Assembly: GCF_016907915.1 (NCBI RefSeq)
Contig: NZ_JAFBCW010000008.1
Span: forward strand, 1-64,000
DNA length: 64,000 nt
Direction of reading: 5' to 3'
Source: Desulforadius tongensis
GTDB taxonomy: Bacteria; Bacillota; Desulfotomaculia; Desulfotomaculales; Desulfohalotomaculaceae
Positions 1 to 64,000 of this stretch are shown piece by piece (position 1 is the first letter of the stretch; each line of letters opens with the position of its first letter). The notes beneath the pieces are model-generated. The model was not told the origin of the DNA, did no database searches, and saw only the letters and a list, made by a program, of their open reading frames with translations. The position numbers and the translations under genes were made by a program.

Positions 1-69
1 CTAACCCGTCAGGGTTACGATGAAGCAGGAAACCTACGAATTCGTTTCGTCCAGGAAGCCCCTTCCTGA
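1..69 (+). CDS. tnpB: C-terminal fragment of a probable IS200/IS605 TnpB (OrfB)
   Basis: An open frame enters from the left edge, encodes 22 residues and stops at TGA 67-69. The tail ends in QEAPS, a pattern I recognise from the C-termini of many TnpB/OrfB proteins of the IS200/IS605 group. TnpB is an RNA-guided nuclease carried by these elements. A hairpin follows immediately, as expected at the right end of such an insertion. Only the tail is visible, so the family call rests on a short match plus position. It could instead be another gene ending here. Confidence 0.45.
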   Translation, partial: LTRQGYDEAGNLRIRFVQEAPS

Positions 70-97
70 GCGGAGCGAAGGGAGGGGTAGTTCACCA
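1..97 (+). mobile_element. Right end of a probable IS200/IS605-type insertion
   Basis: After the TnpB-like stop there is an 8-bp hairpin (arms 59-66 and 80-87, one G-U pair) and then a short AT-containing end (about 88-97) that runs into the proB stop codon. Subterminal hairpins are typical of single-strand-transposing IS200/IS605 elements. The left end is outside the window. The exact boundary is inferred, because these elements make no target duplication. Confidence 0.4.
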
Positions 98-1246
98 GCA
101 TGTTGATCCCAGCAGTACCAGGTTATTGCGGTGCACCACTTCATCGTAATCCTTGTGTCCCAGTATTTTCTCGATCTCTGTGGTGCGTTTACCCATTATC
201 TTCCGCACCTCGGAAGAATTAAAATTAACCAGTCCCCGGCCGATTTCCACCCCGCCGGCATCGATTATGCTGACAGTGTTGCCAATATCAAAACACCCTT
301 CTACAGCAGTTATTCCTGAAGGCAGCAGTGATTTACCGTGCTTTATCAGCGCATTTTTGGCCCCGTTGTCAATAAATATTTTTCCGGCCACTGTATTGGC
401 AAAGGCAATCCACCGTTTTTTATACTCCAATCTGCAGCCCCGGGGCCAAAATACCGTACCCAAAACCTCTCCCTTTATCACCCGGCAGAGGACATTCTTT
501 TCAGCCGCCCTGGCAATTACCACCGGCACCCCGGTCTCCCCGGCCACCTTAGCCGCCTGCAGCTTGGTGACCATACCACCGGTTCCCACATCGCTTCCGG
601 CCCCCCCGGCCGCTGCTTCCAATTCACCGGTGACATCAAACACCTCATGCAGCAGTTTGGCCCGGGGACTGTTCCTGGGATCCTGGTCGTACAAACCTTC
701 TATATCAGACAGTATCACCAGCAGGTCAGCATCTACCAGTGCCGCCACCAGGGCGGAAAGAGAATCGTTGTCGCCCAATTTAAGTTCATCCACCGAAACG
801 GTGTCATTTTCATTAATCACCGGAATAACTTTCATCTGCAGCAGCTTTTCCAATGCATTACGGGCATTTAAAAACCTTCTCCTGTCCGCAAAATCACCAC
901 GGGTGAGCAGCACCTGGGCCACCGTTACCCCGTATTCCAAAAAGAATTTTTCATACATATGCAGCAGCACTCCCTGGCCCACGGCAGCCACCGCCTGCTT
1001 TTCCGGAATGGTGCGGGGGCGTTTTCCCAGCCCCAGTTTACCCATTCCGGCTCCCACCGCACCGGAAGTGACTAAAATAACTTCTTTACCTTGATTGTGC
1101 AGATCAGCCATTTGACGTACCAGCAGTTCTATTTGGGTTAAATTAAGCTTACCGCTGGAATAGGTTAGAGAACTGGAACCAATTTTTATAACCACTCTCC
1201 GAACATTTTTAAAATCCCGCACACCTATTCTCACTGTACCTGTCAT
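92..1246 (-). CDS. proB: Glutamate 5-kinase ProB
   Basis: Cytosolic enzyme phosphorylating L-glutamate with ATP, the first step of proline synthesis. The 384 residues comprise an amino-acid kinase domain starting at VVIKIGSSSL (about residues 18-27), with INENDTVS and LSDIEGLYD-type substrate motifs, and a C-terminal PUA domain (about 290-365). This is normal length for the two-domain form. The ATG at 1246 has a GGTGAT ribosome site. Two oddities stand out: proA does not follow, and the protein ends GSTCW after the usual LVLL terminus, with the stop lying where the neighbouring insertion element ends. The extra residues probably come from that junction. Confidence 0.93.
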   Translation of the reverse strand: MTGTVRIGVRDFKNVRRVVIKIGSSSLTYSSGKLNLTQIELLVRQMADLHNQGKEVILVTSGAVGAGMGKLGLGKRPRTIPEKQAVAAVGQGVLLHMYEKFFLEYGVTVAQVLLTRGDFADRRRFLNARNALEKLLQMKVIPVINENDTVSVDELKLGDNDSLSALVAALVDADLLVILSDIEGLYDQDPRNSPRAKLLHEVFDVTGELEAAAGGAGSDVGTGGMVTKLQAAKVAGETGVPVVIARAAEKNVLCRVIKGEVLGTVFWPRGCRLEYKKRWIAFANTVAGKIFIDNGAKNALIKHGKSLLPSGITAVEGCFDIGNTVSIIDAGGVEIGRGLVNFNSSEVRKIMGKRTTEIEKILGHKDYDEVVHRNNLVLLGSTCW

Positions 1247-1285
1247 ATTATCACCATCAGTTTTCCTGTTTTTGGTTAATTAGAT

Positions 1286-1291
1286 ATTATA
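1286..1291 (-). promoter_or_regulatory. Candidate -10 element for proB
   Basis: A perfect TATAAT on the minus strand lies about 40 bp upstream of the proB start in an AT-rich gap. The hexamer 17 bp further upstream (TTTAAT) is only a weak -35, so the promoter is plausible but not secure. Confidence 0.35.
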
Positions 1292-1332
1292 CAATAAATA
1301 GAATATTTATTAAATAGTTTAAAGTTCCGGAA

Positions 1333-1359
1333 TGAAAAACGGGCCCATTTAACGAGCCC
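1333..1359 (-). terminator. Intrinsic terminator of obg
   Basis: A six-pair GGGCTC/GGGCCC hairpin followed by GTTTTT lies just after the obg stop codon. Confidence 0.75.
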
Positions 1360-1370
1360 TTACCGGTATG

Positions 1371-2651
<1,281 letters not shown>

Positions 2652-2683
2652 TTATATTATGTACTATAAAACAAAATATAGAC

Positions 2684-3247
2684 TTATCTTGGTACTGTCA
2701 AGTAGATTTCTGTTCCGTTCGATGCAGCCGCTACCCCGGCATGAATATCCCGCTCTGATAAATCCCGGCTGTACCTTAACTTGTCTTCCAATCCGGCCAG
2801 CACACCGGGGGACAGGCCCGGCAGCCGGAACTTAAAAACAAATTCATTTTCCCGTTCCGTCAGCGCAAACAGCAGGCGCCTGTCCTCGATATGAGCCGGT
2901 GAAAGCCTCTCCACGGCAGCGTTAATACATTCTTCCACCGCTTCCGCCAAGACCGCCCCCGGTACGGCAAAGTCATCCAGGTGGGTGTCGATGTTATAAA
3001 CAAAATCTATCTGGTGTTTTTTAGCCTTATGAACGGCAATCAGCAGTACCGCTTTCAATTCCGGGACTTTAAGCCTGGTAACAGCACTTAAAGGAGCCAT
3101 CTCACGGGTGATTTGATCAATATAATCCTTCACCCGCTCCCCTCTATTCAACTGCAGCAGACCGGAAATTACCTGCAGGTGGTTTAAAAAGTCATGCCTC
3201 TGTACTTGAATAACTTCTAATAATTCGGGCAACTTCACCAGCAACAC
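2684..3247 (-). CDS. Spo0B-like sporulation phosphotransferase
   Basis: The protein starts with a histidine-kinase-type dimerisation helix carrying RHDFLNHLQV, with the presumed phosphorylated histidine at residue 18, matching the Spo0B active helix. The rest (about 90-187) resembles a degenerate ATPase-like fold without clear ATP-binding boxes. At 187 residues it is close to B. subtilis Spo0B (192). Spo0B relays phosphate from Spo0F to Spo0A to start sporulation. The position between rpmA and obg supports the call. The start is uncertain: GTG at 3247 or GTG three codons later. A generic two-component sensor fragment is the alternative. Confidence 0.75.
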   Translation of the reverse strand: MLLVKLPELLEVIQVQRHDFLNHLQVISGLLQLNRGERVKDYIDQITREMAPLSAVTRLKVPELKAVLLIAVHKAKKHQIDFVYNIDTHLDDFAVPGAVLAEAVEECINAAVERLSPAHIEDRRLLFALTERENEFVFKFRLPGLSPGVLAGLEDKLRYSRDLSERDIHAGVAAASNGTEIYLTVPR

Positions 3248-3324
3248 CCTTTCACGTTAAAATAATCACCTAAGGGTGATACTTCGACCCGCTGCACATT
3301 TTTTCCTTTCAGCTTTCCGGAAAA

Positions 3325-3353
3325 AGAAAAACCGACCACTTTTAAGGTCGGCT
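3325..3353 (-). terminator. Intrinsic terminator of rplU-rpmA
   Basis: A GCCGACC/GGTCGG stem followed by TTTTTC lies directly after the rpmA stop and upstream of the Spo0B-like gene, separating the ribosomal protein genes from spo0B-obg. Confidence 0.8.
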
Positions 3354-3359
3354 TTATAT

Positions 3360-3632
3360 TTACTGAGCCACAGCTCGATCACGTTGAATAACGCTAACCT
3401 GCTTTTTATTTCTACCTTTGCGTTCAAATTTAACAACACCGTCTACTTTGGCAAACAGGGTATCATCTCCACCCCTGCCTACGTTAACACCCGGGTGAAT
3501 TTTTGTGCCCCGCTGGCGAACAAGAATACTCCCGGCAGTAACAAACTGCCCGTCGCCGCGCTTGACACCCAGCCGTTTGGCTTCTGAATCCCGGCCGTTA
3601 CGCGAACTACCTACTCCTTTTTTATGAGCCAT
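3360..3632 (-). CDS. rpmA: 50S ribosomal protein L27
   Basis: Component of the large ribosomal subunit whose N-terminal tail reaches the peptidyl transferase centre. The 90 residues begin [20 protein letters not shown], so the mature functional N-terminus starts directly after the initiator. Most Firmicutes make L27 with an extra nine or so residues ending in a phenylalanine, removed by the protease Prp. That extension is absent here, and no prp gene lies between rplU and rpmA (48-bp gap). A strong AAGGAGGTG ribosome site precedes the ATG. Confidence 0.97.
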
Positions 3633-3680
3633 AAAAACCCCACCTCCTTCGTTACATGAGGCCTGCTGTTCGATTAAGTA

Positions 3681-3992
3681 TTAAGCATGAATTTTTTCCA
3701 CTACAATTTCGGTAAAGGGCTGACGGTGACCCTGCTTACGACGGTAATTCTTTTTCGGCTTATATTTAAAAACAATAATTTTGCGGCCCCTGCCGTGACG
3801 CACTACCTTAACGGTAACTTTAGCACCGTCAACGGTGGGGGTACCCACTTTAACTTTACCGTCTTTCTGCACCATCATAACGCGGTCAATATCAAATGTT
3901 TGACCCTCTTCCAAATCCAGCTTCTCCACAAACAAGGTGTCTCCTTCCTGCACCTTGTACTGCTTGCCGCCGGTTTCAATGATTGCGTACAC
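3681..3992 (-). CDS. rplU: 50S ribosomal protein L21
   Basis: Large-subunit ribosomal protein that binds 23S rRNA. Starting at GTG 3992 the product is 103 residues beginning (M)[13 protein letters not shown], the standard L21 length and N-terminus. A GGGGAGGTG ribosome site sits eight bases upstream. The frame can be extended upstream to 4082, but that would translate the leader and add a sequence unlike any L21, so the GTG is preferred. It forms an operon with rpmA and has a strong promoter at 4095-4122. Confidence 0.96.
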
Positions 3993-4088
3993 TAACCTGC
4001 ACCTCCCCTTAAAAGGACTCGCCGGGCAGTGGGTAGGCAGCGCCATTTCCAAACCCCTCCCGTGCGGTGACGAAATAAGCACTTACAG
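3993..4088 (-). promoter_or_regulatory. Leader of rplU-rpmA, candidate L21 autoregulatory leader
   Basis: About 95 nt of untranslated RNA lies between the promoter and the L21 GTG, with short inverted repeats such as GTGC/GCAC and GGCG/GCC-type pairings. Bacillus rplU has a conserved L21 leader in the same place. I cannot confirm the conserved fold by eye, so this is a positional candidate. Confidence 0.4.
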
Positions 4089-4094
4089 TTCAAT

Positions 4095-4122
4095 ATTTTA
4101 TCAAACCCACTGTAATTGTCAA
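4095..4122 (-). promoter_or_regulatory. Sigma-A-type promoter of rplU-rpmA
   Basis: TTGACA (4117-4122) and TAAAAT (4095-4100) are separated by 16 bp on the minus strand, about 100 bp upstream of the L21 start. Confidence 0.8.
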
Positions 4123-4207
4123 GAAAAGCTCTGCCTATACTTTGAAAAAGTTATAAAGGCGCGCTCTCTCCTGCCCACAGCTGCTCCCGTTGGCGCCGGC
4201 AGAACCG

Positions 4208-5881
4208 CTACAGCAGCTTCGCTTTAGCATAGGTCCGGTACACATTCTTTACTTCCACCGACACCGTTTTACCGGCCATTGCCCCCGCCCCTTCTATATC
4301 CAAAATATAGCCATCCAGCCTGGCTATACCGTCGCTGCTGTTGACAGCATGGGGTTCTTCAACCTGCACCTCCAGTATTTCCCCCTGCTTCACCGGCAGG
4401 GGGCTGTCTTCAATTTCTTTCCGGTTGTGCAGGGGTTTAACTGTTACCTGCTCAATGTGATGGTTGGCACAGCCGCGGATGTATAAGTGCTTTCCGATTT
4501 GATACTCTAATTCCCTCAGCCCGGCACCGCCGCTGCCAATAAGGCGGGCCGCCACCAGCGGGTTGGCTTCCACTAAAATGGCTTCGGCACCGGTTAGTTT
4601 GGCCATTTGTAAGATTTCGCTTTTTACCCGGATACCCACCGACTCCTCCGACAGCACCCTGCCCCTGCCCTCACAGTAGGGACAGGGTTTTTGAACTACC
4701 TCACTCAAGCTGGGGCGCACCTTTTTACGGGTCATTTCCACCAAACCCAGCTGGGTAATACCTAAAATATTCACTTTGGTTTTATCCTTCTTAATCTCTT
4801 CCTCCAGCGTTTGCAGAACCTGCCGGCGGTGTTCTTCCTTCGCCATGTCAATAAAATCTACAACTACAATACCGCCAATATTTCTCAGCCTCAGCTGCCG
4901 GGCTATTTCCACCGCCGCATCCAAGTTGGTTTTTAATACAGTGTCCTCCAAATCAGTGCTGCCCACAAATTTACCCGTGTTCACATCTATCGCCGTCAGT
5001 GCCTCTGCCTGGTCTATAACCAGGTAAGCACCGCATTTTAACCACACTTGCCTTCTCAATGCCTTCTGCAGTTCCGTTTCGATTCCCAGCTCTTCAAAAA
5101 TATTCTGCCGGTGGTCATAGCAAACCTTTGTCTTTAATTTCGGATCAATAATATCCAGCAGTTCCAATACCTTTTGGTATTCCTCCCGGGAATCAATAAC
5201 CAGTTTATCAACATCTTCGCTGAAAACATCCCGCAGCACCCTTTGTATCAGTTCCAAATCCCGGTGCAGCAAATTGGGAACGGGCCCGTTGTTGGCTTTG
5301 TTTTGAATTTTATACCACAGTTTTGTCAGCAGCTGAATGTCCTTTTTAATTTCATCCTCCTGCATTCCCTCCGCAACGGTACGAACAATAACCCCCATTC
5401 CCTCGGGTTTCAGTTTTGCTGCCATTTCTTTCAATCTTTCCCGTTCTTCTTCACTCTCTATGCGCCGGGAAATTCCTATGTAGTCCACCGTGGGCATTAA
5501 TACAATATACCGGCCGGGCAGGGTGATATTGGTGGTCACCCGGGGGCCTTTGCTGCCAATTGGTTCCTTAATAATCTGCACATTAATTTCCTGTCCCTGT
5601 TTTAAAACATCATTGATATTGGGCCTCTCTGAACCGTGCTGCAGCTCTCCCCGGGTATTAACGGCATCCTCCACATAAAGAAAGGCATTCTTTTCTAAGC
5701 CGATATTTACAAAGGCTGCCTGCATGCCGGGAAGTACATTTTCCACCCGTCCTTTATAAATATTGCCCACCAAACGCTGGTTCTGCCCCCGTTCAATATA
5801 TATTTCCACCAGCTGCCGGTCTTCCAAAACCGCAACTCTGCTTTCTTCCTCCCGCACATTAACAACTATTTCTTTGTACAT
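4208..5881 (-). CDS. rng: Ribonuclease E/G family endoribonuclease
   Basis: Endoribonuclease that cleaves single-stranded AU-rich RNA, acting in mRNA decay and rRNA maturation. The 557 residues contain an N-terminal S1 domain (about 37-120), the catalytic DNase-I-like region with the metal-binding aspartates in TAIDVNTG (D299) and VVVDFIDM (D342), and the zinc-link CPYC (C400/C403). Length and the lack of a long C-terminal scaffold fit RNase G or the compact clostridial form. A clear AGGAGATG ribosome site precedes the ATG. It sits between the radical-SAM-associated gene and rplU, a common clostridial order. Confidence 0.93.
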   Translation of the reverse strand: MYKEIVVNVREEESRVAVLEDRQLVEIYIERGQNQRLVGNIYKGRVENVLPGMQAAFVNIGLEKNAFLYVEDAVNTRGELQHGSERPNINDVLKQGQEINVQIIKEPIGSKGPRVTTNITLPGRYIVLMPTVDYIGISRRIESEEERERLKEMAAKLKPEGMGVIVRTVAEGMQEDEIKKDIQLLTKLWYKIQNKANNGPVPNLLHRDLELIQRVLRDVFSEDVDKLVIDSREEYQKVLELLDIIDPKLKTKVCYDHRQNIFEELGIETELQKALRRQVWLKCGAYLVIDQAEALTAIDVNTGKFVGSTDLEDTVLKTNLDAAVEIARQLRLRNIGGIVVVDFIDMAKEEHRRQVLQTLEEEIKKDKTKVNILGITQLGLVEMTRKKVRPSLSEVVQKPCPYCEGRGRVLSEESVGIRVKSEILQMAKLTGAEAILVEANPLVAARLIGSGGAGLRELEYQIGKHLYIRGCANHHIEQVTVKPLHNRKEIEDSPLPVKQGEILEVQVEEPHAVNSSDGIARLDGYILDIEGAGAMAGKTVSVEVKNVYRTYAKAKLL

Positions 5882-5934
5882 AAAATATCATCTCCTGAGG
5901 TAAAACTCACTCTCAGGCCTGATCCCCTTTATTA

Positions 5935-6627
5935 TCACGCCTGCCACAGTTCTTTTATTCCCTCTCCCCCGTCACCGTACAAACCGGTCCGGTAAATGCG
6001 GCAGCAGGCGCAATTGATCGGTAACCCTGCCTTTTCTAACTCCTTTATCAGTTCTTCGGGACGAACGGTACCTTTATTTCCGGTACTCAGTTCAGCCTCT
6101 ATAATTATATTCCCATTATCAACCCGTCCTTCCAAAGCCCATATTCCCGGCCGGATGTCAGTTTCTTTTATTTTATTCTTTACCTTCCGCTGCACAATGA
6201 TGGAAGAACAATTTAACAGGCTGCCAATTACCTGATCGATCTCCTGCTGATCAACACTTTCGGCCGCAGTGCATTCAATGCGGTAAGCAGCCCGCTCCAC
6301 CAGGGCCATTAGGGACTTTTTCTGTTCCCCCGCCCTCTGCACCGCCAGCACCTTTACCCCCTCGGGCAGTTTTTCGTTTAACCGGCGGGCAATTTCACCG
6401 CTGTTTATTTCTTCAGTGAGCTCAATTTCCAACAGTTCCCGTTCTCCCGCTATCCCCACTGCCAGGGGTGCCGCAATGCTCATTTTGGGATGGGGATTAA
6501 ACCCCTTGGAAAAGGCCATCGGCAGACCCGCCCTGCGAAAGGCTCTTTCAAACAAACGGGACAAATCCAGGTGTGAAATAAAACGGGACATCCCTGTCTT
6601 GGCAAACATTATTTTATACTTGGGCAT
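5935..6627 (-). CDS. TIGR03936-family radical-SAM-linked protein (DUF2344)
   Basis: Uncharacterised family almost always encoded immediately after a TIGR03960 radical SAM gene, sometimes fused to it. The start at 6627 gives 230 residues beginning MPKYKIMFAKTGMSRFISHL, with the conserved HLDLSRLFERAFRRAGLP region near residues 18-36. A GGGGGAAG-type ribosome site precedes this ATG; an upstream start at 6660 lies deeper inside the previous gene and looks spurious. It overlaps the upstream radical SAM gene by 14 bp, implying translational coupling. No function is established; a role in RNA or ribosome modification would be a guess from the neighbouring rng and rplU. Confidence 0.85.
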   Translation of the reverse strand: MPKYKIMFAKTGMSRFISHLDLSRLFERAFRRAGLPMAFSKGFNPHPKMSIAAPLAVGIAGERELLEIELTEEINSGEIARRLNEKLPEGVKVLAVQRAGEQKKSLMALVERAAYRIECTAAESVDQQEIDQVIGSLLNCSSIIVQRKVKNKIKETDIRPGIWALEGRVDNGNIIIEAELSTGNKGTVRPEELIKELEKAGLPINCACCRIYRTGLYGDGGEGIKELWQA

Positions 6628-8476
6628 ATTCTTCCCCCCCCAGCAGCAGCGGCTTAACATCTAAACTGGGACACAAGCCGCAGCCCGGACACCGGCCGCT
6701 TCGACAGTCAGCGGTAACCTGTCCCTTGATGGCTTTTTTATGTTCCCGCGCTAAATAACGCTTGCTCACCCCGGCATTTAAATGATCCCAGGGCAGCACA
6801 TCATCATAATCATAGCGCTGGTAAGCGTACCATTTGGGGTCTAAGCCCACATCATCAAAGGCCTTAAGCCACTTTTCATATTCAAAACACTCGTCCCAGC
6901 TGTCAAACCGGCAGCCCAACTGAAAAGCCCGCTGCAGTACAGGCCCTAACCTGCGATCACCCCTGGCCAGTACCGCTTCTAAAAAACTGGTGCGGGAATC
7001 ATGGTAATTAAAGGCGATAAATTTATCCTTTAGTTTTCCCTTCAGGTATAATTGTTTATTTCTCAACTCATCCAAGCTGTCCTGGGGTTCCCATTGAAAA
7101 GCAGTATGAGATTTGGGTACAAAGGATGATGCGCTGACAGTAACTTTCAAGCGTCTGCGCGAAACCCCTTGGCTTAATCCCGCCCTCACCACAGCTTTAG
7201 CCAGGCGGGCAATGCCGTCTAAATCCTCGTACGTTTCGGTGGGCAGACCAATCATGAAATACAGTTTTATAGCGTGCCACCCGGCACCGAAAGCAGCGGT
7301 CACGGCATCAAGTAAATTTTCCTCGGTTACTCCTTTATTGATGACATCCCTCAGTCTTTGGGTGCCGGCCTCCGGGGCAAAGGTCAAAGTGGTCCGCCGC
7401 ACCCGCTGCACTTCCTTGGCCATATCAACGGAAAAGGCATCCACCCGCAGGGAGGGCAGCGAAACATTAACTCCCTTACTTGAGTGCTCGTCCAACAGCG
7501 CCGTTATTAACGGGCGCACCCCGGAATAGTCAGCGGTGGACAGGGATGTAAGGGAAATTTCATTATAACCGGTGTTGGCCACTATTTTTTTAGCCTGTTC
7601 CAAGAGGGTGCGGGGATTTTTTTCCCGCACCGGGCGGTATAACACCCCGGCCTGGCAAAAACGGCAGCCCCTGGTACAGCCCCGCTGTACTTCCAGCATC
7701 ACCCGGTCATGCACCGCCTCTATGGAAGGAACAATGGGGTGGGTGGGAAAGGGAGCATCGTTTACATCTTTAAGCAGCCGCTTATTCACCACCGCCGGCA
7801 CTCCCGAGTACTTGGGGGTAACGGACTTAACTTTCCCGCCAGTGTGGTACTCCACCTCATAAAACGATGGAACGTATATGCCTTTAATACCGGCCAGTTT
7901 GTGCAGTAACTGCTCCCGGCTTAAATTATTATCCCGCGCTTCTATATAGGCATCAATTAGTTCATGCAGTACTTCTTCACCTTCACCGAGCACAAAAAGA
8001 TCGATAAAGTCAGCCAGCGGTTCAGGGTTAAAGGCACAGGGACCGCCGGCAATAACCAGGGGCATATTTTTATCCCTGTGGGCACTCTTTAAAGGCAGCC
8101 CGGCCAGGTTAAGCATATTTAAAATATTGGTAAAGGTCATTTCATACTGCAGAGTAAAAGCCAGAATATCAAAATCCCGCACCGGGCGGTGTGATTCCAG
8201 CGTAAACAGGGGAACCTGTTCCTTCCTCATCAAGTCTTCCATATCAGTCCACGGAGCAAAGGTGCGTTCCATCAGCGCGTCTTCACGCTGGTTAACCAGG
8301 TGGTATAATATCTGCAAACCCAGGTAGGACATTCCCACTTCATAGACATCCGGGAAGGCAAAGGCCATGCGTACCTTCACCGCATCCCAGTCCTTTTTTA
8401 CAGAATTCCACTCCCCACCGGTATAACGGGCAGGTTTTTGTACCTGAAACAGTAGTTTCTCCAGTTTTTGCCGCAT
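6614..8476 (-). CDS. TIGR03960-family radical SAM protein
   Basis: Radical S-adenosylmethionine enzyme of unknown reaction. The 620 residues show a B12-binding-like N-terminal domain (about 30-200), a radical SAM core with cluster motif CTRGCRFC (CX3CX2C, about residues 268-275), and a cysteine-rich C-terminal tail (CRSGRCPGCGLC) that may bind another iron-sulfur cluster or metal. A GGGAGGAAG ribosome site precedes the ATG. It overlaps the TIGR03936 gene downstream, its usual partner. A 355-bp gap with strong potential RNA structure lies upstream. Confidence 0.9.
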   Translation of the reverse strand: MRQKLEKLLFQVQKPARYTGGEWNSVKKDWDAVKVRMAFAFPDVYEVGMSYLGLQILYHLVNQREDALMERTFAPWTDMEDLMRKEQVPLFTLESHRPVRDFDILAFTLQYEMTFTNILNMLNLAGLPLKSAHRDKNMPLVIAGGPCAFNPEPLADFIDLFVLGEGEEVLHELIDAYIEARDNNLSREQLLHKLAGIKGIYVPSFYEVEYHTGGKVKSVTPKYSGVPAVVNKRLLKDVNDAPFPTHPIVPSIEAVHDRVMLEVQRGCTRGCRFCQAGVLYRPVREKNPRTLLEQAKKIVANTGYNEISLTSLSTADYSGVRPLITALLDEHSSKGVNVSLPSLRVDAFSVDMAKEVQRVRRTTLTFAPEAGTQRLRDVINKGVTEENLLDAVTAAFGAGWHAIKLYFMIGLPTETYEDLDGIARLAKAVVRAGLSQGVSRRRLKVTVSASSFVPKSHTAFQWEPQDSLDELRNKQLYLKGKLKDKFIAFNYHDSRTSFLEAVLARGDRRLGPVLQRAFQLGCRFDSWDECFEYEKWLKAFDDVGLDPKWYAYQRYDYDDVLPWDHLNAGVSKRYLAREHKKAIKGQVTADCRSGRCPGCGLCPSLDVKPLLLGGEEYAQV

Positions 8477-8524
8477 ATAAACTTCCTCCCTGCCATTACA
8501 GCTTCTACCCTCACTAAGCCGGCA

Positions 8525-8671
8525 GCATCTGCACGCTGCTCACTAATTTCGTGCCGCAGGCTGAACTAACACCCAGCCGCCCGGTCCGGTACACCGGCCC
8601 GGCATACCTTCCCCGGCTCAAATACCGGTGCCGCAATTCATGCGCGGCCCCCGGTTTGCCGGGCTCACCGG
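8525..8671 (-). ncRNA. GC-rich structured element upstream of the TIGR03960 gene, unidentified
   Basis: This part of the 355-bp gap 8477-8832 is packed with self-complementary segments. On the minus strand CCGGT (8667-8671) pairs with ACCGG (8625-8629). That encloses two perfect hairpins, CCCGG/CCGGG with a four-base loop (8650-8663) and GCCGC/GCGGC with a nine-base loop (8630-8648), making a tidy three-way junction. Further hairpins follow, including CCGG-TGTA-CCGG, GGCTG/CAGCC and GCAGC/GCTGC. It does not match riboswitch cores I know. It may be a leader RNA, a small RNA or a palindromic mobile repeat. The rest of the gap (8672-8832) is AT-rich, with a weak hairpin at 8796-8816. Confidence 0.5.
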
Positions 8672-8832
8672 CACAAAAGCCACCTGCTTTTCATTCTATC
8701 TCAATCTTTTATATAATTAGTATTGCCCAATTAATACGTTACCAACATTAAACATTCTACCATAAAATATCAAATCCCTTTTAAAAAACTTTACTCCCCT
8801 CACCCTTTGAAGGGGCACAAGCGGCAGAGGTT

Positions 8833-9708
8833 TTACTTTCCCTTCACCTGCCCCACCGGATAATCCATCCCGTGAGTGAGCAGGGCATCCACCACTTCTA
8901 TTTCGCTGATTAAAGTTAAGTAGCGCATATCGCTGCCCAGCACCACTACAAAATGAAATTTCCGGGGTACGAAGGGTTTAATTACTTCCCTCAGCGGCAC
9001 TTCCGCCAGGGATACCACCGTTTCCGCCGGCATTACCCCGGCTTCAGCCAGCTGGCGCTTCTTTTCTGTGAGCTGGCGTACAAAAAGATAGGGAGCCGCA
9101 CTCTTTTCACGGGTGGCGGCATAAAAAATAAACAACCCGAGAATAAGAATATCCAGGCCGCTGATCCCCAGCAGCAGTCCCATAACAGCCAATGAAGTAA
9201 TCAATACCGCCCAGGCCTGCCCCATACCGCTGCACAAATAAGTGGCTTCTTTCAACCCCATCCACCGGGCTAAATAGGCCCTCACCACCCGCCCGCCGTC
9301 CAGGGGTAAGGCCGGCAGCAGGTTAAAGCCGGCCAGCATCATATTGCACTGTAAAAAAAAAGGCCCCAGTTCTTCATTCCACAGCCCGTAATTGCGGAAT
9401 CCCAGGGCCAGGGCAATTAAAGCCAGGTTGGAAAAGGGGCCGGCCACCGCCACCGCCATCTCTTTTTGGGTATTCAAAGCCAGCTCACTGCCCAACCTGG
9501 CCACTCCACCAAAGGGCAGCAGTTCCACTTCCAACACCCGCACACCCAGGCGCATGGCCACAATGGTATGGGCAATTTCATGTACCAGTACCACTCCAAA
9601 CAGTATCAAGCCCTTGTCCAGAATGCCGGCAACAAAAAAGAGGCTTAATTGAAACAAAAACCAGCCGTTGACATACATGTCTATGCCGTATACCCGCCCG
9701 ATCTTCAT
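8833..9708 (-). CDS. spoIVFB: Intramembrane metalloprotease SpoIVFB (M50 family)
   Basis: Site-2 protease in the outer forespore membrane that removes the pro-sequence of sigma-K during sporulation. The 291 residues contain the zinc motif HEIAH at 43-47 and the third ligand in LPLDGGR (D137), the same positions known for B. subtilis SpoIVFB, with several hydrophobic segments up to about residue 205 and a C-terminal soluble domain resembling a CBS module. It follows spoIVFA by 16 bp. Its substrate pro-sigma-K is encoded at 41810-42511. A generic M50 peptidase is the alternative, but the neighbour and residue positions favour SpoIVFB. Confidence 0.9.
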   Translation of the reverse strand: MKIGRVYGIDMYVNGWFLFQLSLFFVAGILDKGLILFGVVLVHEIAHTIVAMRLGVRVLEVELLPFGGVARLGSELALNTQKEMAVAVAGPFSNLALIALALGFRNYGLWNEELGPFFLQCNMMLAGFNLLPALPLDGGRVVRAYLARWMGLKEATYLCSGMGQAWAVLITSLAVMGLLLGISGLDILILGLFIFYAATREKSAAPYLFVRQLTEKKRQLAEAGVMPAETVVSLAEVPLREVIKPFVPRKFHFVVVLGSDMRYLTLISEIEVVDALLTHGMDYPVGQVKGK

Positions 9709-9724
9709 GTTTCTTTTTCACCCC

Positions 9725-10513
9725 TCAATGGGCCAGCCCCTGTAACTTAGTTAACGGATCCACCAGTTCATTGTTTTCCCGTATTTCAAAATGCAGACCG
9801 GCACCGCTGCCCACAGTACCGATAATCATTTCTTTTTCTACCTGCTGATTTTCTTTCACATTTACATTACCCAACCCGGCATATAAGGTGAAGTCCCCAC
9901 CGCCGTGATCCAGCAGTACGAAAGTGCCCAGGGTTTGATCTGTACCCACCCGGGCCACCTTACCGCTGCGGGATGCTTTTACATTACTGCCGGGGGAACA
10001 AGCAATGTATATTCCGGAATTAAAACGTTCCAGCCCCATACCGGGGTCCTTTACCCAGCCGTATTTTTTCAGCACCCGGCCGGAGACGGGCAGCGCGTAC
10101 TGGCTGCTGATTTTGGAAGATAATGCCGGGCTGGCACCGGAAAATTCATTATGAAAGGGCATTTCCATATTCACAACCTGTAAGCCCAGCTGCACCGCTT
10201 TATCCAGGGCCGGTTGAAAATTCCAGTCGGTGGTCAACAGGTATTTAAGTTCTTCCCTGGCCCGCACCCCCACGGGGTGAGTGGTTTCACGCAGGGTCAG
10301 CACCACCAGAAAAATGGCCAGCGCCACCACCACGCGGTAAAAGGTGGGCCAAAACCTGCTCTTCCCTTTTTTGTTAAAACTTTTCTTACCCCTGGAAGTG
10401 TAGTAAGATTCCCAATCATCGGGATTATAACCGGAATAGTTGTAGGAATAATCCCCTAGTTTGCTGCTGCTTTTCAATTTAAAATTCGGCAGTTTAGGCA
10501 GTTTAAATTTCAA
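9725..10513 (-). CDS. spoIVFA: SpoIVFA-like M23/LytM-domain regulator of SpoIVFB
   Basis: Membrane-anchored partner that holds and inhibits SpoIVFB until engulfment signalling releases it. From TTG 10513, which has a GGGGGGAG ribosome site five bases upstream, the product is 262 residues, close to the B. subtilis length. It has a basic N-terminal region, one transmembrane helix (about 60-78) and a C-terminal LytM/M23 domain (about 155-260). The M23 signature appears as GLHFEIREN, where the usual first histidine of HxH is glycine, so the peptidase is probably inactive, as in SpoIVFA. A start at 10528 would overlap the ribosome site. Confidence 0.85.
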   Translation of the reverse strand: MKFKLPKLPNFKLKSSSKLGDYSYNYSGYNPDDWESYYTSRGKKSFNKKGKSRFWPTFYRVVVALAIFLVVLTLRETTHPVGVRAREELKYLLTTDWNFQPALDKAVQLGLQVVNMEMPFHNEFSGASPALSSKISSQYALPVSGRVLKKYGWVKDPGMGLERFNSGIYIACSPGSNVKASRSGKVARVGTDQTLGTFVLLDHGGGDFTLYAGLGNVNVKENQQVEKEMIIGTVGSGAGLHFEIRENNELVDPLTKLQGLAH

Positions 10514-10625
10514 TTTATCTCCCCCCAACTTAGGTTTTCAGCTGTGGACAGCTTGTCAGTACAGTATATTTTTCCGGCCCGTCAAATATGACAGGCAGCG
10601 CTTTAAAGAAAAGGGGGCCCGCCGT

Positions 10626-10668
10626 ATAAAAAACAAACGGGGCCGGCGCTGTAACAGCCGACCCCGCT
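10626..10668 (-). terminator. Intrinsic terminator of rodA
   Basis: A CGGGGTCGGC/GCCGGCCCCG hairpin followed by GTTTGTTTTTT lies directly after the rodA stop. Confidence 0.8.
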
Positions 10669-10676
10669 TACCCTAC

Positions 10677-11858
10677 CTAAAACACCAGTTTTTTCCGCCG
10701 GGAGTAAACATTCTGCAGTATGCCGATGGCAATCATATTTGTAATCATCGAGCTGCCTCCATAGCTGAAAAACGGCAGCGGCAGCCCGGTTACCGGCATT
10801 ATTCCCACCGTCATGCCCACATTGACTAAAATATGAAACACCATCATAGATACTACCCCGGCGGCCAAAAGTGTACCAAAGGTGTCCTTAGCCTGGGAAG
10901 CTATAAATATGCCGCGATAGACGATAATAAAAAACAATGCCAACACCAGCACCGTACCCACAAAGCCAAATTCTTCCCCCACCACTGAAAAAATAAAGTC
11001 GGTGTGCTGCTCCGGTAAAAAGTTCAGCTGGTTTTGGCTGCCGTTAAATATGCCTTTACCAAACAGCCCGCCGGAACCAATGGCAATTTGGGATTGGATA
11101 ATGTGATAACCGTCTCCCAGCGGGTCACGGTACGGGTCCATAAAAATGGTAAGCCTGTCCACCTGGTAATCGTGCAGGGGTATCCACACCTTACCGGGAT
11201 TTTTAAAATAAGCATACAGCCAGCCAAATCCCACCAACCCCCCACCGCCAATAATTCCCCCCAGCAGCTTGGGATTGGCACCGGCCATAAACATCATGCC
11301 AAACATAATGGCCATAAACACCAGTGAGGTGCCCAAATCGGGCTGCATCAGTATTAACAGCATCGGAAAACCGATAAAAGCAAAGGCGGGAATAAAATCT
11401 TTAATGGTGTTTAACTTTCCCTCCCGGTTGGCCAAAAAGTTGGCAAAGGTAACAATAATTATTATTTTAGCAAACTCTGACGGCTGCAGCACGAAAGGCC
11501 CCACAGCAATCCAGCGCTGGGCTCCCAAAGCAGTTTTCCCGATAAATATCACCGCCATCAGCATTAAGACATTAAAAATATACAGGGCCCGGGCATACTT
11601 GGGCCAGTCTTCATAACTAAAAAATATTACCGCCAGCATTATTATTAAGCCCATCAGCGTCCAAATCAGCTGCTTTATTACAAAGCTCATGGCATCTAAA
11701 TTTAAAATTCCAAAAAGCAGCTGGCTTTCTTCTCCCACATTTTTGGGGGTGGTAATATGGGTGGCACTGGCAATGGTAATAAGGCTGAAAGCAATCACCA
11801 GCAGCACGGTGCACAACAGCACATAATCCAGCCTGCGCCATATCCTGCGAAATAACAT
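10677..11858 (-). CDS. rodA: Rod-shape peptidoglycan polymerase RodA (SEDS family)
   Basis: Polytopic membrane glycosyltransferase that polymerises lipid II with PBP2 during elongation. The 393 residues have about ten hydrophobic segments. Conserved SEDS features include LQPSEFAK, GGSGLFGKG-type loop GIFNGSQNQLNFLPEQHTDF and the C-terminal PLPFFSYGGSS signature near residues 360-370. A CTGGAGGCAC ribosome site precedes ATG 11858. It lies between minE and spoIVFA, with mrdA and mreBCD upstream, so RodA rather than FtsW is the better call. Confidence 0.92.
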   Translation of the reverse strand: MLFRRIWRRLDYVLLCTVLLVIAFSLITIASATHITTPKNVGEESQLLFGILNLDAMSFVIKQLIWTLMGLIIMLAVIFFSYEDWPKYARALYIFNVLMLMAVIFIGKTALGAQRWIAVGPFVLQPSEFAKIIIIVTFANFLANREGKLNTIKDFIPAFAFIGFPMLLILMQPDLGTSLVFMAIMFGMMFMAGANPKLLGGIIGGGGLVGFGWLYAYFKNPGKVWIPLHDYQVDRLTIFMDPYRDPLGDGYHIIQSQIAIGSGGLFGKGIFNGSQNQLNFLPEQHTDFIFSVVGEEFGFVGTVLVLALFFIIVYRGIFIASQAKDTFGTLLAAGVVSMMVFHILVNVGMTVGIMPVTGLPLPFFSYGGSSMITNMIAIGILQNVYSRRKKLVF

Positions 11859-11941
11859 ATGTGCCTCCAGATAAGTTTATTAATCCATACAACCAGATTA
11901 TATCCTATATTATGGTTGATGTGAAATGCAAATTAAATTAT

Positions 11942-11971
11942 AAAAAAAAAGAGCCCTGGCAGGCTCTTTTT
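11942..11971 (-). terminator. Terminator after minE
   Basis: An AAAAAGAGCC/GGCTCTTTTT hairpin with a nine-base T run on the minus strand, directly after minE. Confidence 0.8.
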
Positions 11972-11978
11972 AAAGCAA

Positions 11979-12248
11979 TTAATCTCCAACCGCACGTTTC
12001 ATTTTTTTAACCGGTATGTTGGCCACCAACGCCACCTGGGTATCTTTGCTGCTTAAATTAACCTCTAAGGCATCTTCATCTATTTCCATGTACTTTGAAA
12101 TTACTGCAATCAAATCTGCCTTTAAAGAATGAAGCAACTGGGGTGAAATGTTGGCACGATCGTGAACCAATACCAGGCGCAGGCGCTCCTTGGCCACATT
12201 CTTGCTGGTATTCTCCTTACTAAACATGCGACTTATAAAGTCTAACAA
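11979..12248 (-). CDS. minE: Cell division topological factor MinE
   Basis: Activates the MinD ATPase and drives Min oscillation, keeping division at midcell. The 89 residues show the N-terminal amphipathic/anti-MinCD region (about 1-35, with KERLRLVLVHDRA) and a C-terminal dimerisation/topology domain. It starts at TTG 12248 with a GGGGGGAA ribosome site and follows minD by 17 bp. Presence of MinE indicates an oscillating Min system, unlike Bacillus, which relies on MinJ/DivIVA. Confidence 0.92.
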   Translation of the reverse strand: MLDFISRMFSKENTSKNVAKERLRLVLVHDRANISPQLLHSLKADLIAVISKYMEIDEDALEVNLSSKDTQVALVANIPVKKMKRAVGD

Positions 12249-12265
12249 AATTCAAATTCCCCCCT

Positions 12266-13060
12266 TTACTTCAGGCCAATAAGACGACGTAAAGCCTTAA
12301 AGAACCCGCTTTCGGATTCCAGATCCATCAACGGCACTTCTTCCCCTCTTATCCGCTTCACTATGTTGCGATAAGCCTGGCCCGAAAGGGATTTTTCGTC
12401 CAGCGCCACAGGTTCACCCTTGTTGGTACTGATAACCACCTGATCATCCTCCGGAACCACCCCCAAAAGGTCAATGGCCAGTATGTCAATCATATCATCT
12501 ATACTCATCATATCACCGGCCTTAACCATGCGGGCCCGCAGGCGGTTGATAATCAATTTCGGTTCCTTAAGCTCCGCTGCTTCTAACAACCCGATGATCC
12601 GGTCGGCATCACGAACCGCAGAAACTTCCGGGGTGGTAACCACTATCGCTTTTTCCGCCCCGGCAATGGCGTTCTTAAATCCCTGCTCTATACCAGCCGG
12701 GCAGTCAACTATTACATATTCAAATTCTTTCTTTAACTCCGCACACAGCTCCTTCATCTGTTCGGGAGTTACCGCCGTTTTATCCTTGGTCTGCGCTGCG
12801 GGCAGCAGATGAAGCCCTTCCAATCTTTTATCCTTAATTATGGCCTGGCGCAAACGGCAGCTGCCGCTGGTGGCATCCACAATGTCATAAACAATACGGT
12901 TTTCCAACCCCAGTACCACGTCCAGGTTTCTTAAACCGATATCGGCATCCACCAGCACTACCTTGTGACCCAGTGCCGCCAAACCGGTGCCGATATTTGC
13001 AGTAGTGGTGGTTTTACCCACCCCTCCCTTGCCGGAGGTTACTACAATTACTTCACCCAT
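12266..13060 (-). CDS. minD: Septum-site determining ATPase MinD
   Basis: Membrane-binding ParA-type ATPase that recruits MinC. The start at 13060 (MGEVIVVTSGKGGVGKTTTT) gives 264 residues. It has an AAGGAGG ribosome site; the frame can be extended nine codons upstream, but those lack conservation. The deviant Walker A GKGGVGKTT is at about residues 10-18, followed by DADIGLRNLD and DCPAG motifs. The C-terminal amphipathic membrane-targeting helix is FFKALRRLIGLK. It lies in a minC-minD-minE operon. Confidence 0.95.
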   Translation of the reverse strand: MGEVIVVTSGKGGVGKTTTTANIGTGLAALGHKVVLVDADIGLRNLDVVLGLENRIVYDIVDATSGSCRLRQAIIKDKRLEGLHLLPAAQTKDKTAVTPEQMKELCAELKKEFEYVIVDCPAGIEQGFKNAIAGAEKAIVVTTPEVSAVRDADRIIGLLEAAELKEPKLIINRLRARMVKAGDMMSIDDMIDILAIDLLGVVPEDDQVVISTNKGEPVALDEKSLSGQAYRNIVKRIRGEEVPLMDLESESGFFKALRRLIGLK

Positions 13061-13109
13061 AATGCTGTTCCTCCTTACGTATTGCAATTCTCATGGGTCA
13101 AAAAGAGAA

Positions 13110-13580
13110 TTATCTGCCTTGCCATTCCGAATTAAAAGCTTCTATAGTTACCACACCATTTTTTATACTCGCTATTTCCGGGGACATGGAAACAGCAGCT
13201 TCCTCGTCCGGTGCCCGGGTAATGTGATTGGCAATGCGCAGCTGTGTGGGCAGCAGCTTGAAAGCCACCACTACCGACCGTACATTACCGGCAGCACCGG
13301 CATGTACAACCCCCCTTAAAGAACCCATTACAATAACATCCCCGGTGGCTACCAGTTCTGCACCCGGGTTGACGTCACCCAGCACCGCTATATTACCGTC
13401 ATAGGAAATGCTCTGACCGGAACGCAGCGTCCGCTGCACCAGGATGGTGTTTTCGTCAAACAGGGCTTCCAATTCAGCTGCAAACCGTTCTTCCTGCTGA
13501 TTAAAGCCTTTATTACCCCCGTACAACACCAAAACCTCCTGTACTTTAACTGAATATACAGTTCTACGCGTAGAAACCAA
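13110..13580 (-). CDS. minC: MinC-type septum inhibitor, C-terminal domain only
   Basis: MinC blocks FtsZ assembly and is placed by MinD. This product carries the C-terminal right-handed beta-helix domain (about residues 50-145 of the long form), with the LRSGQSISYDGNIAVLGDVNPGAE pattern split over glycine turns and the MinD-binding surface. The roughly 100-residue N-terminal FtsZ-binding domain is missing; an in-frame stop six bases before TTG 13580 rules out a longer protein. An AGGAGG site inside the frame could instead start it at GTG or TTG near 13527-13532, giving about 140 residues that begin at the domain boundary. Confidence 0.85.
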   Translation of the reverse strand: MVSTRRTVYSVKVQEVLVLYGGNKGFNQQEERFAAELEALFDENTILVQRTLRSGQSISYDGNIAVLGDVNPGAELVATGDVIVMGSLRGVVHAGAAGNVRSVVVAFKLLPTQLRIANHITRAPDEEAAVSMSPEIASIKNGVVTIEAFNSEWQGR

Positions 13581-13596
13581 ATCCTGCTAAATAATA

Positions 13597-13628
13597 GAAA
13601 AATAACGGAGTTTTTACCCCGTTATTTT
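13597..13628 (-). terminator. Terminator between mrdA and minC
   Basis: AATAACGGGG/CTCCGTTATT hairpin followed by TTTTTC. It separates the mre-mrdA transcription unit from minCDE. Confidence 0.7.
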
Positions 13629-13661
13629 GCAATAATCCTTATTTTTTAGACAAAATGGCAT

Positions 13662-15626
13662 TTATTCAGATGGAAAGACCCATTTTCCATCAACCAGCTC
13701 TCCTCCAAAGTAAGCAGCCAGCACATCGTGCACCACCGGCCCGGCGCCGGTACCACCATGCCCGCCGTGCTGTATTATTGCCGCCACAGCGATTTGCGGA
13801 TCATCTGCCGGGGCAAAGGCTACTATTAACGCATGGTTGTCTTCACCAAAAACTTCGGCCGTTCCCGTTTTAGCCCCCACCGCCACCGGCAAATCCTTCA
13901 TTTGGTAATAAGCAGTGCCCCCGGGCTGGGCTACCAATTTCATCCCTTCCCTGATTACAGCTAGGTTCTCCGGCGCCACATCTATTTTGCGAATTACTTC
14001 CGGTGAAAATTTCTTTACCGTACGGTGCCTGTGATCGATAATTTCTTTTACCAGGTGCGGCTTATATAACGTTCCCCCGTTGGCAATGGCAGCGGTGTAA
14101 CAGGCCAGCTGAAGAGGGGTGTACTTACTATCACCCTGGCCCAGGGAGGTGTTACCGGTATCGTAATCATACCATACCAGGTTCCAGTTTATCCTCTGCC
14201 GTTCACGGCGCAGCTGTCTTCTTAACCGCTGCCGTTCCTTTTCACCGGCAGCATTTTCGATCAGCTCTTTATATTTAGCTTCTATCTCTTCCAGCTGTTT
14301 CCTCTGCTCCGAGCTCAGGTTTTGTTTCCATAATTGATATTTAGACTCCGGGGTGGGCAAAATCCCCTCTTCTTCCCCGGGATATAGATCTATCCCCAGC
14401 ACCGAACCCAGGCCGAACTGCCCGGCATATTCAGCTATTTTATCTATTCCAATTTCCAGCGCGTAGGTGCCAAAGTAAGTGTTGCAGGAAATCTGAATGG
14501 CTTTGCGTAAATCAACATACCCGTGGCCGCCCGGCTTCCAGTCATTAATACGCGTACCGGCCATAAAGTAACCGGGGTCAAACATCTTTTTGTCCGGGTC
14601 GATAATACCGGTTTCCAACCCGGCAATGCCCACCACCATTTTAAAAGTTGAACCGGGTGGATAGGCACTTAAAGCCCGGTTGGTAAAGGCCTGCTTTTCA
14701 ACCAATTCACGCCATGTTTCCTCCGGCAGAAATTTTGTAAACACCCTGGGGTCATAAGTGGGATAACTGGCCAAGGCCAAAATCTCCCCGCTGTGCACGT
14801 CCACCGCCACCACGGCCCCCGCCTTGGCGTCTTTATGTTTGGTGTTTTCCTGCAGGTATTTAATCTGTCTGGCCAGCGCTTCATCGGCGGCCTTCTGCAC
14901 TTTATGGTCGATGGTTAAAATAAGACCGTTCCCGGGAACCGGCTTTGATATTCCCAGGTCCCGCACCGGTCGTCCCTGGGCATCCACTTCTACCTGCCGC
15001 GCCCCCGCCGTACCGCGAAGATAATCTTCATATTTACGTTCCAGCCCCAGTTTACCGATCTCATCGCCGGGGCGGTAGCCCTTATCCTTTCTTTCTTCTA
15101 ATTCCTGTTCGCTAATCTGCCTTACATAACCAACCACATGAGCCGCTATGCCGCCCAGGGGATAATCCCGCACCGGCTCAATATCTATAACCACACCGGG
15201 CAGTTCCAAGCGGTGCTGTTCAATCTCCAGCACCGTTTCCAACGGCACATTGGCCGCAATTTTAACCGGTTGATACAGCCGCAGCTTTTGTGCATCTAAT
15301 TTTTGCATTATCTCATCAGCATCAATACTCAATATTTCCGCCAACCGCTGGGCCACCTGGGGAGTATTTTTTAAGCCCAGATATACCAGTGAAACTGTGT
15401 ACACAGGTTTATTGCCCACAATTTTCGTTTTTCCGTCCCGGGCATACATTTCACCCCTGGGTGCCGGTATGGGAATTAATCGCATATGGTTCTGCCTGGC
15501 TAAAGTGGTATATTTCTCCGCCTGGAAAAACTGCAGGTATGCCAGGCGGCCCACCAGTACAGCAAATACCAGCACCACCATCACAGCCAACACCCGGGCT
15601 TTTTTCTTCACCACTTTTCGTTCCAT
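13662..15626 (-). CDS. mrdA: Penicillin-binding protein 2 (elongation transpeptidase)
   Basis: Class B transpeptidase crosslinking peptidoglycan with RodA. The start at ATG 15626 has AAAGGG nine bases upstream and gives 654 residues. An N-terminal membrane anchor (about 12-34) is followed by a dimerisation domain and the transpeptidase domain with STFK (serine about 326), SCN (about 380) and KTG (about 586). A lysine/arginine/glutamate-rich segment of about 50 residues (430-482) is inserted between SCN and KTG. It reads as a coiled coil and is absent from E. coli PBP2. The gene closes the mreB-mreC-mreD-mrdA unit. Confidence 0.93.
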   Translation of the reverse strand: MERKVVKKKARVLAVMVVLVFAVLVGRLAYLQFFQAEKYTTLARQNHMRLIPIPAPRGEMYARDGKTKIVGNKPVYTVSLVYLGLKNTPQVAQRLAEILSIDADEIMQKLDAQKLRLYQPVKIAANVPLETVLEIEQHRLELPGVVIDIEPVRDYPLGGIAAHVVGYVRQISEQELEERKDKGYRPGDEIGKLGLERKYEDYLRGTAGARQVEVDAQGRPVRDLGISKPVPGNGLILTIDHKVQKAADEALARQIKYLQENTKHKDAKAGAVVAVDVHSGEILALASYPTYDPRVFTKFLPEETWRELVEKQAFTNRALSAYPPGSTFKMVVGIAGLETGIIDPDKKMFDPGYFMAGTRINDWKPGGHGYVDLRKAIQISCNTYFGTYALEIGIDKIAEYAGQFGLGSVLGIDLYPGEEEGILPTPESKYQLWKQNLSSEQRKQLEEIEAKYKELIENAAGEKERQRLRRQLRRERQRINWNLVWYDYDTGNTSLGQGDSKYTPLQLACYTAAIANGGTLYKPHLVKEIIDHRHRTVKKFSPEVIRKIDVAPENLAVIREGMKLVAQPGGTAYYQMKDLPVAVGAKTGTAEVFGEDNHALIVAFAPADDPQIAVAAIIQHGGHGGTGAGPVVHDVLAAYFGGELVDGKWVFPSE

Positions 15627-15642
15627 AAACAATTACCCTTTC

Positions 15643-16152
15643 TTATACTTCAGGCATTTTTAAAAGTCCACGGGTACTGGAACGGTAAAAACGGCCGTAC
15701 AGTAAGGGAGTTAACAGGCCATTATACAGGGCCACCGGTAAAATGACATGGAAAAAACCATTATAAAGGGAAACCTTTATCCCGGTAACCAGCAGCAGCA
15801 AATAATAGATTGTTTGACCAACCACCGTACCGGCCAAAGATACAATGGTGGCAATAAAAATATTCTCCTTATATAATTTGGTTTGTCCCATACCCGCCAG
15901 GTACCCGGCTGCCATTTTTGACAGCGCGTTGAGACCTATGTAATGGCCGGTTAAAAAGTCAGTCATCAAACCGCCCAAAAAACCCAAATAGGCCCCCTCA
16001 CGCTGGCCGTGAATAAAGCCGTAAAATATTACCACCAGTAAAACCAAATCCGGTTTTACCCCCAATATACTGACAAAATCAAAGACGGTGGCCTGCAAAA
16101 CCAGGGCCACCCCTAAAATTAAAAATAATAAACAGGCACGCAATTTATTCAT
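15643..16152 (-). CDS. mreD: Rod shape-determining protein MreD
   Basis: Small polytopic membrane protein of the elongation complex. The 169 residues contain five or six hydrophobic segments with the MreD-type motif KPDLVLLVVIFYGFIHG (about 34-50). It overlaps the end of mreC by 8 bp and has GGAGGG just before its ATG, so translation is probably coupled. It sits between mreC and mrdA. Confidence 0.9.
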   Translation of the reverse strand: MNKLRACLLFLILGVALVLQATVFDFVSILGVKPDLVLLVVIFYGFIHGQREGAYLGFLGGLMTDFLTGHYIGLNALSKMAAGYLAGMGQTKLYKENIFIATIVSLAGTVVGQTIYYLLLLVTGIKVSLYNGFFHVILPVALYNGLLTPLLYGRFYRSSTRGLLKMPEV

Positions 16153-17005
16153 TACCCTCCAATGGGAGATTTACTTCGGGAGTATACACAGCAGTAACTA
16201 TAAACACTTCTCTTAATACCCGCAGGTCAACAAAGGGTTCCACCGCAGCGGTTTGGAACAACCCCCCGGGATCATTCTCGGTACTGATAATTTTCCCTAT
16301 TCTTACACCGCTGGGGTAAATTCCGCCCACACCGGAGCTTACCACCACCTGCCCCGGTTTTACGGGGGCATCCCTTCGCAGGTGAATCATGCGCACCATC
16401 CCGGTGCTGTTGGCCACACCTTCCACCACTCCCGGTTCCTGACTCTGCTGCACCACCGCAGCCACACCGCTCCTGGGGTCGGTAATCAACAGCACCTCCG
16501 CCGTGTGTTTGGATACCGCCACCACCCGGCCCACCAGCCCCCCGGGCACAATCACAGCCATATCTTTATCCACACCATCGTTCGCTCCCCGGTTAACTGT
16601 AATTGTACCGAACCAGTTCCCGGGATCCCGGCCAATGACGGCGGCGGTCATCAGCTTATATTTATCCACGGTAAATTCCCGGTACTGCAGCATTTCTTTC
16701 AAGCGGCGGTTTTGTACTTTATATTCTTCTACCCGGTCAAGGCGGCTTTTAAGCTCTCTTACTTCCTGTTTCAGCTTTTTATTTTCTTCAGCCAGGTGAC
16801 CTAAATTGGCAGCAGAAGAAAGCATATCATGCAGTCCCCGGGCAAAACCAATGGTTACCTCCTGCACAGGGGCCAAACTATCTTTAACCGCTGTTTCCAA
16901 CGGGGTAAGTTCCTCCCGTTTTAAGGAGGTCATCCTTACTGCCAACAGCGTTATCAACACCAGCACGGTTAACAAAAATATCTTTTTGTAATTGCTGCGG
17001 GACAA
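16145..17005 (-). CDS. mreC: Rod shape-determining protein MreC
   Basis: Bitopic scaffold linking MreB to PBP2/RodA outside the membrane. The 286 residues have an N-terminal transmembrane helix (about 8-24), a coiled coil (about 65-105) and the paired beta-barrel MreC domain (about 120-275, with VIGRDPGNWFGTITVNRG). It starts at TTG 17005 with AAGGTG eight bases upstream. It overlaps mreD. Confidence 0.93.
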   Translation of the reverse strand: MSRSNYKKIFLLTVLVLITLLAVRMTSLKREELTPLETAVKDSLAPVQEVTIGFARGLHDMLSSAANLGHLAEENKKLKQEVRELKSRLDRVEEYKVQNRRLKEMLQYREFTVDKYKLMTAAVIGRDPGNWFGTITVNRGANDGVDKDMAVIVPGGLVGRVVAVSKHTAEVLLITDPRSGVAAVVQQSQEPGVVEGVANSTGMVRMIHLRRDAPVKPGQVVVSSGVGGIYPSGVRIGKIISTENDPGGLFQTAAVEPFVDLRVLREVFIVTAVYTPEVNLPLEGNE

Positions 17006-17021
17006 TTAAAACACACCTTCA

Positions 17022-18083
<1,062 letters not shown>

Positions 18084-18782
18084 TTAAATAACACCTTCAG
18101 ACTTCAAACTAATAAACCTATTATCTCCAATTATCAAATGATCTAAGACAGATATACCTAAAATTTCTCCGCTTTTAACAATCCGCTTGGTAATGGCGAT
18201 ATCTTCCCGGCTGGGTGCGGGATCGCCGCTGGGATGATTGTGCAGCAGTATCACGGCAGCAGAACTCTTTTTTATTGCCGCCTTAAACAGCTCCCTCGGG
18301 TGTACCACCGATGAATTAAGGGTTCCCACACTGATTGTTTCCACAGATAATACTTGATTTTTGGTATTTAAAAGCAGCGCGCAGAAATGCTCCCTATCCA
18401 GGCGGCGCATATCTTCCATTACCAGTGCTGCCGCATCATCCGGTGACCGGATGGCAACCCGCTTGGCCGCGGGTGAGAAAGCCAACCGCTTACCCAGCTC
18501 CAAAGCGGCCTTAATTTGCACCGCTTTCACCGGACCGACCCCTTTTATGGAAGCCAGTTCCTCCACCGCGGCCTCCATTAGCCCCGTTAAATCCTTAAAC
18601 TCTGCAAACAGCCGCCCGGCCAGATCCACCGCTGAAGTCTTGTTTGTACCGGTGCGCAGCAGTATTGCCAAAAGCTCAATATTAGAAAGCGCAGCAGCAC
18701 CCCGGGCCAGCAGCCGCTCCCGGGGACGCAGTTCTTTCGGCAGCTCCTTTAAGGTTAAATAACGCAAAATACCGCCCCCCAA
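18084..18782 (-). CDS. radC: RadC/YsxA-family JAB-domain protein
   Basis: Conserved bacterial protein with an N-terminal helix-hairpin-helix (about 40-95, ASIKGVGPVKA) and a C-terminal JAB/MPN metalloprotease-like domain carrying HNHPSGDPAPS. Despite the name, its original role in DNA repair is no longer supported and its activity is unknown. Placement between maf and mreB is typical of Firmicutes. The start is TTG 18782, or TTG 18767 which has the better-spaced G-rich site; the difference is five residues. Confidence 0.92.
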   Translation of the reverse strand: MGGGILRYLTLKELPKELRPRERLLARGAAALSNIELLAILLRTGTNKTSAVDLAGRLFAEFKDLTGLMEAAVEELASIKGVGPVKAVQIKAALELGKRLAFSPAAKRVAIRSPDDAAALVMEDMRRLDREHFCALLLNTKNQVLSVETISVGTLNSSVVHPRELFKAAIKKSSAAVILLHNHPSGDPAPSREDIAITKRIVKSGEILGISVLDHLIIGDNRFISLKSEGVI

Positions 18783-18889
18783 CCCGTCAAATTAGGTTAG
18801 GAATACAAGGAAGCCGGTGTGCTTGTACAATATTATGACACCTAACCCAAATGAAAATCACAGGGACAATGCCTGCACCATTAACACCT

Positions 18890-19474
18890 TCAGCGGATTA
18901 CCTCATTCAATACATCATAATCAAATTTTTTTAATAGGTATGCCAGCCGCTCTATTGGCAGCCCCACCACATTAAAGTAGCAGCCTTCTATTCCGGCAAT
19001 AAACACGGCAGCGATACCCTGCGCCGCATAGGCCCCGGCCTTATCCATCGGTTCACCGGTAGACACGTAATTATCAATTTCCTCTTCAGTCATGGGCTTA
19101 AAACTAACTTTGGTGCACTGGTGGGTAACAGCGGTTTTTCCGCTCCGGGCGTCAACAACCGCAACCCCGCTGTAGACGTAATGGCTGGTACCCTGCAGCA
19201 CAGTCAGCATTTCTTTGGCCTGCCGCTCGCTGGCAGGTTTTCCCAGTATCTTGTTATTATAAACAACAACGGTATCCGCACCTATTACCAATCCCTCTTC
19301 GGTTTCAGCGGCCACCGCCCTGGCTTTTCGCTGGGACAATAATTCCACCGCTGCACCGGGTTCCATACCCGGTGGAAAATCTTCCGCCACAGGCTTAACC
19401 TGTACTCTAAATTTAAGCCCCAGGCTCTGCAGCAGTTCCCGGCGTCTTGGTGATGAAGAAGCTAGAATGAGCAC
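18890..19474 (-). CDS. maf: Maf-family nucleoside triphosphate pyrophosphatase
   Basis: Hydrolyses non-canonical or modified nucleoside triphosphates (dTTP/UTP class) and inhibits septation in Bacillus when overproduced. The 194 residues carry ASSSPRRRELL (about 5-15), GADTVV, and GKPASERQA motifs. It starts at GTG 19474 with GGAGGA upstream. It follows the DUF4321 gene closely and lies upstream of radC-mreB. Confidence 0.94.
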   Translation of the reverse strand: MLILASSSPRRRELLQSLGLKFRVQVKPVAEDFPPGMEPGAAVELLSQRKARAVAAETEEGLVIGADTVVVYNNKILGKPASERQAKEMLTVLQGTSHYVYSGVAVVDARSGKTAVTHQCTKVSFKPMTEEEIDNYVSTGEPMDKAGAYAAQGIAAVFIAGIEGCYFNVVGLPIERLAYLLKKFDYDVLNEVIR

Positions 19475-19488
19475 CGAAAATATTCCTC

Positions 19489-19746
19489 CTATAATTTACG
19501 GTAAGCTATATAACCCAAAAATAACCCCAGAGCGGTAAAAGGCCCCACCGCCAAGTGAAAACCAAAACTAACACTAAAAAAATTCAAATTTAAACTGGTG
19601 GTCGCCAAACCGATATTAAAAAAATTTCTCAGCACCGGGAACATGGGAGATAACGCGGCACCCACCGCACTTCCGGCCACTCCGCCGGCCAGCAATAGCA
19701 AAAACAAAAGCCAGGCACTGCGTGCCCCACCTAATACTCTGGCCAT
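19489..19746 (-). CDS. DUF4321 small membrane protein
   Basis: The 85-residue hydrophobic protein starts at ATG 19746 with GGAGG six bases upstream. Two main transmembrane segments (about 10-32 and 55-80) flank a short loop. This family is found next to maf and mreB in many Clostridia, and its function is unknown. A TTG four codons upstream overlaps the ribosome site and is unlikely to be used. Confidence 0.8.
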   Translation of the reverse strand: MARVLGGARSAWLLFLLLLAGGVAGSAVGAALSPMFPVLRNFFNIGLATTSLNLNFFSVSFGFHLAVGPFTALGLFLGYIAYRKL

Positions 19747-19867
19747 AAATACCTCCAAATAATTACTTTCTTTTCAGTTTATCATTCCCGCCAACTTCAG
19801 ACAAGTTATATCTTTTATTAACACAAACTTTATACTAAACTTATTATTTTCCCTGTTTCTACATTTA

Positions 19868-19902
19868 TAACGGGGTGAACGAAAAATAGTTCACCCCGTT
19901 AT
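19868..19902 (-). terminator. Hairpin after rex
   Basis: A perfect 13-bp stem (AACGGGGTGAAC and its complement) with a short T-rich loop lies 50 bp after rex. The T run on the 3' side is poor, so termination may be partial. Confidence 0.55.
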
Positions 19903-19953
19903 TTCCAAAACAACACCTTCCGTCCGGCGGCTAATGCCAAAGCTATACCTTAC

Positions 19954-20592
19954 TTAAGACAGCTGCTTTTTCATGGTTAAGTTAAAGGTTAAAATTTCCA
20001 ATTTCACCGACAGGTCTACATTGCGTATTTCAATATGATCCGGTACATTGAGAGTAATGGGCGCAAAGTTTAAAATTGCTTCTAAGCCGTTTTCCACAAA
20101 TAGATTGGCCACTTCCTGGGCCGCTTTAGATGGCACCGCAATCATACCAATGCGCACATTATACTCCTTAATTACCTCCGGCATTCTTTCCAGAGGCATT
20201 ACCTCCAAATCGGCAATTGTTTTACCTATTTTGGTCAGGTCATTGTCAAATACCGCCACTATATTAAAACCGCGATCTCTAAACTCTTTATAAGTAACCA
20301 GGGCCGAGCCCATGTTACCGGCACCCACCAGCACCAAGTTCCACGCCTCGGTTAATCCCAGTATCTTCACGGTATAGCGAATGAGATCCTTTACGTTATA
20401 ACCTACCCCCCTGGTGCCGAACTCACCAAAGTAAGCCAAATCCTTGCGCACCTGCGCAGGGCTGACGCCAACTCCTTCGGCTATTTCGCCCGAAGATACC
20501 GTAGTGACACCTTTTTTGTCCAGCTGTTTCAAAAATCTTGAGTACACAGACAGGCGGGTAACTGTGGCTTCCGGTATTTTCAGTGCTTTCAG
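19954..20592 (-). CDS. rex: Redox-sensing transcriptional repressor Rex
   Basis: NADH/NAD+-sensing repressor of fermentation and respiration genes. An N-terminal winged helix (about 15-80, with [16 protein letters not shown]) is followed by a Rossmann domain ([10 protein letters not shown]) and a swapped C-terminal helix. The conserved Rex N-terminus [15 protein letters not shown] is encoded upstream of the first GTG (20547). An in-frame TAG sits directly before CTG 20592, and there is no ATG, GTG or TTG between. With AAGGTGA five bases ahead, CTG 20592 is the most likely start, giving 212 residues, the normal length. Confidence 0.9.
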
Positions 20593-20729
20593 CTAGGTCA
20601 CCTTCTTTCTATGCCTAAAAATTCATTGTTTGGATGGAATTTTCAAGTTTACTATCTGCTATAACTATTATAATCGTAAACCGTGCCTCTGAAAAGTAGT
20701 GTTGTGAAAAGAATACCTAATAAATATTG

Positions 20730-20960
20730 TCAGGTCAGCAGTCCATCCAAATATTGGGTAATAGGCGTAAAAACAGCCTCTAATGCGCTCACCGGGTTAA
20801 TCAGCAGCAGATCCAAAATTAACCCGAAGCTCAACACCACCGCCAATAGGATCATCACACTAAAAACAGCAAGCTCACGCCACATTTTTTCTTTTATTAA
20901 CTTGGGCACTTCAAAGGCTATAATCGCTCCGAACAATACCGTTAAAACCGCCACAGCCAT
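20730..20960 (-). CDS. Small germination-operon membrane protein (GerKD-like)
   Basis: A 76-residue protein with two hydrophobic segments (about 1-18 and 28-53). Short two-helix proteins encoded at the end of gerA-type operons (the D gene, as in Bacillus gerK) modulate germinant receptor activity. It follows gerC by only 11 bp, so it belongs to the same transcript. The family call is by size, topology and position, not by sequence motif. Confidence 0.6.
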   Translation of the reverse strand: MAVAVLTVLFGAIIAFEVPKLIKEKMWRELAVFSVMILLAVVLSFGLILDLLLINPVSALEAVFTPITQYLDGLLT

Positions 20961-20971
20961 GGATATTCCCC

Positions 20972-22273
20972 CTATTTGGCCATCTCAATGGGTTTAGATA
21001 CCAGCCCGGTTCGCGGGATTTCTGCCTTGACGTTAATTACCACTTCAATTTCCGGGTATATTTCTCCCCACCTGTTAGCAACCTGGTGCCAGTAACCCGG
21101 GTAGTGCCGGTACAAATTTTCTCCAAAGCCAAAAACATCGGCTTTGTACTCCCGCTGAACCTTTTCCAGCGCCAGCCTAATATCTTCCTTGATTTCCTGC
21201 GCCAATTTCTTTTCCACCCGGCTCAGGTTTTCCGGTTTGGAAAGATCGATAAAAGTATCCACTTCTGAAACACTGCCCTTAACTTTAACATCTATGTTCA
21301 TTATTATCTGCCCTTCCCGGGTAACAACCGGTTTTATTTTTCCCTTTCCCTGCAGTGCCTCAACAGACACATTCCCATGTTTCTGATCGTATTCTACAGT
21401 CACCGAGGCATTGCTCATCCTTCCCTTTATCCACAACAGCCCCCTGGACTCCCGCTCGTTCAGCCATCCCACCAGGCGGTCATCACGAAACACCGCCGTC
21501 TGGGTTACGTTTACATCTTCCCTGAGGCTTTCTCCTGCGCTGCCGGTATTTTTATTTTGATCACTTTCCGCCACTGCCATATTGGGTGACAAACCAATAC
21601 CGGCGGTATAGGCATCCACCCCCCGGCAGGAAAGCAGTTCTAAAAAATCCCCCAGCTGGTTGATGGCATAAGCGGTACTGCGTTCCTTCTCTTTAATAAT
21701 TCCCACAATGCGCTGGGCGGGAACTATCTCCAGCGGGTTGGGAGCATTTATTATTTCATACTGGCTGGCGTCCCGTTTGCTTATTAACAGCCAGTTGTTG
21801 CGGCGAATTTGGGGATTGCGGTCAAAAAAGTCCATTAATTTTGCTACTCCCTCCCGGGCCAGTTCTTCGGATATAATTACCACCTGGTTGTGCGAAAAAT
21901 ATAATTCCCGGGGAATATTGGACTGCATACCCCTTACCGCTTCAAAAATTGTTCTGCCATGGTCAGAAATGTTCCGGTAAGCCTGATTTTGTCCGCCGCC
22001 ACCACCTCCTGCCATGTTTTTCCCTGTGCCGCCGGCTATACCCTTGGGGTTAATCACCTGTACCGTGGTCCGCACCAGGCCGTTTTCACCTTTATCCACC
22101 GCTATGGCCATTACAATGGCCAGCTGTTCCACCTCCACCTTATCCCAGCAGGAGGACTGCAGTAAAAGAAGCAGCAGCACCAAACCTATGGATAATAGTT
22201 TATTTCTTTTTGTGAACCCGGTGCTGGCGTCTTTTTTTCTTATCACCTTTATTTTGTTCTTCATTCTGCTCAT
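20972..22273 (-). CDS. gerC: Germinant receptor lipoprotein, Ger(x)C family
   Basis: Outer-face lipoprotein subunit of a spore germinant receptor. After a basic region and a leucine-rich hydrophobic stretch comes the lipobox LLQSSC, followed by WDKVEVEQLAIVMAIAVDKG, the standard Ger(x)C opening; the three-domain body runs to the C-terminus. The start is uncertain: candidates at 22324 (TTG), 22273 (ATG, chosen) and a GTG near 22240 all lie inside the end of gerA, and none has a strong ribosome site. Translation is likely coupled to gerA. Confidence 0.88.
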   Translation of the reverse strand: MSRMKNKIKVIRKKDASTGFTKRNKLLSIGLVLLLLLLQSSCWDKVEVEQLAIVMAIAVDKGENGLVRTTVQVINPKGIAGGTGKNMAGGGGGGQNQAYRNISDHGRTIFEAVRGMQSNIPRELYFSHNQVVIISEELAREGVAKLMDFFDRNPQIRRNNWLLISKRDASQYEIINAPNPLEIVPAQRIVGIIKEKERSTAYAINQLGDFLELLSCRGVDAYTAGIGLSPNMAVAESDQNKNTGSAGESLREDVNVTQTAVFRDDRLVGWLNERESRGLLWIKGRMSNASVTVEYDQKHGNVSVEALQGKGKIKPVVTREGQIIMNIDVKVKGSVSEVDTFIDLSKPENLSRVEKKLAQEIKEDIRLALEKVQREYKADVFGFGENLYRHYPGYWHQVANRWGEIYPEIEVVINVKAEIPRTGLVSKPIEMAK

Positions 22274-24047
22274 CAGCGCTTTTACCGCGGTCACCCCCCC
22301 GGTGGTCCTGGCCGTAATCTTCAAATTCCATTTTTTTCTTCCTTTCTTCCTGCCAGGCAGTTCTAAAGGGCCGGCCCCGCTGTTGATTCACTTTTTCATC
22401 CCCCCGGTCACCTGTTTTGTTCTTCTGGGGGGATGGTTTTTGAGCGGGAGTCATGCGGTAGGGGTTGTCTTTGCTGATTTCCTCCGGGCGGTGCTGCTGG
22501 GCCCACCAGGGTGCCCTTATCAGCACATCCTTCATCCCTTCCTTGTGATAAGGAGTAATGGGAGCCAGGTAGGGAACGCCAAAGCTGCGCAGGCTGCACA
22601 TGTGTACTAAAATAGCCAGTATGCCGGCCATCACCCCAAAGAGGCCTAAACTGCCGGCCAGCAGCATCATGGGAAAGCGCAGTACCCGCATGGTGATAGC
22701 CATATTAAAGGCCGGGTTGACAAAAGAAGCAATACCGGTTACCGCCACTATAATTACCATCAGCGATGACACAATGCCGGCAGACACCGCCGCCTCACCC
22801 ACCACCAGCGCACCCACGATACTGATGGCCTGGCCCACCGGCCGGGGCAGTCTTAAGCCCGCCTCCCGCAGGGCCTCAAAGGTAAACTCCATTAAAAATG
22901 CCTCCACCAGGGCCGGAAAGGGCACCCCCTCCCGGCTGGCGGCAACGCTTACCAGCAGGGGGGTGGGTATCATCTCCTGGTGATAAGTAACAATGGCAAT
23001 ATAAAAAGAGGGCAGTAAAAGGGACGCTGCCAGCGCTATGTAACGTATAAGACGCACAAAAGAAGCCAAAAAATAGCGCTCGTAATAATCCTCCGGTGTC
23101 TGTAAAAAGGATAAAAATTCCCCCGGCACTATCAGCACAAAGGGAGTATTGTCGGTAAAAATAGCCACCCGCCCGGCCATCAGCGCTTCTGCCACCCGAT
23201 CCGGCCGTTCGGTGTGGTGTATTTGGGGAAAGGGAGAATAGGGATTGTCTTCAATTAATTCTTCTATGTAACCGCTTTCCATCACTCCATCAATTTCAAT
23301 GCGGCTTAATCTCTGTTTTACTTCCTTCAGCAGGCCGGGATTTACCAGTCCCCGCACATAACCAATGGTCACCTTGGTGTTGGAAATACGTCCAATGGTC
23401 AAATTTTCCAGTATCAAATTCGGTGTCTGCAGCCGCCGGCGAACCATGGCGGTGTTTTGACGCAAACTTTCGGTAAAACCTTCCCGGGAACCCCGCACCA
23501 GGCCCTCAGTAATCGGTTCGCTGATATTCCGGGTGCTAAACCCTTTAACACTGACCAGCAGGCCCTTTTTATGGCCATCCACCAGCACCAGGGCATCGCC
23601 GTAAAGAATACCGCCGAAAATTTGCTTATAATCGTCCACAACCCGCACATCGGCAATGGTTAACAAACTATCCTGGATATGCTGAAAAGAAAAGGTTCCG
23701 CCAAAACCGCAGTCTGATTTTTGCGTATTAGTCATTAAAGGCTGCAGAATGTTTTTATGTACTTCAGCAGTGGCCACCATGCCGTCGATAAAAGCCACCG
23801 CGGCACGCACATCGCTGCCGATGGAAAACTCCCTGAGCACAAAATCACTGTTCCCGGCCATAACGGCGCGCAGTACGTCTATATTTACATCCAACCGTCC
23901 ATCAACTTCCATTTTCTCCAGTTCACCGGCATTAAATATATGTTCCACCGGGTCATCTGGAATTGCAGACGGTTTTTTGCTGGCCACCGGCCGCTTCATT
24001 TTGGGTATAAAACCCAGCAGCTTTTTTAAAATAGTTTTATTGCTCAT
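22200..24047 (-). CDS. gerA: Spore germination protein GerA family (A subunit)
   Basis: Integral membrane subunit of a germinant receptor in the spore inner membrane. The soluble N-terminal region (about 30-290) is followed by roughly five membrane segments (about 330-470), with the family motif PFPALVEAFLMEFTFEALREAG split across residues 375-397. At 615 residues it is longer than the usual 480-550. The excess is a very charged, lysine/arginine/glutamate-rich C-terminal tail (about 535-615) that overlaps the gerC start region. Its ribosome site GGAGGGG is also part of the hairpin following folC. Confidence 0.93.
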   Translation of the reverse strand: MSNKTILKKLLGFIPKMKRPVASKKPSAIPDDPVEHIFNAGELEKMEVDGRLDVNIDVLRAVMAGNSDFVLREFSIGSDVRAAVAFIDGMVATAEVHKNILQPLMTNTQKSDCGFGGTFSFQHIQDSLLTIADVRVVDDYKQIFGGILYGDALVLVDGHKKGLLVSVKGFSTRNISEPITEGLVRGSREGFTESLRQNTAMVRRRLQTPNLILENLTIGRISNTKVTIGYVRGLVNPGLLKEVKQRLSRIEIDGVMESGYIEELIEDNPYSPFPQIHHTERPDRVAEALMAGRVAIFTDNTPFVLIVPGEFLSFLQTPEDYYERYFLASFVRLIRYIALAASLLLPSFYIAIVTYHQEMIPTPLLVSVAASREGVPFPALVEAFLMEFTFEALREAGLRLPRPVGQAISIVGALVVGEAAVSAGIVSSLMVIIVAVTGIASFVNPAFNMAITMRVLRFPMMLLAGSLGLFGVMAGILAILVHMCSLRSFGVPYLAPITPYHKEGMKDVLIRAPWWAQQHRPEEISKDNPYRMTPAQKPSPQKNKTGDRGDEKVNQQRGRPFRTAWQEERKKKMEFEDYGQDHRGGDRGKSADEQNEEQNKGDKKKRRQHRVHKKK

Positions 24048-24054
24048 AAATTAA

Positions 24055-24099
24055 AAAACCCCTCCAATAATATCCCATAGTTATTATTGGTAGGGGATG
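24055..24099 (-). terminator. Terminator of folC overlapping the gerA ribosome site
   Basis: CCCCTACCAATAATA pairs with TATTATTGGAGGGG (one mismatch) and is followed by TTTTTT. The 3' arm contains the GGAGGGG that would serve as the gerA ribosome site. Confidence 0.75.
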
Positions 24100-24121
24100 T
24101 TTATTTTATGTGATCATACCT

Positions 24122-25444
24122 TTATTCTTCATTCTTCAATTTCAAAAGGTACTCCCTGGCCTCAGCCAGCATATAAAGGGAACCGGTAACACAAACCACA
24201 TCCTGCAAACCGGCTATATCCAGCGCCGTATCCACTGCCCGGGGCACCTGTTCTCTAACATAAACCCGCGGTATATACCGCCTGGCCCAATCAGCCACCT
24301 GCCGCCAATTCCCGCAGCGCGGGTTGTTGGGTTTGGTTACCACCACCGCTGCTGCCAGCGGCACCAGTGCATCTATCACTTTTTGTCTTTCTTTATCCGA
24401 TAACATTCCCAGTACCAGCACCATTCTCCGGCCGGCAAACTGCTGTTTTAATGTCTGCACCAGCGACCGGGCACCGGCCGCATTATGGGCACCGTCCAGC
24501 ACCACCGCCGGCTGCCCCGGCAGTATCTCAAAACGCCCCGGCCATTTTACCCCTGCCAGCCCCCGGCGCACAATATCCGGTGTTATTGTTATCCCCTGGA
24601 GACTTAATATTTCCAGCGCCGCCACTGCCGTGGCAGCGTTTACCTGCTGGTGCAATCCCAGCAGGGGCAAATATATGTCCGGGTAGTGATTTAACCTGCC
24701 GGTAATGGCCAGGTGCTGCCCCCGGTGATGAGCACCTGTTTTTCCAGCCTGCCATGTTATATCCCGCCCCACTATGGTCAGCGGTGCGGAACGCTTAAGG
24801 CATGTTTCCTTTATCACCGCCAGCGCTTCCGGTTCCCGGGCGGCGGTAACCACCGGCACATTTTCTTTGATAATCCCGGCCTTCACCCTGGCCACCTCTT
24901 CAATAGTATGCCCCAGGTAGTCCATATGATCCAGGCTGACGTTGGTTATCACCGACACCAGCGGCTGAACCACATTGGTGGAATCTATCTCCCCCCCCAG
25001 GCCCACCTCCAGTACAGCAAAATCCACCCGCTGCCGGTGAAAATAACAGCAGGCCATGGCTGTGCTCACTTCAAATTCGGTGGGGTGCTCAAAACCGGCG
25101 GCGCACATATCCTCCAGGTGGGGTTTAAGCTGATTTACCAGATCTGCCACCTGCTGTTCCTTTATTTCTTCGCCGTTGATGCAGCAGCGTTCTGTGTACC
25201 TGTGCAGGTGCGGTGAAGTAAAGGTGCCCACTTTGTACCCGGCAGCCCGCAGTATTGATGCAATCATGCTGGTGGTGGAACCCTTGCCGTTGGTCCCACC
25301 CACATGGATAACCTTAAGCTGCAGGTGCGGGCTGCCCAACCGCCTCAGCAGCTCTTTAATTCGATCCAAGCCCAGGTTAATGCCAAATTTAGTCAGGTTT
25401 TTCAAGTAGTCCCGTGCCTGAAGATAGTTCATATTACTAGCCAC
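24122..25444 (-). CDS. folC: Folylpolyglutamate synthase / dihydrofolate synthase
   Basis: Adds glutamate to dihydropteroate and to folates, ATP-dependent. The 440 residues include the Mur-ligase-type P-loop GTNGKGST (50-57), the DHMDYLG region (omega loop), and DGAHN in the C-terminal domain. The GTG start at 25444 overlaps the stop of the HicB-like gene; an ATG four codons later is equally possible since neither has a clear ribosome site. The usual partner valS lies upstream, separated by the small hicB-like gene. Confidence 0.94.
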   Translation of the reverse strand: MASNMNYLQARDYLKNLTKFGINLGLDRIKELLRRLGSPHLQLKVIHVGGTNGKGSTTSMIASILRAAGYKVGTFTSPHLHRYTERCCINGEEIKEQQVADLVNQLKPHLEDMCAAGFEHPTEFEVSTAMACCYFHRQRVDFAVLEVGLGGEIDSTNVVQPLVSVITNVSLDHMDYLGHTIEEVARVKAGIIKENVPVVTAAREPEALAVIKETCLKRSAPLTIVGRDITWQAGKTGAHHRGQHLAITGRLNHYPDIYLPLLGLHQQVNAATAVAALEILSLQGITITPDIVRRGLAGVKWPGRFEILPGQPAVVLDGAHNAAGARSLVQTLKQQFAGRRMVLVLGMLSDKERQKVIDALVPLAAAVVVTKPNNPRCGNWRQVADWARRYIPRVYVREQVPRAVDTALDIAGLQDVVCVTGSLYMLAEAREYLLKLKNEE

Positions 25445-25667
25445 AGTTATCTTTAATCAACCAGTCTTGTATAGTGAGGCGCATATTTTCCACCGCCTCC
25501 TGGGGTGTAGCACCCACAGTGGCACACCCGGGCAGATCCGGCGTCAAGGCGTGGTAGCGGTTATTTTCTTCATCTCTTTCCACAATTACCTTCACCCTCA
25601 TGGTAATTGTACCCAGCTGCCGGCCGTTATCCTCTTCCTGCAGTTCGGTTGTCCATTTTAACGGCAT
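25437..25667 (-). CDS. HicB-like protein without a HicA partner
   Basis: A 76-residue protein with the partial RNase-H-like HicB fold: KVIVERDEENNRYHALTPDLPGC followed by GATPQEAVENMRLTIQDWL. HicB antitoxins neutralise HicA RNA-cleaving toxins. No HicA-like frame is adjacent on either side; the neighbours are folC and valS. No C-terminal DNA-binding domain is present. A strong GGGAGGG site six bases before the ATG supports the start at 25667. It overlaps folC by 8 bp. It may be a domesticated or solitary HicB. Confidence 0.8.
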   Translation of the reverse strand: MPLKWTTELQEEDNGRQLGTITMRVKVIVERDEENNRYHALTPDLPGCATVGATPQEAVENMRLTIQDWLIKDNCG

Positions 25668-25703
25668 AATGAACCCTCCCTAGTTAAAAATATCTAATTT
25701 AAG

Positions 25704-25739
25704 AAAAAGTTTGGGCCCACCGGGAAAGCAGGCCCAAAC
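25704..25739 (-). terminator. Intrinsic terminator of valS
   Basis: GTTTGGGCC/GGCCCAAAC stem followed by TTTTTC, directly after valS. Confidence 0.85.
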
Positions 25740-25753
25740 CAGTATTAAGTACA

Positions 25754-28396
25754 TTACTGCAGCATTTTCAGCCGTCCCGCCAAAACCGTTTGTTTGCCCA
25801 ACAGTTCCTTTTCTTTTGCTTTTTCTTTTTCCACTATTTCCGCCGGTGCTTTGGCTAAAAAGCCCTGGTTATTCAGTTTACCCTGCACCCGCTGCAGTTC
25901 TTTTTCTATGTTCTGCAGTTCTTTCTTCAAACGGGCAATTTCTTTATCAATATCAATTAATCCCTTTAACGGCACTATTACTTCTACACCCCGGGCCACT
26001 CCCATGGCCGCTTGTTCCGGTTTTTCCGCCAGGCTCTCTTTTATATTCACTTCCGCTTTGGCCAGCTCCTGCACGTAACCGGTATTCTCAGCCAGGATTG
26101 ACCGGCTGTTTTCATCCGCAGCAACCAGTATGGTTTCGGCCACCTTACCCGGGGGTACTTTCATTTCTCCCCTAATCCTTCTTATCTCGGTAATGGTTTC
26201 CATCACCAAGCTCATGGCATTTTCCGCCTCCAGGTCCCGCAGTTCCGGGTCGTATTCCGGCCAAGCCTGCAGCATAATGCTTTCACCCTTATGGGGCAGG
26301 TGCTGCCAAATTTCCTCGGTGATAAAGGGCATAAAGGGATGCAGCAGTTCCATCGTTCCCCTCAGCACCGTTACCAGCACATGCTGGGCAGCGGCCCGGT
26401 CCCGGGGAGCGGTTTTGCCGTACAGGCGGGGTTTAATCAGTTCAATATACCAGTCGCACAGCTCGCTCCAGCTGAAATCATACAGCACCCGGGCCGCCTC
26501 ACCCAGTTCGTAGCGCTCCAGGAAATCGGTTACTTCCTTTACCGCATTATGATAGCGGCTCAGTATCCAGCGGTCAGCCAGTGTCAGTTCCCCGCGGTCA
26601 GCATTTTCATCATAGTCATCCAGGTTCATGAGGGCAAAACGCGAAGCATTCCACAGTTTGTTGGCAAAGTTGCGCGATTTATCCAAACGCTCAAAATGGA
26701 AGCGCAGGTCATTTCCCGGTGTGTTGCCGGTAACCAGCATAAAGCGCAGGCTGTCCGCGCCGTGGCTTTCAATTACCTCCAGCGGGTCCACACCGTTGCC
26801 CAGCGATTTGCTCATTTTACGTCCCTGGGCATCCAGCACCAGGCCGTGTATAAATACTTCTTTAAAGGGCACTTCTTTCATATGATGCAGGCCGGAGAAT
26901 ATCATTCTGGCCACCCAGAAAAAGATAATGTCCCTGCCTGTCACCAGCACGCTGGTGGGGTAGAAGTGCTCCAAATCCTCGGTTTGTTCCGGCCACCCCA
27001 GGGTAGAAAAGGGCCACAGGGCAGATGAGAACCAGGTATCCAAAACGTCCGGGTCCTGTTCCATTTTGCCCCCGCACTGGGGACATCCCGCCGGCGGTTC
27101 TTTAGAAGCTGCCATTTCACCGCACTGCTGGCAGTAGTAAACCGGTATCCGGTGTCCCCACCACAGCTGCCGTGAAATGCACCAATCGCGAATGTTTTCC
27201 ATCCAGTTCAAGTAAATTTTGGTGAACCGCTGGGGAATAAAACGAATTCTACCGTCTTTAACTGCCTGGATAGCCGGTTCTGCCAGCGGTTTCATCTTTA
27301 CAAACCACTGTTTGGAAATCATCGGCTCCACCACTGTATCACAGCGGTAGCAGTGGCCCACCGAATGGGGGTTGTCCTCTATTTTAACCAGCAGTCCCTG
27401 TTCCTCTAAATCTTTAACAATCTGCCTGCGGCACTGGTAGCGGTCCATACCCCGGTACTTTTCACCGGCCTGCTCATTCATACACCCGTCTTTGCCAATC
27501 ACCTGCACCTGGGGCAGCTGGTGACGGCGGCCAATTTCAAAGTCATTGGGATCGTGAGCAGGGGTAATCTTTACACAGCCGGACCCGTAGGCGGGGTCAA
27601 CATAGGCATCGGCAATAACGGGGATTTCCCTGCCTACCAGCGGCAGTATCAAGGTACGGCCCACCATATGCGAGTAACGGTGGTCCTCGGGGTGAACCGC
27701 CACTGCCACGTCACCCAGCATGGTTTCCGGCCTGGTGGTGGCAATCACCAGGTACTGGTGGGGATTATCTTTAAAAGGATATTTTATGTGATACAGATGG
27801 CCCGGTTTTTCACTGTGTTCCACTTCAATATCTGAAATGGTAGTTCTGCAGTGCGGGCACCAGTTGACAATGTAGTTGTCCCGGTATATCAGTCCCGCTT
27901 TATAAAGGTTGATAAATACCTCCTGTACCGCCTTGGAGCATCCTTCGTCCATGGTAAAGCGCTCGCGGTCCCAGTCGCAGGAGGAGCCCAGTTTGCGCAG
28001 CTGGGTGGTGATCCGGCTGCCGTACTGATGTTTCCAGTCCCATACCCGTTCTAAAAACTTTTCCCGGCCCAGTTCATACTTATTGGTGCCTTCTTTTTGC
28101 AGCTGCTCCTCAACTTTGGCCTGGGTAGCAATGCCGGCATGGTCTGTACCCGGCAGCCAGAGGGCATTGTAGCCCTGCATCCGCCGCCAGCGGGTCAAAA
28201 TATCCTGCAGGGTGTTATCCAGAGCATGTCCCATGTGCAGCTGCCCGGTAACATTGGGCGGCGGCATTACAATGCTGAAAGGCTGGCGTTTTTTATCCAG
28301 CCGGGCATGAAAATACTTGTTTTCTTCCCAGTATTGATACCACTTGTCTTCAACTTCCCGTGGATTGTAGGTTTTGGGTAATTCAGTGTTAGACAT
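25754..28396 (-). CDS. valS: Valyl-tRNA synthetase
   Basis: Class I aminoacyl-tRNA synthetase charging tRNA-Val. The 880 residues show the HIGH motif as HMGH (54-57), KMSKS (about 525-530), a CP1 editing domain (about 190-340) and a C-terminal coiled coil (about 815-880), the expected full length. The ATG at 28396 has AGGAGG upstream. Expression is controlled by an upstream T-box, and a terminator follows. Confidence 0.97.
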
Positions 28397-28471
28397 CGAT
28401 CAGCCTCCTTAATAAAGTCGCTGCCCTGAAAAATGTTATCTCACTGAGTAAGACAGCATAAATGCCTTCAT

Positions 28472-28735
28472 AAAAAAACTCCCTTCCGGTCACAAGGACG
28501 AAAAGGAGTTATTTCCGCGGTACCACCTTGATTTCCGGTATGCAAAAGCAAACCGGCTCTTAATGCAGCTGTAGCGGGCTTACCCGGCTGAGCCTACCGG
28601 CAGCTAATGCTGCGTTCAGCCCAACTGCTCCGGGGCGACAGGTTTGCGGTTCAGGCGGGAAATTTCGCAGCCGGGAATTTCCCTCTCTGGAGCCCGAAGG
28701 GTCGCAACCCCTCCCCATCAACGCCGTTTCAGTAT
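28472..28735 (-). promoter_or_regulatory. T-box riboswitch controlling valS
   Basis: The T-box core AGGTGGTACCGCGG lies at 28515-28528 (minus strand). A terminator stem with a run of seven T follows at 28472-28510, and conserved Stem I features such as AGAGAGGGAA lie upstream. A GTC valine codon at 28637-28639, in the context CTGTCGCCCCGGAGC, sits where the specifier is expected. Uncharged tRNA-Val would stabilise the antiterminator and turn on valS. Confidence 0.93.
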
Positions 28736-28802
28736 ATTATTCTCCTATATATTAATCATTTTAAAATATCCTGTCAACTTTTGATATCATAAAATGCTTC
28801 AA

Positions 28803-29255
28803 TCAATAATTTCTCATAGAAGCTCGGCGCTTTTTCCCGCTGCCGGGCAGATTAACCCCCACAATTCCACCTGCGCCCCCGGCGGCCATCAGTACCATTA
28901 TATTAAGTGCCAGGCCCGGCTCCAAATGATAGATACCCCAGTATACCGTTAACACGGCATAGAAAAGAGCATAAATGCTTCCCACCAGCCAACCGTGCAG
29001 CAGCCCATGCCGCCCTACCAGCGCCCCGCAAACCAACCCCCCCATCACCACGGCACCGGCTGTTATCAGCATCAGATGGCGGGAAAGATTGTATACCGGG
29101 GCGGCGCTGGTTATTACATATAAGCCCAGTGCCGTTATCACCGCCGCACTGATACTTAAAGCCCATACCAATCCCAGCAGCAGAGCACTAAAGTAAATGG
29201 TTTTTTCCCGTCCTCCCCCGGCGGAAGACCATTTTAGAAAGGTTAATCTTTTCAT
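28803..29255 (-). CDS. TIGR04086-like small membrane protein
   Basis: A 150-residue protein with four or five hydrophobic segments (about 20-45, 60-80, 85-105, 110-130) and a basic C-terminal tail. Pattern and size resemble the TIGR04086 family found in many Firmicutes, of unknown function. An AGGAGG site precedes ATG 29255. It is transcribed toward the valS T-box and divergently from the solute-binding-type gene. Confidence 0.6.
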   Translation of the reverse strand: MKRLTFLKWSSAGGGREKTIYFSALLLGLVWALSISAAVITALGLYVITSAAPVYNLSRHLMLITAGAVVMGGLVCGALVGRHGLLHGWLVGSIYALFYAVLTVYWGIYHLEPGLALNIMVLMAAGGAGGIVGVNLPGSGKKRRASMRNY

Positions 29256-29406
29256 TGTTAATCCAGCCTCCTCATAAATGGAAATACTCTCCTAAATTAA
29301 TATGCCCGGTTAAAGTAATTAATGCGGACAACCCCAAATTTTATCATTAAAAATCATTCGGTTAATAGAATTATTATGGAGATATTTCCATTGAGGGGGA
29401 TGCCCG

Positions 29407-30495
29407 GTGCGAAAAAAATTACTATGGCTGTTCATCATATTAACGGCTTTATCAACCCTGGTGTACGTCAGGCACATTTTAACCGGGGATATAAAGGAAG
29501 AAAAAACCCCCGCAGTACGGGTTGTGGAGGAAAGGCGAACACCGCTGTTTATACCCCATTATTTAGCCCTACAGCTGGGATTTTTTGAGGAGCAAAACAT
29601 AGAGGTTAAAACAGTTACCCTGGAACAGGGCCAAAACGCCCTGGAACTGCTGCAGGAAGGAAAGGCAGGGGTAATTTTAGCCGGGCCGGGCCAAGTGATT
29701 TTAACCGGACCGCCCAGAAAAGCCAGCAGCCCGGTGGCCTTTGCAGAAATTACCCAGCGGAACGGGGCCTTCTTTCTGGCCAGGGAAGAAAAGCCCCATT
29801 TCCAGTGGACAGATGTAAAAAGACGCACCATTATATCCGGCCCCCCCACAGAGGATAACAGTTTGGTACTGGAATATATTCTGCGCCGGCACGAAATTTC
29901 TCCCAACTGGCAGGTTAATGTAATTGAGAATCTGCCCCCCCATTTAAGGCCGGGCACCTTTAAATCCGGGAGTGCCAGTTTTTTAGTGGCCGAAGAACCG
30001 GCTGCCGGCATGCTGGAAAGCCAAGGTGCAGGGAAAGTGGTGGCATCACTGGGGCGGGCAGCGGGAAAAATGCCTGCCGCTGTTTACATATCTAAACCCA
30101 GCTATCTTGATACCAACAGCCGGGAAGTGCAGAAGCTGGTTAACGGTTTATACAAAGCCCAGCAGTGGATGACCTATCACAGCGCAGCAGAAATAGCCGA
30201 CGCGGTGAGGGAATTCTTTCCCGGTTACCACCGGGATATGTTGATATCGATAATTGAACGCTACAAAAAAATAGACCTTTGGGGTACTAACCCGGTAATA
30301 GATAAACTCAGTTATGAAAACCTTTATCAGGCGGTGGAAAGTTCCGGTGAACTGGTTAATAAAACGGCTTACAGCAAAGCTGTCACCAACCGTTTTGCCA
30401 AAAAAGCAGTCAAAGAAATACATTATGTACCGGAAGATAAGCAGAAGCCCAAACCGGGATTTAATTGGCCGTATATTAAAAGTCTGTTTAAATAG
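29407..30495 (+). CDS. Solute-binding-like protein (SsuA/THI5/NMT1 type), orphan
   Basis: The 362-residue protein has an N-terminal hydrophobic helix (about 4-20) acting as signal or anchor, then the family opening RTPLFIPHYLALQLGFFEEQ and NIEVKTVTLEQGQNALELL, typical of binding proteins for nitrate/sulfonate/pyrimidine-type ABC importers. Start is GTG 29407, with GAGGGGG upstream. No permease or ATPase gene is nearby; neighbours are a small membrane protein (divergent) and a gerB gene (convergent). The ligand is unknown. It may serve an importer encoded elsewhere or act as a sensor. Confidence 0.8.
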   Translation: MRKKLLWLFIILTALSTLVYVRHILTGDIKEEKTPAVRVVEERRTPLFIPHYLALQLGFFEEQNIEVKTVTLEQGQNALELLQEGKAGVILAGPGQVILTGPPRKASSPVAFAEITQRNGAFFLAREEKPHFQWTDVKRRTIISGPPTEDNSLVLEYILRRHEISPNWQVNVIENLPPHLRPGTFKSGSASFLVAEEPAAGMLESQGAGKVVASLGRAAGKMPAAVYISKPSYLDTNSREVQKLVNGLYKAQQWMTYHSAAEIADAVREFFPGYHRDMLISIIERYKKIDLWGTNPVIDKLSYENLYQAVESSGELVNKTAYSKAVTNRFAKKAVKEIHYVPEDKQKPKPGFNWPYIKSLFK

Positions 30496-30507
30496 CCGGG
30501 TACACCC

Positions 30508-31617
30508 TTATTTATCCCTCAAGCCCCTGGCTGCCGCCGTTATCAACAGTACAAACGGTATTAAAAATTCAAATATCAGCCCCTGGGCCGGCCAGGCGCT
30601 GGCCAGGTAGTTTATTACCGCAGGCAGGTTGTTCAGCCATGCAAAGGACGCCGATAACACAAGAATACCCAGCGGCCAAATCACCGGTTTGTAACTGCGC
30701 AAATTAAACAGCTGGGCAAGGCCGATACAGCTTATATAATATATCACCACCGTTTTGGTATATATTCCTCCCACCCAGACGGTCATAATAACGGCATCCA
30801 GGTGCTCCAAAAAGTCCCCCACCCGGATTTGTCTTACCATATTCAGAGCGGGAAAAGTCATATTGGCCGTTTCCTGGGGACCAAACATGGCGATGGCCAA
30901 AACACCCACCAGCAGCAGCAGGCCCAGCAGCACCATAGACCGTGATACAGTGCCCAGCACCTTTTGCGGGCTATTTATATACGGTGCCAGCATGGTAACA
31001 ACCACACCCTCACCCAAAAAAGACAGCAATCTGTGCGCACCATTTATCACCGGGCCAACTCCATTATCCAGCAGGGGTAAAAATTTATTGAAATCCACAT
31101 GCGGCGTTATTAACAGGCCCACCAGCACAAGCACTGCTATTCCCACCGGCATTAATATTTCTGTTACCCGGGCAATGGTTTCTATCCCCTGGTATACGGC
31201 ATAGGCAGCAATGACTATCAGCAAACCGTTAAAAACAGCCAGGGGGGTCTTCTGCATGAAGGCAGATTTTAAAATAATGCCAAATTCACCCACCACTATG
31301 CACAATAAGAATAAGCAAAAAATGGTTACAAAAATAAACGCCATTATCCATCCCAGCCAACTGCCCAGCACCTTTTGAAAAATCTGTACCAGGGTTAATT
31401 TAGGAAAGCGCAGACTCAAAGATGCTGCCACCGCTGCCACCACCAGCGCCTCGGCAGTGGCAATAATTACCGCTATCCAGGAATCTCTGCCCGCCTGCTG
31501 GGCCACAATGGCCGGCAGAAAAATATCCGCGGTGGATATAACCATGGTGATAATTATAAACATCAACTGGCGGAGAGATATCTTCCCCGGGTCCAGCCGG
31601 AAAGCATCAACAGTCAT
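30508..31617 (-). CDS. gerB: Spore germination permease-like protein, GerB family
   Basis: Endospore germination permease (GerAB/GerKB type) of the amino acid-polyamine transporter fold; the B subunit is thought to bind germinant. The 369 residues have about ten hydrophobic segments and open with KISLRQLMFIIITMVISTADI, the usual GerB start. A GGGAG site precedes ATG 31617. It stands alone, about 6 kb from gerA-gerC. Whether it partners those or receptors elsewhere is not shown. Confidence 0.9.
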   Translation of the reverse strand: MTVDAFRLDPGKISLRQLMFIIITMVISTADIFLPAIVAQQAGRDSWIAVIIATAEALVVAAVAASLSLRFPKLTLVQIFQKVLGSWLGWIMAFIFVTIFCLFLLCIVVGEFGIILKSAFMQKTPLAVFNGLLIVIAAYAVYQGIETIARVTEILMPVGIAVLVLVGLLITPHVDFNKFLPLLDNGVGPVINGAHRLLSFLGEGVVVTMLAPYINSPQKVLGTVSRSMVLLGLLLLVGVLAIAMFGPQETANMTFPALNMVRQIRVGDFLEHLDAVIMTVWVGGIYTKTVVIYYISCIGLAQLFNLRSYKPVIWPLGILVLSASFAWLNNLPAVINYLASAWPAQGLIFEFLIPFVLLITAAARGLRDK

Positions 31618-31670
31618 GCCGTCACTCCCAAAAAATTTCTATCATCCTTATTATTACCGCCATAAACTAA

Positions 31671-31704
31671 AAAATGCCTTGAAATGTATTTCAAGGCATT
31701 TTTA
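31671..31704 (-). terminator. Terminator after engB
   Basis: Symmetric AAATGCCTTGAAA/TTTCAAGGCATTT hairpin with T runs, 5 bp after engB. Confidence 0.85.
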
Positions 31705-31708
31705 GGTA

Positions 31709-32293
31709 TTATTTTATTAAATCTGCAATTATGTTCAGCAGTTCACCGCGCCCGGCACCGGTTTGGGCCGATGTGGCCACCAGCTGGTGGCCGGGCTGCA
31801 GTTTAAGCTCTTTTTTGATGCGGGCAAGCTGTTTAATGAGCTGGTTTTTTGATAATTTATCCGTTTTGGTGGCCGCTATTACAGCGGGAATATTATAATG
31901 ACAGATCCACCGGTACATCTGCCGGTCCAATCCTGTTGGGTCATGGCGTGCATCCACCAGCATTACCACCGCACGCAGATTATCCCGGTTTTGCAGATAG
32001 TTCTCGATCATTTGCCCCCACCTGATTTTAACCTTTTCCGGTACCTTGGCAAAACCGTAACCGGGTAAATCCACCAGATGAAACTTCTCGTTCACTAAAA
32101 AGAAGTTAATTAACTGTGTCCGTCCCGGACTTTTACTGGTGCGGGCCAAGGACCTGCGGTTTACCAGCATGTTTATAAGTGAAGACTTGCCCACATTGGA
32201 ACGCCCGGCAAAGGCCACTTCGGGCAGTTCACTCTTGGGATAACCCTTTTGATCGGCAGCACTGGTAACAAAGCTGGCAGATACTATTTTCAT
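31709..32293 (-). CDS. engB: Ribosome biogenesis GTPase EngB/YsxC
   Basis: Essential GTPase for late 50S assembly. The 194 residues include P-loop GRSNVGKSS (about 30-38), DLPGYGFA (switch II) and TKTDKL (G4). The ATG overlaps the lon stop codon (ATGA), so translation is coupled; lon-engB is the B. subtilis order (lonA-ysxC). Confidence 0.95.
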
Positions 32294-34710
32294 GACGGTA
32301 TCACCGCTCCCCCCTGCTGCACCTCTTCCACCTGCTGCCGGGGCTGGTAGGGCATTTCAGGAGACTCATCCGAGGACCGGTCATGCACTTCCCGCTCCGC
32401 CGGCCTGAGAGCAATGGAGAGAACGCTGTCCATGTGTTCCACAAACTTAAATTCCATTTTGCCCTTTACGTTGTTGGGCACATCTTCCATATCTTTTTTA
32501 TTGTCCATCGGCAAAATAACCGTTCTGCATCCTGCCCGCCGGGCCGCCAGCACCTTTTCTTTAATGCCGCCCACCGGCAGTACCCGTCCCCTTAATGTTA
32601 TTTCACCGGTCATAGCAACATCCCGGCGTATCTTGCGCTCGGTAAGGGCAGATGCAATGGCGGTGGCCATGGTGATGCCGGCAGAGGGACCGTCCTTGGG
32701 AATGGCTCCTTCCGGTACGTGGATGTGAATGTCGTATTTCTCAAAAATCTCGTCATTGATATCCAGCTCTGCCGCCCTGCTCCGCACATAGCTCAGGGCA
32801 GCCTGGGCCGATTCCTTCATTACCTCGCCCAGTTTACCGGTCAGTGTCAGTTTACCGCGACCTTTATAGGTGGTAACTTCTATGCTCAGCGTATCCCCAC
32901 CCACCTCTGTCCAGGCCAGGCCGGTGGCCACACCTACAATGTCGTCCTTTTCCGCCACATTATAGCGGTACTTGGGAACACCCAGGTATTTTGCCAGGTT
33001 CTGGGCGGTAATCTTTACCTTTTTATTTTTATCCTGCACAATCTGCCTGGCTGCTTTACGGCACAGCGCCGCTATATTGCGCTCCAAGTTACGTACTCCC
33101 GATTCCCGGGTATATTCCTGTATCACCTTGCGAATGGTGTTTTCCGATATTTGAGTAGAACCCTGGGGTAAACCGTGCTCTTTAATCTGCTTCGGCAGCA
33201 GGTAACGCATGGCAATCTGCATCTTTTCTTCTTCCGTGTAACCGGAAATATCAATTACCTCCATCCGGTCCAGCAGCGGGCGGGGAATGTTGTATTTATT
33301 GTTGGCAGTGGTAATGAACATCACATTGGATAAATCAAAAGGTATCTCAATGTAATGATCGGAAAAACTGTTGTTCTGCTCGGGATCCAGCACTTCTAAC
33401 AGCGCCGAAGAAGGATCGCCGCGGAAATCCATGCTCATTTTATCAATCTCATCCAGCAAAAACACCGGGTTCTTGGAACCGGCCTGTTTCATCCCCTGGA
33501 TGATACGACCGGGCATGGCACCTACATAGGTACGCCGGTGACCGCGAATTTCCGCTTCGTCCCTAACACCGCCCAGGGAAATGCGCACAAACCTGCGTTC
33601 CATAGCCCTGGCCACCGAACGGCCCAGCGAAGTTTTACCCACACCCGGCGGCCCAACCAGACACAAAATCGGCCCCTTCATCTTCTTGGCCAGCTTGCGA
33701 ATGGCCAGGTACTCAATAATACGCTCCTTGGGCTTTCTCAGGCCGTAGTGATCTTCATCCAGTATTTTTTCCGCAGCCTTAATGTCCAACCGGTCACGGG
33801 TGGATTTACTCCAGGGCAGTGACAATACCCATTCTATGTAATTGCGCACCACTGCGGCTTCTGCCGCCATGGGGGGCATTTTTTCTAATCGCTCTACTTC
33901 TTTCAGCAGCTTCTCTTCAACATCTTTCGGCAGCTTAGTCTTGTCAATCCGCCGGCGCAGCTCTTCCCCTTCAGCGGCCCGGTCGTCCCTGTCGCCCAGC
34001 TCTTTTTGAATGGCCTTCATCTGCTCCCGCAGATAATACTCCTTTTGATTCTTTTCCATCTGCTTGCGCACACGAACGTTAATTTTGCGCTCCAGCTCTA
34101 CGATCTCCAACTCTTTGGCCAAAATAGCGCACAATTTTTCTAAACGGGGAACAATTTCCACCGCTTCCAGTACCCGCTGTTTATCTTCAATGCGCAGCGA
34201 CAGGTGAGAGGCTACCACATCTGCCAGGCGGCCCGGTTCTTCTAAATTGACCACCGAAACCACCGTTTCCGGCGGAATGCGTTTAGATAACTTAACATAC
34301 TGTTCAAACCGGTAAACCAAGTTGCGCATCAGCGCCTCAATTTCAGTGTCTTTTTCAAACTCTTCGGTATACTGTTTAATTAAAACCTTAAAGTAAGGTT
34401 CATAAGCCTGGTATTCAATTATTTCCGCCCTGGCAACGCCCTCAACCAGCACCCTGATGGTGCCGCCGGGCAGCTTCAGCAGCTGTTTTATCTCGGCCAC
34501 CGCACCGATAGTATAAATATCATCTTCCACCGGGTCATCGGTCTGGGCGTCCTTTTGAGTGACCAAGAAAATATGGCGATCATTGGCCATAGCCTCTTCA
34601 ATGGCCTGTACTGATTTTTCTCTACCCACATCAAGGTGAATTACCATATAAGGAAAAACTAAAATACCTCTTAACGGCAGCAGGGGTAATACTCTTTCGG
34701 TATAATTCAT
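32290..34710 (-). CDS. lon: ATP-dependent protease Lon (LonA)
   Basis: Cytosolic AAA+ serine protease. The start at ATG 34710 has GAGGAGGTG upstream and gives 806 residues. It has an N-terminal substrate-binding LAN domain (about 4-205), a coiled coil, an AAA+ module with Walker [10 protein letters not shown] (about 350-358), and a proteolytic domain with PKDGPSAG carrying the catalytic serine (about 672) and the lysine about 43 residues later. Its C-terminal tail (about 770-806) is charged and not conserved. Confidence 0.96.
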
Positions 34711-34820
34711 ACTGCACCTCCTCAGCACTTAGTGTATGACCGGTGCCTCAACAAACTGAATGTTAAAGGGATAGGAATATTCTATCATAACAGGCAGTCT
34801 GCTTCCATAACAATAAATGT

Positions 34821-34856
34821 TAAAAGACCGAGAAACCCAGCAAAAGCCGGGTTTCC
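34821..34856 (-). terminator. Terminator of lonB
   Basis: GAAACCCGGC/GCTGGGTTTC hairpin followed by a TCTTTT tract, between lonB and lon. Confidence 0.7.
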
Positions 34857-34914
34857 TGAAGTTTTTCAAGATAATCTTCATTATTTGCCCTGCACAGACC
34901 CCCACAGCTCGTTT

Positions 34915-36633
34915 TTATGTCTTGGAGACTACCTGCCCGTTCATAAGCGATGAAGCTGTTAAAACTTCCACGGGGTTGTTAATAACACTCTTTTTATCCC
35001 TTACAACAGGATACAGCAGTGCTCCTTTAATTACTTCCTCTAGTTTTTCCACCGGTATAACTTCAATTCCCTCAATTTCAGAAAACAACTTTTGATTATT
35101 TTCTTTGGGAATATATACCTCCGCTGCCCCGGCCAGGCGGGCGGCATTTACCTTGGCCACCACCCCGCCCACCGGTTTAATCATCCCTCTGATGGATACT
35201 TCCCCGGTCATGGCCACTTTATTATCCACAGGTATTCCGGTTATGGCGGAATACACCGCCGTGGCAATGGTTACCCCCGCCGAAGGGCCATCCACCGCAG
35301 CCCCGCTGGGGAAGTTAATATGAATGTCATAATCCCGGTAATCCACTTCCATAGTCCGCCGCAGCGCCGTTAGTACATTTTCCACCGAACCCCGGGCCAT
35401 ACTTTTACGGCGCATGGTTTTACCGCTGCCGCCCATTTCTTCCTCTTCCACCACACCGGTAACAATTATTTTCCCCTGCCCTTTGGCCGCGGGAATGGCA
35501 GTGGCCTCAACCTCCAGCACCGCTCCCTGGTTGGGACCAAACACAGCCAAACCATTAACCACCCCCACCTGGGGGCTTTCCGGCACTTTCTTCTCCACCC
35601 GGGGTGAATAACGCCCGCTGTGAATTATCCATTCCACATCGCTGACTAAAATTTTATTCCGCTGTTCAGTAATGGCTAAACCGGCAGCTATCTGTATCAG
35701 GTTCACCGCTTCACGGCCGTTGGTGGCGTAACGTTTAATAACATCCAGCACGCCTTCCTGCAGAGGTATTTTTATTTTTTCTGCCGCGTTGGCAGCAATA
35801 ATGCCAATTTCATCACTCAACAACGGGCGGAAAAAGATTTCCAAACAGCGGGACCGTACCGCCGGAGGTATTTCCTCGGGAGTGCGGGTGGTGGCAGCCA
35901 CCAGGCGAAAATCCGCGGGGAGCCCGTTCTGAAATATATCGTGAATGTGATGGGGAATATTAGTATCCTCTGAACTGTAATAGGCACTCTCCAAAAATAC
36001 TTTGCGGTCTTCCAGCACTTTTAATAGCTTATTCATCTGTATGGGATGAAGTTCCCCAATCTCATCAATAAATAATATTCCCCCGTGGGCTTTGGTTACC
36101 GCACCGGGTTTAGGCTGGGGAATTCCGGCCATTCCCATCGGCCCGGCCCCCTGGTAAATGGGATCGTGCACCGAGCCGATCAACGGGTCGGCAATACCCC
36201 GTTCATCAAAGCGGGCGGTACAGCCGTCAATTTCAACAAATTTGGCATTCTCTTTAAAAGGAGAAGAAGGACTTTTTTTAGCCTCTTCCAATACCACGCG
36301 GGCGGCAGCAGTCTTGCCCACCCCCGGGGGCCCATAAATTATCACATGCTGGGGGTTGGGGCCGCAAAGTGCCGCCCGCAAAGCCTTCAGCCCTTCATCC
36401 TGTCCAATAATCTCTTCAAACTTTGCCGGCCTGGTTTTTTCAGCCAGCGGTTCAGTCAGGGCCACCGCCCTCATACGCTGCAGTTTTTCCAGCTCCTTTT
36501 TAGCTTCCCGCTCCAGCGCATTTTTATTACCCTGCTGAGTTTTTAATAAATTCCAAAAATATAACCCGATAACCACAGCAAAAAACACCTGAATAAATGT
36601 TAAAATGCTGCCCAGGCCACTAAATTCATGCAT
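34915..36633 (-). CDS. lonB: Sporulation-type Lon protease LonB
   Basis: Membrane-anchored Lon relative made in the Bacillus forespore. From ATG 36633 (AAGGAGGG about 11 bases upstream) the product is 572 residues. It has an N-terminal transmembrane helix (about 10-28), AAA+ domain with GPPGVGKTA (about 105), and a Lon protease domain with VDGPSAGVTIATA. It lacks the LAN domain. A frame extension to 36705 has no conserved sequence. It lies upstream of lon and downstream of clpX, as in B. subtilis. Confidence 0.93.
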   Translation of the reverse strand: MHEFSGLGSILTFIQVFFAVVIGLYFWNLLKTQQGNKNALEREAKKELEKLQRMRAVALTEPLAEKTRPAKFEEIIGQDEGLKALRAALCGPNPQHVIIYGPPGVGKTAAARVVLEEAKKSPSSPFKENAKFVEIDGCTARFDERGIADPLIGSVHDPIYQGAGPMGMAGIPQPKPGAVTKAHGGILFIDEIGELHPIQMNKLLKVLEDRKVFLESAYYSSEDTNIPHHIHDIFQNGLPADFRLVAATTRTPEEIPPAVRSRCLEIFFRPLLSDEIGIIAANAAEKIKIPLQEGVLDVIKRYATNGREAVNLIQIAAGLAITEQRNKILVSDVEWIIHSGRYSPRVEKKVPESPQVGVVNGLAVFGPNQGAVLEVEATAIPAAKGQGKIIVTGVVEEEEMGGSGKTMRRKSMARGSVENVLTALRRTMEVDYRDYDIHINFPSGAAVDGPSAGVTIATAVYSAITGIPVDNKVAMTGEVSIRGMIKPVGGVVAKVNAARLAGAAEVYIPKENNQKLFSEIEGIEVIPVEKLEEVIKGALLYPVVRDKKSVINNPVEVLTASSLMNGQVVSKT

Positions 36634-36745
36634 ACAGCCACAAGCCCTCCTTAGCACTATCAATACTAAATAGTAGTATTGCTGTAATTTGATAAATTTA
36701 TCCATTAACAGAAAATTTTATCGGAGGGCCGGTTCAGGTCAGAAG

Positions 36746-36773
36746 AAAAAGGCCGCATTTCGCGGCCTTTTTT
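36746..36773 (-). terminator. Terminator of clpX
   Basis: AAGGCCGC/GCGGCCTT hairpin with flanking A and T runs, overlapping the clpX stop. Confidence 0.85.
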
Positions 36774-38022
36774 ACGCAGATTCTTCTTTTTTCTTTCTTT
36801 CCGAAGTAGTTAAGATTATCGGAGGCTCTTTCTTATTAATGCAGTCCTTTGTTATCACACACTTGGAAATATCCTTCCTGGAGGGAAGGTCATACATAAT
36901 ATCCAGCATCACATCTTCTAAAATAGCCCTCAGCCCTCTGGCACCGGTATTGCGTTTCATGGCTTTTTGCGCCACGGCTTTCAAAGCCTCGGGCTGGTAC
37001 TCCAAAACAACATCGTCCAGTTCAAACAGTTTTTCATACTGTTTGGTCAGGGCGTTCTTGGGCTCAGTTAAGATGCGAATTAAGGCTTCCTCATCCAGGG
37101 CATCCAAGGTCACGATAACCGGTAAACGTCCCACAAACTCAGGAATCAACCCATATTTAATCAGGTCCTCGGGCAGGATATTTTTCAGTATATCACCAAT
37201 TTTTTCTTCCCGCTTAGTTTTTATATCCGCACCAAAACCCATGGTTTTCTTACCAATGCGGTTTTGAATAATTTTCTCGATACCGTCAAAAGCACCACCA
37301 CATATAAACAGTATGTTAGTGGTATCCAGCTGAATAAACTCTTGATGGGGATGCTTGCGTCCACCTTGAGGTGGAACACTGGCCACCGTTCCCTCCAAGA
37401 TTTTCAGCAAGGCCTGCTGTACACCTTCACCAGAAACATCCCTGGTTATAGACGGATTTTCTGATTTGCGGGCAATTTTATCAATTTCATCGATGTAAAC
37501 AATACCCTTTTCCGCCTTTTCAACGTCATAATCCGCAGCCTGAATCAGTTTTAACAGGATATTCTCCACATCTTCACCAACATAGCCGGCCTCGGTAAGA
37601 GAGGTTGCATCAGCAATGGCAAAGGGCACATTTAACAACCGGGCCAATGTTTGAGCCAAAAGGGTTTTCCCGCTGCCGGTTGGGCCAATCATTATAATAT
37701 TACTCTTTTGCAGCTCCACATCTTCAATTTTACTGCCCAGGTTAATGCGCTTGTAGTGATTGTAAACCGCCACCGCCAAAGACTTTTTGGCCGCTTCCTG
37801 CCCTATTACATACTGCTCTAATATATCTTTTATTTCCTTGGGCTTTGGAATTTCAGCAAGATCCAAGCCCAGGTCATCGTTTAACTCCTCTTCAATAATT
37901 TCATTGCACAACTCTATGCACTCATCGCAAATATATACCCCCGGCCCTGCCACAAGCTTTTTAACTTGATCTTGCAGTTTACCGCAGAAGGAACATTTCA
38001 ATTGGCCTTTATCGTTATACAT
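36772..38022 (-). CDS. clpX: ClpXP unfoldase ClpX
   Basis: AAA+ unfoldase feeding ClpP. The 416 residues show an N-terminal zinc domain (C10, C13, C32, C35), Walker A GPTGSGKT (about 113-120), Walker B YIDEIDKI, the IGF-like ClpP loop ([11 protein letters not shown] region) and a C-terminal D2 small domain. It follows clpP by 15 bp in a tig-clpP-clpX order. Confidence 0.97.
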
Positions 38023-38037
38023 CCTTCCACCTCTCTT

Positions 38038-38628
38038 TTATTTCTCCCGTACCCTTATCACCTCGTCAATGATTCCGTAATCCTTGGCCTGCTCAGCAGA
38101 CATAAAGAAATCACGCTCAGTGTCTCTGGTAACAACTTCTAACGGCTGCTTGGTATGCTCAGCCAGCAGCTTGTTTAATATTTCCTTCATCCGCAAAATT
38201 TCTTTGGCGTGAATATCAATGTCTGTAGCCTGGCCTTGAACACCGCCCATAGGCTGGTGAATCATTATCCGAGAATAAGGCAGCGCAAACCGTTTGCCCG
38301 GTGCACCGGCAGCCAAAAGGAAGGACCCCATGCTGGCCGCTTGACCCAGGCAAATGGTGGATACATCCGGCTTAATATACTGCATGGTATCATAAATGGC
38401 CATCCCGGCCGTTACCACACCACCCGGGGAATTAATGTAGATATGAATATCTTTCTCCGGATCTTCCGCCTCTAAAAACAGCAGCTGGGCAATAATCAAA
38501 TTTGCCACATGATCGTCAATTTGACCGCCGATAAAAATAATACGATCTTTCAACAGCCGAGAATAAATATCGTAAGAGCGCTCACCACGGTTGGTTTGTT
38601 CAACTACAATCGGTACCAAGTGGGACAA
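38038..38628 (-). CDS. clpP: ATP-dependent Clp protease proteolytic subunit
   Basis: Serine protease forming a 14-subunit chamber. The 196 residues carry the catalytic triad: Ser99 in QAASMGS, His124 in MIHQPMGG and Asp173 in [10 protein letters not shown]. Length is normal. It lies between tig and clpX. Confidence 0.97.
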
Positions 38629-38661
38629 AAAAATCCGCCTCCCCAGATTATATTATGAATC

Positions 38662-40002
38662 TTATTCTGATACTGCCTCATTTGTGCCACTATTATTCTC
38701 TTCTGCCTTTTCTTCTATCACATTAGCTTCCTCTGTGAGATATTTTACAATTTTACGCCTTAAAATATCTTCTTTCACCATTTCCAGGCTGCCCATTGAT
38801 TCCAAAGTTAACTTCAACTGTCCCGGTTCCTGACGGAACTGCGGTGCCATCTCGGCAATTTCTTTATCCAGCTCTTCATCGGTTACAGAAATATTTTCTA
38901 CTTTGGCAATTTCATCCAATACCAGCTCACGGCGTACTTCTTTTTCTGCGTCATCCTTCATTTTATCCCGCAGCTCATCTATACTGGAATTTGTATACTG
39001 GAGATATTGTTCCAGCCCCAGCCCCTGGGAGCGCAGTCTGCTTTCCATATTTTTAATCATCTCATCCAGACGCTGCTCAATCATCGCTTCCGGAATTTCC
39101 AATTGGGCATTTTCAACCGCTTTTTCCACCGCTTCACGGCTGACAGCCGCGTCTGCCATGTGCTCTTTTCCTTCCTTTAACTTATTCATTAAATCGGCCT
39201 TTAATTCCTCCAGGGTGTCAAATTCACTTACGTCTTTGGCAAACTCGTCATCCAGCGGTGCCAGTTCCTTGCGCTTGATGCTGTTCAGTTTAACTTTAAA
39301 AACAGCCTCCTTACCGGCCAGTTCCCCGGCATGGTAATCCTCCGGGAAGGTAACATTTACCTCCTTTTCTTCCCCCACTTTCAAGCCTATCAACTGCTCT
39401 TCAAAACCGGGAATAAAGGTACCGGAACCGATAACCAGGGAATAATTTTCGGCCTTTCCTCCCTCAAACTCCTCACCGTCAACGTAACCGGTAAAATCTA
39501 TCATCGCTGTATCGCCATCCTGCAGCTCACCTTCGTCAAGGGTAATCAGCTTAGCATGGCGGTTCTGCATGTTTTCCAGTTCTTTCTGTACGTCTTCTTC
39601 CGTAACTTCAACCGGTGCCTTTTTAATTTCAAAACCCTTATACTGGCCCAGCTTAACCTCCGGTTTTACAGCCACCTTCAGTTTAAATACCAAAGGCTCA
39701 CCTTCTTCAGCCTGAATGTTTTCCACTTCCGGCTGGGCTATCGGTGAAATTTCTGTTTCTTTAACAGCTTCCTGGTATACACCGGGGAAAATTTCCTCTA
39801 TTGCTTCTTGATAAAGAGCATCCTTACCTACATACCGCTCAACCAGTACCTTGGGCGCCTTACCTCTACGAAATCCCGGGATGTTGACCCGGCGGGCCAA
39901 TTTCTTGGCTGCCCTGTTAACAGCTTGAGAAAACTTTTCTTTGTCCACTTCTATTTCTAACATTACCTCATTTTTTTCCAGCTTTTCTGCAGTTGCTTTC
40001 AT
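38662..40002 (-). CDS. tig: Trigger factor
   Basis: Ribosome-bound chaperone and prolyl isomerase. The start at ATG 40002 (AGGGGGAGC eight bases upstream) gives 446 residues. It has a ribosome-binding N-terminal domain with the FRRGKAPKVLVERYVG region (GFRxGKxP signature, about residues 42-60), an FKBP-like domain (about 160-245) and a C-terminal chaperone domain (about 250-430). A GTG two codons earlier is too close to the ribosome site. Confidence 0.96.
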   Translation of the reverse strand: MKATAEKLEKNEVMLEIEVDKEKFSQAVNRAAKKLARRVNIPGFRRGKAPKVLVERYVGKDALYQEAIEEIFPGVYQEAVKETEISPIAQPEVENIQAEEGEPLVFKLKVAVKPEVKLGQYKGFEIKKAPVEVTEEDVQKELENMQNRHAKLITLDEGELQDGDTAMIDFTGYVDGEEFEGGKAENYSLVIGSGTFIPGFEEQLIGLKVGEEKEVNVTFPEDYHAGELAGKEAVFKVKLNSIKRKELAPLDDEFAKDVSEFDTLEELKADLMNKLKEGKEHMADAAVSREAVEKAVENAQLEIPEAMIEQRLDEMIKNMESRLRSQGLGLEQYLQYTNSSIDELRDKMKDDAEKEVRRELVLDEIAKVENISVTDEELDKEIAEMAPQFRQEPGQLKLTLESMGSLEMVKEDILRRKIVKYLTEEANVIEEKAEENNSGTNEAVSE

Positions 40003-40181
40003 TACCACTTGCTCCCCCTTAAATATGTATTAATACTAGATAATTTTACCATCGCTTTGTAATATTATCTATTTTAACCAAAAAGTTCTTTACTTAACAT
40101 GCTTTATTCTACATTGGGCAGGTATTTCCTTCCCGCAGCTTAATTATGGCTGTATACATTGGTACATTAATGTACAAAACA

Positions 40182-40208
40182 CAAAATACCAGGGTAATCA
40201 AACCCTGG
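40182..40208 (-). terminator. Terminator of the tRNA cluster
   Basis: CCAGGG/CCCTGG hairpin followed by a T-rich tract (TATTTTGTGTTTTG), about 75 bp after tRNA-Leu. Confidence 0.65.
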
Positions 40209-40284
40209 CAGTAAATACTCTGATGTCTAGTATGCAATAAATATTACACATTGTCAATATCCTATTACTAGTTACCGGCTCGCT

Positions 40285-40369
40285 TGGTGCGGACGGTGGG
40301 AGTCGAACCCACACGGGAAAACCCACTGGATCCTAAGTCCAGCGCGTCTGCCAGTTCCGCCACGTCCGC
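40285..40369 (-). tRNA. tRNA-Leu (anticodon TAG)
   Basis: The minus strand folds with acceptor GCGGACG/CGTCCGC, anticodon loop CTTAGGA, a long variable arm and TTCGACT T-loop. CCA is encoded at 40285-40287. Confidence 0.95.
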
Positions 40370-40381
40370 ATAAAATAATAA

Positions 40382-40457
40382 TGGTGAGCCATCCAGGACT
40401 CGAACCTGGGACACCCTGATTAAAAGTCAGGTGCTCTGCCAACTGAGCTAATGGCTC
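40382..40457 (-). tRNA. tRNA-Lys (anticodon TTT)
   Basis: Acceptor GAGCCAT/ATGGCTC, D-loop AGCTCAGTTGGCAGAGC, anticodon loop CTTTTAA, T-arm GGTTCGAGTCC. CCA is encoded. Confidence 0.96.
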
Positions 40458-40466
40458 ACTTAAAAT

Positions 40467-40541
40467 TGGCTGGGGTGGTAGGATTCGAACCTACGCATGG
40501 CGATTCCAAAGACCGCTGCCTTACCGCTTGGCTACACCCCA
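40467..40541 (-). tRNA. tRNA-Gln (anticodon TTG)
   Basis: Acceptor TGGGGTG/CACCCCA, anticodon loop CTTTGGA, T-arm GTAGGTTCGAATCCTAC. CCA is encoded. Confidence 0.95.
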
Positions 40542-40558
40542 GCATTATTCATTTATTA

Positions 40559-40636
<78 letters not shown>

Positions 40637-40773
40637 ACATTTGCGGCATTATCGCCGCTCACCAAACGCAATAATAATATTAGCAAAGGTAAAAAAAGAT
40701 GTCAAGGGTTTTAGAGAGAAAATTATTGGCAATCAGGTAACTTTTGTCCCGGAGTGCCGATCAGCCCGCGCAC

Positions 40774-41265
40774 CTAAAGATCACCATCCCGTTCCAGCGC
40801 TTCTTTTAATTTGGTATAAGTTAAATCCAAACCTTCCGAAATAACCCGCACATCACCAATTACCGGCATAAAATTAGTATCCCCGCCCCACCTGGGAACG
40901 ATATGAATGTGAAAATGTCCCGGGATACCGGCACCGGCAATTTTACCTAAATTCACCCCAACGTTAAATCCATCGGGATTAAATGCTTTACGCAGCAGCG
41001 CAATCATTTTTTGGGTCATTTGGAAAAGTTCCAAGGACTCCTCTTCATCCAGCTCGGTGATATCGCCCACGTGTCTTTGAGGGGCCACCAGCAGATGGCC
41101 GTTATTATAAGGGTATAAATTCAACAGCACAAAAGTTTTCTCCCCGCGCAGCAGCACGTAGTTTTCTTCATCTGCAGACGACTGCAGCTTTTCACAAAAT
41201 ATACATGCTGAACCGTGATCCTTACCGATATATACCGTACGCCAGGGTGCCCAAATACGCTCCAT
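40774..41265 (-). CDS. HIT-family nucleotide hydrolase/transferase
   Basis: Histidine-triad protein; members hydrolyse or transfer nucleotide monophosphates from dinucleoside polyphosphates. The start at ATG 41265 has AGGAGGAA eight bases upstream and gives 163 residues. It opens MERIWAPWRTVYI, with a CIFC zinc-type pair at residues 22-25 and the triad HFHIHIV near 118-124. These features match the AP4A phosphorylase-like branch of the HIT family. The exact substrate cannot be told. Confidence 0.9.
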   Translation of the reverse strand: MERIWAPWRTVYIGKDHGSACIFCEKLQSSADEENYVLLRGEKTFVLLNLYPYNNGHLLVAPQRHVGDITELDEEESLELFQMTQKMIALLRKAFNPDGFNVGVNLGKIAGAGIPGHFHIHIVPRWGGDTNFMPVIGDVRVISEGLDLTYTKLKEALERDGDL

Positions 41266-41382
41266 AACCATTTCCTCCTATGGGGTAAATTTTTATGTAT
41301 TATGTTACTTTTCGATATTATCTATATATTTCCTGCAGGTGAAAGCAGGTACAAATACTTTTTTTCTGCCCCCGGCCGAAAA

Positions 41383-41417
41383 TTTAAAACACCCCGCACC
41401 ATTTAAAAGTGCAGGGT
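41383..41417 (-). terminator. Terminator after the small unknown gene
   Basis: CCTGCACTTTTAAATGGTGCGGGG hairpin (interrupted stem) followed by TGTTTTAAATTTT. Confidence 0.6.
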
Positions 41418-41432
41418 TGAATTTCAAGCATA

Positions 41433-41648
41433 TTAATACTTCTTCAATAATTCGGATATGGATTTAAAATCTATTTTTTGAAACGGGTACTGCAGCAGCC
41501 CCCACCCGCCCTCCCCGGGATGATAGCTGTCAATTAATATTTCCCGCCCGTCGGGTAATATCAGCACATGGTTGTAAATAATTCTGCCTTCCAACCTGCC
41601 GGCCGTCTTCTTGTTTAAATAAGTTCTTGTATATAACGGGTTAAACAT
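41433..41648 (-). CDS. Small protein of unknown function
   Basis: I do not recognise it. The 71 residues from ATG 41648 (GGGGTGAT site) begin MFNPLYTRTYLNKKTAGRLE and continue with a beta-rich pattern, RIIYNHVLILPDGREILID, then GEGGWGLLQYPF. It is soluble, with no membrane segment or cysteines. A longer frame reaching 41714 has no ribosome site. It has its own terminator and is divergent from sigK, whose upstream region it shares. That raises the possibility of a sporulation role, which is inference. Confidence 0.6.
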   Translation of the reverse strand: MFNPLYTRTYLNKKTAGRLEGRIIYNHVLILPDGREILIDSYHPGEGGWGLLQYPFQKIDFKSISELLKKY

Positions 41649-41748
41649 TTCATCACCCCTTGTCCTTTCACTTATATAGACGTACCGCAGGCTAAAACGT
41701 TTCATTAATTGCATAATTTTCCATCAAAAATTTTTCCCTTTTTTGACA

Positions 41749-41774
41749 CTATTTTTTGTTAACAATCATAGAAT
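41749..41774 (+). promoter_or_regulatory. Sigma-E-like promoter upstream of sigK
   Basis: CATAGAAT (41767-41774) matches the sigma-E -10 consensus CATACAAT in seven of eight positions. An AT-rich CTATTT (-35-like) is about 12-13 bp upstream. In Bacillus sigK is first transcribed by sigma-E. Confidence 0.45.
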
Positions 41775-41809
41775 AAAGCACCTCATATAAGTTCATAAGG
41801 AGGGGTTTA

Positions 41810-42511
41810 ATGTTAGGCGGGCTGGGTACACTTTTACTGAGTTTATCACTGCTCAACGGTTTAACGCTGCTTATTTCCTATGTTGTTAATAACAGCTTTA
41901 AAAAACCGTTAAGTGCCGAAGAAACAATTAATTATTTTAAAAAATACCAGGCCGGCGATGCCGAAGCCTTTAACGTTTTGGTAGAAAGAAACCTGCGCCT
42001 GGTAGCACACATAGCCAAGAAATACAAAGACACCACCGAAGAAACCTATGACGATTTAATATCCATTGGTACTATCGGTTTAATTAAGGCCATCAATACC
42101 TTTGACATCAAACGGGCAAAATTTTCTACATATGCTTCCCGGTGCATTCACAATGAAATTCTAATGTGTTTGAGAAGCAAGCAAAAAGACAGCGCGCTGG
42201 TTTCCCTGGAACAGCCCATCGGCTGCGATAAAGAAGGCAACGAATTAACCTGGGAAAACTGCCTGGGTACAGATACAGAAATAGTTTACGAAGAAGTGGA
42301 AGCCAACCAGGAGCTGGAAAGGTTAATGTCCGCAGTTTCCAAACTGCCGCCCAAGGAACGAAGAGTTATTATCCAAAGATACGGTTTAAATGGTGATGAA
42401 CCCCTTTGTCAAAGAAAAATAGCCCGCGATATGGGAATCTCCCGCTCTTATGTTTCCCGCATTGAAACTAAGGGCTTAAAAAGATTAACTCAAATACTGG
42501 CCGCCCATTAA
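41810..42511 (+). CDS. sigK: Sporulation sigma factor sigma-K, with pro-sequence
   Basis: Late mother-cell sigma factor directing coat and cortex genes. The 233 residues align along their length with B. subtilis pro-sigma-K. A hydrophobic pro-sequence (1-23) ends at LISYVVNN, where the known cleavage site falls between serine 23 and tyrosine 24. Region 2 includes ERNLRLVAHIAKKY and YDDLISIGTIGLIKA, and region 4 includes the helix-turn-helix KIARDMGISRSYVSRIE. The gene is continuous: no skin-type insertion. AAGGAGGGG precedes the ATG. SpoIVFB, the processing protease, is at 8833-9708. Confidence 0.96.
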   Translation: MLGGLGTLLLSLSLLNGLTLLISYVVNNSFKKPLSAEETINYFKKYQAGDAEAFNVLVERNLRLVAHIAKKYKDTTEETYDDLISIGTIGLIKAINTFDIKRAKFSTYASRCIHNEILMCLRSKQKDSALVSLEQPIGCDKEGNELTWENCLGTDTEIVYEEVEANQELERLMSAVSKLPPKERRVIIQRYGLNGDEPLCQRKIARDMGISRSYVSRIETKGLKRLTQILAAH

Positions 42512-42610
42512 CTAACCGGCTAAAAACCGGTGGGCCTTTTAAGCGGGCGCTTTGGAATCGACAACCGCGTCGGCAGCCGGATCGCGGGCATCCGAAAGCA
42601 GATGAATACC

Positions 42611-42716
42611 TGTGGACGGGTGTGGATGATTGTTAATAACTCTGTGGATAAAATTTGCACCGGCGCCGCACTCCCCTGTGCCGCGCCGTTTTGCCGGTTT
42701 GCACGCTTGTGGATAA
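42611..42716 (+). promoter_or_regulatory. Cluster of DnaA-box-like sites
   Basis: Two perfect TGTGGATAA boxes (42643-42651 and 42708-42716) and two near matches, TGTGGACGG (42611-42619) and TGTGGATGA (42621-42629), lie in the same orientation within about 105 bp. They sit in the gap after sigK, between two convergent genes. No dnaA or dnaN is nearby, so this is not the usual oriC context. Confidence 0.55.
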
Positions 42717-42728
42717 CTAAGGCATACT

Positions 42729-43541
42729 TTATCCCAGGGGATGGGGCTCCGCCCTGCGCCGGGAAAAAACCTGCACCTCAGAATAACCTGCTTTCCGGGC
42801 CAGTTCAACGGCCCGATCATAATCTGCCCCTACATCCTGGGGACAGTGGGCATCTGAACTGATAACTATGGGCACCCCGTACTCAAAGCAGGTCTTCAGC
42901 AGGAGGGGGTGGGGATAAATTTCCCCAACGGGTTTTCTCAATCCCGCGGTGCTTATCTCGATACAGGTTCCACCTTTGGCCAGCGCCCCCGCCACCCTGT
43001 GATACTGTTCTTTTAAAAACTGCTCACTGGCGGGAATATATTTAAAGATTTTAGCTAAATCAATATGCCCGGCAATATCAAAAAGCCCGCTCTCCGCCAG
43101 GCACACTACGCGGTCAAAATAATCGGACCAAATATCTTCAACCCTTCTTTCTTCCCACCGTTCTTTCATTTCTGCCAAGTCAATTCCCCAATCATCTATC
43201 CAGTGTACAGAACCGATTACATAATCAAAAGGATAGCTGTTTATAAATTCAGCAATTTCTTTTTCCTTTCCCGGAAAATAGTCCATCTCAATGCCAAACT
43301 TAACTTTTATCCCCTGTTCCCGGGCCTTTAAAATCATCGTAAAATAATCTTCCATAGTTTGTGTCTGCCTGGGTTCCACCCATGAATTCCAAAAAATACG
43401 GCGGGTTTCCACAAACCTGTAGGCATGTTCCGATATCCCCCAGTCGCCCAGGCCGACCTCAGCAGCCTGCCGGGAAAATTCCATCAACCACTGAACTGAA
43501 TAAGGCCCTTTCTCCACATGAATATGATAATCTGTTAACAT
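42729..43541 (-). CDS. hisK: PHP-family histidinol-phosphatase
   Basis: Metal-dependent phosphatase of the polymerase-and-histidinol-phosphatase (PHP) superfamily. The 270 residues open with LTDYHIHVE (metal ligands at 6 and 8 region), continue with GISEHAY, GIEMDYFPG and DYVIGSVHWID, and end with ISSDAHCPQDVG. This is the normal HisJ/HisK pattern for histidinol phosphate dephosphorylation in histidine synthesis. No other his genes are in the window, so a related substrate is possible. Confidence 0.85.
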   Translation of the reverse strand: MLTDYHIHVEKGPYSVQWLMEFSRQAAEVGLGDWGISEHAYRFVETRRIFWNSWVEPRQTQTMEDYFTMILKAREQGIKVKFGIEMDYFPGKEKEIAEFINSYPFDYVIGSVHWIDDWGIDLAEMKERWEERRVEDIWSDYFDRVVCLAESGLFDIAGHIDLAKIFKYIPASEQFLKEQYHRVAGALAKGGTCIEISTAGLRKPVGEIYPHPLLLKTCFEYGVPIVISSDAHCPQDVGADYDRAVELARKAGYSEVQVFSRRRAEPHPLG

Positions 43542-43678
43542 GTTCCGTTTAACCTCCCGGGTGCAGTTATTCAGCTGGAGGACTTATCCCACATAAGCGA
43601 ACGGGGCAAATTTTCACGTAAAATAAACCGTAAACTGCATAACCGGAATTTCCACCAGCTGCGTTCCTTCATAGATAC

Positions 43679-44149
43679 TTAGTTAGGAACATTTATAGTT
43701 TTTAGCTCACCATTTACAGTCTTCCACTGAACCTTAACTTTAACTTTTTCTAGGATTTCCGCAGCTTCAGCACCACTCATTATCCTACTGGGCTTTTGTG
43801 GCAAAATTGATATAGACATACAAGACGTTTCCATTGCATCTGGTATTGAACCCTCAGGTTTTTCAGCATTCCACGTATATTTACCGCTGTGCGGTGGTAT
43901 ATAGCCTTCGGGCCATTTACCCACATTAAATTTAGGTTCTATCACCACAAATTCAAGGGGCTCTTGACCTAAATATCCTGCTTCAATTTTACCCATTACC
44001 TCTTTTTCATCCCATTGTAACACTGCTTTAATCTCCCAGTCTTCATTAGAAAAGCAATCTTTGGAAACTGTATTCTTGCTGTTCGACTCCGAACAACCAA
44101 AAGCAAACAATAATATGCCCAAGTATAGTACTAAGAGTTTTAACTTCAA
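43679..44149 (-). CDS. Lipoprotein of unknown function
   Basis: From TTG 44149, with AGGGGGTGG nine bases upstream, the product is 156 residues. A leucine-rich signal ends in the lipobox LFAFGC (cysteine about 19), followed by a soluble domain with no family I recognise. An upstream ATG (44185) lies inside the LysM gene and would spoil the signal peptide. It is immediately downstream of the LysM protein gene, so both are probably cotranscribed and placed in the envelope. Confidence 0.7.
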   Translation of the reverse strand: MKLKLLVLYLGILLFAFGCSESNSKNTVSKDCFSNEDWEIKAVLQWDEKEVMGKIEAGYLGQEPLEFVVIEPKFNVGKWPEGYIPPHSGKYTWNAEKPEGSIPDAMETSCMSISILPQKPSRIMSGAEAAEILEKVKVKVQWKTVNGELKTINVPN

Positions 44150-44165
44150 AACCGCTGTCCACCCC

Positions 44166-44639
44166 CTAACTTTTCCACCATTCATAGGGTTCCCTGGGTA
44201 CTTTAATTACCTGCCCCAGGTGTAATCTAGCAGCAGCGGGAATCCCATTTATTCGAGCCAGTTGAGAAGCATAAACTTCTGTACCGTAATAGCGCTTAGA
44301 AATGGCCGCAAAGGAGTCACCGCTTTGGATATGGTGATATATATATTCACCTTCCCCGTCAAGATGCTTTTCAGCAGTTGTATTTTGAGTCTTAATGCTA
44401 ACAATCTCTTTACGCAGGGCAGCATTCTCTACCGCCAGCCGTTCAACTTCTAACCGCAGGGCGGTAAGTTCCTGCCCCAGGTTCCACATCCACATCATTA
44501 CAAACAGGCATACCCCTCCGGCCAGCAGGGCAGTTAATATACCCTGCCATTTAAGCCTTTTTTTATGGTTTTCTATAAAATGCTTTTCTAACTGGCTGAC
44601 TGTTTTCCCCTTTATTTCCATGGAATTGTTATTTTTCAT
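44166..44639 (-). CDS. Membrane-anchored LysM-domain protein
   Basis: The 157-residue product from ATG 44639 has a basic cytosolic N-terminus, one transmembrane helix (about 33-52), a coiled coil (about 55-85) and a C-terminal LysM domain (about 103-150, with HIQSGDSFAAISKRYYG and LARINGI). LysM binds N-acetylglucosamine in peptidoglycan. The layout resembles small wall-binding division or sporulation proteins, but no specific role can be named. A start at 44660 lacks a ribosome site. Confidence 0.8.
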   Translation of the reverse strand: MKNNNSMEIKGKTVSQLEKHFIENHKKRLKWQGILTALLAGGVCLFVMMWMWNLGQELTALRLEVERLAVENAALRKEIVSIKTQNTTAEKHLDGEGEYIYHHIQSGDSFAAISKRYYGTEVYASQLARINGIPAAARLHLGQVIKVPREPYEWWKS

Positions 44640-44724
44640 CAAATAACAACCTTTCCGCATTAAACTTAAACCGGCATAACTAATTATTCTATAAAGCGCT
44701 CACTATACCTGCCTTACTGCAGGC

Positions 44725-44755
44725 AAAAAAACCCCGGATTTAATTACCCGGGGTT
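44725..44755 (-). terminator. Terminator of the repeat-bearing lipoprotein gene
   Basis: AACCCCGGGT/ATCCGGGGTT hairpin followed by TTTTTTT. Confidence 0.85.
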
Positions 44756-44761
44756 AACCAT

Positions 44762-46156
44762 TCAGCTATTACTTAAAGGGCTTTGAAATAACTGCTTAAT
44801 ACTTTCCTGATTTAACTGCATCTTCCTGTACTCTTTTAAATCACTGCCTGCCAGGTCGGGATTGCCGCCGGGCAGAACACCTATTAATATATTTTTTCCA
44901 TTTTCCCTCAAAACAGTGTAGCTGACATTATTTTCATACAGCCTCTGCCTTTCTGTTAACCATTTTTCCTGGGCCACGTAACGGATGGAAAATAATTTGG
45001 CCATTTCTTTTTTATCCCGCCCGGTATAATAAAAATCCACCGACTGCACTTTCCCGTCGTCCCCCGTTACTTCTCTAACGGTATACTTATCCTTCCAGCT
45101 GCCGGGAATCTTAAACCTGTATCCTTCCTCCCAGTCAGAATAATCCTCTGCCACCGGGATCAGCCCGCCCCCTTCGTTCCATTTATACCATACATTGACC
45201 CAGGGGATGTCCACCATGGCCAAATTCTCCGTGCCGGGCGGTTCAGTCATCATTCCAATCTCTATAATGCCGTCATTGTCAATGTCCTGGCTGGGAAGCG
45301 GGTAGGCTTTAAAAGTAATGGGAAAATCGCCCTTGGGTGTTCCAATCATGTTTTTAAAACGGCCATTTTCCAGCATCAGCAGCTGGGTATAGGCGGAGTG
45401 GGCCCCCGCAACTACATCTACAAAGATACCCCGCTTGTCCTTGGTGGCATTGCCAATGGTCACCCTGTCCGGATAAACTGCTTCATATTCCATTTCATTG
45501 GTCATTTTCAGCTTTCCATCCACATAACGGTACAGCTGCACCACCGCATAAGGCAGCTCCACCGCGTAGGGCAGTACCTCTTTGTCAGTTCTAAAGAATA
45601 CGGCTATATCTGCCTTTAAATCACCGTCTAAGTCACCAACAGAAAAATCTGCACAGTTTTTCCGCATTAACTGCTTCATTTTTTTGTTCTGCAGGGTATA
45701 TACCGATAACTCACTATTCATCCCGCTGCCGCCGGACCAGCCCACCACCAGTTCCGGTGCTTTGTCACCGGTTATGTTATGAAACTCTGCATATTCAATA
45801 CTCTGCCCCGGTTCCTCGATATTATCCAGCAGCGTCCATTGTTCCTCCTCTTTTCCCAGAATCAGTATACCCAGCTCCAAAATATCCTGCCCCTTTTTGT
45901 AAAACGCCACCAGCTCATCCGAGCCGTCCCCGTTCAAATCCACCTGTTCAAAGGCGCTTGCTTTTTCCGGGCGCAGGGGAATGGTTAATTTGGCCCCCTG
46001 GGGCAGAAATCTCTCCACCGCCTGTTTTATCTCCTGCTGGTTAACTTCCATTTTAGGATGTTTCACCAGCTCGTTTGGGCTTAATGACATACTACAGCCG
46101 GCAAGCAGGGTGCCTGCCAGTAAGGCCGCTATACCTTTTTTAAGTTTGCTGCTCAA
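44762..46156 (-). CDS. Lipoprotein with VCBS/FG-GAP-like repeats
   Basis: A 464-residue exported lipoprotein. The signal ends in lipobox LLAGC (cysteine 21). Repeated calcium-loop-like motifs follow: DLNGDGSDE (about 73-81), NITGDKAPE, DLDGDLKAD and DIDNDGIIE (about 290-298), each preceding a beta-strand, as in FG-GAP/VCBS beta-propellers. The C-terminal 100 residues are different and end without repeats. It starts at TTG 46156 with GGGGGGAAG upstream. Function is unknown; similar lipoproteins are common in Clostridia. Confidence 0.8.
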   Translation of the reverse strand: MSSKLKKGIAALLAGTLLAGCSMSLSPNELVKHPKMEVNQQEIKQAVERFLPQGAKLTIPLRPEKASAFEQVDLNGDGSDELVAFYKKGQDILELGILILGKEEEQWTLLDNIEEPGQSIEYAEFHNITGDKAPELVVGWSGGSGMNSELSVYTLQNKKMKQLMRKNCADFSVGDLDGDLKADIAVFFRTDKEVLPYAVELPYAVVQLYRYVDGKLKMTNEMEYEAVYPDRVTIGNATKDKRGIFVDVVAGAHSAYTQLLMLENGRFKNMIGTPKGDFPITFKAYPLPSQDIDNDGIIEIGMMTEPPGTENLAMVDIPWVNVWYKWNEGGGLIPVAEDYSDWEEGYRFKIPGSWKDKYTVREVTGDDGKVQSVDFYYTGRDKKEMAKLFSIRYVAQEKWLTERQRLYENNVSYTVLRENGKNILIGVLPGGNPDLAGSDLKEYRKMQLNQESIKQLFQSPLSNS

Positions 46157-46265
46157 CTTCTACTTCCCCCCGTGCTGCAAATTTTTTGTCATCTTTGTTC
46201 CTAATTATTTGTTCCTAATTATAATGTAAGTTCTGTAAAAAATAGTAACAGAATGGTTAAATTTT

Positions 46266-46300
46266 AAAAGCCGCTGACCTTATTGGTCAGCGGCATAATT
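46266..46300 (-). terminator. Terminator of the LUD gene
   Basis: GCCGCTGACC/GGTCAGCGGC hairpin followed by TTTTAAAATTT, next to the stop codon. Confidence 0.8.
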
Positions 46301-46939
46301 TTAATAGCCCAGGTTTTCACCAACCACCACAACCGTTATGTCGGTAAGCATGGGTTTTCTCTTCATTATGGAATAAGCTCTGCAGGTTCTGGTTTTACTT
46401 TTACAGTCCATGCAAACCCCGGCAGCAGCGCAGGGATTTGGCAGGTTCAACCGCTTGTTGTTTTGAGGGGCAGCTGTAAGCTGTATTCTCTGCAGGGCTG
46501 AGTGTACATCTGTACAAATCTTATTTACCCCCGCCACTATCAACACTTTCCGGGGGCCGAAGGTCATGGCAGCAACCCTGTTGCCAACCCCGTCTATATT
46601 AACCAAGTACCCATCCAGGGTTAGAGCGTTGGTACTGCAAAGAAAGACATCGCTGGTGAGCTGCTCACGCCTGATTTCCATCTTTTCTTCCGCCGATAAA
46701 TCCGGCAGATTATGATTCAGCACCCGTGCCCCCTTATCCCGGGCCTTTTCCGGAATGTTCAGCTGGTTTAAAGTCACGGAACCGCCCATCCCCACCGTAG
46801 TTCCCTCTGAGATATAACTTAACACGTATTGAACTGCTTCTTCACTGTTAGAAAAGTAAACCGCATCAAACTCATTTTTCTTTAAGGCTTCTACAACCCT
46901 CTGCCCCAGAGTGTCGTGGTGCCATTTTTGTACATTCAC
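46301..46939 (-). CDS. LUD-domain (lactate utilization-type) protein
   Basis: The 212 residues match the stand-alone LUD/DUF162 family related to LutC/LutB: GTTVGMGGSVTLNQLNI (about 45-61), STNALTLDGYLVNIDGVGNRV and VLIVAGVNKI. The C-terminus has a cysteine set (CAAAGVCMDC, then C) that could bind metal. GTG start 46939 has GGGGAGG upstream. It stands alone without lutA or lutB, so its substrate is unknown. Confidence 0.85.
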   Translation of the reverse strand: MNVQKWHHDTLGQRVVEALKKNEFDAVYFSNSEEAVQYVLSYISEGTTVGMGGSVTLNQLNIPEKARDKGARVLNHNLPDLSAEEKMEIRREQLTSDVFLCSTNALTLDGYLVNIDGVGNRVAAMTFGPRKVLIVAGVNKICTDVHSALQRIQLTAAPQNNKRLNLPNPCAAAGVCMDCKSKTRTCRAYSIMKRKPMLTDITVVVVGENLGY

Positions 46940-47015
46940 TGCTTTTACCTCCCCTAATATAAACTGCAGGTTATTATTTACTAACTAAGTTGAAATTATA
47001 ACATGCTGCGGTGAG

Positions 47016-47053
47016 AAAAAACAGGGCCGGCTTTTTACCGGCCCCTACCCTGT
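47016..47053 (-). terminator. Terminator of the AGCS symporter gene
   Basis: Extended hairpin around GGGCCGG/GCCGGCCC within CAGGG/CCCTG, followed by TTTTTT. Confidence 0.85.
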
Positions 47054-47061
47054 TTAACCCC

Positions 47062-48453
47062 CTAGTTATTTAATTGTTTATTATAAGTTTCACCGCAGGC
47101 CCCGGTGGTTTCTTTCCGCTGCAAATGCTGTAAATAACGGTTGGTTTCCATTACCACTACCCCCGATAGAGCCAGTAAAGCAATCAGGTTGGGTATGGCC
47201 ATCATCCCGTTCACTATATCGGCAATTAACCAAATTACATCCAGTTTCAGAAAGGCACCGGCAGCCACCAGCCCGATAAAAATACCGCGGTAGGGCTTAA
47301 TACTCTTGGTGCCGAATAAATATTCACAGCAGCGTTCCCCGTAATAGTTCCAGCCCAGGATGGTGGTAAAGGCAAATAACACCAGGCCCATGGTTAAGAT
47401 ATATGGTCCCACAGCGGGAAAGGCAGCCGAAATGGCTTCCTGGGTCATTGCCGCCCCCGCGGCCTTACCGGACCAGGCTCCGGTAACCACCAGGGCCAAA
47501 CCGGTCATGGTACATACAATAATGGTATCGATAAAGGTACCGGTCATAGAGATTAATCCCTGTTTGGCCGGCCACTTCGTTTTAGCCGCTGCCGCGGCAA
47601 TGGGTGCACTACCCAAACCGGCTTCGTTGGAAAATACCCCCCGGGCCACACCGTTACGAATGGCCATCAGCACGGTGGCACCTAAAAATCCACCGGCTGC
47701 CGCCGTGCCGCTAAAGGCACTCTCAATAATCAATTTAACGGCCTGGGGAACCTGTTCAGCGTAAGCAATTAATGTGCACAAACAAATAAGTACATAAAAC
47801 AATGCCATAAAGGGTACTACCTTTGATGCCACGCCGGCTATACGCTTCAAGCCCCCAATGGTTACCAGGGCCACCAGCAGTGTCAGCACCGCTGCCGTCA
47901 CCGGTACCGGTACACCCAGTGAAAGTTCCACCGTGGAAACGATGGCATTTACCTGGGGAAAGGTACCAATACCAAAAAAGGCAACCAGCACCCCACACAC
48001 GGCAAACATAACGGCCAGCGGGCGGTACTTGGAACCCATTCCATTTTCTATGTAGTACATCGGCCCCCCGGAAATTTGGCCGTTGGCATCCACCGAACGG
48101 TATTTAACAGCCAGCAGGGCTTCAGAGTACTTGGTAGCCATACCAAAAAAGGCCGCCAGCCACATCCAAAACAGCGCCCCCGGCCCGCCGGCTTTAATTG
48201 CCGTGGCCACACCAACTATATTTCCCGTACCAACGGTGGCAGCCAGGGCGGTACAAAGAGCGGCAAAACTGTTAACATCACCTTTACCGTCATTTTGAGC
48301 AGTAAAAATAAGTTTTAAGGCCATGGGCAGGCGAATTATTTGTAATAATTTCAGCCTGACGGTAAGGTAAATACCTGTCCCCACCAGCAGCATCAACAGC
48401 GGCGGTCCCCAAATCCAGCTGTCGATTTCTTGTAACAAATTCAACCAATCCAT
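47062..48453 (-). CDS. Sodium:alanine/glycine symporter (AGCS family)
   Basis: Integral membrane symporter importing alanine or glycine with sodium. The 463 residues have about eleven hydrophobic segments and family motifs GTGNIVGVATAIKAGGPGA (about 76-94) and SNEAGLGSAPIAAA (about 278-291). An AAGGAG site precedes ATG 48453. A tandem glycine riboswitch with terminator upstream suggests glycine is a substrate, and expression responds to it. Confidence 0.94.
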   Translation of the reverse strand: MDWLNLLQEIDSWIWGPPLLMLLVGTGIYLTVRLKLLQIIRLPMALKLIFTAQNDGKGDVNSFAALCTALAATVGTGNIVGVATAIKAGGPGALFWMWLAAFFGMATKYSEALLAVKYRSVDANGQISGGPMYYIENGMGSKYRPLAVMFAVCGVLVAFFGIGTFPQVNAIVSTVELSLGVPVPVTAAVLTLLVALVTIGGLKRIAGVASKVVPFMALFYVLICLCTLIAYAEQVPQAVKLIIESAFSGTAAAGGFLGATVLMAIRNGVARGVFSNEAGLGSAPIAAAAAKTKWPAKQGLISMTGTFIDTIIVCTMTGLALVVTGAWSGKAAGAAMTQEAISAAFPAVGPYILTMGLVLFAFTTILGWNYYGERCCEYLFGTKSIKPYRGIFIGLVAAGAFLKLDVIWLIADIVNGMMAIPNLIALLALSGVVVMETNRYLQHLQRKETTGACGETYNKQLNN

Positions 48454-48483
48454 ATAACGTCATCTCCTTACTGTTTGGAAAAT

Positions 48484-48518
48484 AAAAAAGAGCCAAATCC
48501 AACACAGATTTGACTCTG
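48484..48518 (-). terminator. Terminator hairpin of the glycine riboswitch
   Basis: AGAGTCAAATCTG/GGATTTGGCTCT hairpin followed by TTTTTT, just upstream of the symporter gene. This is the likely expression platform. Confidence 0.8.
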
Positions 48519-48627
48519 GAAAAGTATTCAGGGCACGTACCGGTGTGACGTCACATTACAAAACCGGCACTGGAAACCGCCAAAGCAGAGGTACTACCTG
48601 CATAATACCTTCCGGCAGTTACCCAGC

Positions 48628-48800
48628 ATACTCTGTCCTTTTGCCTGAGAGATTAACAGCACGCGCCTGCTGTTTTGCCCCTTCGGCGCCCTAATCACAG
48701 GGTCTCTCCAGAGTCCTGTCCATTTACGGTACCTGCTTTTAAAAGCACCTGAGAGTTTGACTCCTTCGGTGGGCTTTACACGCCTCTCTCCCGTAAATTT
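48628..48800 (-). promoter_or_regulatory. Tandem glycine riboswitch
   Basis: Two glycine aptamers lie in tandem on the minus strand. The first (about 48720-48800) includes GAGAGAGGCGTG, CACCGAAGGAGTCAAACTC and TCTCAGGTGC. The second (about 48628-48718) includes CTGGAGAGACCC, GCGCCGAAGGGGCAAAAC and TCTCAGGCAAAAGGACAGAG. Glycine binding is expected to control the terminator ahead of the symporter. Confidence 0.95.
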
Positions 48801-49003
48801 CATCCAGTACAGAATATTAGGTTTGTTATGTCCGGTATTATAATGCTAATTTTTAGAATAAGCAATGGAAAAGAATAAAGTCTTTCTTTTCTCGCAATTG
48901 TGAAACTTAAAATTTACAGCTTATTGGACAGCAGTTTTATTAGCAGGAAAAACTCGAATTTGCTAGAATAACAACTACCAAAAGCTTGCGCAAAGGATGT
49001 CTA

Positions 49004-50074
49004 ATGTCCATGGATGATTTCCAACAAAGTACGGATGAAACAAAATCAACCAGATTTGTACACCTGTACCCGGGCCTGCGGGTATTACTGTACATAAGCC
49101 TGATAGAGCTGATTATATTTATAACATGCATCTTTTTAATCGCCAAATACGAAGGCCTATCCATGTATGAAGCCTTTTACATGGCTGTAATCACGGTATT
49201 TACCGTTGGCTACGGGGACATCACCCCCCAAACCACAGCCGGTCAAAAGACAGTTATACTGATGGTTGTTACAGGCGTGGGCTACATTTCTTTTTTTAGT
49301 TCTCTGCTGGTAACAACACTGATTGAGGGCAAAATACTTCATCTTTGGAGTGAAATAGTAATGGAAAGAAAAATCTCCCGGCTCAGAAACCATATTATCG
49401 TCTGCAGCCTGGGCCGTGCCGGCAGTGCGGCAATAAGAAGACTGCAAAAAGAGGGCATAGCCTGTGTGGGAATAGACATCAATGAAGAAAGGTGCAAAAT
49501 TTTGCGCGATCAGGGGCACCTGACGTTATTAGGAGATGCCACCGAAGACGCCGTTTTAGAGAAAGCCGGCATCAAACGCGCCACCGCTGTAATCACCGCC
49601 CTACCCGAAGACGGGGACAACATCTTAATCACCATGGCGGCTAAAGATTTAAATAAAAATATTCGTGTGGTAGCCCGGGCAGATAAAAAGGAAAACGAAA
49701 CCCGCTTAAGAAGAGCCGGCGCCGACTGGGTAACGGTGGTTGGTTTGCCCGCAGGAACGCGGCTGGCCATGGCCGCCGTAAAACCCATCACCAGCGATTT
49801 TGTACAAACCTTTTTAGATGAGTACAGTTTAAAGTTAGAAGAGTTTTTTATTGAAAAAGACTGTCCCCTGGCTAATAAAGCAATAAAAGATATAAACCTG
49901 CGTGAAAAGTACGGGATGCATATCTTAGCCGTTGTGAGAAACAAACAAACTTTGGCCAACCCCAGTGCCGATGAAAAAATTCTTCCCGGGGATATTATTA
50001 TTGTCTTCGGCACTCCTGACGAAATGGAAAAAGCGGAAAAAATATTGGGCTTTTCCTGCCCGCTAAAATTATAA
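49004..50074 (+). CDS. Potassium channel with RCK (TrkA) domains
   Basis: Membrane channel regulated by cytosolic nucleotide-binding domains. The start at ATG 49004 (AAAGGA six bases upstream) gives 356 residues. It has two transmembrane helices around the selectivity filter TVGYGD (67-72), then an RCK_N domain with NAD-type HIIVCSLGRAGSAA (about 128-141) and an RCK_C domain (about 265-345). RCK_C domains often bind c-di-AMP or other ligands. It is followed 23 bp later by an HD-GYP gene. Confidence 0.92.
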   Translation: MSMDDFQQSTDETKSTRFVHLYPGLRVLLYISLIELIIFITCIFLIAKYEGLSMYEAFYMAVITVFTVGYGDITPQTTAGQKTVILMVVTGVGYISFFSSLLVTTLIEGKILHLWSEIVMERKISRLRNHIIVCSLGRAGSAAIRRLQKEGIACVGIDINEERCKILRDQGHLTLLGDATEDAVLEKAGIKRATAVITALPEDGDNILITMAAKDLNKNIRVVARADKKENETRLRRAGADWVTVVGLPAGTRLAMAAVKPITSDFVQTFLDEYSLKLEEFFIEKDCPLANKAIKDINLREKYGMHILAVVRNKQTLANPSADEKILPGDIIIVFGTPDEMEKAEKILGFSCPLKL

Positions 50075-50097
50075 TCTATCTTTGGGAGAAAGTTAGT

Positions 50098-51207
50098 ATG
50101 CGCAGAGTAGATGTTTTTTCTCTCAAACCGGGTTTAAAAGTAGGGCGCACCATTTACAACCAGCGGGGAGAAGTGCTCTTAAAAGCAGGAGCTTTACTAA
50201 CCCCCGGTTACATATCAAAGTTAATCAATCACGGGGTACCCTTTGTATTTATAGATGACGGCCTGCTGCCGGATATCAAGGTAAAGGATGTTATTGCTGA
50301 AGAAACAAGGGTGGCCGCTGTCCAGCAGGTAAAAAAAGTACTGCTGGATACACAGGAGTCAGGCCGGCTGGTCATTGAACCCCAGTCTTTCTATCAAACG
50401 GTAAGCAGGTTTACCAGCGATCTGCTGTCCCAAGAATCATTAATGCTAAATTTAGTAGATTTACGGGATCAGGATAATTATACTTTTGCCCATTCAGTAA
50501 ATGTTTGCGTTTTATCTATTATGACCGGCATTACCATGGGCTTCAGCAGAGAAGAGCTGGCTGTTTTAGGTATTGGAGCCCTGCTGCATGATTTAGGCAA
50601 GGTAATGATACCGGACGAAATTTTAAACAAACCGGGCCGGCTTACCCCGGAGGAATTTTCAATAATGAAACAGCACCCCATTCACGGGTACAATTTAATC
50701 CGCTCTGCCGAAGGCTTGGACGACATACCGGCCATCATCGCTCTGCAGCATCACGAAAGTTACGACGGTTCTGGTTACCCTTACGGTATCAAAGGAGCAG
50801 ATTTTCACCTGTACTCCCAAATCACCGCCATAGCAGATAAGTTTGATGCCCTGACGGCAAACCGCATTTACCGCAGGGCTTATCCACCCCATGAAGCTTA
50901 TGAAATGTGTGCCGCTTCCGGCAACTATTTATTCGACAGCTGTGTTGTGGAAAAATTCCTGCATAATATAGCGGCATATCCCACCGGCACGCTGGTGGAG
51001 TTAAACAACGGGCAAACAGCCATCGTTTTGGATACACCCAAAGGTTACTCATTGTTTCCCCGGGTAAGGGTATTATTTGACAGCAGCGGGCGCCCCCTGC
51101 CGTCACCAGAGGAAATATCCCTGGTGGATGAAGATGAAATAACTGTGGTTAAAGTTTTAAATAACAACGAAGTACAGCGGTTGCTGGAAAAACTCGGCTT
51201 AAGCTGA
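50098..51207 (+). CDS. HD-GYP domain phosphodiesterase
   Basis: Predicted cyclic-di-GMP phosphodiesterase. The 369 residues have an N-terminal region starting LKPGLKVGRTIYNQRGEVLLKAG (about 9-31, split here by the limit of the family motif) and a central HD-GYP domain with HDLGKV (about 164-169), QHPIHG, QHHESYDGSGYP (about 222-233) and ADKFDALT. The signature is complete, so it is probably active. It shares a transcript with the potassium channel. Confidence 0.92.
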   Translation: MRRVDVFSLKPGLKVGRTIYNQRGEVLLKAGALLTPGYISKLINHGVPFVFIDDGLLPDIKVKDVIAEETRVAAVQQVKKVLLDTQESGRLVIEPQSFYQTVSRFTSDLLSQESLMLNLVDLRDQDNYTFAHSVNVCVLSIMTGITMGFSREELAVLGIGALLHDLGKVMIPDEILNKPGRLTPEEFSIMKQHPIHGYNLIRSAEGLDDIPAIIALQHHESYDGSGYPYGIKGADFHLYSQITAIADKFDALTANRIYRRAYPPHEAYEMCAASGNYLFDSCVVEKFLHNIAAYPTGTLVELNNGQTAIVLDTPKGYSLFPRVRVLFDSSGRPLPSPEEISLVDEDEITVVKVLNNNEVQRLLEKLGLS

Positions 51208-51226
51208 ATTTAACTCCGCGGGCACC

Positions 51227-51964
51227 TCATTGCTTTTCTATCAAATACCGCCAGTAGCGGGTGGGCATAAACTGCCGCTGTAATTTCAGGTTGGTACGGC
51301 CCGGCACAGATGCACTTCTAAAATAGTTTTTCCACATCTGCTGGCAGTATTTTTCTTCCTCCGCCAAAACATAATCCCGGCCGGGGTCCAGCACCGTCAT
51401 CACCCATTCCTTTTGGTTATAAAGGACTGCCACATCCCTTTTCCGGTCATGAATAACCCAGTTTTGATCACTCAAGCGCCTGGCAAAGTGGGGAGCCACC
51501 AGGCTGACAATGTTATAATCCGGTTCTATGGGCGCGTAATATATTTCCCCTTTCAGTTTTCGAAAGCGAATCAACCCCAGCAGGCGGTGCTTTTCTAATC
51601 CCACCTTTTGGCTGATCTTATGTATCATCGCTACCCGGTGGTCCGTGAGGTGCCGGTCAATATCCCTTCCCACTTTCCAGCCCAACTGCAGGTAGCGATA
51701 AATTAACAATTCCACACCCGTTATCTCTGACAGGAAAGCATAAAAAACACGGCGCAGGGCAGTGGGAGATATTTTGTTTTTAATGGCCTGAAAAACCTTG
51801 TCTGCCTTTATTTCATCGGTATCAATTTCTTCCACCTGCGCAAATAAGTTACCGGTAAACCTATGCCGGGGTAATATATCTTCCGGTTTAGCGCTGCGAT
51901 AGTAGGATTCATAAATGGCAGTCAACAGCCCCTGGAAGCTGCCGTCATAAATGTAGTAACGCAT
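51227..51964 (-). CDS. TIGR03915-family putative DNA repair protein
   Basis: A 245-residue protein (ATG 51964, TAGGAG eight bases upstream) opening MRYYIYDGSFQGLLTAIYE, the signature of the TIGR03915 (DUF4130) family. It is found next to a radical SAM protein and thought, from association and a uracil-DNA-glycosylase-like fold, to act in DNA repair; the activity is unproven. It follows the radical SAM gene at 51990 by 25 bp. Confidence 0.88.
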   Translation of the reverse strand: MRYYIYDGSFQGLLTAIYESYYRSAKPEDILPRHRFTGNLFAQVEEIDTDEIKADKVFQAIKNKISPTALRRVFYAFLSEITGVELLIYRYLQLGWKVGRDIDRHLTDHRVAMIHKISQKVGLEKHRLLGLIRFRKLKGEIYYAPIEPDYNIVSLVAPHFARRLSDQNWVIHDRKRDVAVLYNQKEWVMTVLDPGRDYVLAEEEKYCQQMWKNYFRSASVPGRTNLKLQRQFMPTRYWRYLIEKQ

Positions 51965-51989
51965 GTTCAAAACTCCTACCTGAAAAATG

Positions 51990-53231
51990 TTACGTGAACA
52001 TCGTTAATTGTTCACCACCAGAATCTGCCGGTACTTTGTCCAGCAGTTTCTGTCTAAGGAAATCCGGCCGAAAAGCAGTTTCACCATAATACTTTCCCCG
52101 GCAGGTAATAAAATAACGGGCTCTTTTTAACACCACGCCAATTTTCTTTAAATCTTCATACCCCAGCGATCCTACCCTGCGAGCGGCAGCAATTCTCTTT
52201 GCCGATTTAACACCTATACCCGGAACCCGCAGCAGCATCCGGTAGTCGGCTTTGTTTATTTCAATGGGAAACAGGTGCAGATTCCGCAAAGCCCAGCTTG
52301 CTTTAGGATCCAGCTCCAGGTCAAGGTTGGGGTTGTTTTCACTAAGCAGCTCACCGGCAGAAAAACCGTAAAACCGCAGCAGCCAGTCTGCCTGGTAAAG
52401 CCTGTTTTCTCTCACCAGCGGGGGGTTTGTTATACTGGGCAGTTTGGGATCATCTGATACCGGCACATAAGCAGAATAATAAACCCTTTTCAAGTTAAAA
52501 CTGCGGTACAAGCTTTCTGAAAGCTTAATAATGCGCAGATCACAGTCCGGCGTTGCTCCCACAATCAGCTGGGTGCTTTGCCCCGCCGGAACAAAGGATG
52601 GCGCATGTTTAAATAATTTACGCTCTTCTTTATATTGATCAATGTAAGATGTTATACCGCCCATTGACTTTAGTATTATTTCTTTCTTTTTCCGGGGGGC
52701 CAGCAGTTTCAGCCCCCTGTCCGATGGAAGTTCAATATTCACACTCATCCGGTCAACGTACTTACCGGCCTCTGAAATCAACTTTAAATCCGCCCCCGGT
52801 ATGGCTTTCAAGTGTATGTAACCGTTAAATTTATATTCGCCGCGCAGTTTCTTTACCGTCCTCAGAAGCTGCTCCATGGTATAGTCTTCACTGCGGTAAA
52901 TAGCAGAACTTAAAAACAGGCCTTCTATGTAATTCCGGCGGTAAAAGCTGATGGTTAGTTCAATCACTTCTTCCGGGGTAAAAGAGGCCCTGGGAATATC
53001 GCTGGTAATTCTGTTCACACAGTAGGCACAGTTATAACAGCAGTCATTGGTAAACAGTATTTTTAAAAGGGACACACAGCGGCCGTCATCAGTCCAGCTG
53101 TGGCAGATACCGCTGTAAGCAGCATTCCCCACCCCGCCGGGGATATTTTGGCGATTACTTCCGCTGGACGAACATGAAACATCGTATTTAGCAGCGGCAG
53201 ATAATATCTTAAGTTTTTCCGCCAGATCCAT
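51990..53231 (-). CDS. Putative DNA modification/repair radical SAM protein (TIGR03916)
   Basis: The start at ATG 53231 (GAGGGGAG five bases upstream) gives 413 residues. The cluster motif CCYNCAYC (CX3CX2C, about residues 70-77) lies in a radical SAM core, and a C-terminal helix-hairpin-helix (about 328-360, VPGIGVKSAKRIAAARRVG) suggests DNA binding. It is the usual partner of TIGR03915. Reaction unknown. Confidence 0.92.
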   Translation of the reverse strand: MDLAEKLKILSAAAKYDVSCSSSGSNRQNIPGGVGNAAYSGICHSWTDDGRCVSLLKILFTNDCCYNCAYCVNRITSDIPRASFTPEEVIELTISFYRRNYIEGLFLSSAIYRSEDYTMEQLLRTVKKLRGEYKFNGYIHLKAIPGADLKLISEAGKYVDRMSVNIELPSDRGLKLLAPRKKKEIILKSMGGITSYIDQYKEERKLFKHAPSFVPAGQSTQLIVGATPDCDLRIIKLSESLYRSFNLKRVYYSAYVPVSDDPKLPSITNPPLVRENRLYQADWLLRFYGFSAGELLSENNPNLDLELDPKASWALRNLHLFPIEINKADYRMLLRVPGIGVKSAKRIAAARRVGSLGYEDLKKIGVVLKRARYFITCRGKYYGETAFRPDFLRQKLLDKVPADSGGEQLTMFT

Positions 53232-53353
53232 CAATACTCCCCTCACAGAATATATGTTCTCCCAGCATTATAACATATCTGCATTCTTATTGGTAGGCAT
53301 CACAAAACTCTTACCTGTATTGATAAAAATTTTAAAAAAATTCGAGCAGCATA

Positions 53354-53382
53354 TTGAGAAATCTCTGACTATCAATTATACT
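53354..53382 (+). promoter_or_regulatory. Promoter of cydAB
   Basis: TTGAGA (53354-53359) and TATACT (53377-53382) are separated by exactly 17 bp, about 125 bp upstream of cydA. Confidence 0.7.
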
Positions 53383-53508
53383 AATGTATACCAAAATAGT
53401 GCACTATATGTAATATATTTCCCGGGAGGTGATAATTTACACTGTTTCGGTTAACAAAATCAAGCAGCAGCTTAAACCGCCAATCACTTTAGAAAGGGAG
53501 ATAAAAAA

Positions 53509-54846
53509 ATGGACGCTGCACTGTTATCGCGTATACAATTTGCTCTTACGGTAGGTTTTCATTTTATTTTCCCGCCGCTTACCATCGGTATGGCCTGGTT
53601 AATTGTAATTATGCAAACACTGTATTTAAAAACTAAAAACGAACTCTACCGTACAATATCGCAGTTTTGGATAAAACTGTTTGCCATCAGTTTTGTGATG
53701 GGAGTAGCCACTGGAATTGTAATGGAATTTCAATTTGGTACCAACTGGTCGGAATATTCCCGGTTTGTAGGGGACATTTTTGGCGCCCCGCTGGCGGCGG
53801 AAGGTATTTTTGCCTTTTTCCTGGAGTCTGCCTTTATTGGAGTTTTAATATGGGGTAAAGACCGGGTATCTAAGGTATTTTACTGGTTCTCGGCCTTAAT
53901 GGTGGCCCTGGGATCCACCCTGTCTGCCTTTTGGATTATCGTGGCCAACTCCTGGATGCAGACACCGGCCGGCTTCCACATTGTTAACGGCCGGGCTGAG
54001 CTGACTGATTTTTGGAGCGCGGTGTTTAATCCTTCCACTGTACCCCGCTATTTACATACCGTTGACGGCACTTTAATCACCGGGGCTTTTTTTGTAATGG
54101 GTATTTCCGCCCACTACCTGTTAAAGAAAAAGCACCTGGACTTTGCTAAAAACAGTTTAAAAATTGCCCTGATTGCAGCTCTGGCCGCTTCACTGCTGCA
54201 GTGCGCCCTGGGGCACTACCATGCAGTGCAGGTGGCAGAAACCCAGCCGGAAAAGCTGGCCGCCTTCGAGGGAGCATTTGAAACGGAAAAGGGCGCCCCA
54301 CTGCTGCTGTTCGGTATTCCCGATGCCGAAGCAGAAACCACCCGGTTTGCCATCGGCATTCCCAAACTTTTGAGCTGGGTGGCTTTCGGAGATTTTAATG
54401 CCGAAGTCAAGGGATTAAAGGATTTTCCCAGAGATGAATGGCCGCCGTTGGGTATAACCTTTACCTCTTTCCACTTAATGGTTGCACTGGGCAGTTACTT
54501 TATACTGCTGACACTGGTGGGAATTTACCTCCTCTACAGCGGGAAAATTTACACGCACAGGTTTTATCAAAAACTGCTGCTGTACTCCATCCCCCTGCCT
54601 TTTATAGCTAACGAGCTGGGATGGACCGCGGCAGAAGTAGGGCGGCAGCCCTGGATAGTTTACAAAGTTATGAAAACCATTGACGGTGCTTCCTTCACCG
54701 TTCCCGCTGTACAAATATTGTTTTCAATCATTATCTTTACTGCAATCTATATTGTGCTGTTCTCTGCCTGGATTTATCTGCTGCGCAAGAAAATCAATGA
54801 CGGTCCCGGTGAATCTTTAGAGCCCGGTAAGGAGGTGACTATATAA
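53509..54846 (+). CDS. cydA: Cytochrome bd oxidase subunit I
   Basis: Heme-bearing subunit of a quinol oxidase that reduces oxygen to water with high affinity. The 445 residues have about nine membrane segments and the GWTAAEVGRQPW signature (about 365-376), with the N-terminal histidine of the heme b595/d site. The Q-loop is short, as in Bacillus-type enzymes. GAAAGGGAG precedes the ATG. The stop overlaps the cydB start (TAATG). Confidence 0.95.
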   Translation: MDAALLSRIQFALTVGFHFIFPPLTIGMAWLIVIMQTLYLKTKNELYRTISQFWIKLFAISFVMGVATGIVMEFQFGTNWSEYSRFVGDIFGAPLAAEGIFAFFLESAFIGVLIWGKDRVSKVFYWFSALMVALGSTLSAFWIIVANSWMQTPAGFHIVNGRAELTDFWSAVFNPSTVPRYLHTVDGTLITGAFFVMGISAHYLLKKKHLDFAKNSLKIALIAALAASLLQCALGHYHAVQVAETQPEKLAAFEGAFETEKGAPLLLFGIPDAEAETTRFAIGIPKLLSWVAFGDFNAEVKGLKDFPRDEWPPLGITFTSFHLMVALGSYFILLTLVGIYLLYSGKIYTHRFYQKLLLYSIPLPFIANELGWTAAEVGRQPWIVYKVMKTIDGASFTVPAVQILFSIIIFTAIYIVLFSAWIYLLRKKINDGPGESLEPGKEVTI

Positions 54847-55886
54847 TGACGCTGGAAACATTACAGGCAGCCTGGTTTATACTGGTAGCAGTTCTGATTA
54901 CCGGCTATGCCCTGCTGGACGGGTTTGATTTGGGCATTGGCAGCCTGCACCTGTTTACCAAAACCGAAGAAGAAAGAAAGACCATGTTTTACACCATCGG
55001 CCCTTTTTGGGACAGCAACCAGGTATGGCTTTTAACCGGCGGCGGGGCTATCTTTGCTGCCTTTCCCATGGTTTACGCCACGGTATTCAGCGGCTTTTAC
55101 CTGGCTTTAATGCTGCTGCTGTTCGCCCTGATTTTCCGCGCCGTTTCCATTGAATTTCAGCATTTAGTGCCGTGCCCCCGCTGGAAAAGGGCCTGGGATT
55201 GGGGATTTGCTCTAGGCAGTATACTGCCATCCGTCTTATTTGGCGTAGCCATGGGCAATATACTGAGGGGTATTCCTTTGGACGCTGAACACAACTTCAC
55301 CGGCAGCTTTTTCGATTTGCTAAACCCCTACTCGCTGCTGCTGGGCCTGGTAAGCCTGGCCATGTTCACCATGCACGGCGCCGCCTTTTTGGCCGCCAAA
55401 ACCGAAGGGCCGCTGGAAGAAAAGGCCCGGCGCTGGGGACGAAGCGCCTGGTTGGCCTATGTACCGCTGTTTTTAACCGGCACAGTGTGGAGTTATGCCA
55501 GCACCCCCAGGTTGTTTGAAAACTTTTTCCACCAACCCGTGCTGCTTGTACTGCCGCTTATGGCGGTGATTGGTATGGTGTTATACCCAACGGCATTAAA
55601 GCGGGATAAGTGGAAACCATTTATGGCCTCAGCCTTAAACATTTTAGGAGTGCTGGGTATAGCGGCAGCCAGCTTATTCCCGTATTTAGTACCCTCCAAC
55701 CCGGATTTGGCCAATAGTTTAACTATTTACAACGCTTCTTCTTCCCAGCTGACTCTTACGGTAATGCTGATTTTAGCCCTTACCGGCATGCCGCTGGTGA
55801 TTTTATACAGCTCATACATTTACAAAAAGTTTACGGGCAGTGCAAAAACGCACCCCACCGTATCTAAAATTAATTTTCCGGGATAA
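54846..55886 (+). CDS. cydB: Cytochrome bd oxidase subunit II
   Basis: Partner subunit of CydA in the membrane. The 346 residues have about eight hydrophobic segments and the opening YALLDGFDLGIG (about 21-32), typical of CydB. AAGGAGGTG lies just upstream and the ATG overlaps the cydA stop, so translation is coupled. cydC and cydD are not in the window. Confidence 0.95.
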   Translation: MTLETLQAAWFILVAVLITGYALLDGFDLGIGSLHLFTKTEEERKTMFYTIGPFWDSNQVWLLTGGGAIFAAFPMVYATVFSGFYLALMLLLFALIFRAVSIEFQHLVPCPRWKRAWDWGFALGSILPSVLFGVAMGNILRGIPLDAEHNFTGSFFDLLNPYSLLLGLVSLAMFTMHGAAFLAAKTEGPLEEKARRWGRSAWLAYVPLFLTGTVWSYASTPRLFENFFHQPVLLVLPLMAVIGMVLYPTALKRDKWKPFMASALNILGVLGIAAASLFPYLVPSNPDLANSLTIYNASSSQLTLTVMLILALTGMPLVILYSSYIYKKFTGSAKTHPTVSKINFPG

Positions 55887-55944
55887 AGACGATAAATAAA
55901 ACCGCATTCACCGGCAGAAGCAAAACTTTGGCCGGTAACGTAAT

Positions 55945-55985
55945 TAAGACCACCTTTTATAATTTAATAAAAGGTGGTCTTAAAA
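55945..55985. terminator. Bidirectional terminator between cydB and htpG
   Basis: Near-perfect AAGACCACCTTTTAT/ATAAAAGGTGGTCTT inverted repeat in the gap between the convergent cydB and htpG genes. Confidence 0.8.
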
Positions 55986-55999
55986 TGAACAGCAAATTT

Positions 56000-57847
56000 T
56001 TAACTCTCCATGGCTTTTTCTAAAATCTGGTACATGCGGTCCACCATGTCCCTGGGATCCACAATTAACCCGGCTGATATCAGAGCGTTATCATATATCT
56101 GCTCTGCAGCTATTTGGGCCAAGGTTTCATCTTTTTTAATTAAAGCGTTTAGCTTTTGGATAATGGAGTGCTTAGTGTTAATTTCCATCGTTTTAGGTGC
56201 AATTTTGTGCCCATCTTTATTCACCAGCTGCATCATCCGCTCCATGCTGTTGGTCGTATAACCTGGGCTCAATATAATGGCCGGGCTGTCCACCAGGCGT
56301 TTGGATTCACGCACCGTACTGACTTTTTCTCCCAGTGTTTTCTTCATCCATTCCAACAGTTCTTTTACTTCATCTTCAGGTAATCCTTTTTCCTTACCCC
56401 CATCATCGCCGGTCAGATCCAGGTTTTCTTGGTCTGCAGATACTAACTTTTTGCCTTCATACTCGCCCAATTGGGTTAATATATAGTCATCCACCGCTTC
56501 GCGGGTATAAATTACCTCTATATCCCGGCTGCGGAACACTTCTAAATACGGGCCGGCTTCAATGGCTTCCCTGCTGGGACCATTAATGTAGTAAATGGCC
56601 TGTTGTCCTTCCTTCATCCGCCCCACATATTCTTTTAAGGAAATCAACTTGCCCGGTTCAGATTTGCTGGATTCAAAGCGCAGCAGCTTCACCAGCTCAT
56701 CCCGGTGAGTAAAATCTGACGCCGCACCCTCTTTAATAAACATGCTGAACCTTTCCCAAAACTGATGGTATTTTTCCGGTTCTTTCTCGGCCTGTTCATT
56801 GAGAAACCTGAGAAAACGCTTGGTGATAACCCGGCGCAGCTTGGATACCAGCACACTGTCCTGCATATTCTCCCGGGATATATTTAACGGCAGTTCTTCA
56901 CTATCCACCACACCCTTTACAAAACGCAGCCACTGGGGCAGTATATGCTCGGATTGCTGCTGAATCAATACCTTTTTGCAGTACAGGTTTACCCCCGGCT
57001 CCAGGCGTCCAAAGCCGAACCGTTCAAAATTATCATTGGGTACAAATAAAAGGGCGTTAATGGACAGGGGTGCATCCGCTGAAAAATGCAGCCGGAATAA
57101 CGGCTCATCATAGGCATTGCTTATGTATTTGTAAAACTCTTTGTATTCTTCTTCTGTAACTTCGTTCTTGTTCTTAGTCCAAATTGCCTGAATGGTATTT
57201 ACTTTTTCCCCGTTAACCAGGATGGGGAAAGGCACAAAACTTGAATACTGTTTAATTATTCTTTTCACAGTATCGGGCTTGGCAAATTCCCGGGCGTTAT
57301 CCTTTAAATGCAGGATAATTTTCGTTCCCCGGCTTAAGCCCTCTTCTTCACTAATGGTATAACTGCCCGTACCCTCCGAAGTCCACCTGCATCCCTGGGC
57401 TTCCGGTTTATATGAGCGGGTTAACAGCGTAACTTTTTCCGCCACCATAAAGGCAGAATAAAAGCCTACCCCAAACTGGCCAATTAAATTAACATCTTTA
57501 CTATCACTTTCTGCTAAATGCTTAAGGAAAACCTTTGACCCGGAGTGGGCAATGGTTCCCAAATTCTGTACCAACTCATCCCCGGTCATACCGATACCGG
57601 TATCGGAAATGCTCAAGGTGTGTGCTTGTTCATCCACATTTATAGATATTTCCAGGGGTAAATCCTTATCCCAAACTTCACTGCCGGCAAGCTTTAAATA
57701 GCGTATTTTTTCCAGGGCATCGGCAGCATTGGATATTAACTCCCGCAGAAAAATCTCCCGATCGGTGTACAGGGAATTGATTACAATATCCAGCAGCTGC
57801 TTAACCTCCGCCTGAAATTCCTTGGTTTCACCGCTAGTACCGCTCAC
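56000..57847 (-). CDS. htpG: Hsp90-family chaperone HtpG
   Basis: ATP-dependent chaperone. The 615 residues show the GHKL ATPase motifs (RELISNAADALEKI, ISDTGIGM, GQFGVGFYSAF), a middle domain and a C-terminal dimerisation domain, with the normal bacterial length. GTG start 57847 with GGGGGG seven bases upstream. It is monocistronic. Confidence 0.96.
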   Translation of the reverse strand: MSGTSGETKEFQAEVKQLLDIVINSLYTDREIFLRELISNAADALEKIRYLKLAGSEVWDKDLPLEISINVDEQAHTLSISDTGIGMTGDELVQNLGTIAHSGSKVFLKHLAESDSKDVNLIGQFGVGFYSAFMVAEKVTLLTRSYKPEAQGCRWTSEGTGSYTISEEEGLSRGTKIILHLKDNAREFAKPDTVKRIIKQYSSFVPFPILVNGEKVNTIQAIWTKNKNEVTEEEYKEFYKYISNAYDEPLFRLHFSADAPLSINALLFVPNDNFERFGFGRLEPGVNLYCKKVLIQQQSEHILPQWLRFVKGVVDSEELPLNISRENMQDSVLVSKLRRVITKRFLRFLNEQAEKEPEKYHQFWERFSMFIKEGAASDFTHRDELVKLLRFESSKSEPGKLISLKEYVGRMKEGQQAIYYINGPSREAIEAGPYLEVFRSRDIEVIYTREAVDDYILTQLGEYEGKKLVSADQENLDLTGDDGGKEKGLPEDEVKELLEWMKKTLGEKVSTVRESKRLVDSPAIILSPGYTTNSMERMMQLVNKDGHKIAPKTMEINTKHSIIQKLNALIKKDETLAQIAAEQIYDNALISAGLIVDPRDMVDRMYQILEKAMES

Positions 57848-57954
57848 TCTTCAACCCCCCTGTTAATTTATTAAAATTGTTACCGCTCTTCCATTAGATA
57901 ATATAATTATAATTTTTTAGCAATGCAACACCTTTTATTTTGCATTACCGCAAT

Positions 57955-57990
57955 TTAAAAGCGCCCGGCTTTTCAGCCAAACGCTTTTTT
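57955..57990 (-). terminator. Terminator of the fliY-type gene
   Basis: AGCGTTTGGCT/AGCCGGGCGCT hairpin (one mismatch) followed by TTTT. Confidence 0.75.
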
Positions 57991-57996
57991 AATACT

Positions 57997-59025
57997 TTAG
58001 CTGCCGGAGTTTAATATTGGCAGCCCAGATTGATAAATCTGCACTATTTTTATACGCGTATTTTTGCCGTCTTCCTGCACTTCCCCTTTAGCCACCGGCA
58101 TACCACCCACCAGCAGTTCCACCTGTCTTGAAGGAAAGGGCAGTTCCAGCTGGTCACCCACCTGAAGTTTTGCCAGTTCTTCCACCGTAGACCGGCTGCT
58201 GCCAAGGGAATAAACTATTTCCACCGGCACAGATAAAACTCCTCCCAGGTTCGGCAGCTGAGATGCAGATGCCGGTGCCGAAGCGGGTAATTCCGGCCTG
58301 TCAGCAGGTTCTGAATCATTGTCAATATCATCTACCACCGCATCCAATATTCCTGCCTGCATCATCAAAAAATGGGCCTGTTCCCGGGCAGCATCCACGT
58401 TAGTAATCTGCATAAAGGTTGTTTTTATTAAGCTGCCGATGGTAATTTCAAAACGTGCCACCACCACCGGCTTGTCTGTGGGTAACGGCTTATGGTTGGC
58501 ATTAGCCAGGTCTTTAACCATGGTGGCCTTGGGGGGTGAAATATCTATTTCTATGCCAAATAGTTCGGACATGGCAGTGGCAGAAGCACCAATCATCTGG
58601 TTCATAGCTTCTGTGGTGGCACTCATCTCCATTTCGCCAATTTTAACCGGGCTTTTTACATCCCCTGTTCCACCCATCATAATATCCGCAATTGCCGCCA
58701 CTTCCTGTTCACTAATTACCAGCACATTAAAGCCGTTAAGCCCCTTTTTAAACCGCACTTCTATAATCAAATACGGGGTTAGAAAGCTTTTAAAAACCTC
58801 ATCCTGATTACAGACAATTGTTTTGGGATAACCGATATTTACCCGGTGGTTTAACAGCTGGGAAAGGGTGGTGGCAGCACTGCCCATGGAAATATTACCA
58901 ATTTCGCTGATGGTATCCAGCTCCTGCATGGTTAAAAGGTCTGTTGCTTCTTCCTGAATGGGCTGCTTGTCAAAACGGGCAAACAGCTCGTCTATTTCTT
59001 TCTGGCTGAGCAATTTTTCAGTCAT
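57997..59025 (-). CDS. fliY: FliY-type flagellar switch phosphatase (CheC + SpoA domains)
   Basis: FliY forms part of the motor switch and dephosphorylates CheY-P in Gram-positive bacteria. The 342 residues have the FliM/FliY-type N-terminus LLSQKEIDELFARF (about 5-18), two CheC motifs (DTISEIGNISMGSAA at about 37-51; TEAMNQMIGASATAM near 137-151), an Ala/Pro/Ser linker (about 230-255) and a C-terminal SpoA/FliN domain (about 258-335). No other motility gene is in the window, so it sits apart from a flagellar operon. Confidence 0.88.
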   Translation of the reverse strand: MTEKLLSQKEIDELFARFDKQPIQEEATDLLTMQELDTISEIGNISMGSAATTLSQLLNHRVNIGYPKTIVCNQDEVFKSFLTPYLIIEVRFKKGLNGFNVLVISEQEVAAIADIMMGGTGDVKSPVKIGEMEMSATTEAMNQMIGASATAMSELFGIEIDISPPKATMVKDLANANHKPLPTDKPVVVARFEITIGSLIKTTFMQITNVDAAREQAHFLMMQAGILDAVVDDIDNDSEPADRPELPASAPASASQLPNLGGVLSVPVEIVYSLGSSRSTVEELAKLQVGDQLELPFPSRQVELLVGGMPVAKGEVQEDGKNTRIKIVQIYQSGLPILNSGS

Positions 59026-59153
59026 TTTTAAAACCTACCTTCAATGTCTGTTATTTAATGTCATTTACTGAATAATTCTGTAATTAATGCCAATATCCTT
59101 TATTTTAAAACCACATAAAATAAAGAAAATTTATCCCACCGGGCAGGTAAAAG

Positions 59154-59184
59154 AATAACCGGGGTCAGTCACCACCGGTTATTT
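59154..59184 (-). terminator. Terminator of the NADH dehydrogenase-like gene
   Basis: AATAACCGG/CCGGTTATT stem followed by TTTT, overlapping the stop codon region. Confidence 0.65.
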
Positions 59185-60438
59185 ATAATTATTACACTTA
59201 TAAAGCTCATATTTTACATTTTTATTTGGAAACAGCCTGCGAAACAGCATTCTAAACCCGCCCAGCCTAAGACTGTATTTTAAGGGAATGAGGTTTTTGA
59301 TCCACGCCGCATAAAAACCTTTTAATTTTAGTTTTTTCATTTTATTCACCGGTTCACCCACCGCCTGGTGACGGCCGATGTGTATAAGTAAAAATATTAA
59401 AGATGGACGGTATACCTTTTTCTTTATCCCTATAATATCGGCATAAATATTGCGGGCCACCACATTTCCCTGCTGCATGGCTGCCTGGGCAGTGGCTATT
59501 ACCGGTTGACCGGTTTTAGGATCCTTGACCAGGGCGCCGTCCCCCAGCGCGTATACATAGGGATCATCTACATACTGCAGAAACTGGTTAACCAGCACCC
59601 GGCCCCGGCTGTCCGTTTTCAGCCCGGATTTAGAAGCAACCCCGCTGCCCCTGATACCGCCTGCCCAAATAAAGGCGGTATAATTTATTTCCCGTCCCGA
59701 TGCCAGGTAAATTGTTTCCGGGGTGGCTTTTTGAATTAAATCCCCTGTTATTACTTCTACTCCCAGGTCTTCCAGGGTCTTCTGAGCATACCGGTAAACC
59801 GCCGGGGACATCCCCGGAAGTAAATTTTTACTTCCTTCCACCAGTATAATTTTATAATGGTGTTTCTCAATTTGATATCTATCTCTTTCCCTCTGTAATT
59901 GAAAAGCCAGTTCGCCGGCAAATTCCACCCCGGTTAAACCGCCCCCGCCCACTACAAAGGTAATTTCACGTTCTTCCGGCGGCAGGCAGGCTGCCTGCTC
60001 CAATATTTTTTCCACCCGGCACCTAATTTTGGCAGCATTTTTCAAACTGCTCAAACTGATGCTGTTTTCTTTTAATCCCTCAATATTAAAGTATTCCGGT
60101 TCGCTGCCCAGGGCATTGACTAAATATTTAAAAGGAATCTTTATATCGCCGCTGTTTAATGCTACCACTTTATTTCTTAAGTCAATATTCTCAACCGTTC
60201 CCTTGATAAATTTAACATTAAGCCCGTCAATTATCTCTCTTAACGGCACCATGGCATCATTTAACTCAGTGGCACCGGCGGCAGGTTCGTACAGTTGGGT
60301 CATTAATGTATGGTAATCGTGCTTATCGACTAATATAATTTTATAGTCTTCACCTTCACTTAAAATGGTAGAAAGCTGTTTGGCAACACGAATTCCCCCG
60401 TAACCCGCTCCCAATATCACAATATTATTTTCCGCCAC
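59179..60438 (-). CDS. Type II NADH dehydrogenase-like flavoprotein
   Basis: FAD-dependent enzyme transferring electrons from NADH to quinone without pumping protons. The start at GTG 60438 has GGGGAGG eight bases upstream and gives 419 residues. It has an FAD-binding GAGYGG (10-15), a second dinucleotide site VVGGGGLTGVEFAGE (about 163-177) and GDGALVKD near residue 297. The C-terminal 40 residues include an amphipathic, basic stretch suiting membrane attachment. With cydAB nearby it could complete a short oxygen-consuming chain. The exact acceptor is not shown. Confidence 0.88.
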   Translation of the reverse strand: MAENNIVILGAGYGGIRVAKQLSTILSEGEDYKIILVDKHDYHTLMTQLYEPAAGATELNDAMVPLREIIDGLNVKFIKGTVENIDLRNKVVALNSGDIKIPFKYLVNALGSEPEYFNIEGLKENSISLSSLKNAAKIRCRVEKILEQAACLPPEEREITFVVGGGGLTGVEFAGELAFQLQRERDRYQIEKHHYKIILVEGSKNLLPGMSPAVYRYAQKTLEDLGVEVITGDLIQKATPETIYLASGREINYTAFIWAGGIRGSGVASKSGLKTDSRGRVLVNQFLQYVDDPYVYALGDGALVKDPKTGQPVIATAQAAMQQGNVVARNIYADIIGIKKKVYRPSLIFLLIHIGRHQAVGEPVNKMKKLKLKGFYAAWIKNLIPLKYSLRLGGFRMLFRRLFPNKNVKYELYKCNNYK

Positions 60439-60572
60439 TGTCTTCACCTCCCCAGCTAAAAAGCTGCCCGTACAAACGCAGCATTAAAAATTTTAGAGCA
60501 TGTATATCAATTTAAGCATTCATTCCCAAAGCAATAGGCATCCCGGGTTTTACATTTTCTTCTTCTACGGTA

Positions 60573-60588
60573 TGTGATAATTGTAACA
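60573..60588. promoter_or_regulatory. CRP/FNR-like palindrome upstream of the NDH-2 gene
   Basis: TGTGATAATTGTAACA differs by one base from the TGTGA-N6-TCACA consensus for the CRP/FNR superfamily. It is about 135 bp upstream of the NDH-2-like start, between it and the MFS gene end. Confidence 0.4.
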
Positions 60589-60639
60589 TGTGACAGCTCG
60601 AAAAAATGTCTCCTGCACGACAAGCGGATTTAAAAATTA

Positions 60640-61836
60640 TCACCACGGGTTTTTTACAGGGTTATCTTGGGGCAAAAACAAGCTCAATAAAAACGCTGCT
60701 ATCGGCAGTAAAGTCATCACCCACAAGGCGCTGGGCGCACCAAAATGATCGGCAATGGTTCCCAGCAGTGTTACACCAATACCGCCCATGCCGATGGCAA
60801 AACCAGTCATCAGGCCGGAAGCTACACCAATCCTGTGCGGCAGCAGTTCCTGTCCCATAACCACCGTGATGGGCATGGTAGAAACTATAACCATCCCGGT
60901 AATAAACAATATAATCATCGACCATATCCCGGAACTAAACTTTAACAGCAGCAGCAGCGGCACAAGCAAAGCGGTGGATGCCACCAGGGTGCTTTTTCTG
61001 CCAAAACGATCTGCCAGCGGCCCACCGATTACAGTACCCACGGCACCGGCCAGCATAAACGAAACCACCAGAAAACTGACATAATCAGGGCTTTTACCCA
61101 AATAATTAACCCAGTACAGGGGCATAAAGTATGTCAGCCCCGCTTGAACCCAGGAACGCATTATAATTACCGCTATCAATACCGTTAAAGGTATTAAAAC
61201 CCTCTGCGGCACCTTAACTGCCGCTTCAGCATTATTACGTACCGCCGCCCGGGGCTCATCAGGTAACCTGCGGTTAAAAATAAAAAACAGTACCGCCATA
61301 ATCAAACCGGGTACAAGAAAATATATGCTGGCAAAGCGGTCAAATTTTAACAGCAGCTGCGCCATGCCCATTGAACCTAAAGCTGCACCCAGCGCCCCTC
61401 CCACTATGAAAATCGACATTCCGGTGGTACGGCGCCGGCCGCTGGCCAACCGGCTTACTTTAGATGCTTCCGGGTGATAGGCTGCTGATCCCAAACCGCT
61501 CATAAAAACCACTGCCAGTATAAACCAGTAAGAAGAAACGATACCTGCTAAGGCCAACCCGGTCATAGATAAAATGCAGCCGGTGGGAAGCAGCCAGCGG
61601 CTTTTTACCTTGTCGCTCCAGTGTCCCAGCAGCGGCTGGAGAACCGAAGAGCTGACGTTAAAAATAAGGGATACCGCACCGGCAGCACCATAAGACAAAT
61701 TCAAGGCCGCCTGTATTACCGGCAGCAGCACAGGCAGCGCCCCCGCCGCCAGATCAGTTACCAGGTGACCGGCGGAAAGAAGAACCAATACCTTGGTGCG
61801 CATAGTAGACGAATGTAACGTTTTTTCTGCAGACAA
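60640..61836 (-). CDS. MFS transporter, fosmidomycin resistance-like
   Basis: Twelve-helix major facilitator superfamily exporter. The start at TTG 61836 has GGGGGT seven bases upstream and gives 398 residues. It has VLLSAGHLVTDLAAGALPVLLP (about 18-39, split by families as the first helix), GHWSDKVKSRW and SAAYHPEASK, matching the fosmidomycin-resistance (Fsr) branch. An ATG 11 codons later is possible. True substrate unknown; divergent from cas8b. Confidence 0.85.
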   Translation of the reverse strand: MSAEKTLHSSTMRTKVLVLLSAGHLVTDLAAGALPVLLPVIQAALNLSYGAAGAVSLIFNVSSSVLQPLLGHWSDKVKSRWLLPTGCILSMTGLALAGIVSSYWFILAVVFMSGLGSAAYHPEASKVSRLASGRRRTTGMSIFIVGGALGAALGSMGMAQLLLKFDRFASIYFLVPGLIMAVLFFIFNRRLPDEPRAAVRNNAEAAVKVPQRVLIPLTVLIAVIIMRSWVQAGLTYFMPLYWVNYLGKSPDYVSFLVVSFMLAGAVGTVIGGPLADRFGRKSTLVASTALLVPLLLLLKFSSGIWSMIILFITGMVIVSTMPITVVMGQELLPHRIGVASGLMTGFAIGMGGIGVTLLGTIADHFGAPSALWVMTLLPIAAFLLSLFLPQDNPVKNPW

Positions 61837-62068
61837 AATTGCTACCCCCAATATTTACTACCATTATTTTCTGCTCTAACTCACATTAATAAATAATAAC
61901 ATATTTTCTTCTACCGGGAAATTTTGCGTATTTTTTAAAAATTTCGGAAGGATTTTTAGCAATTATTCAAAAATTTAATGTAAGCAAAAACTGATGTTCC
62001 TGCTTCGATATTTCTTAAAAGTTTAATTTTACAAAGAGCTAAAAGATATTGAGATAGGAGGTGTTTTA

Positions 62069-64000
62069 GTGAACTTACCCCAGCTGACTTCCTTTATAGG
62101 CGGTTCTGTTAAAACTAAAAATCATAATTTATTCAGTTCACTGATTAAAAAAATAAGTAAGGTAAAGGAAACAGAAACTGCCTACATCATCTCTATGATC
62201 TTTGATTTAAGGAATAGGGAAATCGATTTTAATCTGTACCAGCCGCTTACAGAAGGTTCTGCCGAACGCTACTATTATTTGGGCAACAATTCAGCAGCTT
62301 CTTCCCAATATTATCTTGTCCGGGAAACCAAATCGCTGCATTATCTATTGTCTTCCGTCTGGAACGACCTAGCGTTAACATTGGGTAAATATAATCTGCA
62401 GGGCGGAGAACTGGCGGCAATATTAGAAAAAATGGAAGCATGTAATTTAATTTCTCTGGGCTCCAAAAAAGGCGAGGGAAAGGTTAACTTAGAAAAATTA
62501 TCCATCCTAAAAGAAAAAGCTGTAACCACAGTGGAATTGGATAAAAAGGAACTTAAGGTAGACGGGAGCAAATGTAATTATGAGGCATTTATCCGCCTTT
62601 TTCTGCAGGATAACAATAAAAAGAACCGCTATGTGTTAATCATACCTGTGGTGCACATGGAAGACGGGCGGGAAATAATTCTTTCTACTCACCCTGAGTA
62701 TTTAGAACTGGTCAAACAGGCAAATAACCTGGGTGAAGGAGAAAAAAATGAAAAAAAGAATATGAAGCGAGTTTGCTACGTTTGCGGCAATAAAAAGGAA
62801 CGTGTTTCCAGTAATTATTCCGTTAAATTCAGCCGGACAGGAATTAACAAGATTTTTACTACCACCACCATCAATACTTCACCGTATTTACAAAATTATA
62901 ATTATGACAATGTTTATTCCATGTGCAGTGATTGCTATCAAAAACTATTAAACGGAGAAAAGGTTATTTCGGAACGATTCCGGGGGAAAATGGCGGGCGA
63001 AGATGTTTTCATTATTCCCGAAGGCCTGTTTAACACCTTTGATTATAACTTTATGTATAAGTTAAAACAAAATGTTGACCTGGCTTTTAAAAGCAGCAGT
63101 GCGGAGGAATGGCTGGAGGGTATCAAAAGTGCCGTTGAATTCGATGATGTAAAGTTTTATACCTTAAATTTTATCGTTTACCGCACAGACGGGAATTCAA
63201 TAACGGTATTAGAAACCATTGAAGATGTTCCCGTGCTTCGTTTCGAAAAAATTATAAAAATGCTGGCCGCTAATGTTTCTGCATTAAAACCCCATTTAAA
63301 AGAACTTTCTTTGGGCCGTATTTACGGTATTATACCGGTACAAACCAACAAAAAGGGGCAGCAGCTGGATATCGGCCGGGTTCTGTCCCTGTACAAAGCA
63401 ATTTTAGCAGGTGAGCGGGTAAACAGCCAGACTTTATTCAACTATGCCGCTGAAGCCTTAGACAAGGGGATGCGCCAGTTAAGCAAAGCCAAGCCGGATA
63501 ATTACACGAACATGGGGCTGCTGTCATACGCCGGCGGCAGAGAAGACTTCTTTATCAAAAAAATAATCATGAGCTACCTGGTTCTGTTCCGGACCATACG
63601 GCAGCTGAATATTCTTGAACATCCGGGCTGCCGCAGCATGAGAAAGGGGGAGAAAAAGTTGCGGAAAATTGATACCGTTTCTGAAAAGATTAATACATCT
63701 GTAGAAGAAATGGAAAAGTTTCTGAATGATCAAGAATTCAGTAATGCGGCAAGGGCTTTATTCTATTTAGGTGTTTTGATAAATCGTGTAGCCATCGCCC
63801 AGTATCAAAAAGAACATAAGACTAAACCCATCTTAAAAAAAATACAGTTTCAAGGAATGAAGGACAAAGAGGTATATTGGTTATACCAGGATGTGCTGGA
63901 AAAGCTGCGGCAGTACAACAAATTTACTTTATTTACCGAAGCTGTAATCAATCGTTTCCATAATTATTATGGCAGCCTGCAGGCCCCCTGGCCGCTTAGC
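62069..64000 (+). CDS. cas8b: Type I-B CRISPR-associated protein Cas8b/Csh1 (partial, runs off the window)
   Basis: Large Cascade subunit thought to recognise the PAM and the target. GTG 62069 has AGGAGGTG five bases upstream, and I translated an unbroken frame of 644 codons to the last base. A zinc-finger pair is visible: C236-x2-C239 (CYVC) and C286-x2-C289 (CSDC). The C-terminal part reads like Cas8b: FYLGVLINRVAIAQY near residue 565, then KIQFQGMKD and EKLRQYN. The cas7, cas5 and cas3 genes would follow beyond the edge. It is the first gene after the divergent MFS gene, with no cas6 or CRISPR array seen upstream. Confidence 0.85.
   Translation, partial: MNLPQLTSFIGGSVKTKNHNLFSSLIKKISKVKETETAYIISMIFDLRNREIDFNLYQPLTEGSAERYYYLGNNSAASSQYYLVRETKSLHYLLSSVWNDLALTLGKYNLQGGELAAILEKMEACNLISLGSKKGEGKVNLEKLSILKEKAVTTVELDKKELKVDGSKCNYEAFIRLFLQDNNKKNRYVLIIPVVHMEDGREIILSTHPEYLELVKQANNLGEGEKNEKKNMKRVCYVCGNKKERVSSNYSVKFSRTGINKIFTTTTINTSPYLQNYNYDNVYSMCSDCYQKLLNGEKVISERFRGKMAGEDVFIIPEGLFNTFDYNFMYKLKQNVDLAFKSSSAEEWLEGIKSAVEFDDVKFYTLNFIVYRTDGNSITVLETIEDVPVLRFEKIIKMLAANVSALKPHLKELSLGRIYGIIPVQTNKKGQQLDIGRVLSLYKAILAGERVNSQTLFNYAAEALDKGMRQLSKAKPDNYTNMGLLSYAGGREDFFIKKIIMSYLVLFRTIRQLNILEHPGCRSMRKGEKKLRKIDTVSEKINTSVEEMEKFLNDQEFSNAARALFYLGVLINRVAIAQYQKEHKTKPILKKIQFQGMKDKEVYWLYQDVLEKLRQYNKFTLFTEAVINRFHNYYGSLQAPWPLS

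Follow-up and report, generated by a model that had tools for sequence, protein, structure and literature searches.

The leaders of CRISPR arrays belonging to a type I-B locus in Desulforadius tongensis open with a palindrome of about 50 bp. That this leader palindrome is a real, widespread and spacing-constrained element of type I-B arrays is well supported. It is phased with the leader-repeat junction in steps of about one helical turn, and we consider it rather likely that it acts in spacer integration as double-stranded DNA, by providing a docking or bending site.

The type I-B locus

The window, which is the whole stretch of 64,000 nucleotides that was analysed, comprises positions 1 to 64,000 of a contig of 104,540 bp (C8), and coordinates on C8 continue the window numbering. 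Judged from sequence comparisons, the gene at the window edge is cas8b, the large-subunit gene of a type I-B CRISPR-Cas locus that is complete apart from cas6 (Table 1). An earlier note had read the plus-strand frame of 644 codons as the start of Cas8b/Csh1 with paired CxxC zinc motifs and a C-terminal segment, and both features (CYVCGNKK..CSDCY and FYLGVLINRVAIAQY) are present in the protein. Comparison with Cas8b profiles, which the note had proposed, bears out this assignment. The full protein of 685 amino acids matches Pfam Cas_TM1802 with an E-value of 3e-54 and 185 bits (cut-off 25) and the PADLOC Cas8b profile with an E-value of 3e-62, and it also matches NCBIfam cas_TM1802 and cas_Csh1, each under the curated cut-off. 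A sequence search for relatives with a solved structure gave none, six other genomes of the family are without a Cas8b relative of the C8 type, and a search of GTDB contigs for named relatives confirmed none.

The note had also placed cas8b first in its operon, with neither cas6 nor repeats in the gap to the divergent MFS gene. This agrees with the contig, where the remaining cas genes all lie downstream and the 217-bp gap has no cas6, no repeat and no leader palindrome. Extension past position 64000 recovered most of what the note had suggested searching for, namely cas7, cas5, cas3, cas1, cas2 and a repeat array, but cas6 is absent from the operon. The cas7, cas5 and cas3 genes lie together with cas8b in one operon, which is adjoined by a Cas4-Cas1-Cas2 adaptation module. 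The C8 locus is an ordinary type I-B system, and cas8b adds one more such locus. It is like the Hmari-type I-B system (Cas8b/Csh1, Cas7/Csh2, Cas5h, Cas3, Cas4, Cas1b and Cas2) in gene content, gene order, HMARI-type Cas1 and CRISPR-DR2 repeat, and differs from it in the missing cas6 and in the NCBIfam scores of Cas8b. No target match was found when the 24 spacers of the C8 array were compared with 50,697 phage records.

Table 1. Positions of the cas8b locus and of other features on C8 and further contigs of the genome
Feature	Contig	Position	Strand	Remark
Four-tRNA gene cluster	C8 (window)	40288-40635	-	
Glycine riboswitch	C8 (window)	48623-48721	-	
MFS gene	C8 (window)	60640-61851	-	divergent from cas8b
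Intergenic gap	C8 (window)	61852-62068		217 bp; contains the cas8b ribosome-binding site AGGAGGTG
cas8b/csh1	C8 (window)	62069-64000	+	GTG start at 62069, preceded by AGGAGGTG; codons 1-644 of 685, open through base 64000; stop, and gene end, at contig position 64126
cas7	C8	64148-65200	+	directly downstream of cas8b
cas5	C8	65185-65976	+	
cas3	C8	65964-68549	+	HD plus helicase
cas4	C8	68622-69131	+	
cas1	C8	69103-70137	+	HMARI type; TIGR03641, 480 bits, cut-off 304
cas2	C8	70149-70424	+	
Leader palindrome	C8	70425-70474	+	
Remainder of leader	C8	70475-70593	+	
25-repeat array	C8	70594-72218	+	RF01315 CRISPR-DR2
Tandem duplication	C8	77735-78616		L002:16736-17617; 440-bp duplication affecting a small membrane-protein gene; 97% identity across 300 bp
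Selenocysteine tRNA gene	C8	79158-79250		L002:18159-18251; Rfam tRNA-Sec
Second complete I-B operon	C13	1-12741		L024; 36-bp repeat
Orphan cas6	C5	1029-1880		
Orphan cas6 with preceding elements	C5	498-1880		L029; leader palindrome and single degenerate repeat ahead of cas6
Relic leader	C26	4251-4304		L220

cas6 and the second type I-B system

Type I-B systems usually have a cas6 gene, although it need not lie inside the operon. The genome has only two cas6 genes, on C5 and C13, and Cas6 for the C8 system is presumably supplied in trans. The repeats of C8 and C13 have the end ATTGAAAC in common, and therefore either Cas6 could act in this way. The C13 gene belongs to a second I-B operon, of the Cst/Tneap type, with cas6, cas8b1/cst1, cas7, cas5, cas3, a cas4-cas1 fusion and cas2. 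This operon is flanked on both sides by long repeat proteins with GLKEIKxEV-like units, encoded on the minus strand. The final stretch of about 20 residues in the orphan Cas6 of C5 is found again at the end of a DUF2399/DUF3323 protein, which adjoins a duplicated YitT-like gene (C5 6857-8700). In a relative (G006), the cas6 start of the I-B operon is preceded at 54 bp by one repeat (L060:5371-5453) that has a normal leader end but no palindrome; this repeat could be a crRNA-like regulator or a mini-array.

The leader palindrome in the genome

The repeat family of the C8 array has six more leader-bearing arrays, one each on C35, C6 and C3 and three on C16, with leaders that are 87-91% identical to the C8 leader across about 210 bp. 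All seven full leaders open with the palindrome, which reads AATGTCGTCGAYCCCCGGTAGTGTAATTTTYCCGGGGGATYGACGACATT and has the arms GTCGTCGAYC and GRTCGACGAC around a centre, RRTAGYGYAAAAA, that is conserved and asymmetric; the core half-sites lie 31 bp from each other. The AATGTCGTCGAYCCCCGGTAGTGTAATTTTYCCGGGGGATYGACGACATT pattern, with up to 3 mismatches allowed, does not occur in the genome outside these leaders. A covariance model adds one genomic match, the relic leader on C26, where the palindrome and the leader end are followed by merely the first eight bases of the repeat.

The C8 adaptation module seems to be shared by seven arrays or more. The C8 array (L002:10950-10985) and the C35 array (L025:94-128) have one spacer in common, identical at the 5' end and different by one base at the 3' end, which fits independent acquisition, as if the spacer had been taken twice from one protospacer. 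The end of C16 and the start of C35 both fall inside an array at an identical spacer, and therefore these contigs are probably neighbours.

The second system has no GTCGAC palindrome. It has a palindrome with other arms and nearly the same centre, CGAGCACCCTGGGCTGTGCAAAAAACCCCGGGGTTGCTCG, located 190 bp before the array and following the scheme CGAGCA..TGTGCAAAAAACC..TGCTCG. A second copy of the CGAGCACCCTGGGCTGTGCAAAAAACCCCGGGGTTGCTCG type is found on C5, about 191 bp before the single repeat ahead of the orphan cas6. This variant was first spotted by eye and then checked by pattern, and a pattern search of 113 genomes found it in its own genome only. A general scan for other arms around the same centre returned nothing, probably because the arm test was too strict for the bulge.

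Distribution and association with Cas1

Relatives in the family that have the C8 repeat carry a palindrome at the same place, and the remaining leader has diverged. A degenerate pattern scan of one genome per species (84,980 species) gave 69 places in 68 stretches, found in Clostridia, in Listeria and other Bacilli and in one genome each of Sebaldella (Fusobacteria) and Fretibacterium (Synergistota); a MAG with the label Acidobacteria contributed two contigs. In Firmicutes the palindrome stands ahead of I-B arrays in many genera. At 43 of the 69 places an array was detected that begins no more than 400 bp downstream and on the same strand, nearly always at about 100-150 bp, and many of the remaining places are contig ends or single repeats. 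The inner arms and part of the centre were prescribed by the scan pattern, and their invariance in the alignment follows from this. The outer arms lie outside the pattern and vary in a compensatory fashion (C-G/T-A, T-A/C-G and G-C/T-A). With the covariance model the element was detected in 48 of 113 genomes of the class, representing 32 of 55 genera, and an array lies directly downstream in 42 of the 60 places that were read. Palindromes before CRISPR repeats were also seen on viral or phage-like contigs (L225 and L226 from IMG/VR, and L230, the Aneurinibacillus plasmid pAT1, beside phage genes).

The element tends to occur together with HMARI-type Cas1. It is present in 44 of 64 genomes with an HMARI Cas1 over the cut-off and in 4 of 49 without it (Fisher 2e-11, uncorrected for kinship), leaving 20 HMARI-Cas1 genomes with no match to the element. 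Among genomes with only another Cas1 (E<=1e-20), it is found in 3 of 25. In 38 of the 39 genomes compared, the element follows the HMARI cas1 at 282-615 bp, at the point where cas2 ends.

Stepped spacing to the first repeat

For 73 mutually dissimilar leaders, the distance to the first repeat was measured from the inner 3' end of the palindrome. The values cluster at 99-101, 109-114, 122-128, 134-139 and 145-150 bp, that is in steps at about 101, 111, 124, 136 and 148 bp separated by near-empty gaps, and only three leaders fall outside the clusters (117, 130 and 158 bp). The best-fitting period is 12.2 bp (R 0.71), a fit that none of 5000 jitter nulls reached. Relatedness among the leaders is controlled only in part; with one value per genus and cluster (n=27) the period is 11.8 bp (R 0.67, again 0 of 5000 nulls).

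Such steps might have been inherited from a few ancestral leaders and have no mechanical meaning. Related genomes do share lengths, and some relatedness survives the similarity filtering. Moreover, one turn of relaxed B-DNA is 10.5 bp, which the fitted step of 11.8-12.2 bp exceeds, and R at 10.5 bp is just 0.29. Inheritance alone is nevertheless unlikely to be the explanation, in that different steps are found inside one genus and even inside one genome: 111 and 124-125 bp in g27, 112 and 149 in g17, 114, 124 and 135 in g29, 117 and 127 in G006, and 128 and 139 in G001. These differences within a genus or genome amount to about 10, 11, 10, 11, 13-14, 30 and 37 bp. In leaders with the GTCGAC type of palindrome, third half-sites between palindrome and array are not enriched (3 seen, 7.6 expected).

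Possible function

The reading that we favour, and think rather probable, is that of a docking or bending site. The palindrome would act as double-stranded DNA, and its binder might be the Cas4-Cas1-Cas2 complex, a partner protein or the two together. Looping or bending of the DNA would bring it to the correct helical face and thereby restrict spacer insertion to the first repeat. Its job would, by analogy, parallel that of IHF together with upstream motifs in types I-E and I-F. Several observations count against this reading: the fitted step is longer than 10.5 bp, the outer arms change in a way that would also suit a hairpin, not every leader has a recognisable promoter, and the match with HMARI Cas1 is incomplete in both directions. 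So do six places where the palindrome or a variant faces the other way at 49-62 bp from arrays with different repeat types (L180, L196, L199, L213, L221 and L222).

Array promoters that can be recognised usually lie between the palindrome and the first repeat. Many leaders have good sigma-70 promoters between the palindrome and the array (L088, L069, L089, L077 and L114), for example TTGACA-N16-TATAAT, with a -10 box that ends 12-15 bp before the first repeat, and L225 has the same arrangement as judged by eye. A promoter score of at least 9.5 is reached in 40% of leaders compared with 16% expected, and a promoter is not recognised in every leader. Upstream of the palindrome -10 boxes are not enriched (14 seen, 12.9 expected). 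The downstream promoters and the stepped spacing therefore favour a role as DNA.

A DNA role could also be that of a binding site for a transcription activator or repressor that controls the array promoter; its phasing would then be to the promoter and thus only indirectly to the repeat. The dyad symmetry, with core half-sites about three turns apart, and the location upstream of the -35 box would suit such a regulator, the distance from promoter to repeat is near-constant in several leaders, and Csa3a performs both jobs in Sulfolobus (PMC9456107). However, the place of the promoter is inconstant in many leaders whereas the spacing to the repeat is stepped, and the palindrome is linked to the Cas1 subtype, which makes this explanation doubtful.

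The outer arms change in a compensatory fashion, as would be expected of a hairpin, either RNA or cruciform, but also of a dimer site with co-evolving halves. A structured RNA, either a hairpin in the leader transcript or a separate small RNA regulating array expression or crRNA processing, would explain the stable predicted hairpin (z -8.0 for the DNA fold and -3.5 for the leader RNA fold), the 118 double-changed cells in the outer stem compared with 63 in shuffles, and the conserved asymmetric centre. We regard it as unlikely, because good promoters lie downstream of the palindrome and before the array, no surplus of -10 boxes exists upstream, an RNA gives no expectation of stepped spacing, palindromic protein sites likewise change both halves together, and Rfam has no match. 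Counts of G-U versus A-C mismatches were dropped as evidence for RNA, since the excess at the main position might be due to base composition.

A reading as intrinsic terminator of the cas operon, copied along with the array, is very improbable: on C8 the palindrome comes right after cas2 and has ATTTTT at its end, but in homologues the hairpin often precedes A-rich sequence lacking a T run (GGAAAAA, GACAATT and similar), and the palindrome is kept at arrays distant from cas genes across many genera.

Comparison with known leader motifs

The palindrome resembles IHF sites and upstream motifs in being a leader DNA motif phased to the leader-repeat junction, and is unlike them in its length, its conserved asymmetric centre and its occurrence in type I-B systems of Firmicutes. 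IHF sites and upstream motifs of I-E, I-F, I-C and II-C leaders have reportedly been described by Santiago-Frangos and co-workers in 2021, and the palindrome may be listed there. Buyukyoruk and co-workers are said to have catalogued diverse CRISPR leader motifs in 2025 (CRISPR J), which could also include it.

In the Sulfolobus I-A leader, a leader-distal motif at -143 to -94 is bound by Csa3a and needed for efficient adaptation (PMC9456107). It lies at a similar distance from the first repeat but belongs to an archaeal I-A system. Listeria leaders are conserved and contain an RpoD promoter (PMC3886909). A study of structured RNAs in CRISPR operons presents 156 candidates, some of them palindromic and near arrays; its main text mentions one palindrome at about 50 bases from I-G arrays, further ones within coding regions and none in I-B leaders (PMC9067536). 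In the I-B system of Clostridioides difficile, two conserved inverted-repeat motifs occur in all leaders, upstream of every array (PMC8406132). One phage-borne array region of C. difficile has no GTCGAY motif, and the Rfam search gave no match of the leader near a gathering score.

Most Firmicutes are not known to have IHF, which raises the question of how their I-B integrases locate the leader end. It is possible that Firmicutes I-B adaptation modules with an HMARI-type Cas1 rely, instead of IHF, on a palindromic leader site that is helically phased and has not been described before, with arms matched to the adaptation module and a centre shared between modules, as the palindrome of the second system would illustrate. 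A conserved, phased palindrome tied to one Cas1 subtype is a specific sequence to mutate, to shift or to use as bait, and it could allow arrays to be assigned to their adaptation module by the leader.
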